From: a marine actinobacterium MedAcidi-G3
GTDB lineage: Bacteria; Actinomycetota; Acidimicrobiia; Acidimicrobiales; Poriferisodalaceae
Reading direction: 5' to 3'
Length of the DNA stretch: 64,000 nt
Assembly: GCA_000817105.1 (NCBI GenBank)
Contig: JUEP01000009.1
Coordinates: 1 to 64,000, forward strand
A program made the translations under genes and the position numbers. Positions 1 to 64,000 of this stretch are shown in pieces. Within the stretch, counting starts at the first letter, position 1; the number at the start of each line of letters is the position of its first letter. The notes under the pieces are model-generated. The model was not told where the DNA came from and made no database searches. It worked only from the letters and a program-made list of their open reading frames with translations.

Positions 1-540
1 TCTGATGGCCAGTTCTCAATGCTCGGTTGGCTAGATGATGTAGCTCGATCGATCAAGAGATTGCGTGAAGAAGGATCTCAACGGATATGGCTAGTTGGTT
101 CCACAACGGGTGGATCGCTTGCAATTATGGCGGCAGCTCGCGACCCAGAGATTCGTGGAGTCGCAGTGATGGCCCCGCGCGCCGACTTCGACGACTGGGC
201 AACCGACCCGCGACGCTTTCTCCAACACTGCCGCGACGTTGGAGTCATCGATAACGATGATTATCCCGAATCGGTAAGTAAGTGGTCAGGTGAACTTCGT
301 CAGCATCGAGCTATCGACTCAATAAAATCGATTGGTGAACGACCTCTTTTGATTATTCACGGAACAAACGATCGGCAGGTTCCCTCCAATGATGCTCAGC
401 AGCTAGCGGACCTGCACCCTGCCCCAGAGCTCCGGCTTATTGATGGCGCCGACCATCGAATAAGACATGACCCGCGGGCCGTGGCTGTACTTATGGGTTG
501 GTTAGAACGCCAAGCAGGGGAGAGCCTCGACGAACCCTAG
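1..540 (+). CDS. alpha/beta hydrolase, 5' end outside the window
   Basis: The frame is open from the first base, so the N-terminus is cut off by the window edge; the first visible Met is at base 19. The fragment has the C-terminal two thirds of an alpha/beta-hydrolase fold: a nucleophile-elbow-like GSTTGG, then HGTNDRQVP with the usual acid residue, and GADHRIRHD near the end with the expected catalytic His. In the G-x-Nuc-x-G pattern the nucleophile position is Thr rather than Ser, which is unusual and may mean altered or lost activity. The substrate cannot be told. It converges with the next gene, the two stop codons overlapping. Confidence 0.8.
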   Translation, partial: SDGQFSMLGWLDDVARSIKRLREEGSQRIWLVGSTTGGSLAIMAAARDPEIRGVAVMAPRADFDDWATDPRRFLQHCRDVGVIDNDDYPESVSKWSGELRQHRAIDSIKSIGERPLLIIHGTNDRQVPSNDAQQLADLHPAPELRLIDGADHRIRHDPRAVAVLMGWLERQAGESLDEP

Positions 541-1001
541 GAGTCCTTCCTAGCTATCAGCATGGTGCCCACTGTGCGAAGCGCGACCTCATCGTTCTGG
601 TTAATCATTTCGTTGGCCAGTTCAATGAAACCAATGTTTGGTCGTGACCCGCTTTCTCGCATAGCCAATATCTCCACCCTCAAGGTAAGAACATCTCCTG
701 CGCGTACTGGCGAAGGCCAAGACAACTCGGAAAGCCCAGCAGCCCCTAAACAGTGTTCACCTAAAAACCCTTCGGCGCTCAAACGCATCATCAACGACCC
801 TGTATGCCACCCCGACGCAATTAAGCCGCCGTACATAGTTGTGGAAGCCGCTTCTGGGTCGATATGAAAACGTTGAGGATCGAATTGGGTTGAAAATGCG
901 AGCATCTCTTCTTCGTGCATCTCAACGCTGCCTAAAACAAAGGACTCGCCGATCGAAAAATCTTCATAGCAACGATCCTTAAGAGGAATACCTGATGTCA
1001 C
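537..1001 (-). CDS. MaoC-like (R)-specific enoyl-CoA hydratase family protein
   Basis: This is a 154-residue single hot-dog domain, the usual length for a stand-alone MaoC-like hydratase. It shows the family pattern FDPQRFHIDPEAA followed by YGGLIASGWHT, where the Asp/His pair that activates water normally lies. Enzymes of this family hydrate trans-2-enoyl-CoA or related acyl-CoA thioesters in the cytoplasm. The GTG start at 1001 overlaps the stop of the upstream HhH-GPD gene (GTGA), so the two are probably cotranscribed although functionally unrelated. The specific substrate is unknown. Confidence 0.85.
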   Translation of the reverse strand: MTSGIPLKDRCYEDFSIGESFVLGSVEMHEEEMLAFSTQFDPQRFHIDPEAASTTMYGGLIASGWHTGSLMMRLSAEGFLGEHCLGAAGLSELSWPSPVRAGDVLTLRVEILAMRESGSRPNIGFIELANEMINQNDEVALRTVGTMLIARKDS

Positions 1002-1570
1002 TTTGCTTTCCTCGCCTTCGTCCTTTGTTTCCTTAATTGCGATAGTGCCTCGGGTGAATCAAGGTCCGCTACCGAGTGAAAACCAACGCCAGCATAATGA
1101 CCTGCAAACTGTTCCCACCCGTCAGGGGTTACCTGAAATCTCTTAGCAAGCAATGCAATGAAGATTTGAGCCTTCTTCTCACCGAAACCGGGGAGCGATA
1201 ACAACCTCTGATGTAATTCTGCTGCGTCAGAAAGATCAGCCCAGACGTCTTGAGGGTTTCCGCCGTAATAATCGATCAAATATTGGCAGAGAGCATGGGT
1301 TCTCTCAGCCATCGACTTTGGAAACCTGTGCAAGGCTGGTTTCTCAGAAAAAAATCGAACTAAATCTTCAATAGGCAACCTCGCTAGGTCAGAAGGCTCG
1401 AGATCAAAGCCAAGCCTTTGCGCTAACTGATGTGGCCCTAGAAAGGCTCTTTCGATGGGAAACTGTTGGTCCAACAGCATCCCAATGAAAAGAGCCAAAA
1501 AGTTGTTGTTCAACAAGTCGTCAGCGTCAGCGTTGCCTGTAAAACGCAGAGAACCTGCCATGCTCTCCAT
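998..1570 (-). CDS. HhH-GPD family DNA repair protein (TIGR03252-like)
   Basis: This 190-residue protein resembles the uncharacterised actinobacterial HhH-GPD family (TIGR03252 as I recall it), related to base-excision DNA glycosylases. The helix-hairpin-helix is visible as LPGFGEKKAQIF around residue 125. The aspartate that follows the hairpin in catalytic glycosylases such as Nth and MutY is not obvious here, so activity is uncertain. An alternative Met lies three codons downstream (1561). It is the first gene of a two-gene minus-strand unit with the MaoC gene, and is divergent from the RNase HI fusion gene across 85 bases. Confidence 0.8.
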   Translation of the reverse strand: MESMAGSLRFTGNADADDLLNNNFLALFIGMLLDQQFPIERAFLGPHQLAQRLGFDLEPSDLARLPIEDLVRFFSEKPALHRFPKSMAERTHALCQYLIDYYGGNPQDVWADLSDAAELHQRLLSLPGFGEKKAQIFIALLAKRFQVTPDGWEQFAGHYAGVGFHSVADLDSPEALSQLRKQRTKARKAK

Positions 1571-1655
1571 TGCAATGAATCTATCCTTAGTTCAAGAGGG
1601 CGCGTACAACAGAAGTACGTGTTTTGGTGACATTCGTTATGCATGAAGTGCAGCC

Positions 1656-2660
1656 ATGACCACCGAGGTATTTACTGATGGTGCTTGTCTAGGCAACCCA
1701 GGGCCCGGAGGGTGGGCATTTGTTGTTGATCAAGGCCCCTGGTCCTCAGGATATGAACCTCAAACCACGAACCAGCGTATGGAACTGACAGCCGCTAGTG
1801 CAGCTGTTCAAGCTCTAGAAGGTCCATTGTGTGTGTACAGCGATTCCACATACGTAGTTAATTGTTTTCGTCAAGAATGGTGGAAGGGATGGTTAAAGCG
1901 CGGATGGAAAAATTCGAAGAAGGAACCCGTGGCCAACCGCGATTTGTGGGAACCCTTCATTGAATTGGTTAATGCCCGAGGCGATGTTGAATTCCGATGG
2001 GTCAAGGGGCATTCCGGTGACCGTCTCAATGACGCAGCCGATCGACTAGCTACTACCGCTGCCGCCCAACAAGCGAACCAAAGCGGTGGCATTTATACAG
2101 ACGCGATCGTGAAGGGGCTGGCTGCCGACGACGCTGCAAAAAGTGAGACGTTTCGCAAAGATGCGACACACAGCGTCGCTGTTTTTGGGCATCGCCCACC
2201 AGAGTTAGGCGGTTACGGGGAGAACAGTGTCACGCTTGGGATACGTCGTAAGCTCATCGAGATTTTAAGAGCCAAGCTCGAAATGCAATCAGACGTGCAA
2301 GTGCTGACAGGTCTTGGCTTAGGGGCAGAAATGTTGGCGGCTGAAGCAGCTGCAGCCTCTGCTACTCCTTACGTCGTTGTCCTTGCTTTCGAAGGTGTAG
2401 AGCTGAGATGGCCTGATGCCACACAAAAACGATTTCAGGAACTCCTAGGTGGAGCACGTTCGGTAACTATCGCTAGCAAAGAGAATCCCAAAACCGGTGT
2501 CGAATACGCCAAAGTAATGGGGCGCCGTGATGACGAGATTCTTCGACGTGCTACTGAAGCCGTATTAATTCGCAATGGTGACGATCGAACGTTAGGCGAT
2601 CTTCAGAGGAAGCTGGAAAGACGGTTCCAAGACGATGTGTGGATTATTGACCCACAATAG
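1656..2660 (+). CDS. rnhA: ribonuclease HI fused to a YpsA-like SLOG domain
   Basis: Residues 1-135 are a complete RNase HI: D8 (FTDGAC), E43 (QRMELTAA), D63 (YSDSTYV), H119 (KGHSGD) and D129 (AADRLA) match the metal-binding and catalytic set, so it should cut RNA in RNA-DNA hybrids. After a linker, residues about 168-334 form a second domain beginning VFGHRPPELGGY, with LTGLGLGAEMLAAEAA and a late RNGDDRTLGDL. This matches the SLOG/DUF1273 (B. subtilis YpsA-like) Rossmann family thought to bind nucleotide-type ligands. In mycobacteria RNase HI is instead fused to a CobC-like phosphatase. Both domains lack internal stops, so this is a true fusion. Confidence 0.9.
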   Translation: MTTEVFTDGACLGNPGPGGWAFVVDQGPWSSGYEPQTTNQRMELTAASAAVQALEGPLCVYSDSTYVVNCFRQEWWKGWLKRGWKNSKKEPVANRDLWEPFIELVNARGDVEFRWVKGHSGDRLNDAADRLATTAAAQQANQSGGIYTDAIVKGLAADDAAKSETFRKDATHSVAVFGHRPPELGGYGENSVTLGIRRKLIEILRAKLEMQSDVQVLTGLGLGAEMLAAEAAAASATPYVVVLAFEGVELRWPDATQKRFQELLGGARSVTIASKENPKTGVEYAKVMGRRDDEILRRATEAVLIRNGDDRTLGDLQRKLERRFQDDVWIIDPQ

Positions 2661-2662
2661 AG

Positions 2663-3139
2663 TCACTGATATCGGAGAGTTAGGCGTCCTCTGACTAGAG
2701 CAGAATCGTGAGGTGTTACTGCGCATAGAACGCTTCGGTCATCTTTCCAAGACCGTTCACTCGGGGCATAGCCGGTGATGACCATATGGGTTGGATCAAA
2801 TACCAGTCCTGTGGCGTTCTGAAATCGTTCTAGGCAACCGCTTTTCGCAGTTTGCGCTACGGACGATGTGCCAGGCCACTTGGTGCCAGCGAGATTGAAA
2901 ATAGCGAAGACTTCAGCTTGGTGGTCCTCAGCGCATGGGACTGCATCAACTACCTCAATTTCATCAATGAGACCAAGAAAGCAATCGCCAGGCAACAGTC
3001 GAAGCACTCCGACACTGCCACCCGTCGTTATCTCCCCGGCTGGAGTTCTCATTGATCCATCAAGAAGAGATACTTTGTCGGATTTGCCGCAACCGAAAGA
3101 GACGCAAAGAATAATGAAACAACAAGTTGTAAGTCTCAC
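2663..3139 (-). CDS. lipoprotein with septum-formation-like domain
   Basis: This 158-residue protein starts with a short signal sequence ending in a lipobox-like VSFGC, so it is probably a membrane-anchored lipoprotein. The body carries the pattern LLPGDCF, then VDAVPCAEDHQAEVFA, a Cys before ERF and a late PSERSWKDDRSVLCAV. This is the conserved Cys/His layout of the actinobacterial 'septum formation' family (PF13845). The molecular role is unknown. The GTG start at 3139 overlaps the stop of the SRPBCC gene by four bases, placing it third in the minus-strand unit headed by the selenoprotein gene. It ends two bases from the convergent RNase HI gene. Confidence 0.75.
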   Translation of the reverse strand: MRLTTCCFIILCVSFGCGKSDKVSLLDGSMRTPAGEITTGGSVGVLRLLPGDCFLGLIDEIEVVDAVPCAEDHQAEVFAIFNLAGTKWPGTSSVAQTAKSGCLERFQNATGLVFDPTHMVITGYAPSERSWKDDRSVLCAVTPHDSALVRGRLTLRYQ

Positions 3140-3582
3140 TCAGGAGCTGGTTCGACTAAACCGGCGAGGCGCAGCAATGTAGTTTGCATATTTTTCGTAT
3201 GACGCCGGGGGTAACGGAAGATCTGAATGAGGATCGGTAAGCGGGACGTCGACCAATCAAAGGTCTCGGTTACCAGAGTCTTTTCTGCTATTTGAGTCAA
3301 TTCATACCTCCAAATATGGCCGCCGAAATGGCCCCAGGCAATAAGTCGATTTTCTTCGAACTCTAAAACACGATTTTTTATGTGGTAGGGCACACCGATA
3401 CGCATCTTCATCGCGAAAGTGCTCCCAAGAGACAGGCGAGCTTGCTGTCCGACGTGCCCCTGAACGCTTTTGGAACCATCTATAGCTGCGTGCTGAGAGG
3501 GGTCAGCTAGAACATCGAATATTGTTGCTGGTGAAGCTGAAATCAACCTCTCACAACTGATCTTTCTGCGAGACATGTACAA
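3136..3582 (-). CDS. SRPBCC (START-like) family protein
   Basis: This is a 148-residue single-domain protein with features of the polyketide cyclase/dehydrase SRPBCC fold: an N-terminal strand, then SPATIFDVLADPSQHAAIDGS, a middle GSTFAMKMRI, and a C-terminal helix. Proteins of this family bind hydrophobic ligands in a deep pocket; the ligand here cannot be guessed. It starts 31 bases after the end of the selenoprotein gene and overlaps the following lipoprotein gene, so all three probably form one operon. There is no signal peptide, so it is cytoplasmic. Confidence 0.75.
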   Translation of the reverse strand: MYMSRRKISCERLISASPATIFDVLADPSQHAAIDGSKSVQGHVGQQARLSLGSTFAMKMRIGVPYHIKNRVLEFEENRLIAWGHFGGHIWRYELTQIAEKTLVTETFDWSTSRLPILIQIFRYPRRHTKNMQTTLLRLAGLVEPAPE

Positions 3583-3612
3583 AACCTAGCTTTCAGTCAT
3601 ATCAAGTACTGC

Positions 3613-4170
3613 TTAATCGAACTTAAGCAATTGGGAGGGGAGCGGACCGCGCCCCCTGCTAGCCCGCCCGTTCGTGTCGAAAAAGATCCAAGCTGGTTGG
3701 GATGTATTTTCGAAATGATTCCAAAGAGTGCCGTCAGTATCTTCGATGTGAGGTAGGTGGCCAAGACCATGACGAGTAACGAAATCAATGTAACCATCTA
3801 AGTCGTCGCGACCAGGTAAGCCGACAACGATGATGTCACTTTGGCTGCTCAGAGCGGCGACCGCCGCTGCTTCTCTGTTGCAAGCGCCTCACCAGGGAGC
3901 CCAGAACCATAAGAGCACCTCGTTTCCGGCTAAAGATGAGGGTTCGAATACTTCGCCTGTAATGGTGGAACGATCGAGGACGGCGAGCGCTGGAGGAACT
4001 TCAGATCTAGCCGTCTCATCTAGAGCTGAGGTTTCCAAATTTAGGTCTGGAGCCTGTGTTAGGGGTGTGTCGCTTGAGTCAGATGCAACGTCTTGTCGGC
4101 TTCCAGTCGAACAAGCGGTGGCGAGAACTAGACCGACTAGTAGAACAACATTAAAAAATTGGCGACGCAC
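3613..4170 (-). CDS. DsbE/MPT53-like thioredoxin lipoprotein; probable selenoprotein (in-frame UGA at 3889-3891)
   Basis: Read conventionally this gene stops at UGA 3889-3891 after LLWFWAPW. The same frame continues with GACNREAAAVAALSSQ for 91 more codons to TAA at 3613-3615, completing a thioredoxin fold. GLPGRDD, DFVTRHGL, the DTDG segment, SQPAWIFFD with the cis-Pro, and DTNG all match mycobacterial MPT53/DsbE-type secreted oxidoreductases, whose motif is FWAPWC..C. The UGA replaces the first redox Cys, giving U94-G-A-C97. I chose GTG 4170, which yields a compact lipoprotein signal ending LATAC (Cys20); an ATG at 4230 is the alternative. A SECIS-like hairpin follows the UGA. It probably acts outside the membrane in thiol-disulfide exchange. 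A recent nonsense mutation is the main alternative. Confidence 0.8.
3843..3888 (-). promoter_or_regulatory. candidate bacterial SECIS element
   Basis: The 46 nt directly after the UGA can fold into an extended hairpin. The upper stem is AGCGGC/GCCGCU (plus coordinates 3853-3868) with apical loop GGUC, the same four bases that form the core of the E. coli fdhF SECIS loop. Below it CAG pairs with CUG, and GGC-GCU pairs with AGC-(A)-GCC. The loop begins 27 nt after the UGA, within the range I recall for bacterial SECIS elements. The structure lies inside the coding region, as is normal for bacteria. Pairing was worked out by eye; no energy was computed. Confidence 0.65.
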
Positions 4171-4219
4171 ATTGCAAAGGCTATGTGTCAGAAGTCGCCG
4201 GACCGCTAGATTCGTTATA

Positions 4220-4309
4220 AGTGAGCACAAGAGCCTTGATAATCACAGCCTTAGCGACAGGATTGGCGATCCTTGTAGCTTTTGCCGCCCAGGTGTTAAT
4301 CGCGGTTTA
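4220..4309 (+). CDS. possible 29-aa single-membrane-span peptide
   Basis: A GTG at 4220 opens a 29-codon frame ending TAG at 4307-4309. After MSTR the peptide is almost entirely hydrophobic (ALIITALATGLAILVAF), as in a one-pass membrane peptide or an isolated signal anchor. There is no clear ribosome-binding site. It lies in the divergent gap between the selenoprotein gene and lpd, and would overlap the selenoprotein gene only if the latter used its ATG at 4230. It may be chance, or the remnant of a longer gene. Confidence 0.25.
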
Positions 4310-4317
4310 GAGGTCAC

Positions 4318-4331
4318 CAAACTTAAGTTTG
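4318..4331. repeat. 14-bp perfect palindrome upstream of lpd
   Basis: CAAACTTAAGTTTG is a perfect inverted repeat about 50 bases upstream of the lpd start, in the divergent intergenic region. A second inverted pair, TTGCCAA (4338-4344) and TTGGCAA (4369-4375), lies just before the ATG. Perfect palindromes of this size are typical of dimeric repressor sites, but no regulator gene is adjacent, so an operator role is inference. Confidence 0.35.
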
Positions 4332-4379
4332 ATCATCTTGCCAAGGCTCCACTGGTAGCGGGTTACGATTGGCAACAGA

Positions 4380-5783
4380 ATGACTTCTAGCGACTTTGAT
4401 GTAATTGTGATCGGCGGAGGACCGTCTGGCTACGCAACAGCGCTGACAGCGGCAGCAGCGGATCTCAGCGTTGCTCTAATTGAACGAGATCGTCTTGGCG
4501 GAACTTGCCTGCATCGGGGATGTATCCCTGCAAAAGAATTACTTGAAACTGCTTCGGTCCATAGGACCGTTTCACAAGCTGATCAATTTGGCATCATGAC
4601 TGCAGCTCCAGTAGTGGACTTTTCTGCCGCCCAAGATCGTAAACAAGCTGTTGTGGATCGGCTTTTCAAGGGAATAACAAACCTTGTAGAAAGCAAAAAT
4701 ATTGAACTCTTTTCGGGAACGGGAAACCTGACAAAAGATCGAAGGATTGCAGTGCAGATGGATGACGGTGTCGAACAGCTGCTGACCGGTGCCTCGATCG
4801 TGTTAGCTGCAGGTTCTCAGTCAAAAACCCTGCCTGGCTTCGAGATTGACGGTCGCACCATTTTAGGGTCCGACGACGTATTAACTATGACGTCGTTGCC
4901 TGAAAGTGCAGCAGTTATTGGAGGAGGTGCAATCGGTTGCGAATTTGCTTCTATGTTGGCTGACTTAGGAACTGAAGTAACTATTCTCGAAGCAGATGAA
5001 CGGCTTGTTCCTGGAGCTGACGCTGATATAGCCAAAGCGTTGCAACGGTCGTTCAAAAAACGAGGAATCAAAACGCTTACTGGAGTAACCGCTGTTGGGC
5101 ATACCCCTCTGGTGCACGAAACGACCTTGCAGCTAAGCGACGGTGCTGAAATAGAAGTTCAAAAGATTATCGTTTGCATAGGTAGGCGTCCGTATACCGA
5201 ACATCTTCAACTAGCGGAAACATCGGTTGAAGTTGACGACCAAGGTTTTGTGCGGGTTGACGAATTTTGTCGCACAAATTTAGATGGTATTTACGCAGTG
5301 GGTGACTTAATTGCGACGCCGCAACTTGCACATGTCGGCTTTGCCGAAGCCATGTTGGTTGTGAGCGACATAACCGGAGAGCCACGAGCCCCAATTGATT
5401 ACTCGAAAGTTCCTTGGGCAATTTATTGTCACCCCGAGATTGCATACGCAGGATTGAGCGAAGAACAAGCAAAAGCAGATGGATACGAAATCTCTGTTTC
5501 GCAGCATCGATTTATTGGCAACGCTCGGGCCCTGATACACAACGACACCGAAGGCATGGTCAAACTTGTTGCAGAACGCCGAGAAGATGGAAAGGCTGGA
5601 AAACTTTTGGGAGTCCACCTCATAGGGCCATGGGCGACTGAACAACTAGGTCAGGGTTACCTGGCCATTAACCGTGATATTGAAATTAGTGAAATCGCAG
5701 ATTTCGTTCAGCCACATCCCACCCTGTCAGAGCTCTTTGGCGAAGCCGCCCTAGAACTAGCCGGTCGCACATTGCACGGATAA
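4380..5783 (+). CDS. lpdA: dihydrolipoamide dehydrogenase (E3)
   Basis: This 467-residue protein has the full layout of E3 flavoproteins. It has an N-terminal FAD fingerprint IGGGPSGY, the redox disulfide GGTCLHRGCIPAK (C43 and C48), a central NAD fingerprint IGGGAIGCEFA, a second FAD contact in YAVGDL, and a C-terminal HPTLSE with the catalytic His-Glu pair. It reoxidises the dihydrolipoyl arm of 2-oxoacid dehydrogenase complexes or the glycine cleavage system, reducing NAD+. The lipoate ligation/synthesis fusion gene follows 52 bases downstream, so enzyme and cofactor genes are adjacent. It should not be confused with the LpdA-like gene at 29.4 kb, which lacks a redox cysteine. Confidence 0.95.
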   Translation: MTSSDFDVIVIGGGPSGYATALTAAAADLSVALIERDRLGGTCLHRGCIPAKELLETASVHRTVSQADQFGIMTAAPVVDFSAAQDRKQAVVDRLFKGITNLVESKNIELFSGTGNLTKDRRIAVQMDDGVEQLLTGASIVLAAGSQSKTLPGFEIDGRTILGSDDVLTMTSLPESAAVIGGGAIGCEFASMLADLGTEVTILEADERLVPGADADIAKALQRSFKKRGIKTLTGVTAVGHTPLVHETTLQLSDGAEIEVQKIIVCIGRRPYTEHLQLAETSVEVDDQGFVRVDEFCRTNLDGIYAVGDLIATPQLAHVGFAEAMLVVSDITGEPRAPIDYSKVPWAIYCHPEIAYAGLSEEQAKADGYEISVSQHRFIGNARALIHNDTEGMVKLVAERREDGKAGKLLGVHLIGPWATEQLGQGYLAINRDIEISEIADFVQPHPTLSELFGEAALELAGRTLHG

Positions 5784-5835
5784 GGCAGCATTGAATATGA
5801 ACTTCGAAACCTCCGACCAAAGTGTTGTCAAATAA

Positions 5836-7512
5836 ATGTTTAGAGTCCGCTGGCTAGGTCAAGTCGACTATGAAGAATCGCTAGATCTGCAACGAAAACT
5901 TTTTCACTCGAGTGATGACGATCACCTGCTGCTACTTGAACACCAACATGTTTTTACAGGCGGACCTAACACGGACTTATCGCACCTTCTTATAGACCCA
6001 CGCAACATCGGAGCAACATACAAACAAGTTGACCGGGGAGGTGACATTACCTATCACGGTCCAGGGCAACTCACCGGGTACCCCGTGCTATCGCTGCCGG
6101 GTCGGCGGGGCGGGGGTCTGGCGGAGACCAAAGCTTACGTACACCAAGTAGAACAAGTCTTAATCGACTCGCTCAGAGAATTAGGACTCGACGACTGCTT
6201 TCGTATAGGCCGATACCCGGGTGTATGGGTGAACTCCAAAAGCGGGAATCCCCGAAAGGTAGCCGCCGTTGGTGTTCGACTCAGTCGTGGGCGAACCATG
6301 CACGGCTTTGCTCTCAATGTGACAACAGATCTTTCCTGGTTCGACCACATCGTTCCATGTGGGATCAACGAATTTACGGCTACCAGCCTGAAAGATGAAG
6401 GTATCGACGTACCAATGGAGGCGGTCGTAGAGGAGGTCACGAAGAAAGCAGTCACAAGCTGGGGAATTGACGGATCTGACATCGCCGGGATTACATCCCC
6501 ACATCAAACCCAAGATTTAGAAATATTTAAAGGCGACCATGCAGGCGTATCCAAGGCTGGACGAGAAGTAATAGTTCCGCTTCGGGAGCGAAAAACAACA
6601 GACCGAAGACAGCGACGCCTAACCGAAGCGGGGGTTCCGAACGGGTTTTCGATAACCGACAGAAAGCCCTCTTGGATGAAAGCGAAAATCGAGGTCAATA
6701 ACGGTTATCGACGAGTTCGTTCAACTCTTCGCGACCTTGACCTAACGACGGTTTGCGAAGAGGCAGGTTGCCCGAATATTTACGAATGTTGGGGCAAAGA
6801 CACAGCCACATTTATGATCAATGGCAGCCGATGCACGCGCGCATGCAGTTTTTGCCTTGTCGATACGCAACGTCCGGTGGATCTTGATGAAGAAGAACCA
6901 GAACGCGTCGCAAAGGCAGTCTCGGATCTAGCGCTGCTGCACGTGGTTGTTACCGCTGTCGCTCGCGATGATCTAAGTGATGGAGGGGTCATCGGATTCG
7001 CAAACACCGTTAGAGCAATTCGAGTCGCTAGCCCATCCACCACTATTGAAACACTCGTTCCAGACTTTGGCGGCAAAAAAGATTCACTGGGATGTTTGTT
7101 AAATGAACGACCCGACGTCGTTAACCACAACATAGAGACTGTTGTGCGGCTTCAACGTGCAGTGCGTCCAAGTGCCGGATATGCCAGGAGTTTGGCTCTT
7201 CTCGCTCGGGTAAAGGAAGAAGGAATCACCACGAAATCAGGATTGATCACAGGACTGGGAGAGTCTGATGACGAACTTGTTTCGACACTTGCCGACCTGG
7301 CTTCGGTCGGTGTCGACATCGTGACGATCGGTCAATATCTCAGGCCGACTGCTAGCCACATACCAGTGCAAAGATGGGTAACTCCTCAAGTCTTCGAAAT
7401 GCTGGCCCAACGTGGCCGTGAACTGGGAATCTCACACGTAGAGGCAGGCCCCCTCACAAGGTCAAGTTATAACGCAGCCGAGAGCATCCGGTCGCTAACG
7501 GCAACTCCGTAA
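5836..7512 (+). CDS. lipB-lipA: bifunctional octanoyltransferase-lipoyl synthase (LipB-LipA fusion)
   Basis: Residues 1-215 are LipB, which moves octanoate from ACP to the target lysine: RGGDITYHGPGQ, K141 in RKVAAVGV and the acyl-accepting C175 in IVPCGINEF are all present. Residues about 270-558 are LipA, a radical-SAM enzyme that inserts two sulfurs. It has the auxiliary cluster motif C307-x4-C312-x5-C318 (CEEAGCPNIYEC), the SAM cluster C333-x3-C337-x2-C340 (CTRACSFC) and the C-terminal RSSY that ligates the auxiliary cluster. The two are normally separate neighbouring genes; here they are one uninterrupted 558-residue frame with a roughly 55-residue charged linker. All key residues are intact, so both activities are expected. 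Lpd lies directly upstream. Confidence 0.95.
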   Translation: MFRVRWLGQVDYEESLDLQRKLFHSSDDDHLLLLEHQHVFTGGPNTDLSHLLIDPRNIGATYKQVDRGGDITYHGPGQLTGYPVLSLPGRRGGGLAETKAYVHQVEQVLIDSLRELGLDDCFRIGRYPGVWVNSKSGNPRKVAAVGVRLSRGRTMHGFALNVTTDLSWFDHIVPCGINEFTATSLKDEGIDVPMEAVVEEVTKKAVTSWGIDGSDIAGITSPHQTQDLEIFKGDHAGVSKAGREVIVPLRERKTTDRRQRRLTEAGVPNGFSITDRKPSWMKAKIEVNNGYRRVRSTLRDLDLTTVCEEAGCPNIYECWGKDTATFMINGSRCTRACSFCLVDTQRPVDLDEEEPERVAKAVSDLALLHVVVTAVARDDLSDGGVIGFANTVRAIRVASPSTTIETLVPDFGGKKDSLGCLLNERPDVVNHNIETVVRLQRAVRPSAGYARSLALLARVKEEGITTKSGLITGLGESDDELVSTLADLASVGVDIVTIGQYLRPTASHIPVQRWVTPQVFEMLAQRGRELGISHVEAGPLTRSSYNAAESIRSLTATP

Positions 7513-7525
7513 TATTGAGTCCAGG

Positions 7526-8347
7526 GTGGCTACACTCCCAATAATGGCCGCTGGTCCACAACTTGACGCCGCAACAATACTGCTGCAGTGGGCAACTGGC
7601 GGTCTTCTGTTTTGTTGGGTCACGACGCGCCGCAGAGAATTAGGAGATGGCTACGGATGGCTCCTTCGCGCGAGCTATGCGGCGATAGCAACCCTTGCGG
7701 CGATCGCTGGATATGGATGGGCATCTGAACCTATCCGAGATGCCGCATCAGTCGCTGTAGCTGTAACTGCCGCATTCGCCTTGGTGCTATCAATCGTTCA
7801 ACGAACTGGGGATTCAACGTCCCGGTCCACTGAATCTAGAGAAGGAACATCAAGCTTTGATCCCCGATGGGACCTTTTAGCCCCCATTGTTGGGACTATC
7901 GGATTGGTAGCTGCGGGCCTAGGTGGTGGAGGAAATGAAGTTCTGCAGACAGCAAGAATCTTGGTTGGCGCCGCATTCTTGGGTTCAGTTACTGATGCCA
8001 TGTTGCTAGGACACTGGTATCTAGTTCAACCAGGCTTGCGAAGAGAGCCGTTGTTAGAGCAGGTTTCATGGCTCGGTAGGCTGTGGCCCTTAGAGGTTGG
8101 CCTGCTCATTGTGCCGACAGGCATGCTTTCGGTGCTATCAGGAACAATTGATGACAGCTACGGAGGAATGCTCGGATGGTTTTGGTTGGCCTGCGCTTTG
8201 ACCACCGGAGTTTTGGTGATTGTTACTCGCGCTGCACTTCGCGAGCGTGAATATGCAGCCGTGATGGCTGCTACTGGGCTCTTGTACCTGGCAATATTGA
8301 CTGCGTTCGGGACTGACGTTGTGGCGCGACTAGTACTTGAAATCTAA
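7526..8347 (+). CDS. multi-pass membrane protein of unknown function
   Basis: This 273-residue protein (GTG start) has about eight hydrophobic segments, for example LLQWATGGLLFCWV, a long run near residues 75-90, and LLYLAILTAFGTDVVARLVL at the end. A hydrophilic Ser/Thr/Arg-rich loop lies around residues 93-112. I recognise no catalytic motif. It begins 13 bases after lipB-lipA, which suggests cotranscription, and a GHWYLVQPGL stretch recalls actinobacterial conserved membrane proteins. No function is assigned. Confidence 0.65.
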   Translation: MATLPIMAAGPQLDAATILLQWATGGLLFCWVTTRRRELGDGYGWLLRASYAAIATLAAIAGYGWASEPIRDAASVAVAVTAAFALVLSIVQRTGDSTSRSTESREGTSSFDPRWDLLAPIVGTIGLVAAGLGGGGNEVLQTARILVGAAFLGSVTDAMLLGHWYLVQPGLRREPLLEQVSWLGRLWPLEVGLLIVPTGMLSVLSGTIDDSYGGMLGWFWLACALTTGVLVIVTRAALREREYAAVMAATGLLYLAILTAFGTDVVARLVLEI

Positions 8348-8372
8348 GATTTTTTGATGGTGATCTAGACCT

Positions 8373-9152
8373 CTATCGGCCTTTCCACTGAGGGTCCCGT
8401 TTTTCCCGGAACGCTTCGACACCTTCTTGGGCGTCTTCTGTGCCTCCGACGATTCTCCTAATGCTTTCACCCATACGCACTGCTTCAGCCCAACCCATTC
8501 GTTGAGACCGGGAAGCAACCTCTTTGACAGCGCGAACCGCTAGGGGAGCGCCCTGACAAAGTCGTTCGGCAAGCACATATGCCTCATCCATCAGTTCATC
8601 GTGAGGGATAACCCGCCATGCCAGCCCAATATCAACTGCCTTGTGGGCGTCGATATTGTCACCTGTCAATAAAATTTCCATAGCGTCTGCCCAAGCAATT
8701 TTTGAGGGTATGCGCATTGACCCAACGATCGTTGGTACACCGACCTTCACTTCTGGCATACCGAAAACGGCGCGATCGGATGCCAAAAGAAAATCAGTCG
8801 CGATAGCACCAGTCAATCCGTATCCGATGCAAGCCCCATTAACGGCAGCGATAGTTGGTTTCCATAACTCCAGGCCACTCTCAAAGCTATTGATCGTTGG
8901 AATTTCGAAGTAACTCCCTGACCACGAACCAGCCGAGTTGCCCTGACCGGGACGCAAATCGGCGCCGGCACAAAAAGCGCGTCCAGATCCCGTTAGGACG
9001 GCAACCCAGGCCTCCGGGTCGTTATAGAACTCCAACCACGCCGCGTTCAAACATTCTCGCATCGCGCCGTTGATCGCATTAAGAGATTCCGGACGATTGT
9101 AAGTAATCGTTGCAATATGTCCTTGAAGTTCGTATGTCGCTTCGTTACTCAT
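8373..9152 (-). CDS. enoyl-CoA hydratase/isomerase family (crotonase)
   Basis: The crotonase fold is clear: ITYNRPESLNAING near the N-terminus, the oxyanion-hole segment GRAFCAGADL, a second oxyanion segment around GACIGYGLTGA, and a C-terminal EAFREKRDPQWKGR tail typical of this superfamily. It probably hydrates trans-2-enoyl-CoA in fatty-acid or branched-chain degradation. I chose ATG 9152 (MSNEATYEL) with AGGG upstream, because the longer open frame to 9233 has no family similarity and would overlap the divergent GT2 gene. The start MSNEATYELQGHIATI aligns with normal crotonase N-termini. Confidence 0.9.
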   Translation of the reverse strand: MSNEATYELQGHIATITYNRPESLNAINGAMRECLNAAWLEFYNDPEAWVAVLTGSGRAFCAGADLRPGQGNSAGSWSGSYFEIPTINSFESGLELWKPTIAAVNGACIGYGLTGAIATDFLLASDRAVFGMPEVKVGVPTIVGSMRIPSKIAWADAMEILLTGDNIDAHKAVDIGLAWRVIPHDELMDEAYVLAERLCQGAPLAVRAVKEVASRSQRMGWAEAVRMGESIRRIVGGTEDAQEGVEAFREKRDPQWKGR

Positions 9153-9183
9153 TATCCCTGACCTAACTTCGAGACCAATAAAA

Positions 9184-9206
9184 ACGGGCAAAGAACAATT
9201 ACCCGC
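9184..9206 (-). terminator. terminator-like hairpin in the leader of the enoyl-CoA hydratase gene
   Basis: On the minus strand GCGGGU pairs with GCCCGU (four G-C pairs flanked by two G-U pairs) around an 11-nt loop, and is followed at once by TTTTT. It lies about 30 bases before the hydratase ATG, so it would sit in that gene's 5' leader rather than at the end of any upstream gene. It could be an attenuator or a chance fold. Confidence 0.3.
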
Positions 9207-9242
9207 CATGTGTCTAGTGCATTCTTCTACCACAATGGGGAA

Positions 9243-10226
9243 GTGAGACTCGTCATCCAGATTCCCTGTTTCAACGAAGCAGAGACGCTACCGGCCACAA
9301 TGGCTGATTTACCGAGAGTAGTAAGTGGGTTTGACGAAGTTCTTTGGTTAGTCGTTGATGATGGTTCGAGCGACGAAACGGCAGAGGTCGCCAAAGCTTG
9401 TGGAGCGGACGCAGTCGTAAAGTTGACTCAGAATAAAGGCCTAGCAGTGGCGTTTCAGGTTGGGCTTGACGCATCCCTGCGTTTAGGCGCTGACGTGATT
9501 GTCAACACAGACGCAGACAACCAATATTCAGCAAGCAACATTCCCGATCTTGTCGAACCAATTACTAGTGGTGATGCCGATCTAGTGGTTGGGAGTCGCG
9601 ACATATCGAACCACGAAGAATTCTCAACGCTAAAAAAATTCTTGCAGAAGATCGGCTCTTGGGTAGTTCGGCAAGCATCTTCAACTGAGGTTTCAGACGT
9701 AACCTCAGGATTTAGGGCTTACAGCAAAGAAGCAGCTCTTCAAGTAAACGTGGTATCGCAATTTACATATACCCTCGAGACCTTGATTCAGGCAGGTCGT
9801 TCAGACCTAGTTGTCTCGGACATCCCGATTAAGGTAAATCCGACAACTCGCCCATCACGTCTATTTCGGTCAAAACGACAGTACGTTCGAAGATCAGCAG
9901 GAACCATCTCTCGGGTATATGCCATGCACCAACCATTACGAGTCTTTAATATTCCGGCGGCCATCTTCGCCCTGGTCGGGATAGTGCTATTCGGTCGGTT
10001 CGGATGGTTTTATGTGACTGCAGGAGGAGAAGGGCATATCCAGTCACTAATAGTTGGAGCTGTGTGTTTGCTGGTCGCTATGCAAATGTTGATGCTCGGT
10101 CTGCTGGCAGACCTTCTCAGGTCCAACCGCGTTATCAGCGAACGAGTTCTTCGGAGAGTTCGGAACATAGAACTGACGCTTGGCGATTACACAACAATTG
10201 AAGATGGTTCTACTACCGAGCCATGA
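9243..10226 (+). CDS. GT2 polyprenyl-phosphate-type glycosyltransferase
   Basis: The N-terminal 230 residues are a GT-A family 2 transferase: IPCFNEAETLP, the nucleotide-binding VDDGSSDETAEVAK, NKGLAVAFQVGLD, and the metal-binding NTDADNQYS. Two C-terminal hydrophobic segments (PAAIFALVGIVLFGRF and the following AVCLLVAMQMLML) anchor it in the membrane, as in DPM1/ArnC-like enzymes that load a sugar onto a lipid carrier. I prefer GTG 9243, preceded by GGGGA, over GTG 9210, because VRLVIQIPCFNE is the normal start of the fold. It converges with the YfhO-like gene, overlapping by 40 bases. Confidence 0.85.
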   Translation: MRLVIQIPCFNEAETLPATMADLPRVVSGFDEVLWLVVDDGSSDETAEVAKACGADAVVKLTQNKGLAVAFQVGLDASLRLGADVIVNTDADNQYSASNIPDLVEPITSGDADLVVGSRDISNHEEFSTLKKFLQKIGSWVVRQASSTEVSDVTSGFRAYSKEAALQVNVVSQFTYTLETLIQAGRSDLVVSDIPIKVNPTTRPSRLFRSKRQYVRRSAGTISRVYAMHQPLRVFNIPAAIFALVGIVLFGRFGWFYVTAGGEGHIQSLIVGAVCLLVAMQMLMLGLLADLLRSNRVISERVLRRVRNIELTLGDYTTIEDGSTTEP

Positions 10227-12943
10227 TTGTCTCCTCGGGTGCGTCTGCGTCGCCAGGTCAATAAGAGCGTCAACGCCAACGACAGCGCCGAAACGTATAC
10301 CCCCGCTTTCAGACCCGAAGGTCGATATTCAAGCCTTATCGTGCTGAAGCCTTCCGGCACAGGAACCCCAACCAATGCGTGATCAGCTGCAACTAGTGGT
10401 TGATCCACATCATTAACTGAAGCGACCCACCCGTTTTGCATAGCATCGGCTACTACCAGCCAGCCCGGTCCAGTGGATGTCAATGAAATACTCAAATGAT
10501 CAAGCTGATCGTCAAAATCATGTATTACCGCAGTTGTAGCCACTGAACCAGTGAGGTGATCAGACTGGTCTGATAGCACCATCAGCTCAGAAGGGAGACC
10601 GGCCTGCAACATCTTGACTCGCTCTTGCCCATCAAGAACAACAACCCCCTCGGCCGCGAACCTGACCCTGTCCAGTACGTCTAGATTTTCCCAAATGGCG
10701 ACATCGTCCGCGTATGCCAAACGCAAACCATGACCACCAGGTGCCATCCCATTGAGAACAGGTGACCCAAACTGGTCAGTTCGCAGGTTCAAGGCCCCAT
10801 CTTCAGCGTCTAAGCGGACGCGAATTAAAGCCTCTCCTTCAGTGGGCAAATTCTCTGCGGCAACTGGAATCCAGTGTCTGCCAGCCGGCAAGAATCCGCG
10901 AACGTGTCGTCGTCCAGTGTGCACCGTGCCATCTGGTCCCACTACTTCGACGCGTAATCGCCCGGCCAGATCTGTCGTAAAGAAATCGTCAACGAGAAGA
11001 ATTTCGATGCCTCGCATGGGTTGAGAGTTCACGGCGATTTCTAGATGAGCGTTAGGTGTAACTTCCCGTGATGACTCACCTTCCGATAACCCAAATGGCG
11101 TTCCTGGTAACGGGAAATCTACCTGGGTAACCAACCAACGAACTGACATCCGATCTAAGACTGGCGAACTCAAACGATTGACATCAAGAAATTCGAGGAA
11201 TGAGAATGTGTAGGACCTGTCAAAGGCTTCTGGATCGACAGCTACTAGTAGATCGCCCCACGTCGGTTGATGAAACACATGACCGGTAACAGTTCGAATT
11301 CCATAGTGGGTAGTTGTGCCTGAATAAAACGCTAAATCGTGCGCCGCAATTCGGTCTCCATCCGCCTGTGACGCTAAGAACTCGTGAGCCGGTGTAGTTG
11401 GGTAGTGGCGCTCAGGAACCTCGCTAGGCCAAAACGGACCAACAAATAGAAGTATCTCAATAGCAGCAACGCCTGCTACCACTGCCGGTAGAAACTGGCG
11501 TAGCGAACTTCGATGACGTAATAGAACAGCTGCGGTGATAATTAATGCTGCTAGGCCAGCAACTGCAACGGACGGAGCCACCTTAGAAAGATGACCCTCG
11601 CGCTCGGCGAGCCGCAAAATATAGGCAACCCCGCCAAGGGCAGTGAGTATGGCAGCGATAAGCCCTGCGATATGCCACCGGCTTCGATACTTGTCGAACC
11701 GATCGCCTCCTAGATCACCGCCAGATCGCAAAGCTTCGAGGCCTAGACCAACTAAAAGGGCTAGGAGCAGCAGCCAAATTGAGCGCATCCGGCCTACGAA
11801 GTTCGTATCAAAGACAGGAAAATTCTGGGCGATAGCCAAGAGGGGGCCACCAGTGAATATGAGAAGCGTCGTGATACCCAATAAGCCGGCGGTTATTGCA
11901 GTCACCGAACGCGAGACTGATGCAGATGGACGCCACAACAGTGCACATACAACTATGACCAGTGCTCCCGCCCCCAAAAACGCGCACGTTTCAATGTAAT
12001 TGCGGTCACCGTAGAAAAAGCCTTGGGCATGTGAACCAAATGCCCGGGGAATGGCTGCTGTGGCCATCAACGAAGTGGATAGATGGTCCGACGCGGTTTG
12101 CGTTCGATGAGAAAGGTCAGTCGCGTTTATTTGACTGATGAACGGAAAGATCTGCCACGCAGCCAAACCGAAACCCAGAGCAACCGACCCAAGAGCCGAT
12201 ACCGACCATCGAAACGTTTTTTGATCCTGCCTAAATTCAGTTCGAGATCGCAAAATAATCCATAACAGCATCAGGAGTAGGCCCCATCCAGTTAACGCTG
12301 GAAAACCGGCTAACAACATTGCGCATGTCGTTATAGCGATCGTGAGGGATGCAGAAAAGTTTCGGTGTCGCATTAGCCGCTCGGCGCCCCACAAAAGCCA
12401 AGGAAGATAAGCACCGACATGACTTTGAGGCCAATTCGTCCACACTGTTTGAAAACCACTAAACGAATAAACAAACCCAGCTGTCAAAGAAGCAGCATGA
12501 GAAACTCCGAGACTGCGCAGCAAAAGAAAGACACCAGCGATAGCTACAGATAGCTCAGCGAGTTTTATCCATGCAGGCGCTACCCGGTCGGGAAAAAAAA
12601 GAAATGGCAAATTGAGCGGATCAAAAAACCCTTGGTGTGGAACCGAAGCGAGAGGCGTTCCACCTGCTGGATAAGGGTTCCACATAGCAAAATCACCGTC
12701 TAAGAGTCTGCTATGGAACTGTTCCTGAGCAGGAAATCCTGAATCAACTGGATCAGCAACAGGAATTGAGGTGAGTTCAAGGTCAATCGGCTGACTCTCA
12801 TTCCAGGGAGCCCAGCGTAAAACAGTGTCAGAACGTAGAAAGGTTCGTGCTCCAACCAAGGACAAGCCGATGCTCAGAACGATGGTTGCAACGACGACAG
12901 CTAGGGTCCAGCGTGTCGCTCTATCGACCCCGCTGTTCTTCAC
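10187..12943 (-). CDS. YfhO-like large membrane protein
   Basis: This is a roughly 918-residue polytopic protein with about a dozen membrane spans, then a long extracytoplasmic domain and a final C-terminal span. The early WNPYPAGGTPL and LPFLFFP and the arrangement of loops resemble YfhO and other GT-C-type membrane proteins, which transfer sugars from lipid-linked donors or help modify lipoteichoic-type polymers outside the membrane. The GTG at 12943 overlaps the rmlA stop (GTGA) and gives VKNSGVDRATRWTLAVVV directly before the first span. The longer frame to 13060 would overlap rmlA by 120 bases. Context with rmlA and GT2 supports an envelope-glycan role. Confidence 0.75.
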   Translation of the reverse strand: MKNSGVDRATRWTLAVVVATIVLSIGLSLVGARTFLRSDTVLRWAPWNESQPIDLELTSIPVADPVDSGFPAQEQFHSRLLDGDFAMWNPYPAGGTPLASVPHQGFFDPLNLPFLFFPDRVAPAWIKLAELSVAIAGVFLLLRSLGVSHAASLTAGFVYSFSGFQTVWTNWPQSHVGAYLPWLLWGAERLMRHRNFSASLTIAITTCAMLLAGFPALTGWGLLLMLLWIILRSRTEFRQDQKTFRWSVSALGSVALGFGLAAWQIFPFISQINATDLSHRTQTASDHLSTSLMATAAIPRAFGSHAQGFFYGDRNYIETCAFLGAGALVIVVCALLWRPSASVSRSVTAITAGLLGITTLLIFTGGPLLAIAQNFPVFDTNFVGRMRSIWLLLLALLVGLGLEALRSGGDLGGDRFDKYRSRWHIAGLIAAILTALGGVAYILRLAEREGHLSKVAPSVAVAGLAALIITAAVLLRHRSSLRQFLPAVVAGVAAIEILLFVGPFWPSEVPERHYPTTPAHEFLASQADGDRIAAHDLAFYSGTTTHYGIRTVTGHVFHQPTWGDLLVAVDPEAFDRSYTFSFLEFLDVNRLSSPVLDRMSVRWLVTQVDFPLPGTPFGLSEGESSREVTPNAHLEIAVNSQPMRGIEILLVDDFFTTDLAGRLRVEVVGPDGTVHTGRRHVRGFLPAGRHWIPVAAENLPTEGEALIRVRLDAEDGALNLRTDQFGSPVLNGMAPGGHGLRLAYADDVAIWENLDVLDRVRFAAEGVVVLDGQERVKMLQAGLPSELMVLSDQSDHLTGSVATTAVIHDFDDQLDHLSISLTSTGPGWLVVADAMQNGWVASVNDVDQPLVAADHALVGVPVPEGFSTIRLEYRPSGLKAGVYVSALSLALTLLLTWRRRRTRGDNHGSVVEPSSIVV

Positions 12944-13800
12944 CCCCCAATCGCTCTTTCGCAATAGGTCCTGTAGGGAGAGAGAGGCATTGAGTCGATT
13001 GTTCTCGCCACCTCTTTGTCCGACACAAACCCCATCTTGAAAGCAACCTCCTCCAAACACGCGACCTTGTATCCATTTTCTTTCTCGACTGAAGCAACGA
13101 AATTGGAACTTTCCAGAAGACTTTCGTGAGTTCCTGAGTCCAACCAGGTTGTATCTCGCCCCAAGCTTGCCGCCCTGAGCTCTCCATCGACCAAGAAACT
13201 CATATTTAGATCAGTGATTTCTAACTCCCCACGGTCACTAGGGGCTAGTTCCTTAGCTCGGGAAACGGCCGTGTCGTCATATACATAAAGCCCTGGAACG
13301 GCGAGGTCACTTCGGGGGTTGTTTGGCTTCTCTTCAATCGACAACACAGAACCAGAACTGTCGATCTCGACCACTCCGTAACGTTGAGGGTCCTCTACCG
13401 GGTAGCCCCAGATGACAGCTCCACTAACAAAGCCTGCTACCTCAATATCGAGACCTATAGGACCGTGAAAAATGTTGTCCCCAAGTATGAGACTGAAGGG
13501 CTGGTCACCCACAAATTCTTCGCCAATAAGCACAGCTTCGGCAATGCCACCGGGGTTTGGTTGAACGCTGTACGAGAGGCTTATGCCCCATTGTTGACCA
13601 TCACCTAAGACCCGTTCAAAAATCGGTAAATCGGCAGGCGAACTAATCAGATGTATTTCTCTAATACCGGCGGTCATCAACGTAGCCAGCGGGTAATAAA
13701 TCATTGGTTTGTCGTAGACAGCTTGGAGTTGTTTGCTTGAAACTTGACTAAGCGGAAATAGTCGAGTCCCAGCCCCACCAGCAAGCATCATGCCGCGCAT
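12940..13800 (-). CDS. rmlA: glucose-1-phosphate thymidylyltransferase
   Basis: This roughly 286-residue protein has the RmlA signature MRGMMLAGGAGTRLFPLS, SKQLQAVYDKPMIYYPL, GDNIFHG and the later WLDSGTHESL, all typical of short-form RmlA. It makes dTDP-glucose from dTTP and glucose-1-phosphate, the first step of dTDP-L-rhamnose synthesis. The start is set at ATG 13800, as the family begins at MRG; ATG 13809 adds three residues. It is followed by the YfhO-like gene with a GTGA overlap. The other rml genes lie at 16.6 kb (C), 17.2 kb (B) and 30.7 kb (D). Confidence 0.93.
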   Translation of the reverse strand: MRGMMLAGGAGTRLFPLSQVSSKQLQAVYDKPMIYYPLATLMTAGIREIHLISSPADLPIFERVLGDGQQWGISLSYSVQPNPGGIAEAVLIGEEFVGDQPFSLILGDNIFHGPIGLDIEVAGFVSGAVIWGYPVEDPQRYGVVEIDSSGSVLSIEEKPNNPRSDLAVPGLYVYDDTAVSRAKELAPSDRGELEITDLNMSFLVDGELRAASLGRDTTWLDSGTHESLLESSNFVASVEKENGYKVACLEEVAFKMGFVSDKEVARTIDSMPLSPYRTYCERAIGG

Positions 13801-13877
13801 AGAGGCCATTCTCTTTTGCAGTTACTCATCACGCCCACCAGTCTGGCGCAGTGTTGCAGCAATCGCGGGTCGCGCCA

Positions 13878-15629
13878 CTATTCAATGATTGCGACGATAT
13901 CGCCTGCACCTACCGTGTCACCAGGATTTACCTTTATGTCAACTACAGAACCTGTTTTGTCAGCATTGATGTTGTTTTCCATCTTCATAGCTTCTAGAAC
14001 CACTACGGCTTCACCTTCTGCGATTTCTTGTCCAATTTCGACCAAAACCTTCACAATGGTTCCTTGCATTGGCGCGGCAACTTGACCCGAACCGGCAGCA
14101 CCGGCACCACTTGAGGTAGATCTCCGAGGTTTGGGAGCTGCAGTAGCTGCAACTCCAGCAACTTCGGGAACCCAAGCGGCGACCTCAAAGCGCTTTCCGT
14201 TGACTTCGAGAACCACATCTTTTCGAACTCGGGGATCAGCTAGATCAGCTTCTTGGTCAAGGCCGGTGACTTTCCCGACCACGTCGGAGAGGTCCAAAGA
14301 CTCTTCTACCCACTTAGTGCTGTGTTCACCCGCCTGAAAGTCGTCACTAGCCAAAATTGCGCTATGGGCTGCTGCAGTAGTCGCTATTCCACCTATCTCT
14401 AGTTCAACCAACGCACTTCGCATACGCGCAATTGCAGTGGCCCTGTCAGAGCCCCATACGATGAGCTTGCCAACCAAGTTGTCATAGAACTGCGAAACCG
14501 TGTCGCCCGGTTCGTAACCACCGTCCCAACGGATGCCGAAACCTTGTGGAATTTTTAGTTCGCTAAGCGTCCCCGGAGATGGAAGGAATCGCCCACCTGC
14601 TGGATCCTCGGCGTTGATTCTCACCTCAATAGCGTGGCCATCTTGTTCGATGTCTTGTTGACTGAAAGACAACTCTGAGCCAGCTGCGACCCGAATCTGC
14701 TCTCGAACTAAATCAATTCCAGATACCAGTTCACTTACAGGATGTTCAACCTGTAACCGGGTGTTCATCTCGAGGTAGAAGAACTCGCCGTCCTGAAACA
14801 AAAACTCGACAGTTCCGGCGTTGGTGTAATCGCAGCCTTCGGCTACAGCCACAGCGGCGGCACCCATAGCTTCCCGCACCTCGTTAGGAAAGTTCGGAGC
14901 CGGGCTTTCCTCAACCAGCTTCTGATGGCGTCTTTGAGCGGAGCAGTCACGTTCACCAAGCCAAACAGTGTTTCCGTGTTGATCTGCGATGATCTGCATT
15001 TCGATATGTCGAGGCCAAGTCAGGTAACGCTCCATATAGCATTCGTTACGACCGAAAAAGCTTTCAGCTTCTCGTTGAGCGGACTCTAAAGCCGCATCAA
15101 CGTCTTCGGCTGCAGTCACGACCTTCATGCCGCGACCTCCACCGCCGTACGCCGCTTTAATTGCAACCGGATAGCCATGCTCGTCGGCGAAACTACGGAC
15201 CTCATCGGGATGTTGGATTATCTCGGTAGTACCCGGAACTCCACGCACACCAACTTTCTCAGCAGCTAGGCGGGCTGAAATCTTGTCGCCCATCACTTCA
15301 ATGGCCTCTGGCGGCGGGCCAATAAAGGTGACACCCCGCTCGGTGATAGCCCTTGCGAAGTCTGCATTCTCACTATAAAAACCGTAACCAGGGTGCACAG
15401 CGTCGGCACCGCTCTTTTCAATAGCGTCGAGAATTGCTGAAGTATTCAGATACGAATCTGCTGCAGTTTCGCCGCCCAAAGCGTAGGCCTCGTCAGCGAG
15501 TCGAACGTGAAGAGCATTGCGGTCAAGTTCGCTGTAAACAGCCACACTTGTAATGCCAAGTTCACGACACGCCCGAATCACTCTTACGGCGATTTCTCCA
15601 CGGTTAGCGATCAAGATCTTTGAAAACAA
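13878..15629 (-). CDS. accA: acyl-CoA carboxylase alpha subunit (biotin carboxylase + BCCP)
   Basis: This 583-residue protein joins a biotin carboxylase (residues 1-450, starting ILIANRGEIAVRVIRACRE, with the ATP-grasp Gly-rich loop AAYGGGGRGMK and EMNTRLQVEH) to a C-terminal biotin carboxyl carrier domain with the biotinylation motif VLEAMKMENN. An Ala/Pro/Gly-rich linker connects them. This is the standard alpha subunit of actinobacterial acetyl/propionyl-CoA carboxylases; the beta (carboxyltransferase) subunit is not in the window. It is divergent from birA, which supplies its biotin ligase, across 121 bases. The acyl-CoA preference is set by the absent beta subunit. Confidence 0.93.
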   Translation of the reverse strand: MFSKILIANRGEIAVRVIRACRELGITSVAVYSELDRNALHVRLADEAYALGGETAADSYLNTSAILDAIEKSGADAVHPGYGFYSENADFARAITERGVTFIGPPPEAIEVMGDKISARLAAEKVGVRGVPGTTEIIQHPDEVRSFADEHGYPVAIKAAYGGGGRGMKVVTAAEDVDAALESAQREAESFFGRNECYMERYLTWPRHIEMQIIADQHGNTVWLGERDCSAQRRHQKLVEESPAPNFPNEVREAMGAAAVAVAEGCDYTNAGTVEFLFQDGEFFYLEMNTRLQVEHPVSELVSGIDLVREQIRVAAGSELSFSQQDIEQDGHAIEVRINAEDPAGGRFLPSPGTLSELKIPQGFGIRWDGGYEPGDTVSQFYDNLVGKLIVWGSDRATAIARMRSALVELEIGGIATTAAAHSAILASDDFQAGEHSTKWVEESLDLSDVVGKVTGLDQEADLADPRVRKDVVLEVNGKRFEVAAWVPEVAGVAATAAPKPRRSTSSGAGAAGSGQVAAPMQGTIVKVLVEIGQEIAEGEAVVVLEAMKMENNINADKTGSVVDIKVNPGDTVGAGDIVAIIE

Positions 15630-15750
15630 GGTTCCAACCTTCCGAGCACAAACTTACGATCTGCAATCGTGCCACAATCGAGACCGTTTGCCCCACTTGA
15701 GTCATTTCTTTCCTAAATAAGTTGACACACCATTAAGTATTCTGATCCCT

Positions 15751-16593
15751 GTGGAAATGCCCAACTTCGACTCAGTTGATAAAACTCGCTTTAGCGATAT
15801 CACTTGGGTCCCCGAAATTGGGTCAACCAACACAGCGTTGCTTGATCGGGCGCGGAAAGGGGCAAGCGAAGGTGAGGTCATAATTGCTGATCTGCAAACT
15901 CACGGCCGTGGCCGAAGGGGAAGGATATGGACTGCACCCTCAGGAACATCGCTTATGATGTCAATCCTTTTGCGTCCGCCGCCGGGCACCCTTTCTCCTA
16001 ACAACGCATCACTGATCACATCCGCCCTCGCAATATCTGCGCTTGCTGCGGTTGAAGAAGTCGCGAACATACAACTTGAAGTGAAATGGCCTAATGACCT
16101 GGTTGTCGATAGTCCCGATCTAATTCTTGATAAGGGTGATCCTGGGTACCGAAAAGTCGCCGGAATTTTGACTGAAAGCTTGATCCAGCAAAATCAAATA
16201 GAAGCCCTGGTGGTGGGAATTGGAATGAACACAGGTTGGGGTCAGGTGCCACCAGACCTCCACTTAATAGCGACAAGCCTGGACGTGCTTGCAGGAAGCT
16301 CCGTTGATAGAAGCCAACTGGCGCACAATCTTTTAGAAAACTTTGAAGCCGAATACGTTGGGCTCTTCGAACCTTCTGGCATAGAGAATCTGCTAAAACG
16401 GCTTCGTGAACACTCAGCCACTTTGGGTAGGCGAGTCTTGGTGCACATGAATCAAGGTGGAGAAACCAACCCCTTAGAAGGGCAAGCTATTGACATCGAT
16501 GAGTCGGGACGACTTCTTGTGAAATTTGATAGCGGCGACACCCGAGCGGTCGCAGTGGCCGATGTAGAACACCTGCGACTCCAAGCGCGCTAA
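15751..16593 (+). CDS. birA: biotin--[acetyl-CoA-carboxylase] ligase
   Basis: This 280-residue protein has the biotin protein ligase core: GSTNTALLDRAR, HGRGRRGRIWTAPSG (the biotinyl-AMP loop), VKWPNDLVV, KVAGILTE and GIGMNTGW, with a C-terminal SH3-like domain. It activates biotin as biotinyl-5'-AMP and attaches it to the lysine of BCCP, here very likely the carboxylase encoded divergently next door. There is no N-terminal helix-turn-helix, so unlike E. coli BirA it is not expected to be a repressor. A TTGACA occurs at 15722-15727 but no -10 at good spacing is visible. Start is GTG, with a Met two codons later. Confidence 0.93.
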   Translation: MEMPNFDSVDKTRFSDITWVPEIGSTNTALLDRARKGASEGEVIIADLQTHGRGRRGRIWTAPSGTSLMMSILLRPPPGTLSPNNASLITSALAISALAAVEEVANIQLEVKWPNDLVVDSPDLILDKGDPGYRKVAGILTESLIQQNQIEALVVGIGMNTGWGQVPPDLHLIATSLDVLAGSSVDRSQLAHNLLENFEAEYVGLFEPSGIENLLKRLREHSATLGRRVLVHMNQGGETNPLEGQAIDIDESGRLLVKFDSGDTRAVAVADVEHLRLQAR

Positions 16594-16628
16594 CCGGCAA
16601 CTCCAAACAAGGAATACCCTAGAACGAT

Positions 16629-17183
16629 ATGGCCGAAATCGTTTCCTCTGAAACCATCGAAGGTGTGCACGTAGTGACTCCTGACGTCTATGCCGACGAT
16701 CGCGGATTTTTTGTCGAAACATACCGCCGAGAGTGGATTCCCAACGGATCGAGAGAGATGATTCAAGCGAATCGCGGAGATCGAGAAAATGGAAGCATCG
16801 TCGGATTGCACTACCATCTCCACCAAGCTGATTACTGGTACGTGCCGTTCGGCACTGTCCGAGTCGTATTACACGATCTGCGTTCTGGCTCGCCGACCGA
16901 AGGCGCCACTCAACACACTGATCTTCGCGAAAGCGAACATCGTGGCATCTATATCCCCCCAGGTGTGGCGCACGGATTCGCAGCTCTGACGGACGCCACT
17001 ATTACCTATCTAGTAGATAACTACTACAACCCAAATGACGAACTGGGTGTTGCTTGGGACGATCCCGAAATAGGCGCTGATTGGGGTATAGAGAACCCAA
17101 TTCTGTCTGACCGCGATCAGAACAACCCCTACAAAAAGTCAATCCCTCAAGCGGACCAACCGCGATACGGACTGAGGAACTGA
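16629..17183 (+). CDS. rmlC: dTDP-4-dehydrorhamnose 3,5-epimerase family protein
   Basis: This 184-residue protein has the RmlC cupin fold: DDRGFFVETYRREW, IVGLHYHLHQADYWYV with the catalytic-type His, RSGSPTEG, IYIPPGVAHGFAAL, and YYNPNDELGVAWDDPEIG. It would epimerise dTDP-4-keto-6-deoxyglucose at C3 and C5. LHYHLHQADYWYV differs somewhat from the classic LHYQ..P..Q.KLV, so the exact sugar could differ from rhamnose. rmlB starts seven bases downstream, so the two are surely cotranscribed. Confidence 0.88.
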   Translation: MAEIVSSETIEGVHVVTPDVYADDRGFFVETYRREWIPNGSREMIQANRGDRENGSIVGLHYHLHQADYWYVPFGTVRVVLHDLRSGSPTEGATQHTDLRESEHRGIYIPPGVAHGFAALTDATITYLVDNYYNPNDELGVAWDDPEIGADWGIENPILSDRDQNNPYKKSIPQADQPRYGLRN

Positions 17184-17190
17184 CCTAGCT

Positions 17191-18153
17191 ATGAAACTTC
17201 TCGTCACCGGTGGAGCTGGATTTATTGGTTCTAACTTCGTCAGATCCCATTTAGCTAGCACCGACGATGAAATCACTGTTCTTGATGCACTCACCTACGC
17301 AGGAAGTCGAGACACACTCAGCGACTTCATAGAGGACCAGCGGGTCTCATTTATCGAAGGAGATATTTGCGATAGAGAAAAAGTCGAATTGGCTATGGAG
17401 GGTCACGAACTCGTAGTCCACTTTGCAGCCGAAAGTCACGTTGACAGGTCGATCGATGGTTCTGAGCGTTTCATACTGACTAATTGCGTTGGTACAAACC
17501 TGCTTTGCGATGTTGCAGCCCAAATGGAGGTCGAACGCTTCGTTCACATTTCGACCGATGAAACATATGGTTCCCGAATGGATGGATCGTTTACTGAGAG
17601 CGACAAACTTGAACCCAGCAGTCCATACGCTGCATCGAAGGCAGCATCGGACCTGATAGCCCTAAGTCACCATACGACCAATGATCTTCCGATAATTATC
17701 ACCCGCTCCTCCAACAATTACGGCCCCTTTCAATTCCCCGAAAAACTGATACCGCTCTTCGTCACCAATCTTCTCGAAGGTTTGGACGTTCCCCTTTATG
17801 GGGATGGAACGAATGTCAGAGACTGGATAAACGTTCAAGACAACTGTTCAGCTATCTCGACCGTTCTGCAAAAAGGGGAAATCGGACAGATCTATAACAT
17901 TGGGGCTGGAAACGAACTGTCAAACCTCGATCTGACTAAATTGCTGATCGAGTTGTGCGAACGAGATGAATCAGCGATTACCTGGGTTGACGACCGACCG
18001 GGTCACGACTTTCGTTACTCTATTGATTCGACAAAAGTGCTTGATCTGGGCTGGGTTCCCCAAGTTGATCTGCAAGCAGGATTAGAAGCAACTGTCCAGT
18101 GGTACCAAGACAACGAAACATGGTGGCGACCTAAGACGGCCAAAGCACAGTGA
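17191..18153 (+). CDS. rmlB: dTDP-glucose 4,6-dehydratase
   Basis: This 320-residue extended short-chain dehydrogenase has the N-terminal NAD fingerprint GGAGFIGSNF, the catalytic STDETYG (Thr-Asp-Glu), the YAASKAASD Tyr/Lys pair, and SNNYGPFQFPEKLIPLF plus RDWINVQDNC, all characteristic of RmlB. It converts dTDP-glucose to dTDP-4-keto-6-deoxyglucose, the substrate of the preceding RmlC. The downstream ABC permease start overlaps its stop, tying nucleotide-sugar synthesis to export. Confidence 0.94.
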   Translation: MKLLVTGGAGFIGSNFVRSHLASTDDEITVLDALTYAGSRDTLSDFIEDQRVSFIEGDICDREKVELAMEGHELVVHFAAESHVDRSIDGSERFILTNCVGTNLLCDVAAQMEVERFVHISTDETYGSRMDGSFTESDKLEPSSPYAASKAASDLIALSHHTTNDLPIIITRSSNNYGPFQFPEKLIPLFVTNLLEGLDVPLYGDGTNVRDWINVQDNCSAISTVLQKGEIGQIYNIGAGNELSNLDLTKLLIELCERDESAITWVDDRPGHDFRYSIDSTKVLDLGWVPQVDLQAGLEATVQWYQDNETWWRPKTAKAQ

Positions 18154-18965
18154 ATTTGACGACCGCCCTTAGCTCTGCAAATAGATACGCGCCCCTAGTG
18201 CGCAACTTTGCTGGACGAGAACTTAAAGCAAGATATAAGCGCAGCCTTCTGGGCTGGACATGGTCATTGCTCAGTCCTTTATCAACCATCCTGGTTTACA
18301 GTTTGGTCTTTTCTGTGTTCTTTCGAGCGGCCCCTCCAGTCGCTGGAAATGGATCGCAAAACTTTGCGGTTTTCCTCTTTACCGGCCTCGTCGTCTGGCT
18401 GCTGTTCGCGGGGATGATCAATGGGTCTATGGGATGGCTGATAGCGATAGGAGACCTCCGACGAAAAGTTTTCTTTCCGCCTGAAACGGCTATCTTCGGA
18501 AGTGCTTTAGCGCTGGCAGTCCAATCGGCCATAGAGGCAGGTGTCCTCGTAGTCGTCATGCTTCTCATCGGCAATCTAGGACCCACAACTCTGGTGTTGC
18601 CGCTGGTACTCGTGCTGGCCGGCATCTTTGGTCTTGGAATCGGCTTCTTTGTGTGTGTTCTGAACACCCACTACCGGGACATGCAATACCTGGTTGGCAT
18701 AGTCCTAAACGCAGTCTTTTTTCTGGTACCGATCGTGTACCCACTCGGAATCATTCCCGAACGCCATTGGGGCCTACCAATTCGCAGGCTTGTTGAACTA
18801 AATCCAATTAACCAGTTCGTGACCGCAGCTCGAGAATCTGCCTACCTGCTCCAATGGCCTAGCTTCACTAGGTGGTGCACCCTCCTTTGTTATTCCATAG
18901 TGGTATTTGCCCTGGGGTGGCGATTCTTTGCCCACAGGTCAATGCAGCTGAGTGAGGACATGTGA
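18150..18965 (+). CDS. ABC-2 type polysaccharide exporter permease (Wzm/TagG-like)
   Basis: This is a 271-residue six-span membrane protein of the ABC-2 family. It has the N-terminal amphipathic segment FAGRELKARYKRSLLGWTW just before the first span, typical of Wzm/TagG permeases, and a late LNPINQFVTAARE loop that precedes the final spans. It should pair with the ATPase encoded next (ATGTGA-type overlap) to carry a lipid-linked polysaccharide across the membrane. The GTG start overlaps the end of rmlB by four bases. Confidence 0.9.
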   Translation: MNLTTALSSANRYAPLVRNFAGRELKARYKRSLLGWTWSLLSPLSTILVYSLVFSVFFRAAPPVAGNGSQNFAVFLFTGLVVWLLFAGMINGSMGWLIAIGDLRRKVFFPPETAIFGSALALAVQSAIEAGVLVVVMLLIGNLGPTTLVLPLVLVLAGIFGLGIGFFVCVLNTHYRDMQYLVGIVLNAVFFLVPIVYPLGIIPERHWGLPIRRLVELNPINQFVTAARESAYLLQWPSFTRWCTLLCYSIVVFALGWRFFAHRSMQLSEDM

Positions 18966-20239
18966 ACCCCATCATCTCGGCTCAACATCTATCTAAGCAG
19001 TACCGCGTGCACCGAGGCCGGCCAGACTCGTTGAAAGAAGCTGTAGTGCGGCGTAAGAAAAACAGGTCTAGTAGCGAATTCTGGGCATTGAAAGAGGTGT
19101 CGCTAGATATTAAAGAAGGATCTTTTTTCGGGCTGATCGGCCATAACGGCTCTGGTAAAACAACGTTGCTCAAGCTCATGGCAGGGATCCACAACCCAAC
19201 TAGTGGTCAACTGAAAGTCAACGGTCGAGTTTCGGCCTTGCTCGAACTTGGCTCCGGCTTTCACCCCGAGCTGAGTGGCCGAGAAAACATCTACTTAAAC
19301 GGAGCCATCCTGGGATTGACCAGAAGGGAAATGGACTTAGCTGTCGACGAAATAATCGAATTCAGCGATATAGGCGACTTCATAGACGCTCCGGTCAAAA
19401 TACTTTCCAGCGGAATGTATGTTCGACTCGGATTTGCCGTCGCGGTCCACGTAGCCCCGGAAATACTTCTTATCGATGAAGTGATCGCAGTAGGAGATGA
19501 AGCCTTCCAACGTAAGTGCCTAGAGCATTTGTATGAGTTGCGTAGGGCAGGAACAACGATCGTCTTAGTGTCTCACTCACTTCCGTTAGTTGAGGGACTT
19601 TGTGACGAAGTTGGATGGCTCGATCACGGAGCTCTTATGCAAGCCGGTGAAGCCACCGAGGTCTGCTGGGCATATCTTGACTCAGTCAACGCCCAAGAAG
19701 CAGAAAGACTCCGAGACGAAGGCGACGACCCGATACACACCGACACTTCTCTCACCGAAATAGAAGTTCGAAGAGGGAGTGGCGAAATACGTATTTTTCA
19801 TGTCGACTATCTAGATCGTCAGTGGCATGCAAATCCCTTACCCAGCTCGGGCGATACGCTCGTTATTCGGCTCTGGTACGAGGCAGAAGCCCTAGTAGAA
19901 AACCCAGTTTTCGCAATGAAACTTCATCACGCAACAGGAGTGCACCTAGCCTCGCCGAACAGTGCGCTCCAGCAAGTCCAAACGGGATCAATCATTGCGG
20001 GGCGAGGCTATGTTGACTTTATAATCGACAAACTCGGACTGTTAGCTGGCGACTACCTCCTGTCTACCTCCATTACAGATCGTGACCGAATGCATGTCCA
20101 CGATGCATGGGAACGATCTCATTCCTTGCGGATCGTTCCTGGGTCTTCTCCCGAACGTGAAGGTCTTACCGATCTGTTAGGAAAATGGCAGCCCCCAGTT
20201 CCTCACGAAAAAGGCTCGCCAGGCCATCCGAACCGATGA
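18962..20239 (+). CDS. ABC polysaccharide exporter ATPase with C-terminal Wzt-like domain
   Basis: Residues 1-240 are an ABC ATPase: Walker A GHNGSGKTT, a degenerate signature LSSGMYVRLGFA typical of the Wzt/TagH group, Walker B ILLIDEV and the switch VSHS. The remaining 180 residues form a beta-rich C-terminal extension resembling the Wzt carbohydrate-binding domain that recognises the terminus of the finished glycan in some O-antigen exporters. It pairs with the permease immediately upstream. The C-terminal domain suggests chain-termination-dependent export, but the ligand is unknown. Confidence 0.9.
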   Translation: MNPIISAQHLSKQYRVHRGRPDSLKEAVVRRKKNRSSSEFWALKEVSLDIKEGSFFGLIGHNGSGKTTLLKLMAGIHNPTSGQLKVNGRVSALLELGSGFHPELSGRENIYLNGAILGLTRREMDLAVDEIIEFSDIGDFIDAPVKILSSGMYVRLGFAVAVHVAPEILLIDEVIAVGDEAFQRKCLEHLYELRRAGTTIVLVSHSLPLVEGLCDEVGWLDHGALMQAGEATEVCWAYLDSVNAQEAERLRDEGDDPIHTDTSLTEIEVRRGSGEIRIFHVDYLDRQWHANPLPSSGDTLVIRLWYEAEALVENPVFAMKLHHATGVHLASPNSALQQVQTGSIIAGRGYVDFIIDKLGLLAGDYLLSTSITDRDRMHVHDAWERSHSLRIVPGSSPEREGLTDLLGKWQPPVPHEKGSPGHPNR

Positions 20240-20327
20240 GCGCAAGCGCGGCCACTGACTGAACCGGGGCACGTACAATTAGGTCAGCCCCATCTTGAGC
20301 TCAGTAAGACCCCAGGAAGCTGCATCG

Positions 20328-21575
20328 ATGACCTCGATCAAATCAACTCAAACAGCTGCCAGTGCAAGCTCTTACAAGTCGACTTCGCAGGGGCGAGAAA
20401 TTCTGAATATTGGAATAGTCCTCCCAACTGAAGAACGCCACCCGGTCGGGTGGTTAGCGACACGAGCTTTAGGTGCAGAAATTGAGTGGCGAAATGGCCC
20501 CGTTAATATTCAATGGTTTGCCGACAAGCTGACGCCCGCTTTATGGTCTGCCGATCTATCGCTCAAAATCAATGAACTCCCAGAGAGCATCAGTGAGTTA
20601 GAAGGTGAACTTGATGTCCTTCTAGGACACGGACTGGCTAGCAGAAAAATAGAATTTGGAGTGGATCCGGCAGAGGCCGAGCTCACTCTTAGCGACACCG
20701 CTAGTTTGCTAACGCGTTACTTGTCACCCAATCTCACTCAAGGAAACCACCCCGCTCCGTCGATGCAAGATTCGATACTTGTTGACGTCAACGGCGACTT
20801 ACCGCAGACGGTTGTTGATGAGATTGCTCGACATGCGATGTCGAGAACAATTCCAATATCGCTCATAGGCTCAGAATCAGATCTAAATCGTTTTGCCGAG
20901 CAACTAAAGCGCCACAATCAAACAGCAACCAACGTAGGCAGCGACCTAGACCCAGAAGAATTTGCGGCACTTATCCAACACGCCGCGATTGTCGTTACTG
21001 GGGACTCAGCGTTACAACACGCAGCCCAAGTTCTGCATGGACGGACAGTCTTCATCAGTCAAAACCCCGAAGAGCTAACACTTCAACGGGAGCTATGGTC
21101 CGCCTCTTCAGGTACTTCTCTTCCAAGAAAAAACCCGGCGACCGAAACGAAAATTCAACGGCTCGCAGAAATCGTAGAGCAAACTGCACTCCTTCGACTC
21201 GACAGAAGTATCTCAGAGCGATCCGGAGACCAAGAACGAGAACGACTGAAGCAACTCACAAAGCTCCATCAACAACAGGCACTCCGTTGGAACGAGCAGC
21301 GGCGCCGGTCAAAAGAAACAATCGATTACTTGCGACAAGATATTCTCAGAATCGAATCGGAACGTGACCTTGCTGAACAGGAAGCCTCCCATAGCCGCAG
21401 AGCTCTCCGAGCTCAACACAACCGACTTAACCGGCTAGAAATGCAGATCGCCAAGCAAGACCAAGGGCCTGCTCGACTGCATCGAAGCGTCGACTGGGTC
21501 AGCGTTCTCGCCCAAATCGAACGCGATTTACTCAAACTTCTCTATTGGCTCCGTCGCCAATTTCGTAAGGGATGA
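20328..21575 (+). CDS. GT-B/GT9-like protein with C-terminal coiled coil
   Basis: I place the start at ATG 20328; a TTG at 20295 is in frame. Residues 20-270 resemble the C-terminal half of GT-B family 9-type sugar transferases: IPISLIGSESDLNRFAEQLK and AAIVVTGDSALQHAAQVL recall the conserved 'DSG..H.A' donor site. No clear N-terminal acceptor domain is visible. Residues about 285-395 are Glu/Gln/Arg-rich and look like a long coiled coil (ERLKQLTKLHQQQALRW). A basic tail follows. The stop overlaps the next GT gene (ATGA). Enzymatic activity is uncertain; a scaffold role for the polysaccharide machinery is possible. Confidence 0.6.
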   Translation: MTSIKSTQTAASASSYKSTSQGREILNIGIVLPTEERHPVGWLATRALGAEIEWRNGPVNIQWFADKLTPALWSADLSLKINELPESISELEGELDVLLGHGLASRKIEFGVDPAEAELTLSDTASLLTRYLSPNLTQGNHPAPSMQDSILVDVNGDLPQTVVDEIARHAMSRTIPISLIGSESDLNRFAEQLKRHNQTATNVGSDLDPEEFAALIQHAAIVVTGDSALQHAAQVLHGRTVFISQNPEELTLQRELWSASSGTSLPRKNPATETKIQRLAEIVEQTALLRLDRSISERSGDQERERLKQLTKLHQQQALRWNEQRRRSKETIDYLRQDILRIESERDLAEQEASHSRRALRAQHNRLNRLEMQIAKQDQGPARLHRSVDWVSVLAQIERDLLKLLYWLRRQFRKG

Positions 21576-24349
21576 AAGCAACGTACCCACCGTTAAGGGT
21601 CGTAGTTGTATTAAACACGAATCCTCGCTCGGGAATAGACCCAACAGGCTGGCGGAGCGAACAAATATGTAAAGAATTCTTAGCCAGCAATGCCGAAACA
21701 AGACTGCTCCTCAACGGCCCACCAGACATTTCAAATACCCTCTATGGAAGGACATTAGAGACATCAGGTTCGGACTCATCTGATTGGTGGAAAGCGAACC
21801 GAGGTGAAATATTTGTCTTCTGCGGAGATGGGTCCGATAATCGAGCGGTTTTACTCTGTCGCGAACATAATCCCGAAGCCACCATCATTGTCGATAGATC
21901 TGCGCTGCTGGTGCTACAGCGCCCTGACCTAAACGATGACCTAACAACGAAACAGGAATTAGCTGGTCGCGACACTGTTTCCAGCCTGCGACGTCAACGC
22001 GACAGAGAGCTGATCGCTCTTGCCGACCAGATTTGGGTTTATTCGGATAAAGAACGCACCGAAATTGAGGCGCTGACTGTTGAAACCACAGTCAAGGTCG
22101 TGCGTCCACCGGATATCAGACTTGATGAAGTTAGTGGGAGCCGGCCTCTGCTACTCGCAGCACCACACAGAGAATTCGGAGAACCTGACCTGGAATCAGT
22201 TCAATACTTCAACCAGCAAATTTTGCCCGCCCTAGACACAGGGACCGAACCGCCATTGTTACTTACGGAACGCAGCTTTGGTCCATGGCACCAAGATATG
22301 CAATGTGTTGAAACCATCGAACGAAACGGTCCGCTCAGCGAAGCATGCCAAAGAGCATCGATGGTCATATCGCTACGTCAAAATGGAGGAACGGCATGGA
22401 CCCACCTACTCGCCGCTAAAGCTTTCCGACTTCCGATAATCGCGACACCTCACGCCGCCGCTCACGTCGATGACCCCGCCACGTGGGATCTACATATAGT
22501 CGAACGCGCAGAGATCGCTTCAACCATGGCAAGAGTCGCAGGACGGCGTCGCGTTCCCGCTCGACCAGAACCCCAGAAATCAGGAATATCGGAGGCCATA
22601 CAAGCGCTCAACATTAAGGCAGCCAAATCCGAATCCGAGATCACCGATTGGCTTCTCGCCTCTGCCCTAGGTCAGCGACACCGAATGGACCTCAAGCAAT
22701 ATCGTCGTAACGAACATGAAGCACTCCTCGACCCCGACCCCGACCCCGGAACATCTCTCGACTATCGACCTCTTATTTCAATCATCACACCGGTCTACAA
22801 AACTCCGTTGGATGTGCTCGAAGCAACTATCAACTCGGTTCGAACCCAAACATATGAAAATTGGCAACTTTGTCTGGTAGACGATTTTTCGAAAACCGAA
22901 GAGCTTCGAACCCTATGTCGACAGTTCACATCACTCGACTCACGAATCAACTTTTTGGAAAGATCCGAAAACGGAGGTATCGCTGTCGCCTCCAATTCGG
23001 CCCTTGACATGGCAGAAGGTGAATACATAGCCCTGCTCGATCATGACGACCTCCTTCGTTCTGATGCTCTGACCGAGGTAGTAAGAGCAATTAACCGTTT
23101 CCCTCAGGTCGAGTTTCTCTACTCAGACGAAGACAAACTTTTCGCAGATGGCTCCTACGACCATAGTTACGCCAAATCCGGATGGTCCCCTGATTTACAC
23201 CTGTCGTACAACTATGTGTGTCACTTTGCCGTATTTAGCCGTGATCTTCTGCACCGTATAGGCGGATGGCGCCTCGGATTTGATGGAGCGCAAGACTACG
23301 ATCTGGCTTTACGCGCCACAGAAACAGCCAACGAAATAGTCCACATTCCTCGCAATCTCTATCACTGGCGAGTACTGCCCGGCTCTACCTCTGGGGGCGT
23401 AGATCAAAAAAACGATGCTTGGGATGCCGGACGACGAGCACTTAGCGAAGCTTTGACCCGAAGAGGAATTGCAGGAAAGGTCGAAGAAGGCATAGACCCA
23501 GGCACTTACAACATTCACTACCCAGTCATCGCACGTCCCAAGGTCGGAATCATTATTCCCACTCGCGACCGATACGAACTGATCTCTCAATGCGTTCAAG
23601 GAGTAATTGAGACAACCAACGGCTTAGAAACCGAAATCCTCGTCGTAAACAACGAAAGCACCGACCAAGCCACTCTCGACTGGATGGACCAACACAACGG
23701 CCCTGTTATCGACTACCCCCATCAGTTCTCATACGCACGCATGATGAACATGGCAGCCGAGCAAATCGATTGCGACTTTTTATTGTTTCTCAACTGCGAC
23801 ATCACTATCGCCAGCCCAAATTGGTTAGAGGCGATGATTGGTCACGCACAACAGCGACGTGTCGGGGCAGTCGGAGCGAAGCTGAGCTTTCCGGATGGAC
23901 GCATCCAGCATGAAGGGATCACCGTGGGCGTAGGGGGAGTGGCGGTCAACACCAACTCTCGCGGTTATTTCAGTATCGGCAATTTGACCCGAAATTGCTG
24001 GGCACTAACAGCGGCATGTTTGATGATCCGCCCAGAGGTTTTTGGAGAAGTTGGAGGTTTCGAAGAACGACTTAGAGTCGCCTTCAACGACGTCGACCTA
24101 ACAATGCGCATTCACCAACTTGGATATGACCTTGTTTATCAACCCCATGCAATGCTCCACCATCAAGAATCAGCGCTCCGAGGTTCGCTTCATCCAACTG
24201 AAGACGAAGAATTTTTTCGCGCGCGTTGGGGAGAACCGCTGACCTACAACGACCCTTATTACAACCCGAGGTTTTCCCGGCACGCCCAGTACTACTTTGC
24301 CGACGAAGTTAAACAAGTATGGCTGCCGAAAGGCCACCCGTTGGCTTGA
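21572..24349 (+). CDS. multi-domain glycosyltransferase (GT4-like + two GT2 domains)
   Basis: This 925-residue protein has three parts. Residues 1-370 are GT-B-like without clear motifs. Residues about 390-640 are a GT2 domain: SIITPVYKTPLDVLEATINS, LVDDFSKTEELR, LLDHDDLLR and YSDEDKLF. Residues about 655-925 are a second GT2: VGIIIPTRDRYELISQCVQG, VNNESTDQATLDW, LNCDITIASPNWLE, and a late FNDVDLTMRIHQLGY with the acceptor-site Asp. Such tandem GT2 proteins polymerise or cap rhamnose-type chains in actinobacteria and O-antigen systems. It follows the coiled-coil GT gene and the ABC exporter, completing this export unit. Confidence 0.85.
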   Translation: MKATYPPLRVVVVLNTNPRSGIDPTGWRSEQICKEFLASNAETRLLLNGPPDISNTLYGRTLETSGSDSSDWWKANRGEIFVFCGDGSDNRAVLLCREHNPEATIIVDRSALLVLQRPDLNDDLTTKQELAGRDTVSSLRRQRDRELIALADQIWVYSDKERTEIEALTVETTVKVVRPPDIRLDEVSGSRPLLLAAPHREFGEPDLESVQYFNQQILPALDTGTEPPLLLTERSFGPWHQDMQCVETIERNGPLSEACQRASMVISLRQNGGTAWTHLLAAKAFRLPIIATPHAAAHVDDPATWDLHIVERAEIASTMARVAGRRRVPARPEPQKSGISEAIQALNIKAAKSESEITDWLLASALGQRHRMDLKQYRRNEHEALLDPDPDPGTSLDYRPLISIITPVYKTPLDVLEATINSVRTQTYENWQLCLVDDFSKTEELRTLCRQFTSLDSRINFLERSENGGIAVASNSALDMAEGEYIALLDHDDLLRSDALTEVVRAINRFPQVEFLYSDEDKLFADGSYDHSYAKSGWSPDLHLSYNYVCHFAVFSRDLLHRIGGWRLGFDGAQDYDLALRATETANEIVHIPRNLYHWRVLPGSTSGGVDQKNDAWDAGRRALSEALTRRGIAGKVEEGIDPGTYNIHYPVIARPKVGIIIPTRDRYELISQCVQGVIETTNGLETEILVVNNESTDQATLDWMDQHNGPVIDYPHQFSYARMMNMAAEQIDCDFLLFLNCDITIASPNWLEAMIGHAQQRRVGAVGAKLSFPDGRIQHEGITVGVGGVAVNTNSRGYFSIGNLTRNCWALTAACLMIRPEVFGEVGGFEERLRVAFNDVDLTMRIHQLGYDLVYQPHAMLHHQESALRGSLHPTEDEEFFRARWGEPLTYNDPYYNPRFSRHAQYYFADEVKQVWLPKGHPLA

Positions 24350-24350
24350 A

Positions 24351-25088
24351 TCAAGCAACACTCAAGACGCTTACACCCAGACCAACTGGTGAACCCAAAT
24401 TAGCGACATTCCCAAACGCAGTAATAGCACCCCGCGCGTCAACCACGAGATACCCACCGGGCCGACTTATGAGCCCAACTGCATCAACCCGCCCGAACAG
24501 GGCAGGTGAACCGAAATAAGGAACGTCGCCGAACGGGTGAACATGACCATCAGAATCCAAAAATAAATAGCCCTGACTGCCAGGACCGGCGGCGAAATCA
24601 ACAACACGCAGACCATCTACGGGACGAGTATCAACCAAGGCTCCATGAAAAGGAGCAGACCCGAACGAATGAACGCCACCCTTGCGGTCAACAATCCAGT
24701 AACCAGCGCCATCGACAGTCGGCTCGATCTTCACAGCAGTAACGGCATGATGCGTAACCTGCGGGACCCCTTCCAGAAAAGGTGCATTGCCAAAACTAAA
24801 GACACTGCCATTGGAATCAATTACCCAGTACCCGACGCTCGTCGGCGAAGCCACAATATCGACGGGCGGAGCGACTAAATCCAGAGACGACAGATCTCCC
24901 AGCGACCTCGCTGTCCCAAGCGCTGCGATATATCCACTCCTATCAAGAACTAAACAGCCTTGACCGTCGCGCGTCATCGCAATAGCAACAGCTCGAGATC
25001 TAAGCTCAACAGCTACTTCCGACATCTCCCCGTCAAAGTGCAGCAGACGGTTATCTGACGTTAAAACCCAATAGCCGTGGAATGACAC
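24351..25088 (-). CDS. GYW-repeat (beta-propeller-like) protein without signal peptide
   Basis: This 245-residue protein consists almost wholly of about five or six 40-43-residue repeats with the pattern GYWV.DSNGSVFSFG.APFLEG, as in [34 protein letters not shown] and QGYLFLDSDGHVHPFGD. The same repeats form the C-termini of the subtilase and SpoIID-like proteins at 51-55 kb. The GTG start at 25088 is the only usable one, since an in-frame TAG lies four codons upstream. There is no signal peptide, unlike the two relatives, so it is either cytoplasmic or a truncated copy. It converges with the GT gene, one base apart. Confidence 0.7.
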   Translation of the reverse strand: MSFHGYWVLTSDNRLLHFDGEMSEVAVELRSRAVAIAMTRDGQGCLVLDRSGYIAALGTARSLGDLSSLDLVAPPVDIVASPTSVGYWVIDSNGSVFSFGNAPFLEGVPQVTHHAVTAVKIEPTVDGAGYWIVDRKGGVHSFGSAPFHGALVDTRPVDGLRVVDFAAGPGSQGYLFLDSDGHVHPFGDVPYFGSPALFGRVDAVGLISRPGGYLVVDARGAITAFGNVANLGSPVGLGVSVLSVA

Positions 25089-25151
25089 ACATCGAGCCTA
25101 TGTCAGAGCAGCCTTTGGTCTAGGTCAGTCGCCGACTAGTTTGAAGAGACC

Positions 25152-25685
25152 ATGAAGATTTACACAAAGACCGGCGACGACGGAACCACAGGCCTCTTCT
25201 ACGGAGGAAGAGTAAGCAAAGCCTCAGCCCTACCCGCAGCCTACGGAGCCGTAGATGAAGCTCAGGCAGCTATAGGACTTGCTCGAGCTACGACCACAGA
25301 CACCGAACTAGATCAACTTCTTACGCTGCTTTGTCGCGATCTATACGTCGCAATGGCGGAACTAGCAACCCTGCCAGAAAACAGAAGAAAACTTGAACCC
25401 GGAGTCACACTGCTCACCGCGGAAATGGTGATCGCAATAGAACAAGCAATAGATACGACAAGCGAACGCTTCGAAGCGCCTACCGAATTCACAATTCCTG
25501 GCCAAACAGAAATATCGGCAAGGCTCGACTGGGCGAGAGTGGTGACACGTCGCGCTGAACGAGAATGCTTAGATGTGTGTGAAGCAGAATCAAAAGTGTT
25601 GCCCTATTTGAACCGCCTCTCCGACCTTTTGTGGACTTTGGCCAGATGGCAAGAAGGTCAATCCCTTCTGAGTCGCGACTCATAA
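25152..25685 (+). CDS. PduO-type cob(I)yrinic acid a,c-diamide adenosyltransferase
   Basis: This 177-residue protein has the PduO/MMAB family signature: the N-terminal ATP site YTKTGDDGTTGLFYGGR, AYGAVDEAQAAIG, the mid-protein FTIPGQTEISARLDWARVVTRRAERE, and YLNRLSDLLWTLARW. It transfers the adenosyl group of ATP to cob(I)alamin, making adenosylcobalamin. The organism therefore uses a B12-dependent radical enzyme, which is not in this window. A strong AGGAG precedes the following aminopeptidase gene. Confidence 0.93.
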   Translation: MKIYTKTGDDGTTGLFYGGRVSKASALPAAYGAVDEAQAAIGLARATTTDTELDQLLTLLCRDLYVAMAELATLPENRRKLEPGVTLLTAEMVIAIEQAIDTTSERFEAPTEFTIPGQTEISARLDWARVVTRRAERECLDVCEAESKVLPYLNRLSDLLWTLARWQEGQSLLSRDS

Positions 25686-25712
25686 AAATTTTTTAAGCCT
25701 GACAGGAGAACA

Positions 25713-27164
25713 ATGCCCAACCAATTAACGATTTCTTCGATCAATGTTGTCTTTTCAGAAGACGAAGACGTAACTACTGCAAAAGACCGGCCCGTCCGAC
25801 CAGGCGAATTAGAGGATCTGGGGGTTAGCAAAGAATTCCTGATAGCTAATGAGTTCGAAGGGAAGCTTCAGCAAACACTATTGCTATCGAGGCAAGAAGA
25901 AGTAGTCATAGCTTTAGGGCTGGGAGATCAACCTCTTACAGCAGCTGACGCCCGGGCAACTGCCGCGACGCTATGGCACTCCACTAAACATCTTGACTCC
26001 CTTACTTCCTCGTTACCGCTATCAATAGCTGCGGAACTTGGAAACGAAACAGCATTGCAGGCCACCGTCGAAGGCCTACTTCTGGCGTCATACCGCTTCG
26101 ATGAACTCAAGGGAACACCAGAGGCGGAACCCAAACTTGACCGAATAAACCTTCTGGTCGCAGATGGGGTCGACAGTGAGACAGCGTTACGAAAAGCAGA
26201 GGCAGTCGCTTCAGCAATCGCTCTTAGCCGTGACCTAGTCAATAGACCTGGAGGTTCACTTTCGGCTCTTCAGCTAGCAGATGAAGCGGTATCGGTCGCA
26301 GAAAACACTGGCTTAGAAATAGAAATCTGGGATAAGCAACGACTCCTCAACGAACGTTGCGGAGGCATCATAGGAGTCAACGCAGGATCGCTCGAAGAAC
26401 CTCGACTTGTGAGAATGACCTGGCGCCCAAAAGGAGAGAGCCGCGGCACTATCCACTTTGTTGGCAAAGGAATCACCTTTGACACAGGCGGTCTGAACCT
26501 CAAAACATTTGAGGGAATGAAAGAAATGAAAATAGACATGGGTGGCGCAGCTGCTGTCATTGGAGCGATGTCGGCCATTGCCGCTTACGCCCCCGACCTC
26601 ACTGTCATCGGGACCTGCTGTTGCACTGACAACCAACCAAGTCCGACAGCGACGAAACCAGGCGATGTTCTCAAAATACGGAACGGTAAAACCGTAGAAG
26701 TTCTGAACACAGACGCAGAAGGCCGTCTAGTTCTCGCAGATGGCCTTTCAATAGCTGTAGAGGACCAACCAGATCTCATAGTGGATCTAGCCACACTTAC
26801 AGGAGCTTGCATGGTTGCCTTAGGTCAACGTTATGCCGGCCTCATGGGAAATAACGAAGCTGCAATTGCGAAAGTTCAGACAGCAGCAGCGCTAGCGAAC
26901 GAACGCGTATGGCATTTGCCATTACCTAACGAGTATCGAAAACAGCTTGATTCTGAGATCGCAGATATACAAAACATCGGATCAGGAAGGTTCGCAGGAG
27001 CGCTTGTAGCCGGATTGTTTCTTCAGGAATTTGTCGGTGAAAGCCCCTGGGTGCACCTTGACATAGCAGGCCCTGTCACCACCGATGAAAACGAGGCTGA
27101 ATTCGTTAAAGGCGCCACAGGTTTTGGAGTTCGTACTCTCATAGAAATTGTGAACAACTGGTAG
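25713..27164 (+). CDS. pepA: leucyl aminopeptidase (M17)
   Basis: This 483-residue protein has the M17 catalytic domain: GKGITFDTGGLNLK with the bridging metal site, IDMGGAAAVIGAM, and the family signature NTDAEGRLVLAD, plus KPGDVLKIRNGKTVEV. An N-terminal macro-like domain covers about 150 residues. It removes N-terminal residues from peptides using two metal ions, in the cytoplasm. A clean AGGAG ribosome-binding site lies seven bases before the ATG. It follows the cobalamin adenosyltransferase gene by 27 bases. Confidence 0.94.
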   Translation: MPNQLTISSINVVFSEDEDVTTAKDRPVRPGELEDLGVSKEFLIANEFEGKLQQTLLLSRQEEVVIALGLGDQPLTAADARATAATLWHSTKHLDSLTSSLPLSIAAELGNETALQATVEGLLLASYRFDELKGTPEAEPKLDRINLLVADGVDSETALRKAEAVASAIALSRDLVNRPGGSLSALQLADEAVSVAENTGLEIEIWDKQRLLNERCGGIIGVNAGSLEEPRLVRMTWRPKGESRGTIHFVGKGITFDTGGLNLKTFEGMKEMKIDMGGAAAVIGAMSAIAAYAPDLTVIGTCCCTDNQPSPTATKPGDVLKIRNGKTVEVLNTDAEGRLVLADGLSIAVEDQPDLIVDLATLTGACMVALGQRYAGLMGNNEAAIAKVQTAAALANERVWHLPLPNEYRKQLDSEIADIQNIGSGRFAGALVAGLFLQEFVGESPWVHLDIAGPVTTDENEAEFVKGATGFGVRTLIEIVNNW

Positions 27165-27247
27165 AACGACCGCTTATTCGTCCGCCTTGTGAACCAGGCG
27201 ATTTGACTCATGCAACCTCTTATTAAACACGAGATTGGAAATAACCG

Positions 27248-28048
27248 ATGCTCCAAGACCTTTCGCAGACTGACGATGTTCGAACGCTCACCCGCTGGAT
27301 CGATGAAAGCGAACGAATCACCGTGCTCACTGGAGCGGGCATATCTACCGACTCTGGAATTCCGGACTTTCGAGGCCCAAATGGCGTATGGACTAAGAAT
27401 CCGAAAGCTGAAAAAGCCTCAAACATCCAAAACTTCGTATCTGACCCTGAGGTAAGAAAAGCCTCTTGGCGAGATCGTCTCGATAACAGAGCTTGGTCCG
27501 CAGACCCCAACGACGGACACAGAGCTCTGGTCCATTTAGAAAAAAGAAACAAACTTGTTGCCCTGCTGACCCAAAACGTGGATGGCCTGCATCACGCCGC
27601 AGGTTCGTCTTCGACAAAGGTGATAGAAGTCCACGGGACTCTAAGAGAGGTGGCGTGCCTTGAGTGCGACTATCGCGACGACATGCAAATAGCCTTGGAT
27701 CGGGTCCGACAAGGCGAAGAAGACCTTGATTGCCCCGAATGTGGTGGAATTCTCAAAAGCGCAACGATCTCCTTCGGTCAGTCACTGGTCCAAAAAGATT
27801 TACTTAAAGCCGAAGCGGCCGCAGAAAATTGTGAACTTATGATCGCTATTGGCACGACGTTGGCTGTTTATCCCATAGCGGCCGTAGTTCCGGCCGCTCA
27901 ACGAGTCGGAGCAAGAATCGTCATCATTAACGCTGAACCAACAGAAATGGATCATTTGGCGGATCTACTCATCCGAGAATCAATCAGTGAAGTGCTCTCG
28001 ATTGTCGTGCAAGGAGTAAAGAACCTTCCGCCAAAACAAGACAGCTAA
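27248..28048 (+). CDS. cobB: Sir2-family NAD-dependent protein deacylase
   Basis: This 266-residue protein is a complete sirtuin: TGAGISTDSGIPDFRGPNGVW (NAD site), TQNVDGLHHAAG, the catalytic His in VIEVHGTLRE, two zinc Cys pairs (CLEC and CPEC), and IGTTLAVYPIAAVV. It removes acyl groups from lysines with NAD+, giving O-acyl-ADP-ribose and nicotinamide. The Ala-Tyr-Arg-like specificity loop of desuccinylases is not evident, so deacetylation is more likely. The upstream gap holds a weak 5-bp hairpin (27183-27200). Confidence 0.92.
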   Translation: MLQDLSQTDDVRTLTRWIDESERITVLTGAGISTDSGIPDFRGPNGVWTKNPKAEKASNIQNFVSDPEVRKASWRDRLDNRAWSADPNDGHRALVHLEKRNKLVALLTQNVDGLHHAAGSSSTKVIEVHGTLREVACLECDYRDDMQIALDRVRQGEEDLDCPECGGILKSATISFGQSLVQKDLLKAEAAAENCELMIAIGTTLAVYPIAAVVPAAQRVGARIVIINAEPTEMDHLADLLIRESISEVLSIVVQGVKNLPPKQDS

Positions 28049-28131
28049 GTTCGGAAATAGCCGCTGACGCAACAATTGATAGAATTGGCAGGCAGAAGCA
28101 CAGATGTAGGTGCATAACCAGGAATCGACTG

Positions 28132-29292
28132 ATGACCAGCTACGGGGATCTGCTAGCGGCAGCAAAACAACAAATAGCCGAAGTCGACACGTTGCAAGCA
28201 GCTCAACTCATCCAAGACGGATACGAAACACTTGACGTGAGAGAGCCCGAAGAGTTTGAACAAGGGGCCATAACAGGAGCCATACATATTCCGCGTGGTC
28301 ACCTTGAAAGCCAAATTGAACAGCGGCTACCTAAGCGCGACAGCAAGATCATGGTCTACTGCGCTGGCGGGTCGCGATCAGCTTTTGCTGCCAAAACCCT
28401 CAATGACCTCGGATATAGCGAGGTCATTTCAATGGACGGCGGATTTACGAAATGGAAGTCCGAAGGCCGACCATGGGATCTGCCCAAAACTCTTAACCAC
28501 AATCAGCGAAACAGATACCAACGCCACCTCCTTCTCCCAGAAATCGGAGAACAAGGCCAACAAGAGTTGCTGGAAGCAAAAGTACTTCTACTAGGAGCAG
28601 GCGGCTTGGGGTCACCAGCTGCCATGTATCTAGCGGCGGCTGGGGTCGGAACGTTAGGAATCATCGACATGGACATTGTTGATGAGTCCAATCTTCAACG
28701 CCAGATAATTCACGACACGACGCGCGTCGGACTCTCGAAAGTTGAATCAGCCAGACAAACGATCGCGGCGTTAAACCCCCACATCAATACCAAAATCTAC
28801 GACACCCGCCTTAGCGCAGAAAACGTTCTCAGCCTCTTAGCTGAGTGGGACGTAGTAGTAGACGGAGCAGATAATTTCCCGAGCCGGTATCTCCTCAACG
28901 ATGCGTCCGTCAAACTTGGCATACCAGTCATTCATGGTTCAATCTTCAGATTCGAAGGCCAAGTAACCGTTTTCGACCCCATCAACGGCCCAACATATCG
29001 AGACTATGTACCCGTGCCCCCTCCGCCTGAATTAGCGCCCTCATGCTCTGAAGCAGGCGTACTCGGTGTGCTACCGGGTATTATCGGCAGCCTCCAAGCC
29101 CTAGAAACCATAAAATTGTTGCTTAATCTCGGAGACTCACTCACGGGAAGACTCCTCGCATTCGATGCTCTAGAAATGACTTTCAGGGAATACAAACTTC
29201 ACCGCAGCGAACAAAACCAAGTCACCTACGACAACCGTGACAGAATTAAAATTGTCGAATACGACCAATTTTGCTCGCCCACACTCACTTGA
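28132..29292 (+). CDS. rhodanese-MoeB/ThiF fusion, sulfur-carrier adenylyltransferase
   Basis: Residues 10-115 are a rhodanese domain with the persulfide-forming C77 in CAGGSRS. Residues 125-386 are a MoeB/ThiF E1-like adenylyltransferase with GAGGLGSPAA, DMDIVDESNLQRQI and the VDGADNFPSRYLLND segment. The domain order is reversed relative to MoeZ/MOCS3, where rhodanese is C-terminal. The first zinc Cys pair of typical MoeB (CYRC) is replaced by TYRD, while the active-site Cys in PSCSEAGVLG is kept. It would adenylate and sulfurate ThiS/MoaD/CysO-like carriers, which are not encoded nearby. Confidence 0.9.
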   Translation: MTSYGDLLAAAKQQIAEVDTLQAAQLIQDGYETLDVREPEEFEQGAITGAIHIPRGHLESQIEQRLPKRDSKIMVYCAGGSRSAFAAKTLNDLGYSEVISMDGGFTKWKSEGRPWDLPKTLNHNQRNRYQRHLLLPEIGEQGQQELLEAKVLLLGAGGLGSPAAMYLAAAGVGTLGIIDMDIVDESNLQRQIIHDTTRVGLSKVESARQTIAALNPHINTKIYDTRLSAENVLSLLAEWDVVVDGADNFPSRYLLNDASVKLGIPVIHGSIFRFEGQVTVFDPINGPTYRDYVPVPPPPELAPSCSEAGVLGVLPGIIGSLQALETIKLLLNLGDSLTGRLLAFDALEMTFREYKLHRSEQNQVTYDNRDRIKIVEYDQFCSPTLT

Positions 29293-29355
29293 AACCGATT
29301 TCTGGACTTCGGTGCCTGAAACAGCGACCCTAATCTCGCACTCTAAACTTCTGAG

Positions 29356-30723
29356 ATGACCAACAAGCGGATCATAGTTATAGGCGGCGGCCCGGCAGGA
29401 CACGACGCCGCCAACTCCGCGGCGAGGTTTGGCGCAGATGTAATCTTGGTTGAACGCGACATTGTCGGCGGCGCAGCGCACCTCCGAGACTGCGTGCCAT
29501 CCAAATCGATGATTGCAACAGGCGGAGCCCTTTCATTTGCCCGACGGATAGATGGAATGGGACTAGCAAATGTTGAAACTGGGGTAGATGCCGAGCACTT
29601 GCGGGCCCGCATCCGAGAAATAGAGCACCGTCTTGAACAGTCAGTAACGGAGATCCTCACAAGCCAAGGCGTCAAGATATACAAGGGAACTGGGCGACTT
29701 CTCGGCCCTAATGAAGTAAGCGTTGAAACAGCAGATGAGTCTTTTGAATTAGCTGCAGACGCAATCGTCCTTGCTACCGGAAGTCGGCCACGGATCCCGG
29801 AATGGGCCCCGATAGACCACGAACGAGTCTTAACTACCCGCGACTCATACCCACCGGTCGAGCTGCCGGAACACCTTATAGTTATTGGATCCGGTGTCAC
29901 CGGCGTCGAATTCGTCCATATGTTTGCTTCGCTAGGCTCCGAGGTCACATTGATTGTCAGCCGACAACAAGTTCTTCCTCAAAAAGATCCGGAAGCTGCC
30001 GCGTTGCTCGAACAAAACTTTTTAGACCGAGGAGTTCAGCTTCTCAAGGGAGCACGAGCAACCGAAATTCTGCGCAATGGGCCAGTAGTGAAGGTTCACT
30101 GCTCCGACGGGCGAACAGCGGAAGGATCGCACGCTGTTTTGGCGATCGGGTCTGACCCCAATAGCCAAGAACTGGGTCTAGAAAACACCGATATAGCAAT
30201 GGACGAGCTTGGCTACATTCAGGTCGACCATAACCTCAGATCATCAGTTCCATCGATCTACGCTGCTGGTGACTTGTCAGGCAAGCTCCCGCTGTCCTCC
30301 GTTGCTGCGATGCAGGGACGAAAAATAGCTGAACATATTATGGGTTTACATGAAGGGCGAGAACATCGACATCTTGACTATGACAAAGCAGCCTCCGCGA
30401 TTTTTACCGAACCCGAAATTGCTGACGTTGGCCTGGCTGAAGCTGAAGCTTTCGCTACGGGACGAAAGATCCGAGTAACGAAAGTACCGTTCTCATCAAA
30501 CGCCAAAGCGCTAATAAACAATGATCCCTTAGGGTTTGTGAAAATAGTTTCTGATCCCAACACGGGCCATGTGTTGGGAGGATCAATTGTGGGTCAACAC
30601 GCTGCCGAACTCATCTCCGTAGTAGCTCTGGCAGTGAGCGCGAATCTTAAGGTACAAGATATTCACGAAAGCCTTTTTGTGTACCCGACGCTAAGTGAAG
30701 CTCTCATAGAGGCAGCTGAGTGA
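29356..30723 (+). CDS. LpdA-like NAD(P)H:quinone reductase flavoprotein
   Basis: This is a 455-residue member of the two-dinucleotide-binding flavoprotein family, with IGGGPAGHDAAN (FAD), IGSGVTGVEF (NAD(P)) and YAAGDLSG. The redox disulfide is absent: the motif reads GGAAHLRDCVPSK, Ala at position 41 and only C46 kept. The C-terminus has YPTLSE instead of HPTLSE. This is the pattern of M. tuberculosis LpdA (Rv3303c), a quinone reductase rather than a true lipoamide dehydrogenase. It is thus not redundant with the E3 gene at 4.4 kb. Its stop overlaps rmlD. Confidence 0.88.
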   Translation: MTNKRIIVIGGGPAGHDAANSAARFGADVILVERDIVGGAAHLRDCVPSKSMIATGGALSFARRIDGMGLANVETGVDAEHLRARIREIEHRLEQSVTEILTSQGVKIYKGTGRLLGPNEVSVETADESFELAADAIVLATGSRPRIPEWAPIDHERVLTTRDSYPPVELPEHLIVIGSGVTGVEFVHMFASLGSEVTLIVSRQQVLPQKDPEAAALLEQNFLDRGVQLLKGARATEILRNGPVVKVHCSDGRTAEGSHAVLAIGSDPNSQELGLENTDIAMDELGYIQVDHNLRSSVPSIYAAGDLSGKLPLSSVAAMQGRKIAEHIMGLHEGREHRHLDYDKAASAIFTEPEIADVGLAEAEAFATGRKIRVTKVPFSSNAKALINNDPLGFVKIVSDPNTGHVLGGSIVGQHAAELISVVALAVSANLKVQDIHESLFVYPTLSEALIEAAE

Positions 30724-31571
30724 CCTCCGAATACAAGATCCTCATTACTGGTGGCAATGGTCAACTTTCAATAGACCTTGCACAGGTGTTTGAAGGTACT
30801 GACCTTGTTGTTCTCAGCCACGAAGCTCTAGACATATCTCAATCTCACCAAGTCGAAGAAGCCTTGCAGCACTACAAACCTGAAGTTGTGATCAACGCAG
30901 CAGCACTCACCGATGTAGATGGATGCGAACACAATGTTGAACAGGCACAGTTGGTTAACGCTCAGGGTCCAAAGAACTTGGTTAGAGGAGCCCAACTGGT
31001 CGGGGCTCGCGTCGTACAAATATCGACCGACTATGTATTCGATGGTGCACTTGACCGCCCATACGTCGAATGTGATCAAACCAACCCGCAGTCAATCTAC
31101 GGCCTCACCAAACTCGCAGGTGAACAAGCCATGCGTAATTCAGACCTCATAGTCCGAACATCTTGGCTATGTGGCCTCCATGGTTCCAATATCCTCAAGA
31201 CAATCGTCCAACTGGCTCAAACAGGTAAGCCCATGAGCTTTGTGGACGACCAGATCGGGCATCCCTCTTTTACACATGATGTAGCTACAACTATCCAACA
31301 GCTAGTTGAACTCGAAGCCCAAGGTATATTCCACGTCACCAACCAGGGATCTGTCAGTTGGTACCAGTTTGCGAAGACGATTCTTAGCCTGATGGGGCGG
31401 CCATCAGACCAACTGACGGCAATAACAAGCGAACAGTTGCAACCTCCACGCCCAGCTCTTCGGCCCGCCAATTCAGTTCTGGACAACAGGGCACTTCGGA
31501 CGCTGGGTCTAGAATCGCCGCCAGATTTCCGCATAACCCTTCCCAAACTTTTGGAAGTTCTCTGTGAATAA
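30720..31571 (+). CDS. rmlD: dTDP-4-dehydrorhamnose reductase
   Basis: This 283-residue reductase has the N-terminal TGGNGQLS, EALDISQ, NAAALTDVDGCE, STDYVFDGA and the catalytic YGLTKLAGEQA with the Tyr/Lys pair, followed by RTSWLCG. It makes dTDP-L-rhamnose in the last step of the pathway. The GTG start overlaps the stop of the upstream flavoprotein gene (GTGA), and its end overlaps the next hypothetical gene by eight bases. It opens the second envelope-glycan region, which runs to the LCP gene. Confidence 0.93.
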   Translation: MTSEYKILITGGNGQLSIDLAQVFEGTDLVVLSHEALDISQSHQVEEALQHYKPEVVINAAALTDVDGCEHNVEQAQLVNAQGPKNLVRGAQLVGARVVQISTDYVFDGALDRPYVECDQTNPQSIYGLTKLAGEQAMRNSDLIVRTSWLCGLHGSNILKTIVQLAQTGKPMSFVDDQIGHPSFTHDVATTIQQLVELEAQGIFHVTNQGSVSWYQFAKTILSLMGRPSDQLTAITSEQLQPPRPALRPANSVLDNRALRTLGLESPPDFRITLPKLLEVLCE

Positions 31572-32181
31572 GCGACTTCGAATAGTCATCAATCCAACTG
31601 AGACCCAACCAACAAGTCAAGCGCTAGCCGTCGCTGCGGTTTTGGCACTTGAATGGGCAGCACCCTATGTCAACAGCGTCATCGGAAACGACGGCCAATT
31701 TGTAATCCAACCAGACCTTGACGCTATAGGTGGATTGTTGCGGCTGGATCCAGAAAGAAGTGAACGGCTGAAATTGGCCGGACGTGATGCCATTACCGAA
31801 GGCGAATCCGAGATACGCATCTTTGAGGACGATAAAGGGAACTGGAACGTTCCCGACCAACTTGATAGCTGGTGGGCTACCGGGGTAGCACTTGCAGCAA
31901 CTGAATTTGTAGGAGTGACTGTAACTGGTATCGCGTTAGCCGAAACACTTGCGATATCCAATCGGTCTGAACAACGATCAATAGAGCTGTTAGAAAAATC
32001 TCAACGATGGGCTCTTGAACAAATTGATGATCTGCTTCGAGTAACAGCGGCTAATAATCCCCGTGTGCTAGCAGACCTCTTGCTGTCTTTAAGCTCGGAA
32101 GTTGAGACCCTCGCCGACACACATGCCATATTGAGGGCTCGTTACCAAACGGATATCGAGACAATCAGCGAACACCTATGA
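31564..32181 (+). CDS. conserved-looking protein of unknown function in glycan cluster
   Basis: I do not recognise this 205-residue protein. It has no signal peptide or clear membrane segment; the early LAVAAVLALEWAAPYV is short and mildly hydrophobic. The middle is acidic and mixed (DLDAIGGLLRLDPERSERL), and the C-terminal 70 residues look helical with a heptad-like pattern. It overlaps rmlD by eight bases and the following GT2 by four (ATGA), so it belongs to the same transcript and probably to glycan synthesis. Confidence 0.6.
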   Translation: MNKRLRIVINPTETQPTSQALAVAAVLALEWAAPYVNSVIGNDGQFVIQPDLDAIGGLLRLDPERSERLKLAGRDAITEGESEIRIFEDDKGNWNVPDQLDSWWATGVALAATEFVGVTVTGIALAETLAISNRSEQRSIELLEKSQRWALEQIDDLLRVTAANNPRVLADLLLSLSSEVETLADTHAILRARYQTDIETISEHL

Positions 32182-32735
32182 AAGACCAACTCCGAGCAAC
32201 GCTGATCATTGTCTCCTATGGGCGCCCTGATCTCGTTCTTCAGCTACTGGATTCCATCGCACAGCACACGCCAGAACCACACGAATTGCTGATTATCGAC
32301 AATGCCTCAAAGAGTGCAGAAGCTCGGATGATTACAACTCACCCATCGCAGCCACGCGTTATAGAAGCGCCTCGAAACCTCGGGTATGGGGGAGGTGTCA
32401 ATTTCGGCGTCCGTAACTCCGCCACCGAAACAGTTGTAATAATGAACTCAGACTTACAAGTCACACCCAAATGGCTTTCACCGCTGCTAGCCGTAATCGA
32501 ACAACACACTGCGGCCATAGCGGCACCGCTGTACCTCGATGGGGACGGAAACACCATTGAAAGTGGAGCATCTATCACCGTCGATGGTCACGTCCTCGGC
32601 TCACGAACTAGCGGGGTCGGACTCAAACCGGTTGACCACGTATCGGCAGCGTGTTGGGCATTCAATAAACAATGGTTTGAAGCTATGGGCGGTTTCGACC
32701 CTACCTACGGACTTGGGTATTACGAAGATAAATGA
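32178..32735 (+). pseudogene. GT2 glycosyltransferase, N-terminal part, frameshifted
   Basis: This is the N-terminal 185 residues of a rhamnosyltransferase-like GT2 (WbbL group): LIIVSYGRPDLVLQLLDSI, IIDNASKSAEAR, NLGYGGGVNFGVRNS, the metal-binding MNSDLQVTPKWL, and GGFDPTYGLGYYEDK. Translation meets TGA at 32733-32735 directly after the conserved E-D that precedes the acceptor-site aspartate. The remainder of the domain is found just downstream in another frame. About nine or ten residues normally between this point and the following strand are missing, so the lesion looks like a small out-of-frame deletion rather than a one-base slip. Confidence 0.75.
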
Positions 32736-33204
32736 GCGAGTTGTTGTAGTGAACGACTGCGCAGTTATCCACCACACAGGTGGAACCTTTGACTCTGAAG
32801 CATCACGTCGCCTCTCGCACCGTAATCATGCTCGAAGCCTTGCACGCTGGACATGGCTTTACCGAGGCAGCGGAAAAACACGATGTGAAGGCGAAGCTGC
32901 CTTGAGTCATGGTCGCGTGGCCGTGATAGGCGACCACCCTGACGTTGTGTGCGAACTTCAGGAACAAAATATTTCGGTTGTCGCCCTCGAAGATGTCGCC
33001 GCACTCAGGCAACGAGCACATCGCGACGACGTCGTCGTCACCAAAGATAGACATGGTGAGGCTAGACGGGCAGCACCTCGAGCCGAGATCACCACCCCAG
33101 AAGGGCTCTGGAAGGCACTGAAACGAGCGGGCATTACGCCCAACACAACTCCTCCTAAACCCCTTTTCTCGTCAATAACCGCTACGCGATCAAGAAGATG
33201 GTGA
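32733..33204 (+). pseudogene. GT2 glycosyltransferase, C-terminal remnant in shifted frame
   Basis: This frame carries the missing end of the preceding GT2: RVVVVNDCAVIHHTGGTFDSEASRR corresponds to the last strand and the conserved His-containing loop, followed by a roughly 100-residue tail (VAVIGDHPDVVCELQEQNIS, then basic and Pro-rich sequence). No suitable start exists at the junction. The frame is open further upstream (from 32539) but there it is only a shadow of the N-terminal half. It ends four bases before the coiled-coil gene. Confidence 0.65.
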
Positions 33205-33208
33205 AACC

Positions 33209-33571
33209 ATGACAGATGAAAATCCTCTCAATCAAGCATCTGCGCATCTGCAAACAGTCCGCGAACTGGGAACCGAACTTGGTTCCCAAACCCGTATTTT
33301 TGGTATCGGGTCCAAGAAACTAGTGGCGACAATCAACCGCGTATCAGAGGAACTTGCCGCAGCTATTGACTTAGTGGCGAGCTCACTAGCAGCCGATGCA
33401 CAACAAATAAGCCAACTAGACCAAGCAGTCACTCGTCTGGAGCTCGTTACCGCAGGAGACGAACAGCTATTGGACGACCTCGCCGCAGCCATCGAAGCAT
33501 CCCAAGTAGAACTAGTTCGCCTGGAACGCCAACACGACCTTCTTCGTTCGCAACTCGAATCCGCAGAATAA
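33209..33571 (+). CDS. small coiled-coil protein
   Basis: This 120-residue protein looks almost entirely helical, with heptad spacing of Leu/Ile/Val from residue 40 on (for example ISQLDQAVTRLELV and VELVRLERQHDLLRSQL). There is no signal peptide and no recognised domain. It sits between the broken GT2 gene and an unknown gene, three bases before the latter, and so is probably part of the glycan operon. A scaffolding or length-control role is possible but speculative. Confidence 0.55.
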   Translation: MTDENPLNQASAHLQTVRELGTELGSQTRIFGIGSKKLVATINRVSEELAAAIDLVASSLAADAQQISQLDQAVTRLELVTAGDEQLLDDLAAAIEASQVELVRLERQHDLLRSQLESAE

Positions 33572-33573
33572 CG

Positions 33574-34500
33574 ATGCGAATAGGAGTAACTCCCGGCAAG
33601 TATGCACAACAACTTTACGACGCCCTAAGACGACGAGTAGAAGTGCAAGCAGAGGTCGTTCCACCGAAATCCGATGGACGCGAATACGACCTTGTGGTTG
33701 CTGTCGATGACGAAAATGCGCCAGAGGGAGCGAAGACAAGGCGATACATAACTCACCACAATGCAAAGACTTCTAGCTGGGATGTTGTAGCGGCCCGGCA
33801 TCTACTGCCCGGTGCCCAAAAAAGAGGTACTAAGAATCCCATAGCTGTTCCGCTACCAGTTACCAATCCCGCCCCAAATAGATCCACTCAAACGGGGTTA
33901 GCGCTATTCGAAGATAGACAAAAACAAGCCGCTATAGAGATGTTGAAAGCAGCAGGTCACCAAGTACTCAACATTAACGACCCAGATGTTGGCATCGTTG
34001 TGGATTTGTCTGCAACGATGAGCAGTCTCGAGCGACTACGCCAAGCTATGAGTCAAGAAAAAGTAGTCATTGCTATGGCTAGTAACCCCGCAGCGACAGA
34101 CACAATCCGTGACAAAAGCGATGGCCGTCTCATTTCTACACACAGCGAACTAATCGAATTAGTTGACGGACTAATTAACAACGATTTTGAAAGGCAACGA
34201 CTGGGCTTCGAAGCTAGAAAAGCTACTGCAAGTACTAGCTGGACACGTGTGATACGAGCGCTATTACTAGAACATCGGAGAGGTCTACCGGTTCTCGAAC
34301 ACTCCAGTTACTTGGCCGCACGGAAACGCTGGATAAAGCGGCTCGGACATGCGCATCCATGGAAGTCTGCTGAATACGTCAATGACAGCTATTTAGAGTT
34401 AGGCGATCAGCGGATAGATGTGAGTCACCTCAGTCGAATCCGAAAACTAAGTATTGCCATAGCTGTAAGCGGACGCGACCCATACAGCAGCGATTCCTAA
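33574..34500 (+). CDS. unknown protein, possibly a degenerate GT-B-like glycosyltransferase
   Basis: This 308-residue protein starts MRIGVTPGKYAQQLYDAL and alternates short strands and helices like a Rossmann-type fold (for example YDLVVAVDDEN, VGIVVDLSATM, VVIAMASNPAA). A later segment (HSELIELVDGLINNDFERQRLGFEARK) resembles the C-terminal region of GT4 enzymes where a per-position penalty list ends. The usual E-x7-E motif is absent. It lies just upstream of the LCP gene in the same orientation, supporting a role in glycan synthesis, but no activity can be assigned. Confidence 0.5.
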   Translation: MRIGVTPGKYAQQLYDALRRRVEVQAEVVPPKSDGREYDLVVAVDDENAPEGAKTRRYITHHNAKTSSWDVVAARHLLPGAQKRGTKNPIAVPLPVTNPAPNRSTQTGLALFEDRQKQAAIEMLKAAGHQVLNINDPDVGIVVDLSATMSSLERLRQAMSQEKVVIAMASNPAATDTIRDKSDGRLISTHSELIELVDGLINNDFERQRLGFEARKATASTSWTRVIRALLLEHRRGLPVLEHSSYLAARKRWIKRLGHAHPWKSAEYVNDSYLELGDQRIDVSHLSRIRKLSIAIAVSGRDPYSSDS

Positions 34501-34516
34501 GGTACGTTCCCTAACC

Positions 34517-36073
34517 ATGTCCCGGGATCGTCCAAGGCGTAACCGTCGGTTGAGCGAAAAGGTTCTGCTCGCTGTTATCGGAATGGCCACAGGAATTGGT
34601 TTTGCAGCAACCTTTGTCCTTGGTTATGCGGTGTGGCGCCTAGATCAAGTTGAGCGCTTTGAGGTACACGACGTCCTCACTGCGCCGACAAAAAAACCAA
34701 TAACTGCCTCAGCACTGCTCAATCTGAGTCGCGCCAGCACTGAGGGAGAAACACAAGATTCGCCAGACTTGACGGTTGAAATTATTTTTCCACCAACGAT
34801 TGATGAACCATTAGGTGAAAGTGAGCCTGACGGCGAGAATTACCTCCTCGTCGGTTCAGACAGTGTCGAGGGAATCGCAGCTGATGACGCAATTATGAGC
34901 GGCCGCAGCGCTTCGGCGGCAAACCACCTTGCAGACACAATCATGATCCTACGACTGCGCCAAGATGGAACAGCGTCGGTTGTGTCGGTTCCACGAGATC
35001 TCCTTGTGTCGATCGCTAGCACCGACACAATTGCCAAGATCAACAGTGCATACAACCTCGATTCGTCACCACAGACGAGAGCGGCCCGTCTCATAGAAAC
35101 CGTTGAAAATCATTTAGATATTGGCCTTCAGCACTTCGTCGAAGTTGACCTTGACGGGTTTCGACGCTTAGTTGATGCGGTTGGAGGCGTTTCGATGTGT
35201 TTCAACAGACCAACACGAGACAGGACTGTCCAGGACAGCGGCGACCCTACCCAAGGAGGAACCGGCTTCAGAGCCGGGAAAGGATGGACTCATCTCGACG
35301 GAGATGCAGCGCTTGCTTTCGTGCGAAGTCGGCGACTCTTAACGCAACAATCAGATGGCCAATGGGTGAGGCTAGGAGTATGGAACGACCTCGAACGAAA
35401 TAGTCGCCAGCAAAGGTTTATATTCGAAGCCTTAGATCAAGCCTTAGGGCGAGCAGCCAGCAACCCTCGGACCTTGCAAAGACTCCTAGATATAGTCGCC
35501 AGTGATTTTCGCACATCGAATACCTTGAGTGTCTTCGATGACGGTCTTGAATTGGCCCGCCGCTTCAAAAGCCTCAACGTTGATACTGATCTCGAACGTT
35601 ATGCACTGCAACTGGTTGACGTATCCGTCGATGGCAAAGCCGGGTTAGAGATAGTTGAAAGTGAACACAACGAACGTGTCATCGATATCTTTCGGGGTAT
35701 CGAGTGGACTGATGTCACTGAGGGAAGAGTTGAAGTAGAAGTGCAGGGTCCCTCACCCCTTTCTCTGGCATCACGACTTCGTGGAGCGGGTTTCAAAGCA
35801 ACCCAAGAAGAAACCGATGTATACCCCGAGACTCGAATTCGATACGGAGTTGGAGGAGATCAAGCCGCCGTCCTTTTAGCGGCACGACTCAGAGAAAATG
35901 TGGAGATGATTCCAGACCCATCCCTGTCCGGCAACAAAGTAATCCTCGAACTGGGATCTAAACCACCTTCGGTCACGATGGGCTATAAATCAGTGGAACC
36001 TCCTGAACCGATAGCCAATAACGCAGCTCAGAAGACACCTCCTCCTCCAAGAACCCTCGGTGTATGCGGATAA
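34517..36073 (+). CDS. LytR-CpsA-Psr (LCP) family glycan ligase
   Basis: This 518-residue protein has a basic N-terminus and one membrane span (VLLAVIGMATGIGFAATF). The LCP domain follows (residues about 110-330): LLVGSDSVEG, ADTIMILRL, SVPRDLLV, KINSAYN, and GFRRLVDAVGGVSMCF, with the late AFVRSRRL Arg-rich site. A C-terminal LytR_C-like domain lies at residues about 400-480. LCP enzymes transfer lipid-linked glycans onto peptidoglycan outside the membrane. The position next to rmlD and glycosyltransferases mirrors the mycobacterial cpsA-like gene. The C-terminal tail is Pro-rich. Confidence 0.9.
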   Translation: MSRDRPRRNRRLSEKVLLAVIGMATGIGFAATFVLGYAVWRLDQVERFEVHDVLTAPTKKPITASALLNLSRASTEGETQDSPDLTVEIIFPPTIDEPLGESEPDGENYLLVGSDSVEGIAADDAIMSGRSASAANHLADTIMILRLRQDGTASVVSVPRDLLVSIASTDTIAKINSAYNLDSSPQTRAARLIETVENHLDIGLQHFVEVDLDGFRRLVDAVGGVSMCFNRPTRDRTVQDSGDPTQGGTGFRAGKGWTHLDGDAALAFVRSRRLLTQQSDGQWVRLGVWNDLERNSRQQRFIFEALDQALGRAASNPRTLQRLLDIVASDFRTSNTLSVFDDGLELARRFKSLNVDTDLERYALQLVDVSVDGKAGLEIVESEHNERVIDIFRGIEWTDVTEGRVEVEVQGPSPLSLASRLRGAGFKATQEETDVYPETRIRYGVGGDQAAVLLAARLRENVEMIPDPSLSGNKVILELGSKPPSVTMGYKSVEPPEPIANNAAQKTPPPPRTLGVCG

Positions 36074-36102
36074 CGAAGAAAAACGCCGGCTACACAGCGC
36101 TA

Positions 36103-36127
36103 TCGCGCCCAATAGACAAGGGCGCGA
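36103..36127 (+). terminator. 8-bp perfect hairpin after the LCP gene
   Basis: TCGCGCCC pairs perfectly with GGGCGCGA around a 9-nt loop, 30 bases after the LCP stop. No T-run follows, so it is not a classical intrinsic terminator, but its position at an operon end, before an independently spaced ugd gene with its own AAGG site, suggests termination or 3'-end protection. Confidence 0.5.
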
Positions 36128-36208
36128 CAGTGAACCGTCTAGATGTAGTTAACATCTCGAATGAGAGAAATTTGACCTTTTCTGACACAACGGCATGAAG
36201 GTACAGAA

Positions 36209-37489
36209 ATGAGCAACGTCGCAATAATTGGAGCTGGGTATGTCGGACTTACCACAGCAGCATGCCTCGCCCACATAGGTCATAACGTGACCTGCGCTGA
36301 TATCGACGAGAACAAAATCTCTCGACTTAATGATGGCGAAATTCCGATCCACGAAGCGCGACTCCCTGAACTCGTTCAAGAAGGTTTATCGAATCAACTG
36401 CTCAAGTTCGTAGTCGGAGCCAAACGCGCCATAACCGCGAGCGAATTTGTTTTCTTATGTTTACCGACCCCTCAAGGGGAAGACGGTAGAGCCGATATTG
36501 GAGCCGTTATAGACGTTGTTGAAGAAATCCGTCAGCTAGTTCTGCCGCAGACAATCATCATCAACAAATCAACGGTTCCCATAGGGACAATCGCGGCCAT
36601 AGAAACAGCAATCCAACGAGAGGATGTTTCGGTCGTCTCCAATCCCGAATTCCTCCGCGAAGGTGTCGCAGTCACTGACTTTTTACAACCAGACCGGATT
36701 GTTATCGGTGCTACGAGCAACGAAGCAGGCGAGCGGGTGGCTGCCCTTTATGACTCAATTGACGCCCCTATCGTCGCAGTGGATCCCGCCTCAGCGGAAA
36801 CCATCAAATACGCCACCAATTCTTTTCTGGCGACCAAGGTTTCATTCGTCAACGGACTCGCAGCAGTTTGCGAAGCTGTAGGAGCCGACATCGAAGCGGT
36901 AACACGTGGATTGGGCTCCGACCAGCGAATAGGCTCACGGTTCCTCCAACCAGGACCAGGTTGGGGAGGATCATGCTTCCCAAAAGACATGCAAGCGTTA
37001 GTCCGAATAGCAACCGAGGCCGGATATGAGTTCGATTTACTTCGAGCTGTTATCGAAGCGAACGATCAACAATTCGACCGGATAGTCCACAAAACGGAAC
37101 TATTACTTGGAGAAAACCTCTCCGGAAAAAATCTGACACTCCTTGGCCTGACTTTCAAAGCTCACACCGACGACCTCAGAAACTCGCCGGCACTTGAAGT
37201 AGCAAAACGACTAGCGACCAAAGGAGCCAAACTGATCGCATACGACCCAATGGTCAATAGCCCTGCAGAGATAGGCGATGACATCCGACTAGCTGCAAAC
37301 ATAGAAGAAGCCATGACCGGTTCCGAGATAGCTCTAATCTTGACCGAATGGCCAGAATTCACTCGAGCTAACTGGTCGAAATTGATGGGCTTGATGAACA
37401 CTCCATGTGTTGTCGATGCCCGTAACGTGCTCGACCGGAAGTCGATGGTCGAGCTTGGGTACAGATACGACGATTTAGGCAGAGTATGA
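36209..37489 (+). CDS. ugd: UDP-glucose 6-dehydrogenase
   Basis: This 426-residue protein has the UDP-glucose/GDP-mannose dehydrogenase layout: GAGYVGLTTAACLA (NAD), STVPIGT, NPEFLREGVA, the catalytic cysteine in GPGWGGSCFPKD, and the C-terminal UDP-binding domain with LLGLTFKAHTDDLRNSPAL. It oxidises UDP-glucose to UDP-glucuronate for a uronic-acid-containing glycan. An AAGG ribosome-binding site lies seven bases upstream of the ATG. It heads a run of glycosyltransferases. Confidence 0.93.
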   Translation: MSNVAIIGAGYVGLTTAACLAHIGHNVTCADIDENKISRLNDGEIPIHEARLPELVQEGLSNQLLKFVVGAKRAITASEFVFLCLPTPQGEDGRADIGAVIDVVEEIRQLVLPQTIIINKSTVPIGTIAAIETAIQREDVSVVSNPEFLREGVAVTDFLQPDRIVIGATSNEAGERVAALYDSIDAPIVAVDPASAETIKYATNSFLATKVSFVNGLAAVCEAVGADIEAVTRGLGSDQRIGSRFLQPGPGWGGSCFPKDMQALVRIATEAGYEFDLLRAVIEANDQQFDRIVHKTELLLGENLSGKNLTLLGLTFKAHTDDLRNSPALEVAKRLATKGAKLIAYDPMVNSPAEIGDDIRLAANIEEAMTGSEIALILTEWPEFTRANWSKLMGLMNTPCVVDARNVLDRKSMVELGYRYDDLGRV

Positions 37490-37531
37490 GAACTGCTGAT
37501 CAATGACAGCAGCTTATGTAAGGGTGGTTAC

Positions 37532-38644
37532 GTGACCGCTGAAATAGGCGTCCTCATGACCATGGAGGCGGCCTGGCATCGTGTGCCAGGGGGTACCGGT
37601 CGAGTATCGATTGAGTTAGCCCGTGCGTTATCGCAAAGAACCGATACCAAAGTTAATGGGGTAGCTGCCTTTCATCTAACGAAGCCCTCACCAGATTTCC
37701 GCCCACCGATAGAGGTAAAGAAGCTTCTTTTGCCGAGACCTTTGCTTTATGAGACGTGGTCACGAACTTCTTTCCCCCGACTCAAGGTCAGAGAATATGA
37801 CCTGGTTCACTCAACCACCATCGTCTCTCCGCCAGCAACCAGTCAACCGCTTGTCGTAAGCGTGCACGATCTGGCGTTCCGTCGATTTCCCGACCGTTTC
37901 CCGCAACGAGCTCGACGGCTCTTTGAACGCTCCTGGAAACGAGTTCTGGAACGAGCAGACGCTGTGTTATGCCCATCTGCTGCTACCTCCGCTGACCTAC
38001 TCGCTGCGGGACTAGACGCCGAGCGTCTCCACCTAGTTCCACTTGGCCATGACCCTCAAATAGTCGATAAAGAAGTAGCCGTCGGAGTTCGCGAGCGATT
38101 CGGAATCACTGGCGACTATATTCTCGCCGCAGGAACACTCGAACCCCGAAAAAATATCCAGACCTTAATCAAAGCCTTTCTTGAGATCGCTCCACGCACA
38201 GAAGCACAGCTAGTACTCGCAGGCCCAACTGGATGGGGGACAACACCCGAAGCGTTACTTCAACCAGTAGATGACACCCTCAAAAGCCGAATTACAGTCA
38301 CTGGCGAAGTCACAACGACTGAGCTAGCAGGGCTCTACAGCGAAGCAACGGTCTTCTGCTACCCGAGCCTTCTAGAAGGATTTGGCCTTCCAGTTCTTGA
38401 AGCAATGTCATATAGAACTCCGGTGGTGACGTCTAAAGGAACCTCGACCGAGGAAGTAGCCGCAGATGCGGCGGTTACGGTCGACCCATACTCGGCGCAT
38501 GACATTGCAGAAGCCCTGCAATTCCTTCTGACCGACGCAGCCGCAGCTCAACAAATAGCTGATACCGGATACGAACGAAGCAAATTGTTTCGATGGGATA
38601 AGACAGCTACCGCTACGGTCGAGATATATCGGAAATTGATATGA
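37532..38644 (+). CDS. GT4 glycosyltransferase
   Basis: This 370-residue GT-B enzyme starts at GTG with GGTGRVSIELARAL. It carries the donor-site features AAGTLEPRKNIQTLIKAF and the E-x7-E motif in LLEGFGLPVLEAMSYRTPVV. It transfers a sugar from a nucleotide donor with retention of configuration, on the cytoplasmic face. The stop overlaps the next GT4 by four bases (ATGA). Donor and acceptor are unknown; mannose or glucose donors are common in this group. Confidence 0.88.
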   Translation: MTAEIGVLMTMEAAWHRVPGGTGRVSIELARALSQRTDTKVNGVAAFHLTKPSPDFRPPIEVKKLLLPRPLLYETWSRTSFPRLKVREYDLVHSTTIVSPPATSQPLVVSVHDLAFRRFPDRFPQRARRLFERSWKRVLERADAVLCPSAATSADLLAAGLDAERLHLVPLGHDPQIVDKEVAVGVRERFGITGDYILAAGTLEPRKNIQTLIKAFLEIAPRTEAQLVLAGPTGWGTTPEALLQPVDDTLKSRITVTGEVTTTELAGLYSEATVFCYPSLLEGFGLPVLEAMSYRTPVVTSKGTSTEEVAADAAVTVDPYSAHDIAEALQFLLTDAAAAQQIADTGYERSKLFRWDKTATATVEIYRKLI

Positions 38645-39717
38645 GCCAGATAATTGTCAACATGCTTTGGCTCCGACCGGGACAAGTTGGAGGATCGGAA
38701 ACCTACGCTGTACAGCTCCTTGAAGCGCTTAGCGAAAATCCTGAAGCTCCCCCGATTGAGTTAGTCCTAACTCCCGCTACTCGTCGGACACATCAATTTC
38801 TTGACAAAGCTTTTGAAATCAACGAACAACAGCATCTACCGGGACGGGCCAGTCGAATCTTCAAAGAAAATAAGCTGTTCAGGCAAGTAGATCGTGAGCG
38901 CATCGTCCACCATCTTGGAGGCACAATTCCGAAACGCGAGAACAGTGCTCAAAAGGTTGTCACGGTCTACGACGTTCAATACCGGGAATACCCCCAATAT
39001 TTCTCGGCAGCCAAACGCCGCTACCTTGATATAGCCATTCAACGGACGCTTCAACAAGCAGAAACCGTATGCGTGATAAGCGAATTTTGTGCTGACTCAC
39101 TAGAAAATCATTATGGATACCCAAAAGAAAAATGCAAGGTTATCCCGCCAGCATTCAACCCTTCAGTTGCTCACCAGACCCGAAAACCTGACGCAAAACC
39201 ATTTCTGCTATATCCAGCAGTCACCTGGCCACACAAGTCTCACAAATTCCTGATCAAACTTTTAGAACAAGTCCCAGATCTGCAACTAATACTGACAGGA
39301 GGAAAAGGTCCAGCCCACAAACAGGTAGCGCGAGCCATCCAACGATCACCAGCGAGCGATCGAATCACTCACCTAGGACAGGTAGACAAACAGCGGCTCG
39401 ACTCTCTCTATCAACAGGCCCTCTGCACGGTATTCCCGTCCCAATACGAAGGATTTGGCCAACCAATAATAGAAGCCATGATGAGGGGTTGCCCAGTGAT
39501 CTCCAGTCAATGCGGAGCTCTACCAGAAACCGTAGGAGCCGGTGGAATCACCCTCCCAATGAATATTGACCAATGGAGCGAAACAATCCGACAAATTGAG
39601 GAACCCGACCAGCGTCAGTTATGGGTAGCTGCAGGACATCGGAGAGCTGCTGACTTTTCATACAAACAAACTGCAGAAGCGCAGATAGCGGTTTATAAAG
39701 AGTTACTAAGCAAATGA
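38641..39717 (+). CDS. GT4 glycosyltransferase
   Basis: This 358-residue GT-B enzyme has an N-terminal acceptor domain (QVGGSETYAVQLLEAL, ending near VTVYDVQYREYPQYF) and a C-terminal donor domain with YPAVTWPHKSHKFLIKLL and the E-x7-E motif in QYEGFGQPIIEAMMRGCPVI. It is the second of three consecutive GT4 genes after ugd, and is likely cotranscribed. Substrates cannot be inferred from the sequence. Confidence 0.86.
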   Translation: MSQIIVNMLWLRPGQVGGSETYAVQLLEALSENPEAPPIELVLTPATRRTHQFLDKAFEINEQQHLPGRASRIFKENKLFRQVDRERIVHHLGGTIPKRENSAQKVVTVYDVQYREYPQYFSAAKRRYLDIAIQRTLQQAETVCVISEFCADSLENHYGYPKEKCKVIPPAFNPSVAHQTRKPDAKPFLLYPAVTWPHKSHKFLIKLLEQVPDLQLILTGGKGPAHKQVARAIQRSPASDRITHLGQVDKQRLDSLYQQALCTVFPSQYEGFGQPIIEAMMRGCPVISSQCGALPETVGAGGITLPMNIDQWSETIRQIEEPDQRQLWVAAGHRRAADFSYKQTAEAQIAVYKELLSK

Positions 39718-39729
39718 AGAGATGAGGGC

Positions 39730-40950
39730 ATGAAAATAACAATTATCTGTCCCCACTTTGCCCCCGACACGGCCCCAACTGGAGAAGTCATTACTCAGAT
39801 TGTTAGCGAGCTTGGACATCTGGGTCATCACATTCATGTAATAACTTCCCTTCCTTGGTATCAACACCATGCAGTAGAGCCGGAATGGACTGGGCGACTG
39901 ATACGTAGCGAAAAGACCCCATGGGGAAAAATCACCAGAATTCACCCGTTTGCGTCGAAGAATCGAAGCAATCTTCTAACCCGAGCAATCGCTTTCTGTG
40001 CCTTCAGTTGCGCTGCCGCATTAGCAGGACTCTTTTCCCGGCGAAGTCAAGTGGTCCTCACCATGAGCCCACCACTCACCTTGGCGCTTGCTGGATGGAT
40101 AGCAGCTAAAAGACACAAAGCTCCGCTTGTCTTAAATATTCAGGACGTCCACCCCGATGCAGCTGTGGAAACCGGCACTCTTACCGATGACCGGCTAATA
40201 CGACTCTTAAAACGCATAGAAATCACCAGTTACGAAAAAGCAGACGCCGTGACGGTCTTATCAGACGATCTCAGAAAAAGGTTAAGTACAAGAACTGATA
40301 CCGAGTCAAAGCTTCGCGTCATCCCTAACTTTGTTGATACTGAACGCATTCAGCCCGGTAACCGAAATAATGCCTACCGTCGCGAACTTGGACTTACCGA
40401 TGAGACCATCGTGATGTATGCAGGGAACGTTGGTTTTTCGCAGCCTCTAGAGATTGTGCTTGAAGCCGCCCGATACATGATCGAGCGTGATGACGTCGTT
40501 TTCGTGATCAACGGCAATGGATCACGAAGGCTTCATTTCGAACAGGAAGCAGAAGATCTCGCAAATATCACTTTTATGGACTACCAACCTCAAGATCGAC
40601 TCAACGAAGTCTTAGCCGCAGGAGATATCCATCTAATCCCACTTCAAAAAGGGTTGAGCTCGATCAGCGTGCCATCAAAGCTGTATTCCATACTCGCTGC
40701 CGGACGGCCGGTACTAGCCAGTGTCGATTTAGGAAGTGAAATAGACCTAGTAGTGACTCGTTCGGGAGCGGGTAGAACTGCAGCCGCTGGCGACACTGAA
40801 CAATTCATTGCAGCACTGGCCGCCCTGATCGATGACCCTCATGGGCGGGCTGCGGCAGGCCTTGAAGCTCGACGTTTCGCTGAAGAATGGTTGTCCGCAG
40901 CCGCCGTCGCTGACAGCTACAACGAGCTATTCCTAGAACTCCAACAATAA
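39730..40950 (+). CDS. GT4 glycosyltransferase, WbuB/WcaI-like
   Basis: This 406-residue protein resembles WbuB-type transferases such as fucosyl/N-acetylfucosaminyl transferases: ICPHFAPDTAPTGEVITQIV at the start, LNIQDVHPDAAVETG in the middle, YAGNVGFSQPLEIVLEAA, and the C-terminal VPSKLYSILAAGRPVLASV, which replaces the usual E-x7-E in this subgroup. A span-like segment (FCAFSCAAALAGLFS) near residue 90 may associate with the membrane. A GATGAGGGC ribosome-binding site precedes the ATG. It is probably the last gene of the ugd operon. Confidence 0.85.
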   Translation: MKITIICPHFAPDTAPTGEVITQIVSELGHLGHHIHVITSLPWYQHHAVEPEWTGRLIRSEKTPWGKITRIHPFASKNRSNLLTRAIAFCAFSCAAALAGLFSRRSQVVLTMSPPLTLALAGWIAAKRHKAPLVLNIQDVHPDAAVETGTLTDDRLIRLLKRIEITSYEKADAVTVLSDDLRKRLSTRTDTESKLRVIPNFVDTERIQPGNRNNAYRRELGLTDETIVMYAGNVGFSQPLEIVLEAARYMIERDDVVFVINGNGSRRLHFEQEAEDLANITFMDYQPQDRLNEVLAAGDIHLIPLQKGLSSISVPSKLYSILAAGRPVLASVDLGSEIDLVVTRSGAGRTAAAGDTEQFIAALAALIDDPHGRAAAGLEARRFAEEWLSAAAVADSYNELFLELQQ

Positions 40951-41007
40951 AGGAAGCGCCCCAGTAGCGCGTAACCGGGCTAGATAGACGATAACTTGGC
41001 GGACGGT

Positions 41008-41796
41008 ATGGCTAGATCAGCAGCAGCAAAAAAAGTAGCTAAAGCAGCGAGCACCGGGGCCGGCGGCAAAGGCGCTGGATCAGAACGCAAAGTTCTATTT
41101 CCAGCAGCAATGATGCTCGTCGCTCTTCTCGGGATCGTCCTCGTAGTCGTGGCCCGAGACCAGCGCTCTGACTTGGCTCCCGCTGGGGATCCAGGCTTGG
41201 AAGACCACTGGCATAGCGCCTACAACATATTCGTGTGCGATGAAGTTGATCCGACTGTCTTCGTCAATGACTCAGAAGACGACAGGACTGGCATACACAC
41301 CCACGGCGACGGCCTAATCCATATCCACCCGTTCGTGAGTACAGTAACTGGGCAATATGCCACCTTAGGTGCCTTCTTCAACGAAAATCAGACCGCATTC
41401 GATGACCAAACCTTCGAATTACCGAATGGCTCAGTTATCTCAGAAGAAGAGTTCCTTTGCGGAGACGAACCCGCAGAGATTCGAGTACTGAAGTGGAACC
41501 AGCTAACGGCAGAAAAGCCAGTGGTGTTTACCGAAGACCTACGAGATGTGCGTCTCAACGAAGATGGTCAGTTAGTGATGTTCGCGGTAGTGCCTAAAGA
41601 TGCCGACAACTCGCAGATACCTCGCCCAGACGACAGCTATTTGCGTCAATACCTAAATCTTTCAGAAGAGCAGCAACCACTTGGCCAAAATGACGGTGAT
41701 GAAACCGGCCCGATTCTGCCACAAACAGAAGAACCGTTTGAAACAGAGGAACCCGCTGACGAAGTACCGGAGTCAAGCGAACCTGCCGACGACTGA
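41008..41796 (+). CDS. conserved membrane-anchored protein with His-rich motif
   Basis: The N-terminus is Ala/Lys/Gly-rich, followed by one span (FPAAMMLVALLGIVLVVVA) and an extracytoplasmic domain. That domain contains HWHSAYNIFVCDE and the striking HTHGDGLIHIHPF, with four His in ten residues, as in a metal-binding or metal-sensing site, plus a second Cys in EEFLCGDE that could pair with the first. The C-terminal 50 residues are acidic and Pro/Glu-rich. ATG 41008 is preferred; a TTG at 40996 is in frame. It lies seven bases upstream of the pyrophosphorylase gene. I recognise no named family. Confidence 0.6.
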   Translation: MARSAAAKKVAKAASTGAGGKGAGSERKVLFPAAMMLVALLGIVLVVVARDQRSDLAPAGDPGLEDHWHSAYNIFVCDEVDPTVFVNDSEDDRTGIHTHGDGLIHIHPFVSTVTGQYATLGAFFNENQTAFDDQTFELPNGSVISEEEFLCGDEPAEIRVLKWNQLTAEKPVVFTEDLRDVRLNEDGQLVMFAVVPKDADNSQIPRPDDSYLRQYLNLSEEQQPLGQNDGDETGPILPQTEEPFETEEPADEVPESSEPADD

Positions 41797-41802
41797 GTTG
41801 CA

Positions 41803-42795
41803 ATGTTCGCTTTAGTGCTTGTCGGGGGTTTCGGAACTCGACTCCGACCGCTTACCGAACACACTCCAAAACAAATGCTTCCCATCTGCGGGGTTCCCAT
41901 GATCGAGTGGGTAGTGAGTCACCTAGCAGACCATGGAATTGAAGAAATCGGTCTAGCGCTCGGTTACCGACCCGACGCTTTTTTAGCTGCCTACCCAGAT
42001 GGGCGAATAGCAGGTATCCCGTACAAGGTGGCGGTAGAACCCGAAGCTCGCGGAACAGCTGGTGCGATCAGGTTTGCCGCGTTAGAGATGGAACTGAATG
42101 AACCATTCTTAGTGCTCAACGGGGATGTCTTGACAGACCTGGATATTGGCGCATTGCTGAGCTTCCACCAAGAGCGGGAGGCCGAAGCGACGATTGCATT
42201 GCAAGCTGTTGCTGACCCGTCGCGATTCGGGGTGGTAACGACCAGTGACGATGGTCGGGTTCGTGAATTTATTGAAAAGCCGCCAGCAAATTCCTCCCCG
42301 TCGAACACCATCAATGCAGGAACCTATGTCCTGAACCCTTCGGTTATAGCTCGAATCCCTGACACCAGACCCGTTTCCATTGAAAGAGAGACCTTCCCTA
42401 AAATGGCTCTAGCCGAAACCCTCTTCGCGCTTGAGTCGGATACATATTGGCTTGATACTGGTACGCCTAAACAATTCCTGGAAGCTAATCTGGATGTTCT
42501 TCACGGCCGTCGGAGGGCCAAGCCCGAATTGCCTGTAGCGGCGGTCGACGCAACAGCCCAGGTAGAGGACTCAGTCATTGGAACTGGAAGCCATATCGAT
42601 GCCGAAGCCGTGATTCAGCGATCGGTGTTGTTCAATGATTGTCGTGTAAGCAGAGGAGCCACGATTATTGATTCGGTGCTATCTGAGAACGTTTACGTAG
42701 GTGAGGGGGCGACAATAGAAGGTTCGGTGATCGGGTTAGGTGAACGAATAGAGGCCGGAAGCCAAATAGTCGACCAGAGCCGGCCAGCGCCCTGA
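41803..42795 (+). CDS. NDP-sugar pyrophosphorylase (mannose-1-phosphate guanylyltransferase-like)
   Basis: Residues 1-235 are a nucleotidyltransferase: LVLVGGFGTRLRPLTEHTPKQMLPICGVPMIEW, LNGDVLTDLD, EKPPAN, and YWLDTGTPKQFLEAN. Residues 240-330 form a left-handed beta-helix with hexapeptide-like repeats. This is the GMP-forming ManC/Mpg1-like group found in actinobacteria beside cofD/cofE, as with Rv3264c. It likely makes GDP-mannose, the substrate of the Gmd enzyme at 50 kb. It converges exactly with cofE, which ends one base away. Confidence 0.88.
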   Translation: MFALVLVGGFGTRLRPLTEHTPKQMLPICGVPMIEWVVSHLADHGIEEIGLALGYRPDAFLAAYPDGRIAGIPYKVAVEPEARGTAGAIRFAALEMELNEPFLVLNGDVLTDLDIGALLSFHQEREAEATIALQAVADPSRFGVVTTSDDGRVREFIEKPPANSSPSNTINAGTYVLNPSVIARIPDTRPVSIERETFPKMALAETLFALESDTYWLDTGTPKQFLEANLDVLHGRRRAKPELPVAAVDATAQVEDSVIGTGSHIDAEAVIQRSVLFNDCRVSRGATIIDSVLSENVYVGEGATIEGSVIGLGERIEAGSQIVDQSRPAP

Positions 42796-43506
42796 TTAAC
42801 GAAATAAGTCTTCTGAAGGATTTCGAATGACTTCATCTCGGATTGAGCTACTCCTCAACCATTGGCTATCAACGCCACGAATCAAGGCAACTGGAATCCC
42901 TTCAGCTTTTCCACAAACAAGATCGGCTGCTGCCGCAAGTTCGTCGGCGACACACACTTCGGTGACCATCAATTCCCTGCCAAGAGAGTCTTCGGTGCCA
43001 CGAAGGTCGACTACAGCAGCGACACCTGCACAACCAATCGCCACATCGGTGACGCCTCTGCGCCAAGGTCGCCCAAAAGTGTCTGAGATGATGACCCCAA
43101 TGTTAACCCCGCAGCTATGACGGATACGTTCAACGATTCTGCGCGCCGATTTATCGCTGTCCTCGGGAAGAAGCGCTGCTTGGCCTCGAGCAACATTAGA
43201 CAAATCAATCCCAGCATTTGCGCAAACGAAGCCGTGCTTAGTTTCAGTAATGATCAGCTCACCTCGCCGGCGGAGTATCCGAACAGCCTCACGTTCCACG
43301 ATCGGCTTGTGCGAGAGTGGGTCTGTCTGGTCAATCTCAACCATCGCTCCCTCGGCCTTGGAAACAATTTTCTGAGTTACGACTAGCACGTCTCCATCAC
43401 TTAAGCCGAACTCGCTCGAGGAACAGATATCGCCGATAAGCGGCCCAAGATCCATGCCTTCGGTGACTTCGGGAATGCCTTTGACTGGGTGAATTGTCAG
43501 TGTCAT
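42796..43506 (-). CDS. cofE: coenzyme F420-0:L-glutamate ligase
   Basis: This 236-residue protein is a stand-alone CofE: VKGIPEVTEGMDLGPLI, VVTQKIVSKAEG, THGFVCANAGIDLSN, and the late DTFGRPWRRGVTDVAIGCAG motif. It adds glutamates to F420-0 using GTP. Unlike mycobacterial FbiB, it lacks the C-terminal nitroreductase-like domain that reduces the dehydro intermediate, so another protein must supply that function. Its GTG/ATG start overlaps the cofD stop by four bases. Confidence 0.93.
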   Translation of the reverse strand: MTLTIHPVKGIPEVTEGMDLGPLIGDICSSSEFGLSDGDVLVVTQKIVSKAEGAMVEIDQTDPLSHKPIVEREAVRILRRRGELIITETKHGFVCANAGIDLSNVARGQAALLPEDSDKSARRIVERIRHSCGVNIGVIISDTFGRPWRRGVTDVAIGCAGVAAVVDLRGTEDSLGRELMVTEVCVADELAAAADLVCGKAEGIPVALIRGVDSQWLRSSSIRDEVIRNPSEDLFR

Positions 43507-44465
43507 TGTTTGCCCTCTCCGGATATTAGAATTTCCCCGAGCGCTGCCTCGGCGAGAGCAGCGGCCCGATCACGAGTATCCATAATTGTGTCAGTAACCA
43601 GAACTCGCATGCCCTCGGACTGAACCCGAGGTGCTAACTCAGAGTCTTGTTGGTCGATGACTAGAGTTCCAGCAAAATCTCTGTAGAGCGATGCAATGCC
43701 GACGGAATTTCGTTCGAACCCGAGTTCTTCAAGCATCCTAGAAGCTGGACCTTTAAGCGCTGCGCCACCAACAATTGGAGAGATTGCTACCACCTTGGTT
43801 CGTCGTTCCCGAAGCACATCGGCCACTCCTGATATTTCCAGGACCGGTTTCACCGATACGAACGGATTCGACGGAGCGATGACGATCGCATCTGAGTTCG
43901 CAAGCGAAGAAAGCACCTCGGGACCTGCTTTTGCAGCTTCTATTCCTTCGAACCGCAGATCTTCAATAACCACGTTGTGTTGTTGCGCAACAAAATAATC
44001 CTGAAAATCGACCCAACCTTGATTCTGGACCTTAAGTTGAGTTCGGATCTGATGATTACTTGCTGGCAGAAGGTGGGCCTTAATTCCGAGCTTCTCACAC
44101 ACTTCAGAGGTCACCTCAGTCAACGTCGCTCCTTCACCGAGGCGCTGTGTCCTATAAAGGTGGAGCGCTAAGTCAAGATCTCCTAAATTGAACCAGGTTT
44201 GCCCGCCGAGCCTCTCTAATTCGTCTCTAACCCGCCAGCTTTCATCAATGCGACCCCAGCCAGTATCAGAATTGACTAGGCCGCTCAATGTGTACGTAAC
44301 CGTGTCCACATCTGGGCTTATCGCAAGCCCATGAAGACGAAAGTCATCGGCAACATTGATCACGGCAGTGACTAATTCATTGGGGTGGACAGCCAGTAGA
44401 CCTCGCAAAAATTTGGCGGCGCCGACACCACCAGCTAAGACTGTAATACGACGACCTTCAGACAT
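43503..44465 (-). CDS. cofD: 2-phospho-L-lactate (or PEP) transferase for F420
   Basis: This 320-residue protein has the CofD start ITVLAGGVGAAKFLRGLL, DDFRLHGLAISPDVDTVTYTLSG, WFNLGDLDLALHLYRT, IAPSNPFVSVKPVL, and a late SIYRD-like loop (GIASLYRDFAG). It transfers the phosphoenolpyruvate- or lactyl-derived moiety onto the deazaflavin Fo, forming dehydro-F420-0 in actinobacteria. It is followed by cofE. F420-dependent oxidoreductases are therefore expected elsewhere in the genome. The 51-base gap to the next GT4 gene holds nothing obvious. Confidence 0.94.
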   Translation of the reverse strand: MSEGRRITVLAGGVGAAKFLRGLLAVHPNELVTAVINVADDFRLHGLAISPDVDTVTYTLSGLVNSDTGWGRIDESWRVRDELERLGGQTWFNLGDLDLALHLYRTQRLGEGATLTEVTSEVCEKLGIKAHLLPASNHQIRTQLKVQNQGWVDFQDYFVAQQHNVVIEDLRFEGIEAAKAGPEVLSSLANSDAIVIAPSNPFVSVKPVLEISGVADVLRERRTKVVAISPIVGGAALKGPASRMLEELGFERNSVGIASLYRDFAGTLVIDQQDSELAPRVQSEGMRVLVTDTIMDTRDRAAALAEAALGEILISGEGKQ

Positions 44466-44516
44466 AATCTGGGAGCTTAATCCTGGCTCGGGTCCATCAG
44501 AAAAAACTTTCTCTCT

Positions 44517-45680
44517 TTAAGCCACATGTTCACAAAATTCCGTGAATCGACGAACCAGTGTGTCCCATCCATAATTAGCTTCGGTGTATATCTTCCCGTT
44601 CTTTGCCATGTAGTTTCTGGCCCCTGCATCCGAAGCTAAACGTTCAACAGCAACTTCGAACTCAGGGTAGTTGCGATACCACAAGCCCCCCTGCGCTTCG
44701 GCTACGTGGGTCCTAGTGGTCTCGCAATGGGCATTTACCAGAACCGGTATGCCAGCGGTCCAAGCTTCGAATAGCACCAGAGAAAAAGACTCCAGAGCTG
44801 AAGGATTGATCAGAAAATCGGCGTGATGCAAGAGAGACCATTTAGCTTCATCGCTCAAACCTCGAGCTACAAGCACATCATCGTCACTGCCGATTTCGAC
44901 GCTGGGGTTCCCTACCAAAACGAGCCGGAGATTGGTTGCAGACCGAGTCTTTAGAGTCCGCCAAAAATCGACTAATCCCAAAGAACCCTTAGCGTGTTCG
45001 ATCCGTCCAACACAAAGCGCGTACGGTTGGTCCGCAAGGCCGAGGGATTCGAGTAGCTCGGGGTCAGTGGCCGATGGAGGTTCGATTCCCCAGCCCAATA
45101 CTGTGCTCGGAATGTGACCGATCGGGTGAGTACGTTGCAATAGCTGCTGTTCGGCTCGAGATCCGTAAACAAGACCTCGGCTTTGTTTCAGGAGGTCTCC
45201 GACTCGTGAAAGTCTCAAGAATGGTTCGTCGTGAGCAGCGGGGATAATCACTGCTCGTTCAGCTACCAAAGGAGCGACAGCCATCGTTGGCCAAAACAAA
45301 TAGGGAGCAAAAAACACGAGGTCTGCTTGCGAAGCTTGCACTGCGCCGGCGAGGTCGTTGCTAACCGGGCCCTGATGAAAGAAGAATTCATCCTGGATAG
45401 CAGGATCAACACTTGAAGTTCCAGATTGAACTCGAGAATCAAGGGATGGCCAAATCTCAGTTCTACCTGAGTTGACCAGATAGCGGTTTACTGGAAGCGA
45501 GCCATAATATTCTGTGCCAGGAGTTTCCTCGTTGGTCCAAGAAGTTGAAGATGTGGCACAAGTTGCGTGTACACAAACTTGCCAACCTGGTATTTCTGCT
45601 ATCCGTCTAGCGAGAGCACCAACCGCGTTTTCTGCTCCACCCACCGGTCCATATCTAGGGATTACGAAATCGACTTTCAT
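44517..45680 (-). CDS. GT4 glycosyltransferase
   Basis: This 387-residue GT-B enzyme starts MKVDFVIPRYGPVGGAENAVGALARR, with the acceptor-side Gly-rich loop, and has CVGRIEHAKGSLGLVDFW and the donor motif SALESFSLVLFEAWTAGIPVL with E-x7-E. It is the last gene of a four-gene minus-strand set; the preceding GT4 overlaps its start by four bases. The Phe-rich middle (LVFFAPYLFWPTMAV) is hydrophobic but short. Sugar specificity is unknown. Confidence 0.86.
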   Translation of the reverse strand: MKVDFVIPRYGPVGGAENAVGALARRIAEIPGWQVCVHATCATSSTSWTNEETPGTEYYGSLPVNRYLVNSGRTEIWPSLDSRVQSGTSSVDPAIQDEFFFHQGPVSNDLAGAVQASQADLVFFAPYLFWPTMAVAPLVAERAVIIPAAHDEPFLRLSRVGDLLKQSRGLVYGSRAEQQLLQRTHPIGHIPSTVLGWGIEPPSATDPELLESLGLADQPYALCVGRIEHAKGSLGLVDFWRTLKTRSATNLRLVLVGNPSVEIGSDDDVLVARGLSDEAKWSLLHHADFLINPSALESFSLVLFEAWTAGIPVLVNAHCETTRTHVAEAQGGLWYRNYPEFEVAVERLASDAGARNYMAKNGKIYTEANYGWDTLVRRFTEFCEHVA

Positions 45681-46732
45681 GAAGACGGATGTCCTAAAAG
45701 CGTTTGATTTAGTGCAGTAGCTATCTTCTCAGAAGAGAACGTTGAAGAGCGTTGACGGCCACTGGCGCATAAGCGCTCTGCCAAAAGGTCATCGGTAAGC
45801 ACTCTCTCCAGCGCGCCCGCTACGACCGTCGGTGTCTTCGAAGCTAATACAAGGCCAGCTTCGCCAACGGTTTCACCGACCGCTGTGGTTGCATAGGAAA
45901 CCAACGGAATTCCACGCGCCATCGCCTCAACCAAGGGAACTCCAAAACCCTCATGATCGCTAAGCGTGCAAAAAACTGATGCTTGTCTGTACTCCCTTTC
46001 GAGCTGCTCGTCATCAACCCAACCGGTCATAGTGATGGCTTCAGATAGGGCAAGATTTCTTATAAGACCCTCAATAGCTTGGTCGTAGCGGTCAGAAGTA
46101 GATGCTCCTACAATTCGCAGTTTGACTTCGGGTATCCGCTGCTTAAGTACAGCTATAGCGGTGATGAGATCATGGATTCCTTTGTTAGGTGCAACCCTTC
46201 CCACAAATAGAACTGTCGGTGCTGGTCCGCTACTCGATTCAAAACCTGCCGGAGCATCAACCGGGAGAGGTATCACGAAACTATCGATATCACCGAATTG
46301 ACTGAGTACCTGAGCGTTGAAGTTGCTGTCGCATATGGCGAAGCTTGAGCGTTCAACTAAATCTGCAAGTTGGTCTTGCGCCCTTAACAATTCGAAAGCT
46401 ACCGATGGATCCCACCGAAGTAACACTTCGGGGGGTGTGAAATTATGGAATACGAGTGCCAGAGGCTCAGTGCGTTCCAAGAGAACTTGGGCACATGGCG
46501 AAGCCTGAGCAACGTGATACAGAAACAAGGTGTCTGCTCCGGGTCGCACGTAGCGATCTATATTTTGTAGATCGATTGTTTCTGCCGAGGTCTCGTCGTT
46601 GTTAGTCCCGACAAAGATTTCCGAATCACAGCCCTGAGATCGAAGATGGTCTTTAATGAAGGCGACATGATTGCCAATAGCATCTCCGCGAGCGAAGCTA
46701 GGAACGAACTGGTGAATAGCACTCCACCTCAT
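45677..46732 (-). CDS. GT4 glycosyltransferase (paralog of its upstream neighbour)
   Basis: This 351-residue GT-B enzyme begins IHQFVPSFARGDAIGNHVAF and carries FVGRVAPNKGIHDLITAI and the E-x7-E motif in SDHEGFGVPLVEAMARGIPLV. It is clearly paralogous to the next gene upstream (46729-47817), with matching segments such as VPxxxxxDAIGNH, GCDSEIF and HNFTP/HNITP. The overlap with both neighbours indicates one transcript. Tandem divergence suggests the two add successive, related sugars. Confidence 0.87.
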   Translation of the reverse strand: MRWSAIHQFVPSFARGDAIGNHVAFIKDHLRSQGCDSEIFVGTNNDETSAETIDLQNIDRYVRPGADTLFLYHVAQASPCAQVLLERTEPLALVFHNFTPPEVLLRWDPSVAFELLRAQDQLADLVERSSFAICDSNFNAQVLSQFGDIDSFVIPLPVDAPAGFESSSGPAPTVLFVGRVAPNKGIHDLITAIAVLKQRIPEVKLRIVGASTSDRYDQAIEGLIRNLALSEAITMTGWVDDEQLEREYRQASVFCTLSDHEGFGVPLVEAMARGIPLVSYATTAVGETVGEAGLVLASKTPTVVAGALERVLTDDLLAERLCASGRQRSSTFSSEKIATALNQTLLGHPSS

Positions 46733-47817
46733 AGCGACCCGAGAAGGGTCGAAAGATACTCACCGAAGTGGTCTTGAGTTATGCCTCGATCGAAATACTT
46801 TGCTCTTTGGCGCCCGGCCGTGCGGAGACGTTGGGCGAGACCAGAGTCAGAGCTGACTCGGTGAAGGGCGCAAGCGACGACCAGCGGGTTTTTGTCCTTC
46901 AACAGCAAGCCTCCATTGCCAACTGTCTCGCCAACAGCAGTGCAATCGAACGCAACCACTGGTAGGCCGTGGTGCATAGCTTCAATCACAGGTACACAAA
47001 ACCCCTCATGATCGCTTAAGCAACAGAAGACATCGGCACTTACGTAGTGGGCGACAAGCTCCTCCTGCGAAACCGAACCATGGAATGTTACGTGGTCGCG
47101 CATTCCGGCATGCGTAACGATGGTCTCGACAATCTTGCGGTAACCCGGTGGGCCATCTGTGCCAACAAAGTGAAGGTGCGCGTCATCACCGTGCAGTTCT
47201 CGAAGAGTTCGCACGGCTGCCACTAAATCATGGTGGGCTTTGTTGGGAGCGATCCTTCCGACGAAAAGAACTTGGGTTCCTCGTCGATTCCGTTCTAACT
47301 TGGCAAGCGCGGAGGAATCAGGAGCGGCGTTGGTCACATCAAAAAGCACCGGGATAGTTTCCGTCGATGTGTACCCGAGTTCGTCGAGTTCTGATTTGTT
47401 GAAGTCTGAATCACAAATAGCGTGATCGCAGTGCGCGGCGTACCTGGCCATTTGATCGCGACCTAGCTGGACTTCTGCAGCTAACAAGCCATCCCATTTG
47501 CCGACTAACGAGATAGGCGTGATGTTGTGGTAGTTAGCGATCTTCAACGCTGGGTGTTGAGCCCAACGCTCTGCAACAGGGCTTCCAATCGAAAACTGGT
47601 AAATCACAATGTCTGCATCTGGAGGAAGATGGTCGACATAGTGGGTGTCTGACATTAAATCTGGGTGCCGAAACATAGAAAATATTTCGCTCTCACAGCC
47701 CAAGCCCCTAATGACTTCGCGAAGTGCGAGGGTGTGATTCCCGACGGCATCCCTGGGTGAAATCGTGGGTACTAACTGATGCACACTCGTCACTAGAGAA
47801 TCGCTGTGATTAGGCAA
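46729..47817 (-). CDS. GT4 glycosyltransferase (tandem paralog)
   Basis: This 362-residue GT-B enzyme begins VHQLVPTISPRDAVGNHTLAL and has FVGRIAPNKAHHDLVAAV and the donor motif SDHEGFCVPVIEAMHHGLPVV with E-x7-E. It is the paralog of the following gene. Its start region overlaps the upstream methyltransferase-like gene by 25 bases, so translation is probably coupled. A conserved YHNITPISLVGKWD segment lies in the acceptor domain. Confidence 0.87.
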   Translation of the reverse strand: MPNHSDSLVTSVHQLVPTISPRDAVGNHTLALREVIRGLGCESEIFSMFRHPDLMSDTHYVDHLPPDADIVIYQFSIGSPVAERWAQHPALKIANYHNITPISLVGKWDGLLAAEVQLGRDQMARYAAHCDHAICDSDFNKSELDELGYTSTETIPVLFDVTNAAPDSSALAKLERNRRGTQVLFVGRIAPNKAHHDLVAAVRTLRELHGDDAHLHFVGTDGPPGYRKIVETIVTHAGMRDHVTFHGSVSQEELVAHYVSADVFCCLSDHEGFCVPVIEAMHHGLPVVAFDCTAVGETVGNGGLLLKDKNPLVVACALHRVSSDSGLAQRLRTAGRQRAKYFDRGITQDHFGEYLSTLLGSL

Positions 47818-48764
47818 TAGGAAGAGTCTGAGGATTGGACAACCCGGATGTTCGAGGCTCCTTCTCTGTTAAGCAGATAGCTCCAAGTCTCTTCGTGCAT
47901 GGGACGCCCATGAAGTAAATCTGTGGCTACCGGGCTTAGGCGCTTTGTCCAGGTTTCAGAGTGAATAACTATGACGGCCACGGCGGCTCCTGGTTTAGAT
48001 CTCAATAAGAGGAGACGAAGGGCACGAAGTTGCTCGTTGATGGATGCCTGGTCGGGTATACCGCACAAGATAAAACCACCGAGAGATTCGTTGTGCAGGT
48101 CACCCAAGTGGTCGAACAAATGTTCATGACGGACATCGACTGCTTCTTGGGTTGGTGCATCGCTGGAGGTGACACCGTAAGCATCAACTCCTCCGTCCCT
48201 GAGGTTCTTCAAAAGCCGACTATTAGGTAAATCTCCGATTAAAACCCGCCCGGAGACTTGCTTAAAATGCTGACTCAGGACTCCATCGAAGTCTTCAAAC
48301 GAAGTTGGAATTGTGATCCCGCTGAGTAGTTCAGAGCGCGTTGATACGTCAACATCCAAGCGGTCTTCGAGTGCGGCCAACCTTTTGTTGACACTTTTAA
48401 GGCTCGCATCCAATAACCGTAAGGGTCTAGTTATGTGGATTCCAAGAGCGGTAATTTGTTGAGTTACGTGCCGGTGGTAAAAATAAGTGAGGCGACGTAC
48501 CGTCCACTTAACACATCGTCCAAGTGGAGACTTGCTGTTTATAGGAACAGCAGGATCCACATATGCAGCAGATTCGATAGATCGGATAGTGTCTTCAACA
48601 CCATTTTCTAAGCTCGCGTCAGGAATCCATCGACGGAACTCTTCGTCAAGGCTGCGAAGTAACGCTCTCGGATATTCGCCAGAAGAAGAGCGGCGTTGAG
48701 CTTCAGCTTCGATTTCAGCTACTACTTCTTTGAAATAGTTGGCATCAGATTCAGAATCACTCAT
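47793..48764 (-). CDS. coiled-coil protein with degenerate methyltransferase-like domain
   Basis: This 323-residue protein has a helical N-terminus (VVAEIEAEAQRRSSSGEYP), a mid-region helix (LLDASLKSVNKRLAALEDRLDV) that looks coiled-coil, and a C-terminal Rossmann-like half. In the latter VLIGDLPNSRLLKNLRDGGVDAYGVTSSD resembles motif I and II of SAM methyltransferases without the usual GxGxG. It may be a non-catalytic relative of chain-capping O-antigen methyltransferases. A strong AGGAGG lies eight bases before the ATG, making it the first gene of the minus-strand GT set. Confidence 0.55.
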   Translation of the reverse strand: MSDSESDANYFKEVVAEIEAEAQRRSSSGEYPRALLRSLDEEFRRWIPDASLENGVEDTIRSIESAAYVDPAVPINSKSPLGRCVKWTVRRLTYFYHRHVTQQITALGIHITRPLRLLDASLKSVNKRLAALEDRLDVDVSTRSELLSGITIPTSFEDFDGVLSQHFKQVSGRVLIGDLPNSRLLKNLRDGGVDAYGVTSSDAPTQEAVDVRHEHLFDHLGDLHNESLGGFILCGIPDQASINEQLRALRLLLLRSKPGAAVAVIVIHSETWTKRLSPVATDLLHGRPMHEETWSYLLNREGASNIRVVQSSDSSYCLITAIL

Positions 48765-48826
48765 TCCAGGGCCCTCCTGTGGCCCGACCCACCTAAAGCG
48801 TGACGAGTCGATAGCGTAGCTGCGAC

Positions 48827-49903
48827 ATGCGAGTTGCTATTGACGCTACGCCACTGATCGGTTCTCGTACGGGCATCGGCGTGTTCGTAGACGGATTACT
48901 TCGTTCTTTTCAGGATTACATCCCGGACGAAGCCGAATATGAAGTTGCCACATACACGTTGTCGCTCAAAGCACGAATCAGGGGAAGCACACATGGACAT
49001 TGGGTGCCTTTACCGGCTCGGGGGTCTGCGTTTGTCTGGCGAACTTTTGGTGGGCCTAAGATCGAAAGATTCGTCGGTGATATTGATGTCGTTCATGGAA
49101 CAAACTTTCTTGTGCCGCCGTCAAAAGTGTCGCGTGTGATTTCGGTCCACGACCTGTCATTTCTAAATGATTTCAGAAGCGATAGGAACTCCAATAGGCG
49201 TTTCGATCATTCGGTGAAAGAAGCGGTGAATTCAGGAGCAACGGTTCACACAATTTCCGAGCATGTCGCCGAGGAAATACGCGATAAATATGGGGCGAAA
49301 GATGTACGGGTTGTCTATCCCGGGGTGGAACAAAAACCCGCAGTTACTAAGACGTTCCCGGAACAGCCAACTCTGCTAGCCGTCGGCGCAACCAATAAAA
49401 GAAAAGGTTTCGTTGACCTCATCAAGGCCTTTCAGTCAGTAGCGCGCCAAAATAAAATGGTCCAGCTTCAACTTGTGGGACCGGCAGGAGATAGTGATCA
49501 AGAAGTAGACCAGTGCATTAAGAGGCTGCCGGACGATATCAAGAGTCGCGTCCACCGATTTGGGTTCGTTAAGAGAGAACGAAGAGATCAACTTATGAAT
49601 GACGCGACCCTTCTCGTTCACCCGAGCCATTATGAGGGATTTGGCTTCCCGGTGTTAGAGGCCATGTCAATGGGTACACCTGTCGTTACCACGACAGGTG
49701 GAGCCCTTCCCGAAATTGCTGGAGAGGCTGCCTTGAAAGTTCATCCAGGCGATGTTGATGCGTTAGCTGACACCATTATCGAGCTACTTGCGAATGAAGA
49801 GCTGCAAAAAAAGTTGTCAGTTGTCGGCATAGATCGTGCACAAATGTTCAACTGGAGAGACACCGCCGAGGGGATGTTGGATCTCTACACTTCTCTGCTA
49901 TAA
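48827..49903 (+). CDS. GT4 glycosyltransferase
   Basis: This 358-residue GT-B enzyme starts MRVAIDATPLIGSRTGIGVFVDGLL, the typical N-terminus of mannosyl/rhamnosyl-type GT4 enzymes, with VHGTNFLVPPSKVSRVISVHDLSF, AVGATNKRKGFVDLIKAF and the donor motif HYEGFGFPVLEAMSMGTPVV (E-x7-E). It is divergent from the minus-strand GT set across 62 bases and precedes gmd. The sugar is unknown; GDP-mannose-derived donors are plausible from context. Confidence 0.88.
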   Translation: MRVAIDATPLIGSRTGIGVFVDGLLRSFQDYIPDEAEYEVATYTLSLKARIRGSTHGHWVPLPARGSAFVWRTFGGPKIERFVGDIDVVHGTNFLVPPSKVSRVISVHDLSFLNDFRSDRNSNRRFDHSVKEAVNSGATVHTISEHVAEEIRDKYGAKDVRVVYPGVEQKPAVTKTFPEQPTLLAVGATNKRKGFVDLIKAFQSVARQNKMVQLQLVGPAGDSDQEVDQCIKRLPDDIKSRVHRFGFVKRERRDQLMNDATLLVHPSHYEGFGFPVLEAMSMGTPVVTTTGGALPEIAGEAALKVHPGDVDALADTIIELLANEELQKKLSVVGIDRAQMFNWRDTAEGMLDLYTSLL

Positions 49904-50002
49904 GCCCAGAACCGTTTAGTAGATATTTTTCGGGGGTACGCGACTCTGTTGCAGGACCGTCCTAGGCTTTCAATGGTTCGGCTGAAGGACGGAAGATTCC
50001 GA

Positions 50003-50983
50003 GTGCGCACTGCCCTAATAACAGGCATTACAGGTCAAGATGGTCAGTATCTGGCCGAGGTCCTCCATGAGGAGGGATACAAGGTCTACGGCTTGATCAA
50101 AGGTCAGAGGAATCCAAAGGCCGAAATGATTAATACAGAGCTCCCATTTGTGGAGCTGGTTGAAGGTGACCTGCAAGACCTTTCGTCACTTATCGCTGCT
50201 TTGGAGTACACCCAGCCACACGAGGTCTACAACCTTGGCGCGATCTCTTTTGTAGCTCTATCGTTCAAGCAAGCCGAGCTGACTGCCAACATCACCGGAC
50301 TTGGGGTTCTGAGGCTTTTAGAGGCGATACGACTCGTTGGTGGCAAAGAAAACTCGATTCGTTTTTACCAAGCTTCGTCTAGCGAAATGTTTGGCAAGGT
50401 AAGGGAGACTCCTCAAACAGAGTTGACACCGCTTCACCCTCGAAGCCCATATGGATCTGCCAAAGTCTTTGGACACCACACAACTGTCAATTACCGAGAA
50501 AGCTACGGCCTCTATGCCTGTAGCGGCATACTGTTTAACCACGAATCGCCCCGGAGGGGCATAGAGTTCGTAACTCGCAAGGTCACTAATGCCGTAGCTC
50601 GAATTAAATTGGGTCAACAAGACCACGTAGCGCTAGGGAACTTGGACGCTAAACGTGATTGGGGGTTTGCCGGCGACTACGTGAGGGCTATGTATCTCAT
50701 GTTGCAGCAGGACGAGCCCGATGATTTCGTAGTCGCAACGGGTGAGACCCATGCTGTGAGCGAGTTTGTCGCTCTTGCTTTCGCAGCCGCCGGTATCGAG
50801 GATTGGGAACGATACGTCCAAATCGACCCCCGTTTTTTCCGACCTGCGGAAGTAGACCTTCTAGTAGGTGATGCGACCAAAGCAAAAACTCAGCTTGGCT
50901 GGCAACCGAAGGTATCTTTCCCCGACCTGGTTCACATGATGGTCGAACATGACCTCAAAATTGAGCAAGAGAAACTTTCCTGA
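50003..50983 (+). CDS. gmd: GDP-mannose 4,6-dehydratase
   Basis: This short-chain dehydrogenase has [18 protein letters not shown] with the NAD-binding Gly pattern, [14 protein letters not shown], the catalytic SSSEMFG and [12 protein letters not shown] (Tyr/Lys), [18 protein letters not shown], and [18 protein letters not shown], all diagnostic of Gmd. It dehydrates GDP-mannose to GDP-4-keto-6-deoxymannose for GDP-fucose, GDP-rhamnose or similar. I set the start at GTG 50003 (VRTALITG); the frame is open from TTG 49949. No GDP-fucose synthase is in the window, so the final sugar is open. Confidence 0.92.
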
Positions 50984-51064
50984 AATTTGTAAGAGTAGGG
51001 CTAACCCTTATCTTGGAAGAAGCTAGGTACTCTCAGTTGTAGACCTGCAACAGGAAGTTAGGTA

Positions 51065-52372
51065 GTGCCACTTAAGTCAGCGTTAACAGCGCTCGTGATC
51101 ATTGCTGGACTGCTCGTTTCTCCGGTCAGTCTGTATGCGCTGGAACAGGTTAAGTCGCAACGAGATACAGCTTTAGTCTCGTCGAACCCCAATGATCCTT
51201 GCTTTGCGGGGTGTGCCCCGTATGGGATCCCGTGGCATTTCGGGGCGATCGATGCATTACCTGCATGGGAGCGAACAACCGGAAGCAGCGACGTGACGAT
51301 CGCCGTCGTCGACACAGGGATAGACACACAACACCCCGACTTATTAGGTCGAGTAACTCGTATCCCAGGATGTGGTTTGGGACCAACAAATTCTTATGAC
51401 ACGAGCCATGGCACCTTCATCGCTGGTCTTATCGGCGCTGTCGCCGATAATTCGATTGGGACAACTGGACTGGACTGGAAGGCAGAGCTGCTCGATGTGC
51501 GAGTGATGAACGGAGGCAATGGTTCGACTCAGGTCATAGCGTCGGGAATAAAATGCGCCGCAGCCAATGGAGCGGACATAATCAGCTTGTCTTTCGTGCA
51601 ACAGGGGAGTCAACTTTCTCCAATATTGAAAGAAGCAATCTCCGAAGCGCAAAAAGCAGGATCGCTAGTTGTAGCTGCTGCTGGGAACGATGGTTATGAG
51701 CGCCAGAGATTTCCGGCAGCGGCCGAAGGAGTCCTGAGCGTAGGAGCTCTAAACGCTGACCTTAATATCTCATCATTTAGCACCCGAGGAAATTGGATAG
51801 ACCTGATGGCGCCAGGCAACCAGTTGCTGTCCCTTGGTGCCGGCTCAAGTAATAGCGTTCGGCTGGGAAGCGGCTCCTCTTTCGCTGCGCCCCTTGTAGC
51901 TGCCAGCGCCTCGTTGGTTAAAGCTCGTTTTCCTTACTTCGAAGCCGAACAGATTATGAGTCAACTTATTCGTACAGCTGAGACACACAAGGATCTACTA
52001 ACTGGCTATAGTTATCGAATTTTGAACATAGGAAATGCCTTGAACCAGCCTTATCGAAGCCATTGGCAGGTAACAACAGCTGGGCAAGTTTTTGCTTTAG
52101 GTGAATCAGAACACTTTGGTGATCTTGTGGGCAGTTCTTCTCAACGGGATGTTGTGGCCATCGCCGCAAATTCAACTGGACTTGGATATTGGTTAACGCG
52201 ATCTAATGGCGAGATAGCGCCCTTCGGTGACGCTGTAGCTCTTGGAGATCTCAAAGAAATTGCTTTGAATAAGCCGATTGTTGACATGGCGGCTACTCCA
52301 TCTGGTGATGGTTATTGGTTGGTGGCTTCTGATGGCGGAATTTTTTCCGACTGGAGCGATTGCTTTGAATAA
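51065..52372 (+). CDS. secreted subtilisin-like serine protease (S8), C-terminus truncated by frameshift
   Basis: GTG start, with a signal peptide of about 25 residues ([20 protein letters not shown]). The S8 domain has the full triad: Asp in [15 protein letters not shown]-like sequence, His in [11 protein letters not shown], and Ser in [18 protein letters not shown]-type repeats follow from about residue 330. The frame ends early at TAA 52370-52372 with an aberrant DWSDCFE tail, because 26 bases are missing between two otherwise perfect repeats. Restoring them would carry the frame to 52655, where it overlaps the next gene. The protease domain itself is intact, so a shortened enzyme may still function. 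Confidence 0.85.
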
Positions 52373-52447
52373 GCCGATTGTTGACATGGCGGCTACTCCA
52401 TCTGGTGATGGTTATTGGTTGGTGGCTTCTGATGGCGGAATTTTTTC
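52259..52447 (+). repeat. two identical 89-nt coding repeats, second copy offset 100 nt
   Basis: Bases 52259-52347 and 52359-52447 are identical over 89 nt, starting ATTGCTTTGAATAAGCCG and ending in the run GGAATTTTTTC. A third, partial copy starts at 52485, 126 nt (42 codons) after the second. The first unit is 100 nt, that is 126 minus 26: the 26 nt that begin GTTTGGTGATGCAG and lead into CGACTGG are missing from it. Identity at the DNA level points to very recent duplication. Confidence 0.9.
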
Positions 52448-52655
52448 GTTTGGTGATGCAGAGTTTTATGGTTCGACTGGAGCGATTGCTTTGAATAAGC
52501 CGATCACATCGGCAGTGCAAACACGACTCGGTTATGACCTTGTCGCCGAAGATGGTGGTGTTTTTAACTTCAACTCTCCTTTCCTGGGTAGTGCCGCTTC
52601 ATCGGTATCGAATGAACGCGTTATCGATGCCACAAGTCGAGTCAGCCAATGGTAA
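52351..52655 (+). pseudogene. out-of-frame C-terminal remnant of the S8 protease
   Basis: In the frame displaced by the 26-nt deletion the sequence continues with [43 protein letters not shown], then [20 protein letters not shown] and a final [17 protein letters not shown] before TAA at 52653-52655. It is the expected end of the GYW-repeat domain. It overlaps the ATG of the SpoIID-like gene at 52649, the close overlap common in this genome, which supports this being the ancestral end of the gene. Confidence 0.75.
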
Positions 52656-54712
52656 GAAGAGCCCGGTTAGCAGCTCCTCTGCTTGTTGTCTGCCTACTAG
52701 GTCAAATTTTTTTGCCTGGCGGGTCTGCTCAAGCGATAGCCCCTGACGATATTCTGGTCGAAGGCCGAGGGTGGGGGCATGGACGCGGCCTTCAACAGTG
52801 GGGCGCCCTTGGCTACGCGATAGATCACTTGTGGTCATACGAGCAAATACTGCAACATTATTACTCAAACACCGCGAGTTCGTATGCTGCTGATAGGGAA
52901 ATCAAAGTTCACATAACGCGCAATAATGAGATGGATCTTTTGGTCACATCGGCTGCGTCTTTTACCGTTCAAGGAATCCAATTTTACGGTGGACAAATAG
53001 CGCGAATTTCCGCGCAGGGCCCACACAATTTTCAGATCAATCAGTCGACGGGCTGCGCTGATCCGGGTTACCCGGTTTATGCCGGCCATCCAGGTCAACT
53101 GGACAACAGTGGTCGAACCTTCGTCGAAGCACTGCCGGTAGGCAATAATCAAGCAGTCGATGATCTCAACCAACTGCTCGAAGTTATTACATGCGATCGA
53201 TCGAACCCAACTCGTGAGGTCTCCAGAAGACACTACAGAGGGTCGATAGGGCTCATTGAACAAAACGGGCAGTACACCTTCAATCGCGTTTTGCGAGAGC
53301 AATACCTCCGAGGAGTGGTGCCCCAAGAAACCCCATCTTCTTGGGGAACCATGGGGGGAGGCACTGGGATGCAAGCTCTGCGGGCGCAAGCTGTCGCAGC
53401 GCGAACGTACCTAGAAGCCATCTCGCAGAGACGTCAGGCCAAGGGCTATATGACAGATACTTGCGACACAATCGGCTGCCAGGTTTACCTCGGAGCAAGT
53501 GTGAATGACAAACCCCTTGATTATGGACCCGACTTTTGGACTACGACAGCTGCCGTAACAGAGACAGCGGGAATAATTCGCGTGTCACATGATGGTTCGA
53601 TACCGCTCGCTGAATTTGGATCTAGCAGTGGTGGTTGGACAACTCCACAATCTGAACTGTCGGGTTTCCCCGCCGTTGTAGATGACGGCGACGATGTTAG
53701 TGCCAACCCGCATCACCTTTGGGAAAAGACCATTCAACGGACTGATGTAGAATCCAGATACCCCGAGATTGGTCAACTGAAAGAAATCAAAGTCACGCTC
53801 AGAAATGGGCTTGGTGAATGGGGAGGAAGAACTAGGCAGCTCCTGCTCCGGGGTACAACAGCTAATACAACGATAGACATCTCAAATTGGGCTGAAGATC
53901 CATTTCGTAAAGGCTTACGACTCAAATCTGACTGGTATCGGTTCCCGCAATTCCCTGAATACAGCGAACCCGGTTTTTGGCTAGCAAAAAGTAATGGGGG
54001 AGTATTGGCCGTCGGTACAGCTAAACATTTCGGCGATGCAAAACAAGTAGATCGCTCTGGACCAATTGTTGATTTAGCAGCTCCAGCCGGTGCCGAGGGA
54101 TATTGGTTAGTTTCTGATTCGGGCGAAGTCTTTTCTTACGGAAACGCTGCCCATCATGGCGATCTGCGAGGCCAAAAACTTGCTGATCCTGTAGTTGCCA
54201 TGACCGCTCACCCAACAGGAAACGGATATTGGCTCGCAACTGCCGATGGCGGGGTCTTTTCGTTTGGTAACGCCGGGTATTACGGATCAATGGGCGCAAT
54301 TGCACTGAATAAGCCAGTCGTTGGTATGGAGACAACTAAGAGTGGCAATGGGTATTGGCTTGTTGCATCAGATGGAGGAGTCTTTAGCTTTGGTGATGCC
54401 GGTTTCTTTGGGTCGACAGGTGACATTGTCTTGAACAAGCCGATCACTTCGATGACTGCTGCCAAAGATGGCAGGGGCTACTGGTTCGTGGCGTCTGATG
54501 GCGGCGTATTTGCTTTCGGGTCAGTTGAGTTCTTTGGATCTCGGGGCGGTGATAAGAATCGACGATCAACCGCGGGAATGGCAGTGACCAACACCAACGA
54601 TGGATACTGGTTGGTTTGGGATGACGGAACCAGCTTTCCGTTCGGTGACGCTCCCGATTTTGGAAGCAGTGTGGCCAAACGCACTGTGGTTGCTATCGAA
54701 GTTGTTCCGTGA
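52649..54712 (+). CDS. secreted SpoIID/LytB-domain protein with GYW repeats
   Basis: A 687-residue secreted protein with an N-terminal signal ([20 protein letters not shown]). The SpoIID/LytB domain starts [19 protein letters not shown] and has [15 protein letters not shown] and [15 protein letters not shown], as in SpoIID-like proteins, some of which are lytic transglycosylases. About five GYW-type repeats follow from residue 430 (for example [19 protein letters not shown] and [15 protein letters not shown]). These match the repeats of the upstream protease. It likely acts at the cell surface on peptidoglycan or is held there by the repeat domain. Confidence 0.88.
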
Positions 54713-54767
54713 TCTTCGCCGTTAGTGATCGAGGCATCATCGCGGGGCGAGGTACTCTCGGACCGTC

Positions 54768-57700
54768 GTGACCTTCGAATCTAAGCTCGTTCCTCCAGTA
54801 GTGATAGTGCTGGTTGTTGAGCACTCAGACACATGCCGAGACGAAGTGCTAGAAGGCATAGCGGGACAAGACTACGAGAACCTCCAAGTCGTTGTTCTTC
54901 ATAGGGGCCAGAGTTCGATAGAGCAGCAAGTCAAGTCTGTTCTTCCAGGCGCTCTAGTTAAAGAAGTCTCGGCTTCCAACAACTTTGGGGAGGCAGCAAA
55001 CCAGATCGAAAAGCTGACCCACGGTGCATCCTTCTACCTTTTTCTCGATGACGGCACTGCACTAGCCAGTGACTCGCTGTCAGTTCTGGTCGACGAAGCG
55101 TTGGAATCTAATGCAGGAATATTGGGTCCTAAGGTTCTTGATTGGGACGATCCGTCGCGCATCACTTCGATGGGCTTGCTTGTGGATGCTTTCGGAGTCG
55201 AAACAGCTTTTGTTGAAGCGGGCGAGTTGGATCAGCAGCAACACGACCGGGTGCGAGAAGCGTTCACTGTTACAGGTGAAGCGGTGCTGGTGCGTAGCGA
55301 CTTGTTTAAAACATTAGGAGGCTTTGATCCTAAAATCCTCGGTGGCGAACAGTATCTCGATCTATGTTGGAGGGCGCAAATAGCGGGGGGCCGAATTCTG
55401 GTTGTGCCCCGCGCCACGGTTCGTAATCGGAAAGAATTTTCACCTGAGACGGCATCAAGAGCTCGCCGCCATTCGATGCGCAACCGCCAGCATGTAATTG
55501 CAAAATGTTATGGGTGGGTGCATTTGGTTCCAGTCATGGTTGCCGCCCTTTTGCTCTCTCTATTCGAGGTCGCTTACAGCTTGGTGACGTTGAGATTCGG
55601 TCACAGTCGTGATGTGTTAGCTGCATGGGGATGGAATCTGTTGCAGACCCGTCAAGTCGTGCGCTCTCGGCGCCAGATATCTCGGTTACGAAAAATTCGT
55701 GATCGAGATATCCGACGACGCCAAGCAACTGGCTCAACACGACTTCGGAATTTTTTGCAAGGTCAGATCGGTGGCGACGTAGCGCTTCAATCGCTACGCA
55801 GTCGCGCAGTAGGCCAAGTAAGCACAAGTTTTTCTGCTGGACCGCGTCGAGCAGCATCGTTGACCTGGGTTGCAATTGCAGCCGTGCTGATTTTTGGCAG
55901 TCGGCATCTGTTAACTCAAGGTGTTCCGGTTTATGGTCAATTCTCTAGTTTCCCTGACACCGCCTCATTACTCTCGAGCTATTGGAGCGGGTGGCGAGAA
56001 GTTGGTGTTGGAGTTTCGGGGATTGGTCCAGCTGCTTTGGGGCTGTTGGGCGCCCTTAGCTGGCTCAGCCTAGGAGCAATGGATTTCGTTAGACAGATCC
56101 TCATCTTGAGTCTCGTTCCCATTGGACTATTAGGTATGTGGCGCCTGCTCAAGCCAGTTGATTCTGTTTGGGGACGAATCGTCGGAACCTCTTTATATGC
56201 GACTCTGCCTATCTCGTACGAGGCTCTCTTCGACGGACAATGGGGAACGCTGCTTCTAGTAGCAACAGTACCTTTCGCTATGCGGCGAGTCGCCGAAGCG
56301 TTTGGGGTTGAAGACTACGGCCGTCAGAGTTCAGGAATACTGCGCCAGTTAGCATCTCTTGGTCTTTTACTAGGTGTTGTAGCTGCGTTCGAACCGCTTC
56401 TTCTCCTTTTGGTTCTCGTCGGGTCCGTAGTGGTCTTAGTCGTGAGTATCGGAAAGATATCAATTAGGGCGATTGGTAGAGGGCTTGTCGTTGTTTGCTT
56501 AGCGGTAGCCGTAGCATCGCTGATGCATCTTCCATGGGTTTCGGTGCTTGGCGATTCAGAAGCGGTGTTGAGGTATTTGCTGGTTCGCTCACCGTCGCAG
56601 AGCTCGGTCGAGCTAAGCGATATCTTGCGATTTTTGCCCACCAGCTATGGCAATAGTTGGATGATGTGGTGTCCGCTGTTCGTAGCGCTTCTGCCGCTGC
56701 TGCTGGGGCGAGGCAAGAGGTTTCGTTTGGCCATGATGGCGGGCCTTCTTGCGGTTATTGGTTATGCGTTGGCTTGGGTGTCACATAGAGGATGGCTTAC
56801 AGATTTATTTCGCACAGAAGTGTCTATCGGTGAGGGGGCACTTGTTTTGGCTGGAGTTGGTTTGTGTTGGTGCGCCGGGATGGGCCCATCGGCTTTCAGT
56901 AATGACAGTGACCTCGCCCCGCTGTTTGTGAGGAGGGTTGTTCTTGTAGTTGCAGCCACATCGCTGATGCTTAGCAGCCTGACGCTCTTGGTTGGAAGTG
57001 CCGATGGGAGGTGGAGGACGCCTACTAACGATTTGACCGTGTCGTTGTCTTTGTTAGACGATCGTGACATTGGACCGTCTTATCGGGTCCTGTGGCTCGG
57101 AGATCAAGCAGTTTTGCCATTGAAGGGCTGGGCGGTAGGTGATGAGGGTTTGCATGTAGGGACTTCGGTGAGAGGTCACCCCGATATTCGACATCAGTGG
57201 GTCGGCGCAGAGAATGAGGGGCAGAGGCAACTCTTGAATGCTGTGGAGATTGGACTATCTGGCAATACAACACGTATGGGTCGCTTGCTAGCTCCATTTG
57301 GAATCCGATATGTAGCCCTAGTGGAACGATCGACGCCCTCTTTCTCGGCTGGTCTCGATAGGCCAATTGGGCGGGGCGCTCGTCAAGCCATCGATTCTCA
57401 GCTTGATCTTCGTCCGCTAGCTACCGATCCCTCGGTCACGGTCCTTATCAACGAGTCATGGCTATCGAGTAGGTCCCAGTTTGGGAGTCCGGTGCGGGTC
57501 GCAGGTCTCGATGAACCGGGTGAATTAGTTGTCACGGATCTCAGTTTCGGCATACCAGTCTTAAGTGATCGACGATCGTCCACTGAACAGCATGGCTTTG
57601 TCGATGCCGGGGAGGTGCTAGTAGCAGATACATACGACCCTCACTGGAGGCTTTTAGTGGGAGACGAAGCGGTACTTCCCGATGTCTCTTTTGGTTGGGC

Positions 57701-57863
57701 GATGCGTTTTGAAAGCCCCTCCGATGGAGCAGCTGCGTTGTGGTACCGGCGACCTGATTCGATTGCCGATCGAGCAATAGTTCAGATCGTCCTGTGGATA
57801 GTCATTGCTCGATTAGCGGTTTCGGAACGGCGAAAAACTTCAACGCATGGAGTGCCGGCATGA
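54768..57863 (+). CDS. large GT2 glycosyltransferase fused to multi-pass membrane domain
   Basis: A 1031-residue GTG-start protein. Residues 1-230 are a GT2-type domain: VVIVLVVEHSDTCRDEVLEG, FLFLDDGTALASDS, LGPKVLDWDDPSRITSMG and GGFDPKILGGEQYLDLCWRAQIAG. Then come about a dozen spans from residue 250 on (for example LGLLGALSWLSLGAMDF and GLVVVCLAVAVASLM), and a last segment with an extracytoplasmic domain and a final span. In actinobacteria this gene commonly lies beside DUF5719 and DUF3499, as here. It is probably an envelope polymer glycosyltransferase acting at the membrane. Confidence 0.8.
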   Translation: MTFESKLVPPVVIVLVVEHSDTCRDEVLEGIAGQDYENLQVVVLHRGQSSIEQQVKSVLPGALVKEVSASNNFGEAANQIEKLTHGASFYLFLDDGTALASDSLSVLVDEALESNAGILGPKVLDWDDPSRITSMGLLVDAFGVETAFVEAGELDQQQHDRVREAFTVTGEAVLVRSDLFKTLGGFDPKILGGEQYLDLCWRAQIAGGRILVVPRATVRNRKEFSPETASRARRHSMRNRQHVIAKCYGWVHLVPVMVAALLLSLFEVAYSLVTLRFGHSRDVLAAWGWNLLQTRQVVRSRRQISRLRKIRDRDIRRRQATGSTRLRNFLQGQIGGDVALQSLRSRAVGQVSTSFSAGPRRAASLTWVAIAAVLIFGSRHLLTQGVPVYGQFSSFPDTASLLSSYWSGWREVGVGVSGIGPAALGLLGALSWLSLGAMDFVRQILILSLVPIGLLGMWRLLKPVDSVWGRIVGTSLYATLPISYEALFDGQWGTLLLVATVPFAMRRVAEAFGVEDYGRQSSGILRQLASLGLLLGVVAAFEPLLLLLVLVGSVVVLVVSIGKISIRAIGRGLVVVCLAVAVASLMHLPWVSVLGDSEAVLRYLLVRSPSQSSVELSDILRFLPTSYGNSWMMWCPLFVALLPLLLGRGKRFRLAMMAGLLAVIGYALAWVSHRGWLTDLFRTEVSIGEGALVLAGVGLCWCAGMGPSAFSNDSDLAPLFVRRVVLVVAATSLMLSSLTLLVGSADGRWRTPTNDLTVSLSLLDDRDIGPSYRVLWLGDQAVLPLKGWAVGDEGLHVGTSVRGHPDIRHQWVGAENEGQRQLLNAVEIGLSGNTTRMGRLLAPFGIRYVALVERSTPSFSAGLDRPIGRGARQAIDSQLDLRPLATDPSVTVLINESWLSSRSQFGSPVRVAGLDEPGELVVTDLSFGIPVLSDRRSSTEQHGFVDAGEVLVADTYDPHWRLLVGDEAVLPDVSFGWAMRFESPSDGAAALWYRRPDSIADRAIVQIVLWIVIARLAVSERRKTSTHGVPA

Positions 57864-59377
57864 GCTTTTTGAAGGTATTAGTGCGGTTAGCGTTACCCGG
57901 CTTGATTGCCTTTGGATTCCTGATCGACGATCGAATTCAAGTAGTCAGTAATAATGGGGACGAGGCAACTGGACTAGAAACTGAAAACGCAGTACCTGGA
58001 AGTGATTCTTTAACCTCTACCTGGTATTGCCCAACGGCTCATAGTCGCGAACTGGACACAGGGGGAGTAGACGTCCGAACTGAGCTGATAGTGAGTAACA
58101 CCGCCGCTGAGCCCACGAGAGTAACGATTTATCTGGTTAGCCCGACAAGCGCCCGCCGGCTAGTTCACCTTCAAGTCCCTGGCCTCTCTAGCCGCTCATT
58201 AGAGATAAGCGACCACACTTCAGATGAGCTGGTATCAGCTCTAGTGGAGGCACCGATTTCTGGAGTCGCTGCGAGTCGCCGTATTCACTCAGTATTTGGT
58301 TCTGATGTTGCATCTTGTTCATCAGTTGTGGCTAAAAGTTGGTATGTGACTTCGGGAGACACTCAGGCTGATGCAATGAGCCAGCTAGTCGTATACAACC
58401 CTCTACCTATAGACGCGGTCATCGATCTCAGTTTTGCTAGTGAAGCTGAGGTCGGTTCGTATGCACCGTCGGAACTGGTCGGCCTTGTGGTTCCGGCGGC
58501 GAATACAATTTTGGTCGATATCGGCGCGCACGTGCGACGGCGCGATGTGGTGAGCACAGCCGTTAAAGCGCGTTTAGGGAGCGTCGTCGTTGACCACATT
58601 CAGACGTTTAATGGCTCTTCAGGTCGAGTCGGTTTTTCCACGAAGCTTGCTACCGCTAGCACCTCTGAATCGTGGTATCACCCAGTGGCCCTCTTAGGGG
58701 AAAATAAGCGTGTATCGATTATGATTTTCAACCCGACAGATTTAGTCGCAGACGTCGAGGTCATAGTTGTCAGTGACGAGGGAAAAGGCGAGTCAGTAGT
58801 TACCAGCGTTGGCTCTTATGACGTAACCGAAGTCCAAGTGTTACCTAAAGAAGAAGAAAAACTTGTTGCCAACCGATTGTTTACGTCGCTTGAATCTTTT
58901 GGAATTATCGTCGAAACATCCGACGGGGTTCCCATCGTGTCTGGTATCGAGCTTACGTCCGGTCCAAAGGGTTCTCCTGGAAAGGAAAGCCCAGAGCAAG
59001 AACTCCTTCCAATAAGCGAAGGGGAAGAAGAACTGCGACTTCCAGTTGGTCGTAACAGCGGTCTTTCTCTTACTACGGGTGCACCTAGTGGATCACGAGA
59101 TTGGCTTTTGGTTTTACCTGACGTTCCCGGCGAGGTGCTTGTAGCGATCGAGAACATAGGTTCATCGAAGGTGAGTGCATCGGTAATTCGGTACGGAAAA
59201 CGTCAACGATATGAAGTGAAACTAGCGTCCTTCGCCACTGAGCATCTCCGAATTGCCGGTGGAACCACAATAGAAGTCAACTCCGACTCGGAAGTTGTCG
59301 TTTCCGCTATCCATCAGGAACCGAAGGGCGCTGGTCTAAGTTCCATTTCTGGTATTAAATTCGCTGGAGGTAGCTAA
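57860..59377 (+). CDS. DUF5719 family secreted protein
   Basis: The ATG at 57860 overlaps the TGA of the GT2 gene (ATGA) and gives MSFLKVLVRLALPGLIAFGFL, a signal anchor. The body of about 500 residues is beta-rich, with repeated Asn-Pro/Val segments such as SWYHPVALLGENKRVSIMIF and WYCPTAHSRELDTGGVDV, consistent with the DUF5719 domain of actinobacteria. The function is unknown; linkage with the membrane GT2 suggests an envelope role. The frame is open further upstream to 57794, but that part overlaps the GT2 gene. Confidence 0.8.
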   Translation: MSFLKVLVRLALPGLIAFGFLIDDRIQVVSNNGDEATGLETENAVPGSDSLTSTWYCPTAHSRELDTGGVDVRTELIVSNTAAEPTRVTIYLVSPTSARRLVHLQVPGLSSRSLEISDHTSDELVSALVEAPISGVAASRRIHSVFGSDVASCSSVVAKSWYVTSGDTQADAMSQLVVYNPLPIDAVIDLSFASEAEVGSYAPSELVGLVVPAANTILVDIGAHVRRRDVVSTAVKARLGSVVVDHIQTFNGSSGRVGFSTKLATASTSESWYHPVALLGENKRVSIMIFNPTDLVADVEVIVVSDEGKGESVVTSVGSYDVTEVQVLPKEEEKLVANRLFTSLESFGIIVETSDGVPIVSGIELTSGPKGSPGKESPEQELLPISEGEEELRLPVGRNSGLSLTTGAPSGSRDWLLVLPDVPGEVLVAIENIGSSKVSASVIRYGKRQRYEVKLASFATEHLRIAGGTTIEVNSDSEVVVSAIHQEPKGAGLSSISGIKFAGGS

Positions 59378-59799
59378 TGACTCGCTTTTTGATTGCTATC
59401 GCTATTGCTGGTTGCGTGTCGCTGGTAGCTGCTCTTTTTAAGCGCGGTAGTAAATCACACGTTGTTTCCGTAAAGCGCAACGCTCTTCCAACAAGGGTTC
59501 CTGCTGTGGAAGTCGGCCTCGATGCTGCCCCAGCCATCATTGTCTTTACCGAGGCGACTTGTGACAGCTGTCAGATGGCGGTGCGAATTGTCCGTGGCCC
59601 TGCAGGGGCCGGAATTCCCGTTGCTGATATTGAATACGGAGCGGACCCCGCGCTACACAAAAAGTTTGCTATCGATACGGTTCCCACGACTCTTGTCGTT
59701 GACAGCGAAGGAAATGTTTTGGCCGGATGGACAGGGCGAATTGATCTAGGTGAATTCACATCCGCATTAGCGGAACTTGTTCAATCCGATTCAGATTGA
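59377..59799 (+). CDS. membrane-anchored thioredoxin-like protein (CDSC)
   Basis: A 140-residue protein with an N-terminal span (FLIAIAIAGCVSLVAALF) followed by a thioredoxin-like fold: VFTEATCDSCQMAVRIV with a CxxC redox pair, and TVPTTLVVDSEGNVLAGW with the cis-Pro. It is likely anchored with the thioredoxin domain outside or facing the membrane. The ATG overlaps the TAA of the DUF5719 gene by one base. It ends converging with ftsH, overlapping by 19 bases. It has standard cysteines, unlike the UGA-containing relative at 3.6-4.2 kb. Confidence 0.82.
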   Translation: MTRFLIAIAIAGCVSLVAALFKRGSKSHVVSVKRNALPTRVPAVEVGLDAAPAIIVFTEATCDSCQMAVRIVRGPAGAGIPVADIEYGADPALHKKFAIDTVPTTLVVDSEGNVLAGWTGRIDLGEFTSALAELVQSDSD

Positions 59800-61691
59800 C
59801 CAACAGGTGGAGGTACAGCGCCTTTAGGTATCTCGGCGGATTGTTTTTGAGCTTCGGCGGGTTCAGGGATTAGTTGAGCAACTTCATTGCCGCTGATCGT
59901 TTCCCTATCGAGGAGTGCTGTAGCAATTCGGTCCAAAGCAGGTCGATGTTCTACTAGCGCTTGGCGGGCCCGATTTTCTTGAGTGCGTAAGATGCGCTCC
60001 ACCTCCTCGTCTATCACTCGAGCTGTCTCGTCGCTGTAGTCGCGGCCGCTCATTAGGCCATCACCTAAGAAAACTTGGTTATCGGAGCCCCATGCCATTG
60101 GCCCTACCCGACCGCTCATTCCCCATTCGGTAACCATTCGCCTCGCAAGTTCGGTTCCTTGCATTAAATCGTTAGCGGCTCCAGTGGAAGTAACTCCAAA
60201 GACCGTGTCTTCGGCCATGCGACCTCCAAATAGAACTGCAAGCCGGTCTTCTATGTAGTCCTGTGAATATGAGTGACGCTCCTCGGGTAGCTGCATCGTG
60301 ACGCCTAGGGCTTGGCCAGTTGGAAGAATTGTTACCTTGTGAACCGGGTCGGCGTTTGCAAAAAGTGTTGCGATGAGGGCGTGACCCCCTTCATGGTATG
60401 CGGTGACTTCTTTTTCTCTGTCGGTCATAGCCACTGATTCGCGGCGTTGTCCCATCAGAATCCGGTCTCGAGCCATTTCGAAATCGTCCTGGACTATTGC
60501 CTCGCGATCCATTCGCACTGCGTTGAGGGCAGCTTCGTTGACGAGATTCGCTAAATCGGCTCCGCTCATCCCAGGTGTTCCTTTAGCGACAGTGTCAAGG
60601 TCTATTTCTTCGGAGGCAGTTTTGTCTTTGATGTGAACGGCCAGAATCTCGCTGCGCTCCTCAAATTCGGGTAAGGGCACCACTACCTGGCGGTCGAATC
60701 GCCCTGGTCGAAGTAGGGCGGGGTCTAAAATATCGGGACGGTTGGTTGCTGCCATCATGACGATGCCTTCGGTGGCTTCGAAGCCGTCCATTTCGGCGAG
60801 CATCTGGTTCAGTGTCTGCTCTCGTTCATCGTGACCGCCGCCTAGCCCAGCTCCGCGCTTTCTGCCGATCGAGTCGATTTCATCTATGAAAATAATTGCC
60901 CGCCCTAATTTGCGAGCGGTTTGGAAAAGGTCACGAACTCGACTGGCTCCGACCCCGACGAACATTTCCATAAAATCTGAACCTGTCACCGAAAGAAATG
61001 GAACACCGGCCTCTCCAGCCACAGCTCGAGCAATGAGAGTTTTTCCAGTCCCGGGGGGACCAACTAGCAATACCCCTTTGGGGATTCTGGCGCCTACGGC
61101 GGCGAATCGCTCGGGTGCTTTAAGGAAATCTACGACCTCGGTTATTTCCTGTTTGACTCCCTTATAGCCAGCTATGTCGTCGAATCCAGTATCTGGTCGT
61201 TCAGTCGTGTAAGTGCGGGCTTTGCTCCGCCCTATTGACATGATCCCGCTCATCTGACCTTGAGCCCGACGTTGCATCCACCAGAAGAGCCCAATAATTA
61301 AAGCAAATGGCAGCAAAATTGGGAGGAAGCTAAGAAACGGGTTCGATTTTTCAGTTCGGAATTCGACATCGATATTTCGATCGCGAAGAAGCTGAAGGTC
61401 CGCTTCAGGTAGTTCGATTGGTCCTTTGCTGGTGTAGGTCGTCCCATCGATAGCTTCAGCTCTGATGGCGCCTGTCTGGTTTGTTACGACGATCGAGTCG
61501 ATTCTTCCATCGGTGACCTCGTCTACGAGACCGCTGTAATCAATAGCTGTGCCGCTTTCGCGGTTGAGAAGACTAGGGACAATTACCGAAGCCAGAACTA
61601 ATGCAATCAGCATCCAGATAGACCATCGGGGCCAGCCTTCTCGGCGTCCCTCGTTACCTTCGGATTCTGGTTCCTGTGTTTCGGACGCCAT
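59781..61691 (-). CDS. ftsH: ATP-dependent zinc metalloprotease FtsH
   Basis: This 636-residue protein has two membrane spans (near residues 25-45 and 120-140). The AAA domain has Walker [17 protein letters not shown], Walker [36 protein letters not shown], and the M41 zinc site in [11 protein letters not shown] with HEGGH in place of the more usual HEAGH. It degrades misfolded or short-lived membrane and cytosolic proteins. The C-terminus is Gln/Pro-rich. It is divergent from the DUF3499 gene across about 100 bases. Confidence 0.96.
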
Positions 61692-61789
61692 AGGTCCATG
61701 CTAGAGGCGTAACGGCGTCATTCATCCGACGAATAAAGGTGCCTTTAAGGTCCCCGATATTTTGGGGTTGGTTCTGTATCTTCAGCTAC

Positions 61790-62059
61790 GTGACAACTTC
61801 GCAACCCCGACTCTGTAGCCGCCCGCTCTGTGCCAATGACGCTGAAGTTCTGCTGTTATTCGACTACGAAACGCGTTTGGTGGAGCTTAAAGCCATAAAC
61901 AAGACCCGAGACTCAAACTTGATGGAGTTATGCGCGATCCATGCCGACAGATTTCGGCCGCCCCAAGGGTGGTCTTGTCAGGATGAACGCGAGCCGAAGC
62001 GAAACGCAGACCGGTTAGGTAGGCAATATGCCTTTAGAGACCAATTGAATAGCTTTTAG
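61790..62059 (+). CDS. DUF3499 family small zinc-type protein
   Basis: An 89-residue protein, starting at GTG 61790 (MTTSQPRLCSRPLCANDAEV), with the DUF3499 arrangement of conserved Cys: CSRPLC at the start and a later Cys in MELCAIHADRFRPPQGW, suitable for one zinc. The frame is open to 61739 upstream but that part (IFWGWFCIFSY) is not conserved with the family. DUF3499 is widespread in actinobacteria near manB/pmm and WhiB genes; its role is unknown. Confidence 0.8.
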   Translation: MTTSQPRLCSRPLCANDAEVLLLFDYETRLVELKAINKTRDSNLMELCAIHADRFRPPQGWSCQDEREPKRNADRLGRQYAFRDQLNSF

Positions 62060-62127
62060 GTCTTACTCAGGCTCTAATTTGACTCCTGATTCCTCTTGGG
62101 TATTAACGAGTGACAACATGGAGTTGA

Positions 62128-64000
62128 ATGGCCGCTGTCAAAGGAGATCCGACGCGCCGGTCCGCTCTGCTGCGGTCTGGCTTTTCGCGACTCAAGTACC
62201 AAATCCAAGATTGGACTTCGCTGCTTGTAGCGGTCACAGCATCGGCGATGGTGTTGTGGGGTCTCGGGCCGTCAGAGATTCTGATAGATAGCACTCCAAC
62301 AGGCGGCGATATGGGCGCTCATGTATGGGGCCCAGCTTTTTTGAGAGACGAGCTGCTCCCATCTTTCCAGTTACGGGGTTGGAGTCCCGATTGGTATGCA
62401 GGGTTTCCGGCTATGCACTTTTACATGGTGCTTCCCTACCTGTTCATAGTCTTCGTTGACTTATTTGCGCCATACGGTGTTGCGTTCAAGTTGGTCGCAG
62501 TATCAGGAGTGGTGCTTATGCCAATGGCTGCATGGCTGATGGGACGAATATCAAGATGGCGGGAGCCGCTCCCAGCGTTACTTGCCGTGGCTGCGCTGCT
62601 ATTTGTGTTTGATTTTAATTTCACGATCTATGGCGGCAACATTGCCTCTACGTTGGCTGGCGAATTCGCGTTTTCTATAGGGCTAGCTGTCTCGCTGGTT
62701 TACCTAGGGTTTACAAGCCGGGTGCTAGAAGCAGGAACTCACAAGGTGCGAGCGTCGATAGCGCTTGCACTTGTGGCCCTGTGTCACCCCATCACCTTGT
62801 TGTTTGCGGTAACAGCGACGGTGATCCAGGTAGTTAGTCGGTCGATTGGGCGGCTCCCTGAAAGAACTAGTTCCAGGACCGCTGCGATCCTGCTCCCAAT
62901 GACGGCAGTGTTTCCAATAGGAATTTATTGGCTCACTTCACAGCTCTTGTTGCCGTTGGTGATCTGCGCAGTTCTGACCCTCTTACTGCTCATAGCTGAA
63001 TTTAAAGGTGCCGTGCGACTGCTTGTAGTTGGTCTGGTTGGCGGCGCTCTCTCTGCCTTTTGGACAATCCCTTTTTTGGTTCGACGGCCATATCTGAATG
63101 ACATGGGCTGGGAAAAACTTGATGCCATAAGAGAGAATCTTTTCTTCCCTGATCGATTACCGGGTGATAGCGCCAAGATGACCATTATTTGGTTGATAGC
63201 TCTGGCGCTATTGGGGAGCGTTGCTGGTCTGCTTAGCTGGTACCGACCCGCCATCACCTTCGTCGGGTTTGCCGTCGCTGCTGGCTTAGCTTTCGCTGTT
63301 TGGCCTCAGCATCGTCTATGGAATGCTCGCTTGCTTCCATTTTGGTATTTGACTTTGTATTTCTTAGCTGCGGTCGGTGTGTGGTTTTTGTCCAGGGCTT
63401 TCCAGTCAACCGATTTAGGAAGTTCGGATAACCGATCTACTCGCATTCGTCACCTTTGGATTCCGGTGATAACACCGATTCTGGCTGGGCTAGCTGCCTG
63501 CATCTTCGTGTCCGTTTCTCTTGGCATCGCGCCAGGAGGAAGTTACGAAGAAAATGGAGAGTTTCGGTGGGGTCCGGTGACTATCTCCGCAAAAGATCGA
63601 AATTTTGTGTCTGGGTGGGCTGCTTGGAATTTCACCGGTTACGAATCTCGAGCAGAGTTCCCGACTTACGAGAGTCTTGTTCAGACCATGAAAGAACTCG
63701 GAAAAGATGTTGGGTGTGGACGTGCACTGTGGGAATACGACCGTGATGAACTTGGTTCATACGGGACACCGATGGCGCCGATGTTGCTCCCCTACTGGAC
63801 AGACGGATGTATCGGCTCGATGGAAGGTCTCTATTTTGAATCCTCAGCAACCGTTCCATTTCACTTTTTGATGCAATCGGAACTGTCGGCTAATCCGTCG
63901 CGCCCTATGAGGGGGCTTGACTATCGCGGTTTGGACCTAGAGTCCGGTATCCGACACATGCAACTATCGGGGGTTCGTTACTACTTAGCCTTCAGTTCAG
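62128..64000 (+). CDS. GT-C/YfhO-like polytopic membrane protein, 3' end outside the window
   Basis: The ATG at 62128 opens a frame with no stop to the end of the window, at least 624 residues. It begins with a basic N-terminus and then a first span (TSLLVAVTASAMVLWGLG), followed by TPTGGDMGAHVWGPAFLRDE, the conserved first extracytoplasmic loop with acidic residues in GT-C-like proteins, and WYAGFPAMHFYMVLPYLF. About ten spans follow, and then a soluble segment beginning APGGSYEENGEFRWG. It probably modifies a surface glycan outside the membrane. It resembles the YfhO-like gene at 10-13 kb in overall design. Confidence 0.75.
   Translation, partial: MAAVKGDPTRRSALLRSGFSRLKYQIQDWTSLLVAVTASAMVLWGLGPSEILIDSTPTGGDMGAHVWGPAFLRDELLPSFQLRGWSPDWYAGFPAMHFYMVLPYLFIVFVDLFAPYGVAFKLVAVSGVVLMPMAAWLMGRISRWREPLPALLAVAALLFVFDFNFTIYGGNIASTLAGEFAFSIGLAVSLVYLGFTSRVLEAGTHKVRASIALALVALCHPITLLFAVTATVIQVVSRSIGRLPERTSSRTAAILLPMTAVFPIGIYWLTSQLLLPLVICAVLTLLLLIAEFKGAVRLLVVGLVGGALSAFWTIPFLVRRPYLNDMGWEKLDAIRENLFFPDRLPGDSAKMTIIWLIALALLGSVAGLLSWYRPAITFVGFAVAAGLAFAVWPQHRLWNARLLPFWYLTLYFLAAVGVWFLSRAFQSTDLGSSDNRSTRIRHLWIPVITPILAGLAACIFVSVSLGIAPGGSYEENGEFRWGPVTISAKDRNFVSGWAAWNFTGYESRAEFPTYESLVQTMKELGKDVGCGRALWEYDRDELGSYGTPMAPMLLPYWTDGCIGSMEGLYFESSATVPFHFLMQSELSANPSRPMRGLDYRGLDLESGIRHMQLSGVRYYLAFSS

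Follow-up and report, generated by a model that had tools for sequence, protein, structure and literature searches.

A LipB-LipA fusion protein conserved across the Acidimicrobiia, probably a bifunctional lipoyl-cofactor synthase

The window (i.e., the whole stretch of 64,000 nucleotides that was analysed) carried a lipB-lipA fusion gene, hereafter lipBA, between a dihydrolipoyl dehydrogenase gene and a conserved gene without Pfam match. The gene, the domains of its product and the two neighbouring genes are located in Table 1.

Table 1. Positions of lipBA, its encoded domains and its neighbouring genes in the window
Feature	Position	Strand	Description
lpd, dihydrolipoyl dehydrogenase	4380..5783	+	Directly upstream of lipBA, operon-like row; TIGR01350 467 bits, cut-off 409
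lipB-lipA fusion gene (lipBA)	5836..7512	+	558 codons plus stop, single copy in genome
LipB domain	5866..6447	+	Pfam LplA-B_cat, residues 11-204; RGG 67-69, K141, H156, C175
Variable linker	6451..6657	+	About residues 206-274; 222-252 predicted disordered
LipA domain	6658..7485	+	LIAS_N plus Radical_SAM, about residues 275-550
Conserved gene, unknown family, probably membrane protein	7526..8347	+	Directly downstream of lipBA; no Pfam match

The lipBA frame started with ATG and contained no internal stop codon. Pfam assigned to its product an LplA-B_cat domain (residues 11-204) followed by LIAS_N (275-312) and Radical_SAM (331-487) domains. The LipB half scored above the cut-offs of the lipB equivalog TIGR00214 (140.1 bits, cut-off 83.55) and of lipB model NF010925 (175.7 bits, cut-off 155), and the LipA half above that of the lipA equivalog TIGR00510 (336.7 bits, cut-off 310.25). 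The original prediction of LipB and LipA within one 558-residue frame was thus borne out.

The catalytic residues of LipB stood at the positions that had been claimed for them. K141 and C175 aligned with Lys142 and Cys176 of Mycobacterium tuberculosis LipB (1w66), which form the catalytic pair of that enzyme (PMC9307952), and the RGG motif, part of the LipB loop covering the active site (PMC9307952), was present as R67, G68 and G69. In an alignment of 95 fusion proteins, K141, H156 and C175 were invariant and the RGG motif was conserved at 99-100%.

The LipA half displayed the full set of diagnostic residues expected from the original prediction, but the wording of "two CxxxC-type cluster motifs" had to be corrected: the motifs were CX4CX5C (C307, C312, C318) and CX3CX2C (C333, C337, C340), which in LipA bind the auxiliary and the radical SAM cluster, respectively, and are completed by a C-terminal RSSY (PMC12246082), here at residues 542-545 (R542 to Y545). 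These cluster ligands aligned with those of solved enzymes. All six cysteines were invariant in the 95 fusion proteins; within RSSY, both serines were conserved at about 98-99% and the tyrosine at 67%.

The search of the window genome with the lipBA protein returned no second match besides the window copy, and the PF21948 search of the same genome found no LipB/LplA-type catalytic domain beyond the fusion's own. Since the fusion held the only PF21948 domain and was the only match to its own protein, no separate lipB or lipA copies were found. Two other fused genes were observed in the window, one encoding RNase HI with a C-terminal YpsA-like SLOG domain (1656-2660, + strand, 334 aa; Pfam RNase_H, YpsA), the other a Rhodanese domain ahead of a ThiF/MoeB-type adenylating domain (28132-29292, + strand, 386 aa).

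A survey of the taxonomic spread of the LipB+LipA architecture, as the original prediction had proposed, found it class-wide in Acidimicrobiia and not among the matches listed from samples of two other phyla. All intact Acidimicrobiia copies examined were fused (101 loci in the ORF test, together with members of every class-level order sampled). Within the family, 38 of the 39 genomes matched the fusion, including all 25 of high quality, and most copies formed one full-length open frame, the exceptions being mainly copies truncated at contig ends. Within the order, the fusion matched 371 of 397 genomes (281 of 292 high-quality ones); each of the full-length matches listed was a single frame, and so were the members of the class's other orders included in the phylum sample. 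Among named genome contigs, intact Acidimicrobiia loci were fused and loci from outside the class were not. Such fusions had been expected to be uncommon, which held outside the Acidimicrobiia but not within the class, where fusion was the normal state, as the high-quality genomes of the order indicate.

Sixteen members of the order with weak or no match were rechecked with the lipA profile. Twelve of them gave no lipA-grade hit, which implies absence or missing contigs rather than separate genes. One genome held a 30-residue fragment (G161) and another contig-broken pieces (G059); in two more, lipA lay within open frames of 585 and 516 codons (G073 and G039, respectively) that were scored as fused (L134, L135). 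Three members of the order had been flagged for an internal TAA, but on direct reading split genes were rejected, the TAA being the natural C-terminal stop in all three. One contig titled Bifidobacterium breve (L050) bore an Acidimicrobiia-type lipBA fusion and probably represents a mislabelled bin.

In the rest of the phylum, lipB and lipA were separate and often adjacent with stop codons between them, and no uninterrupted lipB-lipA fusion was found there. Among the matches listed, no stop-free full-length fusion was found in the 301-genome sample of the phylum of a Chloroflexi locus (L055) or in the 200-genome sample of the phylum of a Steroidobacter locus (L067). As sampling outside the fusion's own phylum covered the matches listed from these two phyla, independent fusions elsewhere are possible.

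In the trees of the LipB and LipA halves, a single branch set the fused sequences apart from all others (SH-aLRT 95 and 97, respectively), and the fusion state changed once per tree, a count as low being reached in none of 500 shuffles; both trees came from quick searches, with SH-aLRT as their sole support measure and a limited outgroup. A single ancient fusion, passed down within the Acidimicrobiia, would fit this distribution. The chances that this fusion was neutral, with adjacent and co-transcribed lipB and lipA losing the intervening stop codon early and the two domains acting independently ever since, appear evenly balanced. Outside the class, both in the rest of the phylum and beyond it, neighbouring lipB and lipA genes with intervening stop codons, often in frame, occur, and the linker joining the two halves is variable, both as expected from such an origin. 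Against it, no Acidimicrobiia genome examined had reverted to two genes, which hints at some benefit of the fusion, though reversal is also mechanically unlikely.

The linker was the least conserved stretch of the alignment of 95 fusion proteins, and its length ranged from 24 to 94 residues (mostly about 47-83). The predicted structure of the fusion reached a mean pLDDT of 85 and a pTM of 0.87, with pLDDT below 50 at linker residues 222-252, and both of its folds matched the structures of M. tuberculosis LipA and LipB, the nearest solved relatives. The properties of the linker, as aligned and modelled, fit a flexible tether, and its poor conservation argues against a specific interface formed by the linker itself. 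The pTM over the whole chain suggests that the LipB and LipA domains may adopt a preferred arrangement.

LipB yields an octanoylated lysine on a carrier protein that is not part of this chain and has to visit both active sites. An octanoylated domain inside the chain that passes its product directly to the synthase, as the original prediction had it, was not supported in that wording, for the fusion had no lipoyl domain. We infer both chemistries from the known LipB and LipA families. In the LipB domain, the octanoyl group would move from octanoyl-ACP to C175 as a thioester, assisted by K141, and from there onto a separate carrier protein at its lipoyl lysine. The LipA domain, a predicted radical SAM enzyme of whose two 4Fe-4S clusters one would bind SAM and the other be sacrificed, would then add two sulfurs to the octanoyl chain of that carrier. 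The tether would hold both active sites in a 1:1 ratio and near each other for the visiting carrier, which in the window's genus would most likely be GcvH of the glycine cleavage system. A gain from tethering LipB to LipA is plausible. Taken together, the best explanation, and a highly probable one, is a bifunctional lipoyl-cofactor synthase acting on a separate carrier, most likely GcvH in the window's genus.

True channelling, in which both active sites would face one docked carrier and the octanoylated lysine would swing from LipB to LipA while the carrier stays in place, appears rather unlikely. Retention of the fusion across the entire class and a pTM suggestive of a preferred relative placement of the two domains agree with it. 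On the other hand, the linker varies widely in length, is little conserved and is partly predicted to be disordered. Channelling is also not required, since in other bacteria the mobile lipoyl carriers move between separate enzymes. The same long, variable and probably disordered linker would suit a chain translated as a fusion and then cut into separate LipB and LipA proteins, but no conserved cleavage motif was apparent in this least conserved part of the protein, and such processing is very improbable.

That two genes were joined by an error of assembly or sequencing has a negligible probability: apart from the draft state of the source genome nothing points to it, independent projects have recovered the same frame in many genera, among others in the complete genome CP011489 (L030), and in L047, the sole class member seen with a broken frame, the break falls at a run of Ns marking an assembly gap. 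A stop codon between the LipB and LipA domains, the observation proposed in advance as speaking against the fusion, was absent, and the recurrence of the same open frame in independent genomes excludes a sequencing error. The lipBA fusion is real, conserved, built of two ordinary parts and probably fully functional as a bifunctional enzyme.

Where the upstream DNA reached far enough, lpd lay about 1.1-1.8 kb upstream of lipBA in most Acidimicrobiia loci, and in all five such loci that were read the gap was filled by an E2 (2-oxoacid dehydrogenase acyltransferase) with a lipoyl domain (motif TDKVD or TEKVD). The gene order lpd-(E2)-lipBA places the fusion with predicted lipoate-using enzymes. 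In the window's genus (g1) and its sister genera g8 and g9, about 55 bases separated the end of the lpd frame from lipBA, and no E2 lay in this gap (window 5783-5836; L173 and L174, compared with L172 and L178). The gene downstream of lipBA was the same in these E2-less genera and in E2-bearing ones, which, with the E2-free junction, suggests that E2 was lost cleanly. A second lpd-like flavoprotein gene was observed elsewhere in the window (29356-30723, + strand), nearest to the NAD(P)H-quinone dehydrogenase model NF005883 (462/479 bits, just below the cut-off).

Of the 14 genomes of g1, g8 and g9, 12 gave no hit to the E2 catalytic domain, six of these 12 being at least 90% complete; all 25 genomes of the other genera had it. 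Both exceptions are weak. In one genome (G011) the match was a 49-residue piece at a contig end (C158, L176); in the other (G035), a bin of 630 contigs, the E2 lay on a contig unlinked to the genome's own E2-less lpd-lipBA junction. The E2-like fragment of G011 (L176) continued directly as an unrelated helicase-like frame, and its contig looks chimeric.

GcvH was present in 38 of the 39 family genomes and in all six E2-less genomes of g1, g8 and g9 that were at least 90% complete. In the window genome (completeness 88.6%), GcvH carried the lipoyl-lysine motif AEIESTKSVSD. Five biotin/lipoyl-domain matches were obtained in this genome; the four that were read carried a biotin-type MKM motif, and the fifth lay in a 1135-codon frame (C27). 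With E2 lost from the ancestral lpd-E2-lipBA row, GcvH appears to be the most likely, perhaps the only, substrate of the fusion in the window's genus. That the class-wide LipB-LipA synthase serves GcvH alone in g1, g8 and g9, following deletion of E2 from lpd-E2-lipBA, is slightly favoured over the contrary, and in those genera the fusion might have adapted to this single carrier. If so, these bacteria would maintain the full lipoylation machinery solely for glycine cleavage. The loss of E2 in the three genera also suggests a rewired oxidation of pyruvate and 2-oxoglutarate there.

Neither the fusion nor the E2 loss would overturn current understanding. A natural LipB-LipA fusion nevertheless offers a ready test of whether physical linkage aids the two steps of lipoyl assembly, a single protein for the study or engineering of lipoylation, and a candidate gene-structure marker for Acidimicrobiia. 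Automatic database annotation may already name such proteins lipB/lipA fusions. A literature search of partial coverage returned no description of a LipB-LipA fusion, and Acidimicrobiia were not mentioned in a study on the evolution of lipoate assembly (PMC10332631).

Among known systems, the bifunctional lipoate--protein ligase/lipoyl synthase NF053790 (LplA_LipA_fuse) likewise sets a lipoate-attaching enzyme ahead of LipA, but its first half is, by the name of the model, LplA, an ATP-using ligase, whereas the window fusion has LipB. Membership of lipBA in NF053790 was rejected: its 342 bits fell short of the cut-off of 800, and the match spanned the LipA half alone (331-605 of the 606 positions). 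Other Actinomycetota and other phyla encode the same two enzymes side by side in separate lipB and lipA genes, with stop codons between them that the fusion does not have. M. tuberculosis LipB (1w66; TIGR00214) shares the full catalytic domain, the RGG loop, the Lys/Cys pair and the fold, and the LipB of the window differs in being the N-terminal half of a longer chain. M. tuberculosis LipA (5exi/5exk; TIGR00510) shares CX4CX5C, CX3CX2C, RSSY and the fold, with about 46-48% identity to 5exk, whereas the LipA of the window has no free N-terminus and is joined to LipB by the variable linker.
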